Source: Acidobacteriota bacterium (GTDB lineage Bacteria; Acidobacteriota; Vicinamibacteria; Fen-336). From it: a DNA stretch of 33,615 nt. Under the pieces are notes generated by a model that made no database searches, was not told where the DNA came from, and saw only the letters and a program-made list of their open reading frames with translations. The translations under genes and the position numbers were made by a program. The stretch lies in the NCBI GenBank assembly GCA_003223555.1, contig QHVM01000076.1:31136-64750 (forward strand). The letters are read 5' to 3'. Below are positions 1-33,615 of the stretch, piece after piece. Each line of letters opens with the position of its first letter. The stretch's first letter is position 1.

Positions 1-311
1 CCGCCGCCGTGGCCCGCCGCGTGCGAGAGGCGCGCGAGCGCCAGGCGGCGCGCGCCGGCGGGACGGGCACGCTGACCAACGCCGACCTCGGCGTGGCCGC
101 GCTGACGAGCGTGGCACGGCCGGACGCCGACGGCCGGCGCCTGCTCGAGCGGGCGATGGACCAGCTCGGCCTCACCGGCCGCGCCCACGACCGGTTGTTG
201 CGGGTCGCCCGGACGGTGGCCGACCTCGACCGCCAGGAGGGCGTCGCGGCCCGTCACGTGGCCGAGGCGCTGCAGTTCCGCGGAGCGCTGAGTGGCTCCC
301 CGGAGTGTTGA
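1..311 (+). CDS. comM: YifB/ComM-family Mg-chelatase-like AAA+ ATPase, C-terminal fragment
   Basis: This is the last ~100 codons of a gene that starts before the window; the frame is open from the first bases to TGA at 309-311. The fragment matches the family's C-terminal Mg-chelatase subunit domain: an arginine-rich helix, then LGLTGRAHDRLLRVARTVADL, then a helix ending HVAEALQFR, which is the usual end of YifB/ComM proteins. Full-length members are ~500-residue AAA+ proteins with an N-terminal Lon-like domain; ComM acts as a helicase in branch migration during natural transformation. The ATPase core is not visible here, so only family membership is supported. An inverted repeat spans the stop codon. 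Confidence 0.85.
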   Translation, partial: AAVARRVREARERQAARAGGTGTLTNADLGVAALTSVARPDADGRRLLERAMDQLGLTGRAHDRLLRVARTVADLDRQEGVAARHVAEALQFRGALSGSPEC

Positions 312-330
312 GGGTCACTCCCGGGAGCCA
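293..330. terminator. Inverted repeat over the comM stop codon, possible terminator
   Basis: A 14-base arm at 293-306 pairs with 317-330 with one mismatch, leaving a 10-base loop that contains the TGA stop. The arms are almost entirely G/C. No T-run follows, so it would be a rho-assisted or 3'-end-stabilising hairpin rather than a classical intrinsic terminator. Confidence 0.45.
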
Positions 331-399
331 GTCAGGGGCCCGCGGTGTGATGCCCGCTACAAAGTCACTCATTTTGCTCCAAGTTTTTGGCGAAAATCG

Positions 400-428
400 T
401 TGACCGACCTATATCCGTATGGTAGGGT
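400..428 (+). promoter_or_regulatory. Probable sigma70-type promoter for the M23 peptidase gene
   Basis: TTGACC at 400-405 is followed after 17 bases by TAGGGT at 423-428. It sits in a locally AT-rich patch (about 355-430) inside very GC-rich DNA and lies about 80 bases ahead of the ATG at 511. The -35 is good (5/6); the -10 is weak (3/6) but resembles TAGCGT ahead of the VOC gene at 9376. Confidence 0.45.
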
Positions 429-510
429 CCGAGAGTTTTTCTGTGGGTTCAGAGCCGCAAGCGGCCCTTCCCTTCGTGGTCCGGCGCCCACGGGGTCGCT
501 CGGAGATGAA

Positions 511-1404
511 ATGGCGAATGAGTTCTACACCCTGATCATCGTCCCCCACGCCAAGGCGCGCTTCCGGCGCCTTCACGTCTCCGTGCGTCTCACGAAATGG
601 CTGGCCGGCCTCGGCGTCACGGCCCTTCTCAGCGTCTCCGGAATCCTGGTCCACTACGTATGGATCACGGCCGAGGTCTACGAGCTGCGCCGCCTGCGCA
701 CGGAGAACAAGGCGCTGCGCATCAAGACGGAGGAGTACGAGCAGAGCGCGGGCCAGCTGCGCGCGAAGATCGACACGCTGCAGAACGTGGTCAAGAAGCT
801 CGGCGTGATGGCGGGGCTCGATCACACGCTGCCCGACATCGGGGTCGGGGGCGTGGGCGGCGCCACCGGCAGCGAATCCGCGGCTCCCGCTCTCGACCCC
901 GCCGCCCTCCACGAGATGGACCGCAGCGTCTCCGCCCTCACCGAGCGCTCCGAGCGGCTCGAGGTGTTCTACCGCGATCAGAGCGTGCTGCTGGCCTCGA
1001 CTCCCTCGATCTGGCCCGTGCGTGGATACCTGGCGGCCGGCTTCGGCAACCGCCTCGATCCTTTCACCGGCCAGCGCGACTTCCACACCGGCATCGACAT
1101 CTCCACGCCGGTCGGGACGAAGGTCCAGGCCCCCGCCGGCGGAGTCGTGGTCTCCTGCGGGCAGAAGGGCGGCTACGGCAACTCGATCATCATCGACCAC
1201 GGCTTCGGCGTCGTGACCCGCTACGGCCACCTGAGCGGGTTCAACGTCAAGCCGGGCCAGAGGGTGAAGCGGGGTGACGTGATCGGCTTCGTGGGCGACA
1301 CGGGACGCTCCACCGGCCCCCACCTGCACTACGAGGTCTGGGTGCGCGACCAGGCCCAGAACCCCATCCACTACATCCTCGACGAGTACCGCAGCTTCGG
1401 ATAG
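511..1404 (+). CDS. M23 family metallopeptidase (LytM-like peptidoglycan endopeptidase), membrane-anchored
   Basis: A 297-residue protein. ATG 511 was chosen because GGAG sits at 502-505, just ahead of it; the open frame upstream lacks another credible ribosome site. A short cytoplasmic N-terminus is followed by one membrane segment (about residues 30-52, WLAGLGVTALLSVSGILVHYVW) and a coiled-coil-like stretch (about 58-95). After a Gly/Ala-rich linker comes a complete LytM/M23 domain: the first zinc ligands in HTGIDI, GYGNSIIIDHG in the core, YGHLS, and the last ligand in GPHLHYEV. It should cut peptidoglycan cross-bridges from the periplasmic face or act as an EnvC-like activator; the intact zinc site favours a real hydrolase. 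It lies just upstream of secA, which has its own promoter. Confidence 0.9.
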   Translation: MANEFYTLIIVPHAKARFRRLHVSVRLTKWLAGLGVTALLSVSGILVHYVWITAEVYELRRLRTENKALRIKTEEYEQSAGQLRAKIDTLQNVVKKLGVMAGLDHTLPDIGVGGVGGATGSESAAPALDPAALHEMDRSVSALTERSERLEVFYRDQSVLLASTPSIWPVRGYLAAGFGNRLDPFTGQRDFHTGIDISTPVGTKVQAPAGGVVVSCGQKGGYGNSIIIDHGFGVVTRYGHLSGFNVKPGQRVKRGDVIGFVGDTGRSTGPHLHYEVWVRDQAQNPIHYILDEYRSFG

Positions 1405-1449
1405 TCGGCCGCCGGCCACGCCCGTGCACCGCCGCGTGCGCCGGCGGGT

Positions 1450-1479
1450 TTGACCCTCTGCCGTACGCCCTGATATTCT
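1450..1479 (+). promoter_or_regulatory. Promoter of secA with extended -10
   Basis: TTGACC at 1450-1455 and TATTCT at 1474-1479 are separated by 18 bases, and TGA immediately before the hexamer gives an extended -10 (TGn). It lies 28 bases upstream of the secA GTG. It is one of the clearest promoter matches in the window. Confidence 0.65.
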
Positions 1480-1506
1480 GCCGGGCTAAGATCGGGGCGC
1501 CCACGC

Positions 1507-3344
<1,838 letters not shown>

Positions 3345-3348
<4 letters not shown>

Positions 3349-3767
3349 AGGCGAAGATCGCGCAAAGCTTCTATCCCCAGGGGGAGAAGCCGGTGGACTT
3401 CCTCGAGGCCCACCCGATGAAGGCGGACATCGAGCGCATGGCCGCCGAGCCCGCCTTCGCCCGGGTCGAGGAGTTCCTCGACGGCAGCGAGCGCGAGCGG
3501 GTGGTGGCCCTGGGCGGGCTGCACATCCTGGCCACCGAGCGCCACGAGGCCCGGCGCATCGACAACCAGCTCCGGGGCCGCGCCGGCCGCCAGGGCGACC
3601 CGGGCTCTTCCCGCTTCTACCTGTCCCTCGAAGACGACCTCATGCGCATCTTCGGCTCCGACCGCATCAGCGGGGCATGGTCACCAAGTCGATCGAGCGC
3701 GCGCAGAGGCAGGTGGAGGCGCAGAACTTCGCCATCCGCAAGCACCTGCTCGAGTACGACGACGTGA
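3345..3767 (+). pseudogene. secA: SecA, middle segment in a second frame (end of NBD2)
   Basis: From about 3333 the coding signal moves to a second frame, with high GC at third positions and clear SecA homology. It reads [40 protein letters not shown] and [10 protein letters not shown], the end of NBD2 and the arginine-finger region. The ATG at 3345 is only the first in-frame Met and probably not a real start. True homology ends at about 3670, where the frame runs into WSPSRSS-type nonsense. In the family, DRISG is followed by about 15 residues (LMDRLGMEEGEPIEHR or similar) before [10 protein letters not shown]; these are missing here. Either the gene is disrupted or the assembly lost bases here. 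Confidence 0.75.
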
Positions 3768-4645
3768 TGAACAAGCAGCGCACCGCCGTCTACGACATGC
3801 GCCGCATGATCCTCGAGGGCAAGGACACCCGCAACTACGTGCTCAACCTGTCGCTCGAGGTGCTCGACTGGTACCTCGACAACTACACGCCCGACAAGGA
3901 CGACCCCGAGGAGTGGAACCTGGAGGGGTTGCAGGCGGCCCTCAAGGAGACCTACGGCCTCGACGCGCCGCTCGCCCAGCTCAAGGGCATGGGCCGGGCC
4001 GAGATGGTGGAGGTCTTCGGCGAGCGCATCAAGAAGCTGTACGAGGAGAAGGAGGCCCAGGTCGGTCCGGAGGCGATGAACCTCTTCGTGCGCATGGTCA
4101 TGCTGCAGATCGTCGACACCCAGTGGAAAGACCACCTCTACGCGATCGACCACCTGAAGGAGGGCATCGGGCTGCGCGGCTACGGCCAGCGTGACCCGCT
4201 CGTCGAGTACAAGAAGGAATCGTTCAACATGTTCCAGGCGCTCATGGACCGCATCGACGAGGAGATCCTGCGCTGGGTCTACCTGTCGCAGCCGATGGCG
4301 GCCACCGGCCCGGGGCCCGAGGAAGCTCCGCGGCCGGCGCCCGTGGACCGGGGGCCAGGGGGACTGCGGGATGCGCGGGCCGCGGCGCCCGAGCCGCGTC
4401 CGGTCCGCGAGCCGGAGCTGGCCCTGACCGGGGCTCGGACCCGCGCGCGCAACCTCACCTTCAACGATCCCGGCGAGGTGCTCTCCGGCTCCGGCTCGGC
4501 GCTGGGCAAGGCCGAGCCGGCCGAGGCGCGCGGGGGCATGACGGGCGAGGTCCAGACCGTCCGTCGCGAAGGCAGGAAGGTCGGGCGCAACGACCCTTGC
4601 CCGTGCGGGAGCGGCAAGAAGTACAAAAGATGCCACGGGGCTTAA
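3677..4645 (+). CDS. secA: SecA, C-terminal third (helical scaffold, wing and zinc-binding tail) in a third frame
   Basis: This reads [18 protein letters not shown] directly after the break, then [15 protein letters not shown] of the helical scaffold domain and [35 protein letters not shown] low-complexity Ala/Pro/Arg linker (about 4300-4500) follows, and the frame ends with the C-terminal SecB/lipid-binding zinc motif [17 protein letters not shown]. All expected C-terminal parts of SecA are present. The ATG at 3677 is a family-internal methionine, so independent translation would give only a fragment. No other secA copy is in the window. Because SecA is essential, an assembly error or small indel is more likely than a true pseudogene. 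Confidence 0.85.
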
Positions 4646-4649
4646 TTGA

Positions 4650-7202
<2,553 letters not shown>

Positions 7203-7206
<4 letters not shown>

Positions 7207-8765
7207 CCACGACCCTCCACCGCTTCGGCGCCGCCCTCGGCCGGCTTCTCCACGGCCCGGACCGCGTGGAGGTCTCCGTCTCGGCCGACGGGCCCCACGG
7301 CGAGATCGGCGTGCCCCGTGACGGCGACGGCGTGTGGGAGGTCGTCACCGCCGGAGGCCGGCCGTGCCTGGCCCCCGACGACTCGTCGCACTATCTCTAC
7401 TTCACGCTGCCGGCCGAGTTCCTGGCCCGCGCCGCCGAGCACCGGGGCGGGATCTGGCTCGACGTCGAGTACCTCGGCGACCGCTTCGGCCTGTTCCGCG
7501 TCCATTACGCGTCCACCGACCCCACCGCCCCCGTCGAAGGGCTCTACAAGGTCGCCGAGCAGCGCTGGCGCAGCGAGGCGGCCGGCCTCCGCCGCTTCCG
7601 CCGCGGCCTGTTCCCGCTGCCCGACTTCGATCCCGGCCGTACGCAGAACCTGGGCGCCTCGTTCCGGGTGGAGTTCCGGCAGGAGGTGCTGGTCTCCAGG
7701 GTCACCGCGACGCTCGCGCCCCCGGCTGACGCGGGCGCTTTCGCGCTGGTGGCCCCGCTGCCCGAGCTGCGGAAGCTGCCGGGCCGCTTCTACCCCATCA
7801 ACTACCTGTTCATCGAGATCACCAACGCCTGCAACTTCAAGTGCACCTGGTGCCCGGACGAGGTCATGGGCCGGCGCCGAGGCTTCATGAAGAAGGAGAA
7901 GGTCTTCCGCCTGCTCGACGAGATCGCGGGCAAGAAGGGCTGGCTGGGCCCGATCTACCCGGTGAAGCTGCATCAGATGGGCGAGCCCTTCCTGCACCCC
8001 GACCTGGTCGCCATCGTCGAGCACGCCGAAAAGCTGGGCGTGGGCGTCGAGCTCAACACCAACTGCGGCCTCATCACCCGCGAGAACATCGAGGGCCTCT
8101 ACCGCGCCGGCCTCACCAACCTCATCCTCTCCTACCAGACGCCGGATGCCGAGACGTTCAAGACGCGCAAGGCGCCGCGCCTGGTCTTCGACGAGTACCG
8201 CGACAAGGTCCGGATGGCGATCGAGCGCAAGGTCGCCCTCGGCGCCCGCACCCGCCTCGAGATCGACATCATGAACACCAAGTACGCCGAGGCCTACCGG
8301 ATCGTGAGCGAGGACGAGCAGGCCCTGGCCTTCCTCGCCGATTGGATCGACTTCGCGCGCGGCCTCGAGCGCCGGTACGGCCTCCCGCCCCGCGCGCACG
8401 ACCCGGAGCAGATCCGCTCCCGGCATTTCCTCGACCAGGACGAGAACGGCAGCCGCTACACGCTGCTCGAGGGCGTCCACCTCGTCTGGAAGCGCTGCCA
8501 CTCCTGGGGCAACGTGGTCGGCCCGCATCACGTCGTGGACGTGAAGGACACGTATTGCCCGGCCCCCTACGACCAGTTCGTCATCCAGTGGAACGGCGAC
8601 GTGGTGGCCTGCTGCACCGACTACGAGGGGCGGACCAAGACCGCCAACGTCTTCGTCACCGGCATCGAGGGAGCCTGGAAGGGTGAGACCCTGAAGCAAC
8701 GCAAGAGGGACATGCTCGAGGGCCGGCTCCTGGACGTCTGCGCGAAGTGCCAGGGGGTCAAGTAG
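7203..8765 (+). CDS. Radical SAM/SPASM-domain protein with a novel-looking N-terminal domain
   Basis: A 520-residue protein with an ATGA overlap to the gene before it. Residues 1 to about 195 form a beta-rich region I do not recognise (SHYLYFTLPAEFLA, GIWLDVEYLGDRFGLFRVHY). A radical SAM core follows: ITNACNFKCTWCP carries the CxxxCxxC cluster ligands at about residues 210, 214 and 217, and HQMGEPFLHPDL supplies the GxP/GE motif. The C-terminal SPASM-like part has CPAPYDQFVIQWNGDVVACCTDYEG and ends CAKCQG, so auxiliary Fe-S ligands are present. SPASM proteins modify peptides, sugars or lipids; no precursor peptide ORF was seen nearby. An N-terminal beta domain fused to this type of core is found in some polysaccharide/glycolipid loci, but the substrate here is unknown. 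Confidence 0.88.
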
Positions 8766-8770
8766 GCCGC

Positions 8771-9322
8771 GTGGCGCATTGGACCTTCGAGCCCGGCCAC
8801 ACCGCGGCGGAGTTCTGCGTCCGCCACATGATGGTCACCTGGGTCCGGGGCCACTTCAAGGACGTCCACGGCTGGCTGGACCTGGATCCCGATGATCCGG
8901 CCGGGGCCCGGGTGGAGGCGACGATCGACGCGCGGAAGCTGTGGACGGGCGAGCCGCAGCGCGACGAGCACCTGCGCGGCGCCGACTTCCTCGACGTGGA
9001 GCGCTTCCCGGAGATCACATTCAAGAGCCGCCAGGTCCGGTTATGCGGCGCCGACGAGGCGGCGGTGGCCGGGGACCTCACCATCCGCGGCGTGACCCGT
9101 CCGGTCGAGCTGCAGGTGCGCCACCTGGGCCGGTGGCGGACGCCCTGGTGGGAGGGCGGCGTCGACAAGGGACCCAGGGTCCGGGCCGGGTTCGTCGCCA
9201 CCACCCGGATCGACCGGCACGACTTCGGCGTGAGCTGGAACAGCGTGCTGGACGCCGGCGGCATCGTGGTCGGCGACGACGTGTTCATAACGTTGGACGC
9301 CGAGGCGATCCTCGAAGGCTGA
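8771..9322 (+). CDS. YceI family protein (lipocalin-like lipid/isoprenoid-binding fold)
   Basis: A 183-residue protein of normal YceI length. It begins WTFEPGHTAAEFCVRHMMVT, the typical start of the family (x-D-x-x-H-S-x-x-x-F-x-V-x-H), then DVHGWLDLD, DEHLRGADFLDVERFPEITF, AGDLTIRGVTRPVEL, and a terminal strand GDDVFITLDAEA. GTG 8771 was chosen because homology starts one residue later; another in-frame GTG lies at 8747. No signal peptide is seen, so this copy should be cytoplasmic, unlike periplasmic E. coli YceI. It starts five bases after the radical SAM stop and probably shares its transcript. Its ligand is unknown. Confidence 0.9.
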   Translation: MAHWTFEPGHTAAEFCVRHMMVTWVRGHFKDVHGWLDLDPDDPAGARVEATIDARKLWTGEPQRDEHLRGADFLDVERFPEITFKSRQVRLCGADEAAVAGDLTIRGVTRPVELQVRHLGRWRTPWWEGGVDKGPRVRAGFVATTRIDRHDFGVSWNSVLDAGGIVVGDDVFITLDAEAILEG

Positions 9323-9351
9323 AGGCGGCCGCGCATTTCTTCCCGCGGGCG

Positions 9352-9381
9352 TTGACGCCCCCGCCGGCCGCGGGGTAGCGT
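9352..9381 (+). promoter_or_regulatory. Possible promoter of the VOC gene
   Basis: TTGACG at 9352-9357 is followed after 18 bases by TAGCGT at 9376-9381. The predicted start (about 9388) would leave a leader of ~16 bases that includes the GAGGAG ribosome site. The -10 is weak, but this is the same TTGAC/TAGnGT pattern seen at 400-428. Confidence 0.4.
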
Positions 9382-9403
9382 GGACTTTTCCGAGGAGCTC
9401 GCG

Positions 9404-9934
9404 ATGACCACGAAAACGATGCCCACCAGGAAGAAGGTCAAGCCCGTTCCCGACGGCTACCATACCGTCACCCCGCACCTCGTCCTCGACGACTGCGCCA
9501 AGGCGATCGACTTCTACAAGAAGGCGTTCGGAGCCACCGAGACGGTGCGCATGCCCGCCCCGGGCGGCAAGATCGCCCACGCCGAGATCCAGGTCGGCGA
9601 CTCGAGGGTCATGATGAACGACGAGATGCCGCCCATGCCCGGACAGCCCGGCGTCTACAAGTCGCCCAAGGCCGCCGGTCTCTCGACGTCCGCTCTCTTC
9701 CTCTACGTCGAAGACGCCGACAAGGCCTTCGACCGCGCGGTGAAGGCGGGTTGCACCGCCCGCCAGTCACCGACCGACATGTTCTGGGGCGACCGTTGGG
9801 GCCAGGTCATCGACCCCTTCGGCCACACCTGGGGCCTGGCCACCCACATCGAGGACGTGCCGCCGTCCGAGATGGGAAAGCGGCACCAGGAATTCATGGC
9901 GAAGATGCAGCAGGGGGCCGGCAAGAAGTCGTGA
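9404..9934 (+). CDS. VOC (glyoxalase/bleomycin-resistance) superfamily protein, PhnB-like
   Basis: A 176-residue protein. ATG 9404 has GAGGAG at 9392-9397; the GTG at 9380 in the same frame would place the ribosome site inside the gene. The PhnB-type single VOC module is complete: VTPHLVLDDCAKAIDFYKKAFGA, then MPAPGGKIAHAEIQVGDSRVMMNDE, SALFLYVEDADKAFDRAV, and FWGDRWGQVIDPFGHTWGLATH. An N-terminal Lys/Thr-rich tail and a C-terminal helix (PPSEMGKRHQEFMAKMQ) are usual in this subgroup. Metal-ligand positions are hard to assign, and many PhnB-like proteins have no known reaction. A strong promoter for the next transcript begins immediately after its stop. Confidence 0.88.
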   Translation: MTTKTMPTRKKVKPVPDGYHTVTPHLVLDDCAKAIDFYKKAFGATETVRMPAPGGKIAHAEIQVGDSRVMMNDEMPPMPGQPGVYKSPKAAGLSTSALFLYVEDADKAFDRAVKAGCTARQSPTDMFWGDRWGQVIDPFGHTWGLATHIEDVPPSEMGKRHQEFMAKMQQGAGKKS

Positions 9935-9935
9935 T

Positions 9936-9964
9936 TTGACAGCGCGCAGCCGTCGCCCTATACT
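9936..9964 (+). promoter_or_regulatory. Strong sigma70-type promoter of the cimA leader
   Basis: TTGACA at 9936-9941 (6/6) and TATACT at 9959-9964 (5/6) are separated by exactly 17 bases. Transcription should start near 9971, giving a leader of ~190 bases before the cimA ATG. It is the best promoter match in the window. Confidence 0.8.
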
Positions 9965-9974
9965 GCGGGCCGTG

Positions 9975-10085
9975 ATGCGGATGCGGCCCGACGCGTCGTC
10001 AATGGCGACCGAGGGGCGGCGTCCGTCTGCGGGCTCCCGGGCCATCGCGATTATCAGCCCCCGGGGGCCCCGGCCCGCCCGCTAG
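9975..10085 (+). CDS. Probable leader peptide for isoleucine-dependent attenuation of cimA
   Basis: A 36-codon ORF inside the cimA leader RNA, ending at TAG 10083-10085. Its C-terminal part reads AIAIISPRGPRPAR, with three Ile codons at 10044, 10050 and 10053, followed by a Pro/Arg-rich, GC-rich tail. It starts about four bases after the predicted transcription start, so translation would be essentially leaderless; ATG 9981 and 10002 or GTG 9972 are alternative starts. A 9-base segment just after the Ile codons (10061-10069) is identical to the 3' arm of the terminator at 10128-10136, so it can pair with the 5' arm and act as antiterminator. Citramalate synthase commits carbon to isoleucine, which makes Ile codons the expected sensor. 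Confidence 0.65.
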   Translation: MRMRPDASSMATEGRRPSAGSRAIAIISPRGPRPAR

Positions 10086-10110
10086 GAACAGGCGAGCGCG
10101 CCGCAAACAG

Positions 10111-10145
10111 GGCCTCCGGCAGCGATGCCGGGGGCCTTTTGCTTT
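10111..10145 (+). terminator. Intrinsic terminator/attenuator in the cimA leader
   Basis: Arms 10111-10121 and 10126-10136 form an 11-base stem (one G-T pair) with a 4-base loop, followed at once by TTTTGCTTTTT (10137-10147). It lies between the promoter at 9936 and cimA at 10160, so it must be read through for cimA expression. Confidence 0.8.
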
Positions 10146-10159
10146 TTGGGAGAGACGCC

Positions 10160-11746
10160 ATGGACACCCAGGTCTACCTCTTCGACACGACGCTGCGCGA
10201 CGGCACGCAGAGCGAGGGGCTGAGCCTCTCGGTCGAGGACAAGCTGAAGATCGCCGGGCTGCTCGACGCTTTCGGCATCCACTACGTCGAGGGAGGCTGG
10301 CCGGGCTCGAACCCCAAGGACGCCGAGTTCTTCCGGCGGGCGCGGTCGCTCGCGCTGCGCCGCGCGAAGCTCGTCGCCTTCGGCGCCACCCGCAAGGCCG
10401 GCGTCCGGGTCGAGGACGATGGCAACCTGCGGGCGCTCGCGGCCGCGGAGACGCCGGCGGTATCGCTCTTCGGGAAGTCCTGGACCCTCCACGTCCGCCA
10501 CGTCCTGGAGACGACGCCGGAGGAGAACCTGGCCATGATCGCGGACAGCGTCGCGTGGCTGAAGTCACGGGGCAAGGAGGTCGTCTACGACGCGGAGCAC
10601 TTCTTCGACGGTTACCGCGCCGATCCCGTCTACGCGCTCGCGACCGTGCGCGCGGCCGCCCAGTCGGGGGCGGACTGGGTGGTGCTGTGCGACACCAACG
10701 GCGGCAGCCTCCCCCACTGGGTGGCCGACGTGACCGCCGAGGTGCGCCGGGAGCTGCGGACGCCGCTGGGCATCCACAGCCACAACGACGGCGAGCTGGC
10801 CGTGGCGAACGCGCTGGCCGCGGTCGAGGCCGGTTGCCGCCAGGTCCAGGGGACGATCAACGGGTACGGCGAGCGGTGCGGCAACGCCAACCTCGTCTCG
10901 ATCGTTCCCGCCCTGCAGCTCAAGATGGGGCTGTCGACGGTGCCGCCCGAGAGCCTGGCCCGGCTCACCGAGCTGGCGCGGACGGTGAGCGAGATCGCCA
11001 ACCTCAACCCGGACTCGCACGCGCCCTACGTGGGGGCGTCGGCCTTCGCCCACAAGGGCGGGGTGCACGTCGCCGCGGTCGAGAAGCTGGCCGAGAGCTA
11101 CGAGCACGTCCCGCCCGAGGTCGTGGGCAACCGGCGGCACGTCGTGGTGTCCGAGCTGTCGGGAAGGGGGAACGTGCGGGTGAAGGCGGACGAGCTCGGG
11201 GTCGCCGCGGACGGCCGCGAGCGGGAGCTGCTGGCCCGGGTCAAGGAGCTGGAGAGCGAGGGCTACCAGTTCGAGGCCGCGGAGGGCTCGTTCGAGCTGC
11301 TCGTCCGGCGCCGCCAGCCGGGGTACGCGCCGCCCTTCGAGCTGCTGGACGTCGTGGTCGTGTCGCAGCGGCGCCGGGGAGAGGCCATGATCGCCGAGGC
11401 CATGGTCAAGCTGCGCGTCGGGGGGGAGACCGTGCACACCGCGGCGGAGGGCGACGGGCCCGTGCACGCGCTCGACCGCGCGCTGCGCAAGGCCCTGCTG
11501 CCGCATTATCCGGGGCTGGCCGACGTGCGCCTCGCCGACTACAAGGTACGCATCCTCGATCCCGAATCGGCCACCGGGGCCCGGACGCGCGTCCTCATCG
11601 AGGCCGCGCGCGGCGAGGAGCGCTGGAGCACCCTCGGCGTGTCGCGGAACATCATCGAAGCCAGCGGCCTGGCCCTGGCCGACAGCCTGGAGCTGCCCCT
11701 GCTGCGCGCGGGTGTCGGCCGGCCGCTCGAGAGCCAGACCGCATGA
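10160..11746 (+). CDS. cimA: (R)-citramalate synthase
   Basis: CimA condenses acetyl-CoA with pyruvate to (R)-citramalate, the first step of the threonine-independent isoleucine pathway. It has 528 residues, typical of CimA (about 520-540) and longer than a plain homocitrate synthase. The DRE-TIM metallolyase start is YLFDTTLRDGTQSEG, then VEGGWPGSNPKD, FGATRK, DAEHFFDGYRADP, LCDTNGG, HSHNDGELAVANALAAVEAG and GTINGYGERCGNANL. A C-terminal LeuA-type allosteric domain (about residues 385-520) probably binds isoleucine. ATG 10160 has GGGAGAG at 10148-10154; the TTG at 10139 is inside the terminator. The EGGWPG and RKAG signatures separate CimA-type enzymes from LeuA; the substrate is inferred from these. 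An upstream attenuator likely controls it. Confidence 0.93.
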   Translation: MDTQVYLFDTTLRDGTQSEGLSLSVEDKLKIAGLLDAFGIHYVEGGWPGSNPKDAEFFRRARSLALRRAKLVAFGATRKAGVRVEDDGNLRALAAAETPAVSLFGKSWTLHVRHVLETTPEENLAMIADSVAWLKSRGKEVVYDAEHFFDGYRADPVYALATVRAAAQSGADWVVLCDTNGGSLPHWVADVTAEVRRELRTPLGIHSHNDGELAVANALAAVEAGCRQVQGTINGYGERCGNANLVSIVPALQLKMGLSTVPPESLARLTELARTVSEIANLNPDSHAPYVGASAFAHKGGVHVAAVEKLAESYEHVPPEVVGNRRHVVVSELSGRGNVRVKADELGVAADGRERELLARVKELESEGYQFEAAEGSFELLVRRRQPGYAPPFELLDVVVVSQRRRGEAMIAEAMVKLRVGGETVHTAAEGDGPVHALDRALRKALLPHYPGLADVRLADYKVRILDPESATGARTRVLIEAARGEERWSTLGVSRNIIEASGLALADSLELPLLRAGVGRPLESQTA

Positions 11747-11861
11747 ATCATCTCCAGCGCGGCTAGAATTAGGGCCTGGCCAGGGTCCTGTCGCACGGCC
11801 GGACGCACCGCCGCGGACGGTGGGGGGCCCGATGAAGGGACGCCTGGTCGGGGACACGACG

Positions 11862-12266
11862 ATGCGAACAAGGTCATCCTTCTTCCTCTTGTTCCTGGTA
11901 CTGGTGCACGGCGCGGGCGGCTGCGGCTCGAGCCCATCCGGGCCGGATCAAGCCAGCCGTCTCGTGCAGTTCCGGGATCCGGCTTCCGACTTCTCGACCA
12001 TCGACGTCCGCGACGTCCAGGAGCAGATCGTGCGCTTCGACGCCGCCGACCGGACGCTGATCTGGGCGGCCAGCGGCGCGCGCTTCGGGGGTTGGGACCC
12101 GAGCGGCAATTTCCTCGACCGCGACCGGCGGTTCCAGGTCCGGTTCGGCACCCGGGATGGCCAGCGGCGGGCCTACTTCACCGAGACCGCCTCGGCCACG
12201 ATCTGCGACATAGAGGTCGTCGCCGGGCAACTCGTGATCTCGCCCACCAACGTGACGGTGCCTTGA
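11862..12266 (+). CDS. Small putative lipoprotein of unknown function
   Basis: A 134-residue protein from ATG 11862; ATG 11832 would add ten polar residues ahead of a good signal sequence. The N-terminus has two Arg, a hydrophobic stretch SFFLLFLVLVHGAGG and then Cys at about residue 21, followed by GSSPSG, as in a lipoprotein whose mature protein is tethered by a flexible linker. The mature part is beta-rich with many charged residues (VQFRDPASDFSTIDVRDVQEQIVRFD, GGWDPSGNFLDRDRRFQVRFG). I recognise no family. A TAGAAT hexamer at 11764-11769 could be a -10, but no matching -35 is visible. Its TGA overlaps the TTG start of the SDR gene. Confidence 0.65.
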   Translation: MRTRSSFFLLFLVLVHGAGGCGSSPSGPDQASRLVQFRDPASDFSTIDVRDVQEQIVRFDAADRTLIWAASGARFGGWDPSGNFLDRDRRFQVRFGTRDGQRRAYFTETASATICDIEVVAGQLVISPTNVTVP

Positions 12267-13045
12267 AGCCGACCGGGCGGAGCGACGCTCGGTCCTTCAG
12301 CCTCGCCGGCCGGGTGGCGCTCGTCACCGCCTGCTCCAAGGGCATCGGCAAGGCGTGCGCGCTGGCCCTGGCCCGGGCGGGCGCCGACGTCGTTCTCGGC
12401 CTCCGGGAAAAGGCCGCCGGCCGGGCGCTCGCCGAGCGCATCGCCGGGATGGGCCGCCAGGCGCTCTGCGTCCAGATGGACGTCTCCAACATGGGGGAGA
12501 TCGCGTCCGGGGTACGAGCCGGCCTGGACCGGTTCGAGCGGATCGACATCCTCGTCAACAACGCCGGGATCGGCGAGTCGAACCCGGCCGAGCGGGTCAC
12601 CGAGAAGGACTTCGACGAGACGATCGCGGTCAACCTCAAGGGCTCGTTCTTCGTGGCCCAGACGGTCGGCCGGGCGATGATCGAGCGGCGCCAGGGAACG
12701 ATCATCAACATCGGCTCCCAGGCCGGCTTCGTCGCCTTGCCCACCGAATCGGTCTACTGCATGACCAAGGCGGCCATCTCCCACCTGACGAAGTGCCTGG
12801 CCCTGGAATGGGCCCGCTACAACGTCACCGTGAACGCGGTGGCGCCGACGTTCATCGAGACACCGGGGACGAGGCCGGCCCTGGCCGACAAGGCGTTCCG
12901 GAAATGGGTCGAGCGAAGCATTCCGCTGGGCCGGATCGGGGATCCGATGGAGGTGGCCTGGCCGGTGGTGTTTCTCGCGTCTCCCGCGGCGTCGCTCATC
13001 ACCGGAGCCACGCTCATGATCGACGGGGGCTGGACCTTGCAGTAG
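12263..13045 (+). CDS. Short-chain dehydrogenase/reductase (classical SDR)
   Basis: A 260-residue NAD(P)-dependent oxidoreductase. TTG 12263 overlaps the previous stop (TTGA) and is the only start that precedes the Rossmann strand FSLAGRVALVT with a sensible N-terminus. The nucleotide-binding loop reads TACSKGIGKA, so the first Gly of the usual TGxxxGxG is Ala; the other glycines are kept. NNAG, the catalytic Ser in NIGSQAGF, YCMTK (YxxxK) and a final GGWTLQ are all present. The closest-looking relatives are gluconate 5-dehydrogenase/3-oxoacyl-reductase-type SDRs; the substrate cannot be called. It probably shares a transcript with the lipoprotein. Confidence 0.9.
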   Translation: MKPTGRSDARSFSLAGRVALVTACSKGIGKACALALARAGADVVLGLREKAAGRALAERIAGMGRQALCVQMDVSNMGEIASGVRAGLDRFERIDILVNNAGIGESNPAERVTEKDFDETIAVNLKGSFFVAQTVGRAMIERRQGTIINIGSQAGFVALPTESVYCMTKAAISHLTKCLALEWARYNVTVNAVAPTFIETPGTRPALADKAFRKWVERSIPLGRIGDPMEVAWPVVFLASPAASLITGATLMIDGGWTLQ

Positions 13046-13077
13046 GACCGGCCTCCCCTCGGAAAGCGCGGTGATCC

Positions 13078-13528
13078 ATGGCCGGCCGGCTTCTGCTCAT
13101 CGGTGCGACGCTGCTCAGCGGGCTTCTGGCCGGCGCCACCCTCGACCGGCTGGTGGTCCAGATGCCGGCCTGGAGGCGCGTCGGTTCCCGACCCTGGGCG
13201 GCCTACAGCCGGCATGCGGATCTCGGCAACGGCATCCTCCTGTATCCGGTCGAGGCGATCGCGATCTTCTCGATCGCGGCGGCGATCGCGTGTCACCGCG
13301 ACGCCGGCCCTGTGGGTCGCGGTCGCGGCGGCCCTGGGCGGCCTGCTGGCGACGACGCAGGCGGCCCCCAGGATGCTGGGCTTGAGGAAGCTCGGCGACG
13401 ATCCGGTCGCGCTGCAGCGGGCCTTCGAAGGCTTCGACCGCTGGGGCGCTGTCCGGGGCGCGCTGCAGATGCTGGTGTTCCTCTCGAACTTGTGGGCCGT
13501 GGCCGGGATCCTGCGCAGTCGGGCCTGA
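13078..13528 (+). pseudogene. DUF1772-type small membrane protein, frame broken near 13290-13310
   Basis: Frame one (from ATG 13078) encodes an N-terminal membrane helix (LLLIGATLLSGLLAGATLDRLVVQMPAW) and RHADLGNGILLYPVEAIAIFSIAAAIA. After about 13300 the homology continues in a second frame, WVAVAAALGGLLATTQAAPRMLGLRKLGDDP, with AFEGFDRWGAVRGALQMLVFLSNLWAVAG ending at TGA 13526-13528. Together they make a four-helix protein of about 150 residues with the DUF1772/anthrone-oxygenase-like pattern (HxxADxxxG near helix 1, TQAAP near helix 3). A few residues seem to be missing at the junction. The activity of this family is mostly unknown. A 1-base insertion, or a loss of 2+3n bases, would explain the shift. 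Confidence 0.7.
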
Positions 13529-13542
13529 GGCCGGGCCTCAGG
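13524..13542. terminator. Perfect dyad containing both convergent stop codons
   Basis: Arms 13524-13531 and 13535-13542 pair perfectly with a 3-base loop. The left arm includes the TGA of the forward DUF1772 gene (13526-13528) and the right arm the stop of the reverse M20 gene (13538-13540). It probably acts as a compact two-way 3' end; there is no T-run. Confidence 0.5.
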
Positions 13543-14895
13543 GAGCCGACACGGCCTTGACGAGCCGGTACAGGAACTCCAGCCCGTCGTAGAACTGCTT
13601 GACCCCGATGCGCTCGTCCCGGCCGTGGGCGCGCGTATCGTCGACGTCTTCGAAGATGCCGTCGACGCCGTAGGTCGGGATTCCGGCCCGGCGCAGGTAG
13701 AGGCCGTCGGTCGCGCCGGTGCCCATGACCGGGATCACGGGCACTCCCGGCCACATCTGCTCGGTGACGCGCTCGATGGGGCCGATCACGTCGGGCCGGA
13801 GCGGCGAGGGAGCGCTGGGCTTGGCCTCGGCCAGCGGCGTCACGCCGATGCCGTCGGGGAGTCGCCCGGCAGCATCCGGCAGTTCACGTTGGCCCGCGCG
13901 GTCTGGGGCAGTGCGTTCAAGGCATGCCCGCCCTGGAGCATCGTCGCCACGCAGGTCGTGCGCATCATGGCGTTGTAGTACGGCGTGCGCGCCAGGACCT
14001 CCACCGCCGCCGGGTCCCGCGGCCGCTTGAGCACACCCTTCATCGCGCTCGCGGTCGGCTCCGGCTCGATGGCCGACATCCGCTCGAAGTAGCCGCGGGT
14101 GACCTCGTTGAGCTTGACCGGGAAGTCGAAGGCGGCCAGCCGGGCCAGGCCCTCGGCGAGGTGGTAGATCGCGTTGTCCCTCACCGGCAGCGAGCTGTGG
14201 CCGCCCGGGTTCTTCACCTCGAGGGTGAAGTCCTGGTAGACCTTCTCGCTGGCCTGGACGCGGTTGGCGACGTACTTGCCGTTCTTGATGGCGCCCCCGC
14301 CCCCCTCGTTGAGCGCGTAGTCGGCCTCGATGAGGTCGCGATGGTTGGCGAGCAGCCATTGCACGCCGTTGAAGTTGCCGCCCTCCTCGTCGGCGGTGAG
14401 GGCGACCACGATGTCGCGCTCCGGCTCCCGGCCCTCCTGCCGGTAGCGGATGAGGTTCGCGATCCAGATGGCGGCCATGGCCTTGTCGTCGGTGGTGCCG
14501 CGGCCGTAATAGAAGCCGTCCTTCTCCAGGAGCTTGAAGGGATCGACGGACCAGTCCTCGCGGCGCGCCTCCACCACGTCGAGGTGCGCGAGCAGGAGCA
14601 CGGGCCGCCGCGCGCCCGTCCCGCGCAGGCGCGCCACGAGGTTGCCCTTCCGCTCGTGGGGGCCCAGCACCTTGACGTCCCCTTCGGGGAAGCCCGCGGT
14701 TCTCAGCCGCGCCGCCATGGCCTCCGCCGCCTGGGTGGTGCTGCCCACCGAGTCGGTGGTGTTGATCTCGATCAGCTCCTCGAAGATGTCGTGGGCCAGC
14801 GACTGGTGGGGATCGAGGCCCTGGGCCGGCGCGGGCGACGGCCGCAACGCGCCGACGCCCAGGGCCACGGCGACGGCGATGGAACGGGCGCTCAT
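13538..14895 (-). pseudogene. Secreted M20-family metallopeptidase, frame broken near 13865
   Basis: ATG at 14895, with a Sec signal peptide (SIAVAVALGVGALRPSPAPA then QG). The M20 fold is clear: LLLAHLDVV (first zinc ligands), GRGTTDDKAM with the bridging Asp, LTADEEGGNFNG with the catalytic Glu, ALNEGGGG, GGHSSLPVRDNAIYHLA from the dimerisation domain, and GGHALNALPQTARANVNCRMLPGDSP. The frame then ends at 13840. Homology continues in another frame, GIGVTPLAEAKPSAPSPLRPDVIG, MGTGATDGLYLRRAGIPTYG, and AHGRDERIG with the last zinc His, to the stop at 13538. In relatives, about 15 residues (a helix like EEVRxTLxRVL) separate LPGDSP from the next strand, so bases seem to be missing. It lies beside dapD, but the signal peptide argues against it being DapE. 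Confidence 0.82.
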
Positions 14896-14902
14896 CTTCC
14901 CT

Positions 14903-15730
14903 CTATCTGAGCGCTTCCTCGAGCGCGGTGGCGGCGTCGGTCTTCTCGTCCCGGTACTTCACGATGACCGGCGTGTACAGGCCCAGGCCGTTGGCCTCCG
15001 CGAAGCCGCCCGCCAGCCGCCGCGAGCCGGGCACGACCACCGCGCCTTCGGGGATGCGCAGCGGCCGTTCGGCGGTGCGGCGGTGGCTCGTCTGGCGGGG
15101 CACGTCGTAGACGGTGACCGAGGCGGTCAGGATCACGCCCGAGCCGAGCACCGCGCGGCGGCCGACGATCGCGCCCTCGTAGACGCCGCAGTTGCCTCCG
15201 ATGAGCGCCTCGTCCTCGACGATGACGGGCAGGGCGCCCACCGGCTCCAGCACCCCGCCCAGCATCGCGCCCGCCGAGAGGTGCACCCGCTTGCCGACCT
15301 GAGCGCAGGAGCCGACGAGGGCGTGGGAGTCGACCATCGTTCCCTCGTCGACATAGGCGCCCACGTTGACGTAGGCCGGCGGCATCACGACGACGCCCGG
15401 CCCGAGGTAGGCCCCCGAGCGGACGGACGAGCCGCCGGGCACGATGCGCACGCCCTCCGGCACCGACTGCCGGGCGGGGTAGGTGTCCTTGTCGGAGAAG
15501 CGCAGGGGGCCGGCCGGATCCATCGGCACCACCTTGCCGAGGCGGAAGCCGAGCAGGATGCCCTTCTTCACCCAGCCGTTCACCCGCCAGCCGCCCGCCG
15601 CCGGCTCGGCGGCCCGGATCGTTCCTTGCTCGAGCCCGTCGCGCAGCGCCGCGAAGGCCTCGCGGGCGTCGGCGCCGAGCGACGCCGCCGGCTGGGCGTA
15701 GAGCGCCTCGATCCGCTGGGACAGGCTCAA
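14903..15730 (-). CDS. dapD: 2,3,4,5-tetrahydropyridine-2,6-dicarboxylate N-succinyltransferase
   Basis: DapD transfers succinyl from succinyl-CoA to tetrahydrodipicolinate in meso-diaminopimelate/lysine synthesis. It has 275 residues, as in E. coli (274). TTG 15730 overlaps the dapA stop (TTGA). The N-terminal helical domain (residues 1 to about 100) includes [19 protein letters not shown]. It is followed by the left-handed beta-helix with hexapeptide repeats: [39 protein letters not shown] (in parts), [35 protein letters not shown]. It ends [22 protein letters not shown], close to the family's ending. The trimer active-site Asp/Glu positions look intact. It is co-transcribed with dapA, so this is the succinylase branch. 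Confidence 0.95.
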
Positions 15731-16614
15731 CGCAGCAGCTCCAGCTCCTTCAGGGCGGCGCGGAGCGCCTCGCGCGTCGACTCGGCCGGCGGGCACAGCG
15801 GCAGGCGGAAGACCTCCTCGCACAGGCCCATGAGCGCCAGCGAGGCCTTCACCGGGATCGGGTTCGACTCCACGAAGTTCAGGTTCATCAAGCGCAGCAG
15901 CCGGTAGTGGATCTTGCGCGCCGTCCCGAGGTCGCCCGCCGCGCAGGCGGCGGCCAGCTCGTGCATCTCCCGCGGCACCTGGTTGGCGGCGACGGAGATC
16001 ACCCCCTCCCCGCCGAGGGCCATGATCGCGAACGCGAACGAATCGTCGCCGGACAGGACCTCGAATCCCTCCGGCCGGTCGCGCAGGACGTCCATTACCT
16101 GGCCCAGGTTGCCCGACGCCTCCTTCACCGCGGCGACGTTGCCGTGGCCGGCCAGCCGGAGCTGGGTCTTTGCGTCGATGTTGCTCCCCGTGCGGCCGGG
16201 CACGTTGTAGACCACGACCGGCACCGGGCTGGCCTCCGCGATCGCGGCGTAGTGGCGGTAGAAGCCCTCCGGGGTCGGCTTGTTGTAGTAGGGGCCGACG
16301 CACAGCACGCCCTGCGCCCCCGCTCCCGCGGCCGCCTTGCTCTTCTCGATCGAGGCCCGCGTGTCGTTGGTCCCGGTCCCGGCCAGCACCGGCACCCTGC
16401 CCCCCGCCTCCTCCACCGTGATCTCGATGACGCGGAGCTGCTCCCGCGGGCTCATGGTCACGCTCTCGCCGGTGGTGCCGCAGGGGACGAGCACGTCGAT
16501 GCCGGCCTCCATCTGACGGCGCACCAGGCGGCGCAGCGCCGCCTCGTCCAGATCGGCCGACTTCGTGAAGGGGGTGATGAGGGCCACCCCGGCCCCCGCG
16601 AACGAGCGTGCCAT
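15727..16614 (-). CDS. dapA: 4-hydroxy-tetrahydrodipicolinate synthase
   Basis: DapA condenses pyruvate with aspartate semialdehyde, the first step of the diaminopimelate branch. Its 295 residues form a complete TIM barrel: [38 protein letters not shown] with the Thr-Thr pair, [37 protein letters not shown] with the Tyr, [12 protein letters not shown], and the Schiff-base Lys in [14 protein letters not shown]. The C-terminus [19 protein letters not shown] is typical. The ATG at 16614 has AGGAGG about 5 bases ahead of it, the best ribosome site on this strand. It leads into dapD by a 4-base overlap. Confidence 0.97.
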
Positions 16615-16631
16615 CTCGACCTCCTAGCGGC

Positions 16632-18065
16632 TCACGGAGCGCACCCGGCCCCGGCATAGCCGAGGGACTTGAGCTTCTGGCAGGCCTCCGCGCTCAGCCT
16701 GGCTTCGGCGGGACCGGCCCCGATCTCGCGCCGCGTCTGGGCCCACTCCCTCTCGCCCGCGCCGACGAACAGCTCCAGCTCCTGCCGCTGGACGCGCAGG
16801 TCGTCGGGACGGGCCGGCGAGACGTCGCGCGCCTCGCCGGGATCGCTCGCGCGGTCGTAGAGCGCGTACCGCATCCGCTCCCCCTCCGGCGTGCCGACGA
16901 GCTTGAAGCGCTGGTCCCACGTGGCGACCAGGTTGCGGTCGTTCTGGGCGAACAAGCGCTCGCGACCCGGCGCGGTCCGGCCCACCACCTCGCCGAGGAG
17001 GCTGATCCCGGCCAGCTCCGGCGGGTACGACACCTTCACCGCGTCGAGTATGGTCGGGAACACGTCGAGGGTGGAGGCGAAGACCCGGCTGCGCACCTCC
17101 GCCTTGCCCCCCGGCGCCGAGACCACGAGCGGCACGGAAAGGCCGGGCTCGAAGAGGTCCTCGCCGTGGTCGAAGTAGTAGTCGTGCTCGCCCAGGCTCT
17201 CGCCGTGGTCCGACGTGAGGACCATCACGGTCTTCTTCGCCACCGCCGACGACCGGAGGGCGTCCACGACCCGGCCCACCTCCTGGTCGACGGCCCCGAT
17301 CTCTCCATCGTACTGCGCGACGTAATAGCCGAGGCGGTCCCGCCCGCGCACCGCCCACCGCTTCGGGATCCCCCCGTGGAAGTCCGGCACGACCCTCAGC
17401 CGCGGACCGGCCCCGGCGGCGGCGTCGAGAAAGGCGGTGTCGAAGGGTGGGGGCGGCGTGTAGGGCGCGTGGGGGTTGACGTAGTGCAGCCAGAGCAGGA
17501 AGGGCCGGTCCGGCACGGCGGCGCGCAGGAACGCCACCGCGCCGTCGGTGATCGCCCGCATGCGGTCCGCTTCGCTCGCCAGCTCAGCCTCCTCCCACGT
17601 CTCGCGATAGCTGTCGAAGCCCTTCGCGTAGCCGTTCTGGGCGGCGACGTTGGGGTTGTCGACGATGGCGGAGGTCGAGTACCCGGCGTCCTTCAGGACG
17701 CTGGCCAGGGTGGGGTTGAAGTCGAGCAGCACGGGGTGGGTCTTGCTGTAGCCGTTGCGCGAGGGCCGCCGGCCGGTCAGCATGATCGCCATGCTCCCGC
17801 GGGTCTTGGGCCAGAACGTGTAGGCCCGCTCGAAGACCGTCCCCGACCGGGCCAGGGCGTCGATCTTCGGGCTGGTGGGCCGTTTGTAGCCGTAGACGCC
17901 GAGGTGGTCCGCTCGCAGGGTGTCGATCGTGACGAGCAGGACGTTGTGGCGGTTGCCCGAAGCCGCCGAGGGGCGCGGCGTCGGCGCCGCGGCCCGTCGC
18001 TCGCGGCAGGCGCCGGGCGCGCCGGCGGCCAGGGCCAGGGCCGCTAGCGCCGCGGCACGCCTCAC
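16632..18065 (-). CDS. Sulfatase/alkaline-phosphatase-superfamily lipoprotein with Thr at the nucleophile position
   Basis: A 477-residue protein. GTG 18065 overlaps the tsaE stop (GTGA) and has GGAGG just upstream. The signal sequence [16 protein letters not shown] runs into Cys20, so it is likely lipidated. Metal sites are present: [20 protein letters not shown] (Asp48), [20 protein letters not shown], and a following His. The formylglycine motif (C/S-x-P-x-R) is not kept: the aligned stretch is [14 protein letters not shown], so Thr88 is the apparent nucleophile. Thr at this place is normal in phosphoethanolamine and phosphoglycerol transferases of the same superfamily, so a sulfatase label is unsafe. 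Whether it acts on sulfate or phosphate esters is open. The substrate is probably extracytoplasmic. Confidence 0.82.
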
Positions 18066-18493
18066 GCCGCCTCCTTCTCGATCCTCACCCTCCGCGCGTC
18101 CTCGCCCGCGTGCTCGAGGGTCACCCGCAGGGCCAGGGCCGGATCCCAGGGAAGGCCCGACAGCCTCTCCGCCCACTCGACGGCGAGCACGCCGCGCGGG
18201 CCGGGCAGCTCCTCGAGTCCCAGCTCGCGGTCGTCGCCGTTGCCGGACAGGCGGTAGAGGTCGGCGTGATGCAGCGTCAGGCGTCCCGGGTAGGAGGTCA
18301 GGAGGACGAAGGTGGGGCTGGCCACTTCTTCCGGATCGGCCCCCACGCCGCGGGCCAGGCCGCGCACGAAGACCGTCTTGCCCGAGCCCAGCTCGCCGGA
18401 AAGCAGGACGACCTCGCCGCCCTGGAAGGCGGCCGCCAGCTCGGCGGCCAGGGCCTCGGTCTCCGCCTCCGAGCGCGTCAGCGCCTCACGCAC
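18062..18493 (-). CDS. tsaE: tRNA threonylcarbamoyladenosine synthesis ATPase TsaE
   Basis: TsaE works with TsaB and TsaD to make N6-threonylcarbamoyladenosine at position 37 of ANN-decoding tRNAs. This 143-residue protein is close to the E. coli size (153). It has Walker A GELGSGKTVFVRGLARGVG, SPTFVLLTSY as the conserved switch-like motif, HHADLYRL (sensor Asp) and VLAVEWAERL. GTG 18493 lies inside the end of the nnr gene (8-base overlap), and the stop overlaps the next start. The neighbouring nnr gene is a frequent companion of tsaE in bacteria, which supports the call. Confidence 0.95.
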   Translation of the reverse strand: MREALTRSEAETEALAAELAAAFQGGEVVLLSGELGSGKTVFVRGLARGVGADPEEVASPTFVLLTSYPGRLTLHHADLYRLSGNGDDRELGLEELPGPRGVLAVEWAERLSGLPWDPALALRVTLEHAGEDARRVRIEKEAA

Positions 18494-20057
18494 GCGCGCG
18501 CTCCAGGATCCGGAAGGCGCGCGAGAGGTGGGAGACGACGTCGCCGGCCAGGAGCGATTCCTGGCCGAGCCGCGCGGCGGCCTGATCGCCGGCGAGGCCG
18601 TGCAGGTAGACGGCGGCCGTCGAGGCCGTCCAGGCGTCGCAGCCGCGGGCCAGCAGGGCGCCCGCGATGCCCGAGAGCACGTCGCCCGTGCCCCCGGTGG
18701 CCATCCCGGGGTTCCCGGTCGGGTTCACCGCGGCCCGGCCGTCGGGATCGGCGACGAGCGTGCGCTGTCCCTTCAGCACGACCACGGCGCCCGTCTCCAT
18801 GGCGAAGGCGCGGGCGGTCTCCAGCCGCCGGCGCTGCACCTCGCCGGAGCTGGAGCCTACCAGACGGGCCATCTCCCCGGGATGAGGCGTGACGACCGTC
18901 GGCGCGGACCGGCGCAGCGCGTCGGTGGCGCCGCGCTCCTTGGCGGAGGGGGCGAGGGCGTTGAGGCCGTCGGCGTCGACGAGCAGCGGCGACGGGCAGC
19001 GCCGGACGAAATCGCGCACGAAGGCACGCGGGCCCGCCTCCGTGCCCAGCCCGGGGCCGAGGACGACGGCGTCGCGGTCCTTGGCCAGGGCCAGGGCGCG
19101 CGTGACGGCGCCGGCCTCCAGGGCTCCGCCGGCGTCCACCGGCAGCGGCTCGGTCATGATCTCGGCGCGGCCGGCGGCGATCATCGGCAGGGCGGGCGCG
19201 GGCGTCGCGACGGTGACGAGGCCCGCCCCCGTCCGCAGGGCGGCGGTGGCGGCGAGGATGGCGGCGCCGGTCTTCCCCACCGAGCCGGCCACCACGAGCA
19301 CGTGGCCGAAGCTGCCCTTGTGGGCGCCGGGCTCCCGCGGCGGGAACACGCGAGCGGCGTCGCCCGCCTCGAGCCGCCACAACCGCGCGCCTTCCAGCAG
19401 CGCCCGCGGGATCCCGATGTCGGCCACCACCAGCTCGCCGACGCGCTCGCAGGCGGGAGGGAGGACGTGGCCGTACTTGGGCGCGGCGAAGGTGACCGTG
19501 AGCTGGGCGGTGAGCGTCGGCCAGGACGTCTCGCCGTTGTCGGAAGAAAGGCCGGACGGGATGTCGACGGCCACGAGCGGCGCGCGGCCGGGCCCGGCGC
19601 GGCCGGCCAGGTCGCGGATCGCCCGTCCGATGAGCCCCGACGGCTCCTGGTTCAGCCCCGTGCCGAGCAGCGCGTCGACGACCAGGTCGGCCTCCCGGAC
19701 CGAGGGCCACGCCGTCGCCCAGGCTCCGTCGTCCGGCACCTCGCGCACCGTCCCTCCGGAGCGCTCGTAGACGCCGAGGTGGAGCCGCGCGTCCCCCCGC
19801 GCCTCCGCGCGCGAGCCGAGCAGGAAGACGGTCGGCCTCAGGTCCAGCAGATGGCGGGCGGCCACGAAACCGTCGCCGCCGTTGTTGCCCTTCCCGCACA
19901 GCACCGCCGGCCGCTTCGCATCCGGGAAGCGGTCGCGGATCGCCCGCGCGACCGCGGCGCCCGCGTTCTCCATCAGCACGGCGCCGGGCAGTCCCAGCTC
20001 CTCGATCGTCCGGCGGTCGGCGTCGCGCATCTCGGCGGCCGTGAGGACGGGGACCAT
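18486..20057 (-). CDS. nnr: Bifunctional NAD(P)HX epimerase/ADP-dependent NAD(P)HX dehydratase
   Basis: A repair enzyme for hydrated NADH and NADPH. The 523-residue protein is the usual fusion. The N-terminal YjeF_N epimerase (about residues 1-215) has MENAGAAVARAI, CGKGNNGGDGFVAARHL, DALLGTGL and VAVDIPSGLSSDNG. The C-terminal ribokinase-like dehydratase (about 230-515) has HKGSFGHVLVVAGSVGKTGAA, AALRTGAGLVTVA, VLGPGLG, LLVDADGLNAL, TPHPGEMARLVG, VVLKGQRTLVADP and NPGMATGGTGDVLSG. All motifs look intact. ATG 20057 is close behind the uppP stop. Operon with tsaE. Confidence 0.95.
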   Translation of the reverse strand: MVPVLTAAEMRDADRRTIEELGLPGAVLMENAGAAVARAIRDRFPDAKRPAVLCGKGNNGGDGFVAARHLLDLRPTVFLLGSRAEARGDARLHLGVYERSGGTVREVPDDGAWATAWPSVREADLVVDALLGTGLNQEPSGLIGRAIRDLAGRAGPGRAPLVAVDIPSGLSSDNGETSWPTLTAQLTVTFAAPKYGHVLPPACERVGELVVADIGIPRALLEGARLWRLEAGDAARVFPPREPGAHKGSFGHVLVVAGSVGKTGAAILAATAALRTGAGLVTVATPAPALPMIAAGRAEIMTEPLPVDAGGALEAGAVTRALALAKDRDAVVLGPGLGTEAGPRAFVRDFVRRCPSPLLVDADGLNALAPSAKERGATDALRRSAPTVVTPHPGEMARLVGSSSGEVQRRRLETARAFAMETGAVVVLKGQRTLVADPDGRAAVNPTGNPGMATGGTGDVLSGIAGALLARGCDAWTASTAAVYLHGLAGDQAAARLGQESLLAGDVVSHLSRAFRILERARA

Positions 20058-20063
20058 CCGCCG

Positions 20064-20870
20064 CTATCTCCGGGCGATGAGGACGGCCACCACGACGGCG
20101 GCGAAGGCGAAGCGGTAGACGACGAAGGGGAGGTAGTCGTGGCCGCGCACGTAGGCGAGGAGGAGCCGGATGGCCAGGAAGCCGAAGACGGCGGCGGTGG
20201 CCATCCCGGGCAGCACGACCGAGAGGTCCGCGGAGTGGACGAAGTGCGGGACCTTGACCATCGCCGCCCCGAACGTGATCGGTGTGGCGAGCAGGAAGCT
20301 GAAGCGCGCGGCTTCCTCGCGCCGGTAGCCGAGGAACAGGCCGGCGCTGATCGTCGAGCCCGAGCGCGAGACGCCGGGGACGATGGCCAGCGCCTGGGCG
20401 AGCCCGACCAGGGTCGCGTCGCGGAGCGTGACCTGCTCGGCCCCCGGCCCGGCCGGCGAGGCCCCGCGGTCGGCGACGAGAAGCACCGCCCCCATCACGG
20501 CCATGGTCGCAGCGACGAGGGCCGGCGCGCGGAAGACCGTCTCCGCCCACTGGTCGAGGAGCAATCCGGCCACCGCGCCCGGGATGGAGGCGAGGGCCAG
20601 CAGCCACAGCAGCCGGGCCTCCGGCTCGGCGAACGGCGCGCCCCGCCGGAGACACCGCGCGGCCGAGGCGAGGAGCCGCAGCCAGTCCCCCGCGAAGGCG
20701 AAGAGCACCGCGGCCAGCGTCCCCAGATGGAGCGCCACGTCGAAGGCGAGGCCGTGCTCGGGCCAGCCCAGCAGCCAGGGCACGACGATCAGGTGCCCCG
20801 AGCTGCTGATGGGCAGGAACTCGCCCAGCCCCTGGACGATGCCGAGGACGATGGCTTGCGTGGCCGTCAC
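20064..20870 (-). CDS. uppP: Undecaprenyl-diphosphate phosphatase UppP
   Basis: UppP removes a phosphate from undecaprenyl diphosphate to recycle the lipid carrier for peptidoglycan and other envelope polymers, and its overexpression gives bacitracin resistance. The 268-residue membrane protein has the two family signatures: GLGEFLPISSSGHLIVVPWL near the N-terminus and PGVSRSGSTISAGLFLGY near residue 175, plus about seven or eight membrane segments. GTG 20870 is the start; the frame has no stronger candidate. It is first in a reverse operon and divergent from the aminotransferase gene, with only 53 bases between the starts. Confidence 0.95.
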   Translation of the reverse strand: MTATQAIVLGIVQGLGEFLPISSSGHLIVVPWLLGWPEHGLAFDVALHLGTLAAVLFAFAGDWLRLLASAARCLRRGAPFAEPEARLLWLLALASIPGAVAGLLLDQWAETVFRAPALVAATMAVMGAVLLVADRGASPAGPGAEQVTLRDATLVGLAQALAIVPGVSRSGSTISAGLFLGYRREEAARFSFLLATPITFGAAMVKVPHFVHSADLSVVLPGMATAAVFGFLAIRLLLAYVRGHDYLPFVVYRFAFAAVVVAVLIARR

Positions 20871-20923
20871 CGCTCTGCTAGCCTCGCCGCGTCGGCCATC
20901 CGCCCTCGCCTCCCGATCCCCGC

Positions 20924-21790
20924 ATGGGCCTCTTCGCCTCCGTCAACGGAAACGTGGTCCCCGCCGAGCAGGCCTGCGTCTCCGTGCTGGACAACGGCTT
21001 CACCTTCGGCGACGCCGTCTACGAGACCCTGCGCACCTACGGCGGCCGGCCGTTCCATCTCGACCGCCATCTCGAGCGCCTCCGGGCCTCCTCCGCGCGC
21101 CTCGGCTTCGGCGCGCCCTTCGGCGACGAGGTCTTCACCCGCCGGCTGGACGAGCTGCTCGCCCGGGCGGGCAACGAGGAATCCTACATTCGCATCATCC
21201 TGACCCGCGGTGAAGGCGACATCTCCTATCGCTTCGACCGCGTGAAGGGACCGACCCTGGTCATGGTCGTCAAGCCGTTCGAACCGCCCCCCGAGCGCGA
21301 CTACGCCGAAGGCATCGCGCTCGGGATCGCCGGCGTGCGTCGCAATCACCCGCGCGCCCTCGACCCGGCCATAAAGTCCTGCAACCTGCTGAACAACATC
21401 CTCGCGGTGCGGGAGGCCCAGGGCCGGGGTGCGGTGGAGGCGATCCTGCTCAACGACGCCGGCGAGGTGGCCGAGGGGGCCAGCTCCAACGTCTTCGTCG
21501 TGAAGAACGGGGCGGTGGCCACCCCGCCCCTGGCCGCGGGCATCCTCTCCGGCATCACGCGCCGGGTGGTGATCGACCTCTGCCGTGGGCTGGGCATTCC
21601 CGCGCGCGAGGATACGCTGCTCGCGGCCGACCTGCTCGCCGCCGACGAGGTCTTCATCACCAGCACCACCAAGGAGGTCGCGCCCGCTCGCACGATCGAC
21701 GGCAAGCCGATAGGCGCCGGCAAGCCGGGCCCGGTCGCCCCGCGCATCCTTCAAGCCTACCGCGAGTACGCCCGCCGCCACGCACGCTGA
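20924..21790 (+). CDS. PLP-dependent class IV aminotransferase (IlvE/D-amino-acid aminotransferase/ADC lyase family)
   Basis: A 288-residue fold-type IV PLP enzyme. It begins FASVNGNVVPAEQACVSVLDNGFTFGDAVYETLRTYGG, with the classic FGDGVYE-type segment, then LDRHLERLRASSARLG. It continues with YIRIILTRGEGDISYRF, the PLP Lys in AIKSCNLLNNILAVREA, EAILLNDAGEVAEGASSNVFVV, TPPLAAGILSGITR and VFITSTTKEVAPAR. The sequence fits branched-chain, D-amino-acid or 4-amino-4-deoxychorismate specificity about equally; substrate specificity cannot be read from it. The short length (288) and ITSTTKEV favour the DAT/IlvE side over ADC lyase. Its stop lies in a weak dyad with the stop of the convergent small membrane gene. 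Confidence 0.88.
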   Translation: MGLFASVNGNVVPAEQACVSVLDNGFTFGDAVYETLRTYGGRPFHLDRHLERLRASSARLGFGAPFGDEVFTRRLDELLARAGNEESYIRIILTRGEGDISYRFDRVKGPTLVMVVKPFEPPPERDYAEGIALGIAGVRRNHPRALDPAIKSCNLLNNILAVREAQGRGAVEAILLNDAGEVAEGASSNVFVVKNGAVATPPLAAGILSGITRRVVIDLCRGLGIPAREDTLLAADLLAADEVFITSTTKEVAPARTIDGKPIGAGKPGPVAPRILQAYREYARRHAR

Positions 21791-21798
21791 GACCGGCG

Positions 21799-22017
21799 TC
21801 AGCCGCGGCCGGGATCGCGGCGCGCGAGCAGCCAGCCGGGAATGAAGATCAGCACCCCGGCCAGCATCATCCGGAGCATGGAGGTGGTGCTCGGCGTGCC
21901 GAAGAACGCCGTGGCCGCCACCAGCGTCACCACGAGGCCGGTGACCTGCATCAGCCGCCCGAGCGCGTAGACCACCCAGCGCGCGCCGCCCGGAGGCCTG
22001 CGTCCGGGCCCTCTCAC
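21799..22017 (-). CDS. Small two-helix membrane protein coupled to mutL
   Basis: A 72-residue ORF from GTG 22017, which overlaps the mutL stop (GTGA); GTG 21975 in the same frame would give 58 residues. The sequence is a basic N-terminus, a first helix (LMQVTGLVVTLVAATAFFG), a short loop (TPSTTSMLRM), a second helix (MLAGVLIFIPGWLLA) and a polar RRDPGRG tail. I recognise no family. The hydrophobic pattern, the coupling and the high GC at third positions support it being real. A GCTGA...TCAGC dyad (21786-21803) covers its stop and the stop of the aminotransferase on the other strand. Confidence 0.65.
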   Translation of the reverse strand: MRGPGRRPPGGARWVVYALGRLMQVTGLVVTLVAATAFFGTPSTTSMLRMMLAGVLIFIPGWLLARRDPGRG

Positions 22018-23750
22018 TGGCGCCGCCAGCCTCCCCGTCCGAACCAGCGGGTGACGTCCTGGCGGGGCAGGCGCACGACCGTCGCCCGGCCGTGGGGACA
22101 GAGGGTGGGATGGACCGTCCGCCCCAGCTCGCGCACGATCGCGGCCATGGCCTCGCTGTTCAGCGGCTGGCCGGCCCGGACCGCCGAGTGGCAGGCCAGG
22201 GTGGCGGCCAGACGATCGCGCCGTCCGGCCACCGCCCACTCTGCGCCCTCGCGATCGGTCACCTCCTCGAGGACGGCCTGCAGCTCCGCCGCCGGATCTC
22301 CCGCGCGGAGCAGCGCGGGCACGGCGCGGACGCGCACCGCGTCTCCGCCGAAGGGCTCCAGGTCGTAGCCGAGCGCGCGCAGGTCCGGCAGGCTCGCCTC
22401 CAGTGGCCCGCGCAGGCGCGGGGCGAGCGTGACGACCAGGGGCGTGAGGAGCATCTGCGATTCGGCGGCCCGCTCCTCGGCTCGCGCCTGGAGCGCTTCG
22501 AAGCGGACCCGTTCGTGGGCGGTGTGCTGGTCGACGACGAGCAGGTCCTCTCCGTCGGTGGCCACGACGTAGGTCAGGCGATATTGCCCGAGGACCGTGA
22601 GCGGGCCGGCCGCGACCACCGGGCCGCGCGGCTCCGCCGCCGCCGACAGGCCTTCGGCCACCCGGCCGGCGCGCTCGAGAAACGTGTCCACGGCGGTCTC
22701 GATGCGGGCCGGATCCGCCGGGGGCCGACCCGAAGGCGTGACGCGCGGCGCCCGGGACTGCGCGCCTTGCGCGAGGGCACCCCGCACCGCGGCCCCCACG
22801 GCCACCCACACCGTGCGGGGCTCGGCGAAGCGCACTTCGGTCTTGGCCGGATGCACGTTGACGTCCACGAGGTGGAGGGGCAGCTCGAGGAAGATGAAGG
22901 CGTCGCCGCGGAACTCCCCCGCTCCGGCGCCCCGGTAGGCCTCCGCCACCGCCTTCGCCACCGCCCGGTCCCGCACCGGCCGCCCGTTGACGAAGAGGCG
23001 CAGGTTCGGCCGCGGGGAGGCCGGCCGATCGGGCCGGGCGACGAAGCCCCGCACGGCGGCCCAGTCCGCGCCCCCTTCGACCGCCAGGAGGTCGTCGAGC
23101 AGCCGGCCGCCGAAGACCTGGTAGATCCGGGCGGCCAGGCCGTCGACGGCCGGCGCCTGCAGCGAGGTGCGTCCGCCGGAGCCGAGGGTAAAGCCGGTCC
23201 CGGGATGGGCCAGGGCCAGGAGCGTGACCGCCTCCGCCACGTGGCCGGCCTCGGTCGTCTCGGCCCGGAGGAACTTGCGGCGGGCCGGGATGGAGCCGAA
23301 GAGGTCGCGCACCTCGACCGTCGTCCCGCGCGGATGGCCCACCTCGCGGACGTGGACGCGCCGGCCGTGATGCACCTCCACCTCCGTCCCCGCCGGCCCG
23401 TGGTTGTCCCGGGTGCGGAGCACGAGGCGGGAGACGCTGGCGATCGAGGGCAGGGCTTCGCCCCGGAAGCCGTGGGTGGCGATGGCGTGCAGGTCGGCCA
23501 GCTCGCGCAGCTTGGACGTCGCATGGCGCTCCAGGGCCCGCTCGGCGTCGTCCGGCGCCATGCCCTGGCCGTCGTCACGGACGCGGATGAGCTGCTTCCC
23601 CCCGGCCTCGATCTCCACGCTGACCGCCGACGCGCGCGCGTCGAGGGCGTTCTCGACCAGCTCCTTCACGACCGACGACGGCCGCTCCACCACCTCGCCG
23701 GCCGCGATCTTGTTGACGAGGTCCTCGGGCAGCGCGTGGATGAGCGCCAT
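22014..23750 (-). CDS. mutL: DNA mismatch repair protein MutL
   Basis: A 578-residue mismatch-repair protein. The N-terminal GHKL ATPase has LVNKIAAGEVVERPSSVVKELVENALDA, VRDDGQGM, TATHGFRGEALPSI-like ATHGFRGEALPSIASV, GTTVEVRDLFGSIPARRKFL and DVNVHPAKTEVRF. A Pro/Ala-rich linker (about residues 320-380) leads to the dimerisation domain, with VVDQHTAHERVRFE matching the endonuclease motif DQHAxxExxxxE except Ala to Thr, then CHSAVRAGQPLN and CPHGRATVVRL with the zinc-site CPHGR. This is the nicking type, as in bacteria without MutH. The start is ATG 23750, four bases after mgtE. Confidence 0.96.
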   Translation of the reverse strand: MALIHALPEDLVNKIAAGEVVERPSSVVKELVENALDARASAVSVEIEAGGKQLIRVRDDGQGMAPDDAERALERHATSKLRELADLHAIATHGFRGEALPSIASVSRLVLRTRDNHGPAGTEVEVHHGRRVHVREVGHPRGTTVEVRDLFGSIPARRKFLRAETTEAGHVAEAVTLLALAHPGTGFTLGSGGRTSLQAPAVDGLAARIYQVFGGRLLDDLLAVEGGADWAAVRGFVARPDRPASPRPNLRLFVNGRPVRDRAVAKAVAEAYRGAGAGEFRGDAFIFLELPLHLVDVNVHPAKTEVRFAEPRTVWVAVGAAVRGALAQGAQSRAPRVTPSGRPPADPARIETAVDTFLERAGRVAEGLSAAAEPRGPVVAAGPLTVLGQYRLTYVVATDGEDLLVVDQHTAHERVRFEALQARAEERAAESQMLLTPLVVTLAPRLRGPLEASLPDLRALGYDLEPFGGDAVRVRAVPALLRAGDPAAELQAVLEEVTDREGAEWAVAGRRDRLAATLACHSAVRAGQPLNSEAMAAIVRELGRTVHPTLCPHGRATVVRLPRQDVTRWFGRGGWRRQ

Positions 23751-23754
23751 CAGC

Positions 23755-25108
23755 TCACAACAGGGTCCCGCGCAGGATGACGGAGCCGACGGTGAAGTAG
23801 ATGACGAGGCCGGTAACGTCCACCAGGGTGGCCACGAAGGGCGCGGAGCTGGTGGCGGGATCGAAGCCCAGCCGGCGGAGCAGGAACGGCAGCATGCTCC
23901 CGGCCAGCGTCCCGAAGCACACGACCCCCACCAGGCTGGCCCACACGGTCGCGGCGACCAGGAGGTAGTGGGGGCCGTAGTCCTTCCAGTGGAGGTGCTG
24001 CCAGAGAGCGATGCGCAGGAACCCGATCGCGCCCAGCAGCGCGCCGAGCGCGAGCCCGGCGCTGATCTCCCGCCCGAACACCCGCCACCAGTCGCGAAGC
24101 CTCAGCTCCCGCAGGGCGAGCGCGCGGATGATCAGCGAGGCCGCCTGGGAGCCCGAGTTCCCACCGCTGCTGATGATGAGGGGGACGCTCGTAGTAGCCC
24201 ATGGCGGTGGCGGTGAGCATCTCGCCCAGGAAGAGGGCGGAGAGCCAGACGCCCCGCTTCTTGACCATCGGCCAGAAGCCGACCTGATCGTAGGGAGCGT
24301 CCAGCGCTTCCATGCCGCCGAGCTTCTGGATGTCGCGGGTGGCCTGGCGCTGGGCGACGTCCAGCACGTCGTCGACGGTGATGATGCCGAGCATCTTCCG
24401 CTCGCCGTCGACGACGGGCAGGGCGCTGCGGTCGTATTTCTCGAAGAGGCGAAGCACCTCCTCCAGCGGGCTGGTGGCGGGGATGGCCAGGAGGGACGGG
24501 TCCTTGATCTCGGTGACCCGGGCGTCCGGATCGGCCAGGACGAGCGCTCCCAGGCGCACGTCCTCGACGAGCTTGCCGTCCCCGTCGACGATGTAGACGA
24601 CGTTGAGCGTCTCCTTGCCCCGGCCCGTCCGGCGTATGTGCTCGAGCGCCTCCCGCGCCGTCATCTCGGGGCGGATGGAGGCATAGTTCGGGGTCATGTA
24701 CCGGCCGGCGGTCTCCGGAGGATAGCCGAGCAGGTCGCGGCTGGCCTTCAGCTCGTCCGGCGGGAGCGACTCCAGCAGCCGGCGGGTGACCTCGGCCGGC
24801 ATCTCGTCCAGCAGGCGCGTGCGGTCGTCGGGAGCGATGCCGTCCAGGATCGCGCGCAGCTGGTCCTGGGAGAGCGACCGGACGAGCTCCTGCTGCTGCG
24901 GCCGCGGCAGGTAGGCGAACGCGCGGGCGGCCCGGTCGTGAGGCAGCAGGCGGAAGACGATGCCCTCGTCCTCGCTCGGCAGCGCGATGATGACGTCCGC
25001 GACGTCCGCCGGGTGCATGCGCGCGAGCACGTCTCGCAGCTCGTCCCACTTCCGCTGGTGAGCCAGCCGGGCGACGTCGATGCCGACATCGGCTTGGACG
25101 GTTGTCAT
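23755..25108 (-). pseudogene. mgtE: Magnesium transporter MgtE, frame broken near 24188
   Basis: MgtE is a magnesium-gated Mg2+ channel of the inner membrane. The first frame (about 306 residues from ATG 25108) has the N domain of helical repeats (LPSEDEGIVFRLLPHDRAARAFAYL), two CBS domains ([41 protein letters not shown]) and the first membrane helix [20 protein letters not shown]. Then the frame changes and the protein continues [25 protein letters not shown] with the pore motif, [32 protein letters not shown] and [14 protein letters not shown]. In relatives about 12 residues (AxxxAVTALAFY-like) separate GYYE from VPLII; these are missing, consistent with a loss of 35-38 bases. Confidence 0.85.
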
Positions 25109-25136
25109 CGGATCTCCCGGGCCGGGATGCGGTCGC

Positions 25137-28067
25137 TCAGTCCCCGACCGGCTTCTCCAGCTGGGCCTGGGCGGCGGCCAGGCGGGCGATGGGGACGCGA
25201 TAGGGCGAGCAGGACACGTAGTCGAGCCCGGCTCCGTGGAAGAAGCGGATGGAGGCGGGGTCGCCGCCGTGCTCGCCGCAGATCCCGATCTTGAGGCCCG
25301 AGCTCGTCTGACGCCCCTTCTTGACCCCGATCTCCACGAGCTGGCCGACCCCCGAGGCGTCGAGCGAGACGAAGGGATCCTTATCGAGCAGCCCGTGCTC
25401 GAGGTAGTAGTTCAGGAACTTCCCGGCGTCGTCGCGGCTGAGGCCGAAGCCCATCTGGGTGAGATCGTTCGTGCCGAAGGAGAAGAACTCGGCCTCGCGC
25501 GCGATGTCGTCCGCGGTCAGGGCGCCCCGGGGAACCTCGATCATCGTCCCCACCTTGTATTCGACCTCTTGTGTAGGGGGGGACACTGCGCCGTGTCCCC
25601 CCCTTAGGACCCCCCCCGCGCTCGCGTCGGAAGTGAATCCCGCCGCTCGCGCAGCCCGTGACTTCTTGCTGTTCCCCAGTACCTCTGCGGCCACCTCCTG
25701 GACGATCTTCTTCTGGCGCTTCAGCTCCTCGACGTGGCCGACGAGCGGGATCATCACCTCCGGCTTGACCGGGATCCCCTTCTTGGCGACCTGGACCGCG
25801 GCCTCGAAGATCGCACGAGCCTGCATCCTGGTGATCTCCGGGTACGTGATGCCGAGGCGGCAGCCGCGGTGGCCCAGCATGGGGTTGAACTCGTGCAGCT
25901 CTTCGACCGCCCGCAGCAGCCCCGACAGCCGGGCGATGGCGGCCTTGTTCTTCGACTCGCCCTTCGCCCTCAGCGTGGCGAGCTGCACCATCAGGTCCTC
26001 GCGCTTGGGCAGGAACTCGTGGAGCGGAGGGTCCAGGGTGCGGATCGTCACCGGGTGGCCGTGCATCTCCCTGAACAGGCCGGCGAAGTCGGAACGCTGC
26101 ATCGGCAGCAGCTTCTTGAGGGCGCCCTGGTAGTCGGCCATCGCGCGCCCGTACTCCTTCTTGTGCCGGGCCAGCTCCTTGCGGACCTCGGCGGCCTGGT
26201 CCCCCCGGGCCTCCCGCAGGCGGCCTTCGAGCCGGCGCGTCACGTCGAGGCCGCGCTGCCCGCGGGCGGCGGAGAGGATCATCTTCACGACGTGGGGCAG
26301 CCGGTCCTCGGCGAAGAACATGTGCTCGGTGCGGCAGAGCCCGATGCCCCGCGCGCCGAACGCGAAGGCGACCTTGGCGTCGCGCGGGATGTCGGCGTTG
26401 GCGCGGATGCCGAGCCGCCGGACCTCGTCGGCCCAGCCCAGCAGCCGCTCGAACTTGCGGTACAGCGCCGACTCCTCCGGCTTCTTCTTCCCGGACACGA
26501 CCTGCAGCACCTCGGACGGGCTGGTGGGCATCTCCTTGAGCACGACCTCGCCCGTCGAGCCGTCGATGGAGATGGCGTCGCCCTCCTTCAGCGAGTGCGC
26601 GCCGACCCTCAACCGCTTGCCCCTGGAATCGATCTCGAGCGCGCCGCAGCCGACGACCGAAGGCTTGCCCATCTGACGCCCTACCACGGCCGCATGTGAG
26701 GTCATTCCGCCCGTCGCGGTGAGGATGCCCTGCGCCACGCTCATGCCGTGGATGTCGTCGGGCACCGTCTCCATGCGCACGAGCACGACCCGCTTGCCCT
26801 TCTGGCTCCAGTCGACCGCGTCCTCGGCGGTGAAGACCACCGCGCCGGTAGCCGCGCCCGGCGAGGCCGGCAGCCCCCTGGCCGCCACCTCGGCCTTCGC
26901 GCGCTCCCGGGGGTCGAAGATGGGGTGGAGGAGCTGGTCGAGGGAGGCCGGCTCGACCTTCGCCACCGCCTCTTGCGGCTTGAGTATCCCCTCGTCCACC
27001 AGGTCCACCGCGATGTGGACGGCGGCCAGGCCGGTCCGCTTCCCGTTGCGGGTCTGGAGCATGTAGAGCTTGTTCTCCTGGATCGTGAACTCGAAGTCCT
27101 GGACGTCCTTGTAGTGCCGCTCCAGGCGGGTGGTGATCTCGCGGAGCTGGCGGTAGGCCTCGGGCATCACCTTCTCGAGGTCCGCGATCGGGTGCGGGGT
27201 GCGGATGCCCGCCACCACGTCCTCGCCCTGCGCGTTCTGGAGGAACTCGCCGTAGAACTCCTTGGCGCCCGTCGACGGATTGCGGGTGAAGCCGACCCCG
27301 GTCGCGGACGTGTCGCCCATGTTGCCGAAGACCATCGCCTGCACGTTCACCGCGGTGCCCAGGTCGTGGGGGATGTCGTTCAGCTTGCGGTACGTGACCG
27401 CGCGGGGGTTCATCCACGACTTGAAGACCGCGTCGCGCGCGCCCCGGAGCTGCTCGCGGGGATCCTGGGGGAAATCGTGGCCGGCCTGCTTCTTGACCAC
27501 CGTCTTGTAACGCTCGATCACCTCTTCGAGGGCCTTCTCGCCGAGGTCGACGTCGGCGCGGGCTCTCTGCTTCGCCTTGACCGCCGACAGCTCGTGCTCG
27601 AAGGCGTCCTTGTCGATGCCGAGCACGACGTTGCCGTACATCTGGATGAAGCGGCGGTAGGAGTCCCGGGCGAAGCGCCCGTTGCCGGTCTTCTTCTTGA
27701 GGCCCTCCACCGACTGGTCGTTGAGCCCCAGGTTGAGGATCGTGTCCATCATGCCCGGCATGGAGAATTTCGCGCCGCTGCGCACGGACACCAGCAGCGG
27801 GTCTTCGGCCGCGCCGAGCTTCTTGCCCATGAGCTTCTCGAGGCGGTCGAGGGCCTGGGAGATCTCGCGGTCGATCTCCGGGCGCAGGCTCCCCCCCCGC
27901 TCCACGAAGAGGTTGCAGGCCGCGGTCGAGACCGTGAAGCCCGGGGGCACCGGCAGGCCGGCGTTGGTCATCTCGGCCAGGCCCGAGCCCTTGCCCCCGA
28001 GCAGGTCCTTCATGTCCTTGTTGCCGTCCGCCTTGCCCCCGCCGAAGAAGTACACGTACTGGGTCAC
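25137..28067 (-). CDS. ppdK: Pyruvate, phosphate dikinase, carrying an in-frame repeat insertion
   Basis: PPDK interconverts pyruvate, ATP and Pi with PEP, AMP and PPi. GTG 28067 overlaps the glyS stop (GTGA) and has GGAGG upstream; the frame stays open for about 2 kb before that, but glyS occupies it. The protein is 976 residues (family about 870-910). N-terminal ATP-grasp: YVYFFGGGKADGNKDMKDLLGGKGSGLAEM, GAKFSMPGMMDTILNLGLND. Central phospho-His domain: GILTATGGMTSHAAVVGRQMGKPSVVGC with the catalytic His. C-terminal PEP barrel: RANADIPRDAKVAFAFGARGIGLCRTEHMFF, RTLDPPLHEFLP, NPMLGHRGCRLGITYPE, FSFGTNDLTQMGFGLSRDD, KIGICGEHGGDPAS with the catalytic Cys. About 31 extra residues (roughly 802-834) are encoded by a palindromic repeat element. 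Confidence 0.96.
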   Translation of the reverse strand: MTQYVYFFGGGKADGNKDMKDLLGGKGSGLAEMTNAGLPVPPGFTVSTAACNLFVERGGSLRPEIDREISQALDRLEKLMGKKLGAAEDPLLVSVRSGAKFSMPGMMDTILNLGLNDQSVEGLKKKTGNGRFARDSYRRFIQMYGNVVLGIDKDAFEHELSAVKAKQRARADVDLGEKALEEVIERYKTVVKKQAGHDFPQDPREQLRGARDAVFKSWMNPRAVTYRKLNDIPHDLGTAVNVQAMVFGNMGDTSATGVGFTRNPSTGAKEFYGEFLQNAQGEDVVAGIRTPHPIADLEKVMPEAYRQLREITTRLERHYKDVQDFEFTIQENKLYMLQTRNGKRTGLAAVHIAVDLVDEGILKPQEAVAKVEPASLDQLLHPIFDPRERAKAEVAARGLPASPGAATGAVVFTAEDAVDWSQKGKRVVLVRMETVPDDIHGMSVAQGILTATGGMTSHAAVVGRQMGKPSVVGCGALEIDSRGKRLRVGAHSLKEGDAISIDGSTGEVVLKEMPTSPSEVLQVVSGKKKPEESALYRKFERLLGWADEVRRLGIRANADIPRDAKVAFAFGARGIGLCRTEHMFFAEDRLPHVVKMILSAARGQRGLDVTRRLEGRLREARGDQAAEVRKELARHKKEYGRAMADYQGALKKLLPMQRSDFAGLFREMHGHPVTIRTLDPPLHEFLPKREDLMVQLATLRAKGESKNKAAIARLSGLLRAVEELHEFNPMLGHRGCRLGITYPEITRMQARAIFEAAVQVAKKGIPVKPEVMIPLVGHVEELKRQKKIVQEVAAEVLGNSKKSRAARAAGFTSDASAGGVLRGGHGAVSPPTQEVEYKVGTMIEVPRGALTADDIAREAEFFSFGTNDLTQMGFGLSRDDAGKFLNYYLEHGLLDKDPFVSLDASGVGQLVEIGVKKGRQTSSGLKIGICGEHGGDPASIRFFHGAGLDYVSCSPYRVPIARLAAAQAQLEKPVGD
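25576..25655. repeat. Palindromic two-module repeat inserted inside ppdK (copy A)
   Basis: A perfect 11-base stem (25576-25586 with 25593-25603, 6-base loop) is followed by GGACCCCCCC at 25607 on. After that comes a GC-rich spacer and GTGAATCCCGC at 25633-25643. The same two modules occur near 31147-31209 in the opposite order. It codes in frame for about 31 residues within ppdK. Imperfect direct repeats (25563-25571 and 25660-25668, 8/9 identical) flank it. Confidence 0.75.
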
Positions 28068-30253
28068 GCTTGTCCTCCAAGCTTTGAGATGTCCGCGATG
28101 CGGTAGAAGAGGGAGAGGGCCTGGGAGAGGAGGCCGAGCCGGTTGGCCCTGACCCTCTCGTCCTCGGCCATCACCAGGACGTCGTCGAAGAACCGGTCCA
28201 CCGGCGCGCGCAGCCCGGCCAGCGCCCGCAGGCGTCCTTCGTAGGCGCCGTCGGTGCCGGCCAGCCGGCCGACCGCGTCGTGCAGCTCCCGCTCGGCGGC
28301 CTCGGTGAGCAGGCCCGCGTCCACCGCCGCCGCCGGCTGCTCGCCCAGGATGTTCTTGGCCCGCTTGAACGCCACCGCCAGGTGCTCGAAGTCCTCCCGG
28401 GCCTCCGAGCGCACGCGGTGCAGCGCCTTCAGCCGCAGCCACGCCTCGTGGGGATCGTCGAGCGCATCGGGCTCGCGGGCTCCGAGCACCGCCTCGACCT
28501 CGTCGGCGGGATAGCCGCGCGCGACGAGCACGTAGCGGAGGCGATCGAGGAGGAAGGCTTCGAGCTCCGGGGCGACCTCCGCCGCCGGACGCTTCAACTG
28601 CGCCTGGTGGGCGGCCACGGCTGCCGCCACGAGCTGGCGCAGGCTGGGGCGCTTCTCGGCGGCGTCCGCGCTCCAGAAGTCGAGCAGCACGCGCACCGCC
28701 CCCCCCGCAGCGCGGCGCAGGCCGTACGGATCGCTGCTGCCGGTGGGCGCCAGGCCGAGCCCGAAATAGCCGGCGAGCGAGTCGAGCTTGTCGGCCAGCG
28801 ACACGGCGCCGAACACCGTGGCATCGCCGCCGCCGACGGCGCCGCGCGGCGGCGCGTCCTCCTCGATCGACAAGGGGTGATAGTGCCAGCGCACCGCGCG
28901 GGCCACGCCCTCCCACTGGCCGCCCTCCGCGGTGAGGTAGATCCCGCCCATCACGCCCTGCAGCTCGGGGAACTCGCGGACCATCAGGGTGGTCAGGTCG
29001 GCCTTGGCCAGCCGGGCCGCCTCTCGCGCCGCCTGGTGCTCGGGCCGGGTGAGCACACCCAGCTCGGCGCCCATCGCGTCGACCAGGCGAACGAGCCGCG
29101 ACGTCTTGTCGGCGTAGGTGCCGAGCCCCTGGTGGAACGTCACCCCGGCGAGGTCGGCGACACGGTCGGCCAGCGGGCGCTTGCGGTCCTCGGCGAAGAA
29201 GAAGGCGGCGTCGCGCAGGCGGGCCACCACCACCCTCTCCATGCCGCGGACGACCGCCTCGGCGAAGGTGCCGTCGGTGTTGGTCAGCGCCGCGAAGCGC
29301 GACGTGGCTCCGCCCTCCCCGAGCGGAATGTACTTCTGGTGGTGGACGAGGACCGTCTCCAAGACCTCGGTCGGCAGCGCGCGGAACTCGGCCGGCACGC
29401 GGCCCACGACGACCGTCGGGTACTCGACGAGGTCGCGCCACTCGGCCACCAGGCCGTGGTCGTCCCGGGGCTGGCCGCCCGCAGCGGCCAGGGCCTCGCG
29501 GATCCGGGCCTCCCGCTCGGACGGGTCGAGGATCACGAAGGCCCCCGCCAGGCGGCGGCTCAGGTCCGTGAACGAGGCCGCGCGAAGCGGTTTCCCCGCC
29601 TCGCCGCGCGGGAGGAAGCGATGGCCCCAGGTCAGGTCGCCGCTGGTCACGACCGCCTCGCCCCGGACTCCTCCGGCGAGAGCATGGACCTGGAAGGGAA
29701 CGACGGCGCCGTCGAGCAGCGCCACGATCCAGCGGATGGGGCGGCCGAAGGGGAAGGCGCCTTTGCCGTCGTCGATCCAGGCGTCCCAGCTCATGCGCCT
29801 GGGGAAGGCCAGCGCGCGCAGCACGAAGGCGATGACGCGGGGGAGCACGTCCGCGGCCGCTCGGCCGGCCGTCTTCTTGTCGAAGGCCAGGTACAGCTCC
29901 GAGGGCGAGGCCGGGTCCTTCGGCGCCTGGAGAAGCCGGTCGGCCGGGCCGCCGCTCTTGCGGGCGAAGCCCACCGCGGCGCTCGTCCACCCCCCGGCCG
30001 GGTCGCGCGCCGCCTTGAGCGACGGGCCCCAGACCTTCTCCTCGCGGTCCGGCTGGCGGGTGAGCAGATCCGCCCGCAGGACGAGACGCCGGGGGGTGCC
30101 CAGGCTGCAAACGCCGGCCGGGCGCAGGTGCTCGCGCTCGGCCGCCTCGCGGAAGCGATGGGCGAGCTGCTCGCGCAGCCCAGGCAGCCAGGGCGCCGGG
30201 ATCTCCTCGCATCCGACTTCGAGGAGGAACTCCGCGCGGGCAGGGTCAGGCAT
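28064..30253 (-). CDS. glyS: Glycyl-tRNA synthetase beta subunit
   Basis: This beta subunit of the alpha2-beta2 bacterial glycyl-tRNA synthetase carries the tRNA-binding and proofreading parts. Its 729 residues are close to normal (about 690). It begins [22 protein letters not shown], then [110 protein letters not shown] and [31 protein letters not shown]. The C-terminal anticodon-binding-like domain ends [22 protein letters not shown]-like [19 protein letters not shown]. It overlaps glyQ by 8 bases and ppdK by 4. Confidence 0.96.
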
Positions 30254-31127
30254 GCGCCTGGTCCTTCGACGGCAAGCCGGCTTCCTGCTCTCCCACGAAG
30301 CGCTGGGCGATCGCGCAGGCCAGCTTGCGGATGCCGAGGATCATCCCCGCCCGCTGGCTCACCGAGATGGCCGCCCGCGCATCGAGGACGTTGAAGGCGT
30401 GGGAGCTCTTGAGGCACCAGTCGTAGGCCGGCAGCGCGGTGCGCTCGCCCGCCTGCAGCACGCGCCAGCCCTCGGCCAGCGCGCGCTCGAAGAGCAGCCG
30501 GTGCAGTTCGACGTCGGCCAGCTCGAAGGAGTAGCGCGACAGCTCGTACTCCTCCTCCTGCCGAACCTCGGCATAGCGGCGGTCGGCCGACCAGCGGAGC
30601 TGGAACACGTCGTCCACGTCCTGGAGGTACATCGCGATGCGCTCCAGGCCGTAGGTTATCTCGGCCGAGATGGGGGCGAGGTCGATGCCGCCCGCCTGCT
30701 GGAAGTAGGTGAACTGCGTGATCTCCTGGCCGTCGAGCAGCACCTGCCAGCCGATGCCCCACGCCCCCAGCGTAGGCGACTCCCAGTTGTCCTCCTCGAA
30801 GCGCACGTCGTGGGCGGCGGGGTCGATGCCGAGGGCGACCAGGCTCTGCAGGTAGACGTCCTGGACGTCGGCCGGCGCCGGCTTGAGGACGACCTGGAAC
30901 TGGTAGTGCTTGTAGAGCCGGTTGGGGTTCTCGCCGTAGCGCCCGTCGGCCGGGCGCCGCGAGGGCTGCACGTAGGCGACCCGCCACGGCTTGGGGCCGA
31001 GCACGCGCAGGAACGTCTCGGGGTGCATCGTCCCCGCGCCCACCTCGGCGTCCCACGGCTGCTGCACGATGCAGCCGCGCTCGGCCCAGTACGACTGTAG
31101 CGTGGCGATGACGTCCTGGAGCGTCAC
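30246..31127 (-). CDS. glyQ: Glycyl-tRNA synthetase alpha subunit
   Basis: This class II catalytic subunit makes glycyl-adenylate and charges tRNA-Gly together with GlyS. The 293 residues match the family. It starts [17 protein letters not shown], then [99 protein letters not shown] (in parts), and [13 protein letters not shown]. It ends with [25 protein letters not shown]. Every conserved block is present. GTG 31127 overlaps the recO stop. No T-box or other leader was seen ahead of it; the start lies directly beside the palindromic repeat at the end of recO. Confidence 0.97.
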
Positions 31128-31948
31128 GGGAGGGTCTTCCGCTCGCGCGGGAGTGAATCCCGCTCTCGCTCATCAAGCTGGGGGGTGCCCTGCACCCCCC
31201 GGACCCCCCTCGCCACGTCGCGCAGGACGCGGTGCGAGCGCAGGTCGCGCTCGAGATGGCGGCGGATGAGGTCGCGGTGGAAGCTCTCCAGGCTGGCCGA
31301 CTCGTCTTCTCCCGCCGCGCCCACCGCGGAAGGCGCGTGGCCGAAGATCCGGCGCAGGTAGCTCCCCGTGCCGGCGGTCAGGGCCGGGCCCGAGGCCGGG
31401 CCGCACTCGGAGCACACGAAGCCGTGGGCGCCCGCGTGGTATTCGAGGGACCCGGCCGGCAGGCCGCGCGGGCACGAGGCACAGCGGTCGAGCGAAGGGT
31501 AGAGCCCGTTCAGCCGCAGCAGCCACGCTTCCAGGTACCGCGCCAGCGCCGTCACCGGTGAGCCTTCCTCCACCGCGGCCACGATCGCGAGGGCCAGACG
31601 GTAGACCGCGTCTTCCGCCTCGCCCTCCAGGGAGAAGGCATCCAGCAGCTCGGCGAAATACGACAAGGCCATCGCCTCGTCCAGGCCGCGCGCCCCGGCC
31701 GGGAAGGCCGAGCGTAGCAGCTCGCACTCCCCCAGCCGGTACAGCTCGGCCCCCTGCCGGCCGTAGAGTCCCACCCGCACCTCGCTCAGCGGCTCGAGCG
31801 CGGAGTGGTATCGGTTGCGCCGGCCCCGCGCCCCCTTGGCGACCGCCCGTACCTTGCCCCGCTCCCGGGTGAGGAGCACGACCACCTTGCTCGTCTCGCC
31901 CAGCTTGTAACTGCGCAGGACCAGGGCGTCCGAGGAGATGGGCGGCAT
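31124..31948 (-). CDS. recO: DNA repair protein RecO with a repeat-encoded C-terminal tail
   Basis: RecO loads RecA onto SSB-coated DNA with RecF/RecR. The 274-residue protein has the N-terminal OB fold ([36 protein letters not shown]), a helical middle ([29 protein letters not shown]), and a zinc site CASCPRGLP...FVCSECG. ATG 31948 was chosen because [14 protein letters not shown] is the family start; the open frame further upstream overlaps the TPR gene. The last ~25 residues, from [20 protein letters not shown] onward, are encoded by the palindromic repeat and replace the usual end. A TATGCT-type hexamer lies on the reverse strand at 32002-31997, with no good -35. Confidence 0.92.
31147..31209. 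repeat. Palindromic two-module repeat at the recO/glyQ junction (copy B)
   Basis: GCGGGA...TCCCGC (31147-31152 with 31158-31163, 5-base loop) contains GTGAATCCCGC at 31153-31163. A perfect 9-base stem follows (31180-31188 with 31192-31200, 3-base loop), then GGACCCCCC from 31201. These are the modules of copy A in reversed order. It lies inside the recO reading frame. Confidence 0.75.
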
Positions 31949-32027
31949 GGCGTAGGGAAGAGCCGGTGAGGACGGCCTCGCCGAAGGCGCTAACTTAGCA
32001 TAGCCCCGGCGCTTGCGCCATCGCAGC

Positions 32028-33615
32028 CTATTGGTGCGGGCCACTGGAGGCGAAGCCGCAGCGCGCGAGGAGAGCCTCGAACCGGGGATCCGCCCGGTAG
32101 GGGTCCCACTCGGGATCGACGGGCAGAAAGATGAGGTGGACGTCGCGCGCCTCGTAGGCTCGATCCAGCCATTCGAAGACGGCGTCCCGCTCACCGAGGC
32201 CAGCGTGTACGAACGCAAGCGCATAGGGCGGCACGTAGCGGTCCCGGGACACCGCTTCCAACGTTCTCAGCACGTCGCGGGCCTCGTCCACCCGTCCCAG
32301 CTTCGCCAGGAGGTGACCCCGGAACGACATCGCCTTGCTGTTGCCACCCGAGAAGCGCGCGGCTTTCATGAACGCTTCGAACGCCAGGTCGGACCTGCCA
32401 AGCTGCTCGTACACCTGCCCCAGTTGAATATGACCGATCCAGAATTCGGGGTCGACGACGATCGCCTGGCGAGCATGCTCGACCGCACCTGGATAATCGC
32501 GGCCCTGGAAGGCCACCTGTGACGACATCGCGTGGACCATCGCGTTGAGCGGCTCCAGCTCGCGCGCCCGGCGCATGACCGTCTCCGCCTCGCCCTGCCG
32601 ACCCATTTGCGAGAGGACGTGCCCCAGCACGACGTGCGCGCGGGAGTAGCTGGGATCGAGGGAAATCGCCCGCCGGAAGGCCGCCTCCGCGGTCGGCCAG
32701 GTCCAGTCGAGCAGGAAGTCGACGTAGCCCAGCGAGGTCTGCGCCTCGGCGAGGTCGGGGTCGGCCCGTACGGCGCGCTCCGCGGCCTCGCGGGCGCGAG
32801 GTGTCACCTGCCGCGGGGACACGTCGCTGTTGATCGGGCTCGCCGCGATTGCGTCGGCAATGCCCGACCAGGCGAGGGCATAGTTCGGATCGAGCGCCGT
32901 CGCACGTTCGTAGTACTCGACCGCGCGCTTGTTGGTGGCCGGCGTGAGCTGATTCCCGAAGTACCGGCCCCTCAGATAGAGGTCATACGCATCCGCGTTC
33001 CGCGTGTGCCGCCGGGCCAGCGCGTTCAGGCGTTCCGGCGAGAGCCGAATCCGGATCTGCTCCGCGATCACGGTGCTCAGCTCCCGTTGCAGGCCAAGCA
33101 GGGGGGTCGGCTCGCGATCGTAGGACTCCGACCACACCTGCACCTGATCGCGCACGCGGATCAGCTTGGATGTGATGCGCAATCGGCCGTTCTCGGCCTG
33201 AAGGGAACTCTCCACCAGATAGTCGGCGCCCAGCTCGTGACCGATCTCGGCGAGCGACTTCGTGGTCCGCTTGTAGGCCATGATCGAGGTGCGACCGATG
33301 ACGCCCACGTGCTCGGGATCGATCTGGCCGAGCGACGCGATGGTGTCCTCAGCGAGGCCGTCGGCCAGGTACTCGCGCTCCGGATCGCCGCTCAGGTTCT
33401 CGACGGGCAGCACGGCGAGCGTCACTCGAGACACGGCCGTGCCCGCGCCAAACCGGGCCCAGATGACGAAAGCAGCGACGAGCGCGAGGGCGAGCAGTCC
33501 GACGGCGAGACGCGTGAGGCCGCGCGCTCCTGGATCGTAGCTCTCCGTGTGCGCCTCATCGGTTCGAGACGCCGGCACGGCAGGATCCTCGCGCAGCGTG
33601 GAGGGGCCGTCTCCC
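32028..33615 (-). CDS. TolB/FlgO-like and TPR-repeat membrane protein, possibly partial at the window edge
   Basis: The visible part is 516 residues from GTG 33578, but the frame stays open to the window end (GDGPSTLREDPA precedes it), so the true start may lie outside. It has one membrane segment (about residues 22-42, LTRLAVGLLALALVAAFVIW) and then a TolB/FlgO-like domain, LAVLPVENLSGDPEREYLADGLAEDTIASL, with GADYLVESSLQAENGRLRITSKLI and VWSESYDRE. At least six TPR units follow (ALDPNYALAWSGIADAI; SLDPSYSRAHVVLGHVLSQMGR; VVDPEFWIGHIQLGQVYEQLGR). Relatives carry an N-terminal winged-helix or Ser/Thr kinase domain ahead of the membrane helix; none is visible here. The partners and signal are unknown. 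It is separated from recO by 79 bases. Confidence 0.85.
   Translation of the reverse strand, partial: GDGPSTLREDPAVPASRTDEAHTESYDPGARGLTRLAVGLLALALVAAFVIWARFGAGTAVSRVTLAVLPVENLSGDPEREYLADGLAEDTIASLGQIDPEHVGVIGRTSIMAYKRTTKSLAEIGHELGADYLVESSLQAENGRLRITSKLIRVRDQVQVWSESYDREPTPLLGLQRELSTVIAEQIRIRLSPERLNALARRHTRNADAYDLYLRGRYFGNQLTPATNKRAVEYYERATALDPNYALAWSGIADAIAASPINSDVSPRQVTPRAREAAERAVRADPDLAEAQTSLGYVDFLLDWTWPTAEAAFRRAISLDPSYSRAHVVLGHVLSQMGRQGEAETVMRRARELEPLNAMVHAMSSQVAFQGRDYPGAVEHARQAIVVDPEFWIGHIQLGQVYEQLGRSDLAFEAFMKAARFSGGNSKAMSFRGHLLAKLGRVDEARDVLRTLEAVSRDRYVPPYALAFVHAGLGERDAVFEWLDRAYEARDVHLIFLPVDPEWDPYRADPRFEALLARCGFASSGPHQ

Follow-up and report, generated by a model that had tools for sequence, protein, structure and literature searches.

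A predicted isoleucine-reading transcription attenuator upstream of the citramalate synthase gene cimA in an Acidobacteriota genome

The DNA upstream of cimA in an Acidobacteriota genome very probably specifies a ribosome-mediated transcription attenuator, through which the supply of charged isoleucine tRNA would set the level of cimA expression. The region lies within a 33,615-nucleotide stretch of genomic DNA (the window), and all features described here are on its + strand. The parts of a classical attenuator are present, in the classical order, with predicted pairings and with conservation in a relative. The leader reads as a ribosome-mediated attenuator by nearly all of the available sequence tests, and regulation of cimA by isoleucine is predicted from it.

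A putative sigma-70-type promoter, a near-perfect match to the consensus, occupies positions 9936-9964, with a -35 box of TTGACA (9936-9941) and a -10 box of TATACT (9959-9964) separated by 17 bp. Eleven of the 12 consensus positions match, and the expected chance count for such a promoter in the 2 kb scanned is 0.1. Transcription would begin at about 9971-9972, either at the GTG at 9972 or a few bases 5' of the ATG at 9975, which would make the leader ORF leaderless or almost leaderless. This ORF (9975-10085, with its TAG stop at 10083-10085) has 36 codons and encodes MRMRPDASSMATEGRRPSAGSRAIAIISPRGPRPAR, the C-terminal end of which is AIAIISPRGPRPAR. The GTG at 9972 is in frame and is a possible alternative start. 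Isoleucine codons are found at 10044, 10050 and 10053, within the peptide motif AIAII, and the putative control codons (10044-10055) read ATC GCG ATT ATC (Ile-Ala-Ile-Ile). Three isoleucines in five codons has a probability of about 0.008 if an isoleucine frequency of 3.6% is assumed, and isoleucine is the sole branched-chain residue in the peptide. The gene under presumed control, cimA (10160-11746), is preceded by a purine-rich, Shine-Dalgarno-like stretch read directly from the sequence (10148-10154) and encodes a citramalate synthase of 528 amino acids, which matches TIGR00977 with E = 1.8e-215 and, from the ATG at 10160, scores 716 bits, where the cut-off is 450. The order before cimA is promoter, isoleucine-containing ORF, copy of a terminator arm and strong terminator; the order and coordinates that a first-pass annotation had given for promoter, 36-codon ORF, terminator and cimA were confirmed in the sequence.

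The attenuators of ilvGMEDA, ilvBN, leu and trp in E. coli use arms that pair as 1:2, 2:3 and 3:4, with control codons placed before arm 2. The leader before cimA shares this four-arm logic, whereas the genes and the phylum differ, and the likeness is one of layout. Arm 1 (10031-10041), which the first-pass annotation had missed, pairs with arm 2 (10060-10070) in an 11-bp anti-antiterminator hairpin of -25.8 kcal/mol, an energy matched in 8 of 500 shuffles. The isoleucine codons sit between these two arms. Arm 2 is the antiterminator strand; it lies 3' of the control codons, and its duplex with arm 3 (10109-10121; -23.5 kcal/mol) is mutually exclusive with the terminator, of which arm 3 is the 5' arm and arm 4 (10126-10138) the 3' arm. 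The terminator hairpin (-26.2 kcal/mol) has a loop of four and a stem of 13 pairs, rather than the 11 initially annotated, and the T-run described with it was recovered as a T-rich tract read from the sequence at 10137-10147. The nine-base sequence CCGGGGGCC is present twice, within arm 2 at 10061-10069 and within arm 4 at 10128-10136, and is the complement of 10111-10119 with one G-U pair, as had been proposed.

Taken singly, these parts are moderately unusual for a GC-rich stretch, and the case therefore rests on comparison. The energy of the arm 2:arm 3 duplex was equalled in 19 of 1000 codon shuffles and, with arm 3 defined more broadly and shuffling done by dinucleotides for the window's locus (L001), in 34 of 500. 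A nine-base sequence shared within the stretch arose in 100 of 2000 shuffles of the GC-rich leader, so that the repeat, although real, carries little weight in a single genome when used as evidence in the way the first-pass annotation had used it. The same frequency fits the view that the hairpin is an ordinary terminator, belonging to the upstream gene or to a short RNA, and that the isoleucine ORF and the repeat arose by chance in GC-rich DNA; an upstream ORF on the same strand does end at 9934. However, a strong promoter stands between that upstream gene and the hairpin.

The decisive check on the predicted leader is its conservation in a relative of the same genus. In the set compared, the genus consists of two genomes, the window's own (G000) and G002, which thus supplies one close homologue (locus L002); the cimA of G002 is 90% identical to that of the window. 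G002 keeps the promoter boxes and their spacing, the GTGATGCGGATG start, MRMQPAAVTVIAGRRPSTGSPAIAIISRRGPRPAR and the TAG stop, with the frame and the C-terminal half of the peptide conserved. The sole internal indel in the ORF is 3 nt, and the gaps between the stop codon and the terminator are 2 nt each. All three isoleucine codons are retained, the third with a synonymous change from ATC to ATT. The nine bases of arm 2 and the partner stretch in arm 3 (10111-10121) are identical. Arm 4 is identical up to 10135 and then has a C to T change, which leaves the terminator copy of the repeat with eight of nine matches; the changed ninth base is at the outer end of the stem. Arm 1 has changed, yet its hairpin has an energy of -25.7 kcal/mol with a one-base bulge. 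In L002 the arm 2:arm 3 energy was matched in 3 of 500 shuffles. The sequence upstream of the leader differs between the two genomes, and retention of the unit despite this, with a frame-preserving indel and a synonymous change at an isoleucine codon, argues against an ordinary terminator beside a chance ORF, as does the recurrence of comparable isoleucine leaders before cimA elsewhere (described below). We consider that explanation very unlikely.

Outside the genus the leader was not seen in close relatives. Searched against 17 genomes of the order, the leader DNA gave strong matches in G000 and G002 only; weak matches were observed on contig C151 of G000 (80% over about 42 bases) and in G001 (72%). 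At the threshold used, cimA was found in 6 of 14 genomes of the family. The first-pass annotation had held that homologous leaders lacking the isoleucine ORF or the repeated arm would speak against it: the one close homologue has both, whereas the four family cimA genes outside the genus have no isoleucine leader before them. By eye, a leuA-like frame lies 5' of cimA in G005 and G007. With the leader peptide as a protein query against 396 genomes of the phylum, only the window stood out among the matches listed, in which G002 does not appear, the rest having E values of at least 0.0037.

In the mechanism that we infer, the transcript would begin at about 9971, and a ribosome would initiate translation of the leader peptide right at its 5' end or only a few bases away. 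With isoleucine tRNA in short supply, the ribosome would wait on the first isoleucine codons (10044 or 10050), covering arm 1 and leaving arm 2 free; arm 2 would then pair with arm 3 once arm 3 is made, the terminator would be blocked and cimA would be transcribed. With isoleucine plentiful, the ribosome would proceed over arm 2, and in the meantime arms 3 and 4 would pair or arm 1 would re-capture arm 2. Once the ribosome has passed, 3:4 or 1:2 pairing would end transcription before cimA, and in the case of no translation both hairpins would form and transcription would likewise stop.

Ribosome positions were modelled on the assumption that a ribosome covers 15 nt on the 5' side and 12 nt on the 3' side of its A-site codon, and antiterminator probability was computed for a transcript cut where arm 3 ends, before arm 4 is made. 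When the isoleucine codon at 10044 or 10050 occupies the A site, the predicted probability is 1.00; it is 0.35 for that at 10053, and 0.03 or less from the codon after the third isoleucine onward. Together with the conservation, this modelled profile supports the earlier proposal that a stall on the first isoleucine codon would prevent termination. The predicted value is also 0.99-1.00 across A-site codons from 10017 to 10050. It is important to note that a stall at 10017-10041 would therefore also give the antiterminator, so that the isoleucine codons are the last and not the sole effective stall sites, and specificity for isoleucine rests on codon content. In the full-length transcript, folding with the ribosome footprint gave no switch by itself, whereas the cut transcript did; the terminator was favored at every position tested, with a lowest probability of 0.62, and the switch must then be co-transcriptional. 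A ribosome on the stop codon would, under the assumed footprint, cover about 10068-10097, leaving arm 2 mostly free and arm 1 able to pair. The suggestion that a ribosome finishing the peptide covers the repeat thus holds for a ribosome in transit and does not hold for one on the stop codon, which leaves the repeat mostly free. A predicted drop after the last branched-chain codons was also seen in L002.

A short ORF ahead of a gene could alternatively serve mainly to raise or couple cimA translation by reinitiation, with no role in termination. Leader genes near start codons are described as common in bacteria, Acidobacteria included, in the relevant part of PMC4833913. In this case, however, 74 nt and a terminator separate the leader stop from the cimA start, whereas the reinitiation effect reported in that part peaks at 10-11 bp from stop to start, a figure that is for Actinobacteria. 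Of the explanations weighed here, reinitiation is the least probable.

Attenuation in the same two genomes appears to extend to a second gene. In both G000 and G002, a leader of similar layout precedes ilvB, with the motif VSVLLRVLVLRSI in G000 and LSVLLRVLVLRSI in G002, each with a repeat and a terminator. The G000 peptide is MLHSAAVPLAGPPQAHVSVLLRVLVLRSIRPPGGSGI, and a TTGACA promoter was read by eye. The ilvB leader peptide codes for valine, leucine and isoleucine, whereas the cimA peptide of the window has isoleucine alone among the branched-chain residues. Both ilvB leaders show the predicted drop after the last branched-chain codons; their profiles rebound partially to about 0.4 from other pairings and then fall a second time. 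In G000, the contig that carries ilvB also has a leuA match, about 1.6 kb beyond that gene. A search for threonine dehydratase gave six matches in each of two genomes, all below the cut-off.

Several described systems resemble this layout. Attenuation of ilvB by an upstream ORF is described for ilvBNC of Corynebacterium glutamicum (the ilvB-II motif) in the passages of PMC10272879 that concern it, and the portion of PMC11857589 on this leader describes terminator, antiterminator and anti-antiterminator hairpins and places the leader start codon one nucleotide from the transcription start. The window's leader is like that of C. glutamicum in having a short upstream ORF with branched-chain codons and, as far as those accounts go, the same three hairpin types, and the one-nucleotide start provides a precedent for a nearly leaderless peptide. 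Unlike the window's leader, the C. glutamicum attenuator is described there as controlling acetohydroxyacid synthase through valine, leucine and isoleucine codons, and the likeness is again one of layout. The same part of PMC10272879 presents the ilvB-OMG and Leptospira ilvB motifs as candidate upstream-ORF attenuators with branched-chain and threonine codons; these precede ilvB, whereas the window's leader precedes cimA and gave no Rfam match at gathering score. Actinobacterial ilvB leaders, as presented in sections of PMC1262725, are short ORFs with isoleucine, valine and leucine runs and terminators, and such ORFs before branched-chain genes, ilvB and leuA, are like that of the window. The actinobacterial leuA LEU element is described in those sections as a pseudoknot with the leuA Shine-Dalgarno box, and not as a terminator of the kind found in the window. 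The name cimA does not occur in the text of PMC1262725. In the parts of PMC13158618 that matched, leader peptide and citramalate are both mentioned, in unrelated places.

The mechanism is thus a known one, and a description of cimA as its target in these phyla was not found in the literature searched. No paper on cimA attenuation was among the matches listed in that literature, whose coverage leaves most subscription journals outside. Some of these leaders may already appear in the survey of attenuation that Lopatovskaya et al. published in Mol Biol in 2010. Attenuators were predicted in Acidobacteria almost all without an associated function, according to the portion of another 2010 survey dealing with them (PMC2965389), and in that portion its authors state that, to their knowledge, leader-peptide systems had been shown in Proteobacteria and Actinobacteria only, with one atypical exception. 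The present leaders suggest a likely function for one class of these predicted Acidobacteria attenuators.

A strict detector was applied to cimA upstream regions across the phylum; it required a short ORF with three isoleucines inside a ten-residue span close to its C-terminal end and, beginning 5-40 nt past the stop codon, a terminator at least as strong as -15 kcal/mol. The phylum draw comprised 396 genomes, of which 63 have cimA, and 62 upstream regions were read. The detector was positive for 12 of the 62 genes, and for none of 62 reverse complements or 310 shuffles; the looser rule given below was positive for 1 of the 310 shuffles. The 12 positives are the window, two from family f85 and all nine genes examined from family f37, a tenth f37 cimA that begins at a contig edge being outside the count. 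For the remaining 50 of 62 genes the detector was silent. In the third f85 genome of the draw (L208), an isoleucine leader some 220 nt upstream of the cimA start was recognized and counted by eye only; the detector did not pick it up, as the leader ORF is truncated in the sequence read. All six f85 genomes of a second set also carry an isoleucine leader by eye. Examples of these leaders are LAIIIRLIILPASGSG (L200) and MAQRTITHIGIAIIIITGVSPGG (L223).

In all 15 aligned f85 and f37 leaders, the strand facing the terminator 5' arm spans the stop codon of the short ORF. Its core is GCGGRTRR, the last three bases of which are the stop codon. Covariation supports the terminator in these 15 leaders: both partners have changed in 5 of the 11 pairs while pairing is kept in 100% of cells, a result reached in 0 of 500 shuffles. 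For the antiterminator, 89% of cells were paired, as compared to 32-56% for slid versions, and covariation in the 15 leaders did not exceed that of shuffles (102 of 500). The arm 2:arm 3 energy was ordinary for composition in six of nine f37 leaders, where 68 to 268 of 500 shuffles equalled it. A predicted drop past the last branched-chain codons was obtained for the f85 and f37 cimA leaders, not cleanly for L238. Isoleucine codons, antiterminator, stop codon, terminator and cimA, in combination, provide a sequence rule by which more such leaders may be found.

These leaders also bear on the idea that the RNA is a riboswitch or T-box, which would bind a ligand or uncharged tRNA directly with no need for translation of the leader. 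The stable fold of the 190-nt leader (9971-10160; z = -3.2) ahead of an amino-acid biosynthesis gene is consistent with such an element. However, Rfam 15 gave no match at gathering score in the window or in 16 loci, including L002, other cimA leaders and an ilvB leader, and the frame-preserving indel, the runs of isoleucine codons and the stop codon inside the antiterminator strand in 15 of 15 f85 and f37 leaders all point to a translated leader. We regard direct ligand or tRNA binding as still less likely than an ordinary terminator, and attenuation by a translating ribosome as the preferred reading.

Leaders of this kind were also found elsewhere. In the class to which the L082 genome belongs, where cimA is present in 271 of 396 genomes, the strict rule was positive for 1 of 31 upstream regions (no reverse complements and 0 of 155 shuffles). 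A looser rule, with a terminator of -10 kcal/mol 0-60 nt after the stop, was positive for 8 of 71, with 0 of 71 reverse complements and 0 of 355 shuffles; three of these eight are weak by eye. L082 is the clearest, with ten isoleucines in MSAGLIASPNSIIIRIIAGISISIIRYMETLAVGRE, and its ribosome-position profile was computed on the second of its hairpins, which lies 95 nt beyond the stop codon. Among the best 80 cimA loci across genome contigs, three (L007, L023 and L082) were positive by either rule and no reverse complement was (0 of 80); shuffles of this set gave 0 of 400 by the strict rule and 5 of 400 by the loose rule. The L007 and L082 records are also counted in other sets under other locus numbers. 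Chloroflexota-type leaders (L265, L282, L286, L287, L294, L298, L300 and L023) have an isoleucine-containing ORF and a terminator, most with no convincing antiterminator in the duplex test; the best of them was L298 (15 of 500 shuffles), and L265, L282 and L298 are weak as isoleucine leaders. The f57 leaders L231, L250 and L251 were excluded from the attenuator count. Most of the cimA genes examined show no isoleucine leader.

It is probable that bacteria using the citramalate route have repeatedly placed an isoleucine-reading attenuator on cimA, with the stop codon within the antiterminator strand as the hallmark in f85 and f37 and arm 1 closing the switch in the window's genus. That genus would in addition have a separate valine, leucine and isoleucine attenuator on ilvB, and could thereby adjust the entry into isoleucine synthesis independently of the branched-chain steps that are shared. 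This suggests that some citramalate-using organisms may sense isoleucine at cimA, where that route begins. In a tree of 88 CimA sequences built by a quick method, covering loci other than f37, f57 and 40 later upstream stretches, the leader-bearing f1 genus, f85, L082 and L023 fell on separate branches, a pattern that fits either repeated gain or repeated loss of the leader.

On the protein tree, the cimA genes found in the family of the window's organism (L001-L006) are split between two clades that lie far apart. The first clade holds those of the window's own genome (G000), the second genome of its genus (G002), G005 and G007, together with a MAG labelled as Myxococcales, and the second holds those of G009 and G010 with Anaeromyxobacter and family f41. 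At the threshold used, a cimA match was absent from 8 of the 14 family genomes. This two-clade split, taken with the missing matches, suggests that cimA has been transferred or lost.

A search for threonine dehydratase returned six dehydratase-like matches in each of the two genus genomes. None reaches the curated cut-off and nearly all span only about the first 300 of the 380 model positions, so a threonine route to isoleucine is not established in either genome.

In both genomes of the genus, ilvB is preceded by a Val/Leu/Ile leader peptide with a promoter, a repeat and a terminator (L147 on G000:C26; L148 on G002:C388). The frame 5' of this leader is, in both, one that we take by eye to be ilvD, and a leuA match lies about 1.6 kb 3' of ilvB on the G000 contig.

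Similar leaders lie upstream of cimA at L286, L294, L300, L287 and L023, encoding the peptide IAIISIRVSIIR or IAISSTRGP. The window's leader peptide is resembled by the IAIIS stretch of leaders of this type. Their terminator stem is CCTTCC/GGAAGG, and a clear antiterminator was not found in them by a simple duplex test. In the family of L082, whose leader peptide has ten Ile, a second genome keeps both hairpins before cimA as judged by eye (L222, G437:C257:1-160); this contig starts within the leader, so the comparison covers the hairpins alone.

Ile-rich ORFs were also seen upstream of cimA in the Acidobacteriota family f57 (L231, L250 and L251; for example, IGVIIISTIIPSAGF). At L250 and L251 a GC hairpin begins exactly at the leader stop codon, and a ribosome at the stop would therefore block the hairpin rather than free it.
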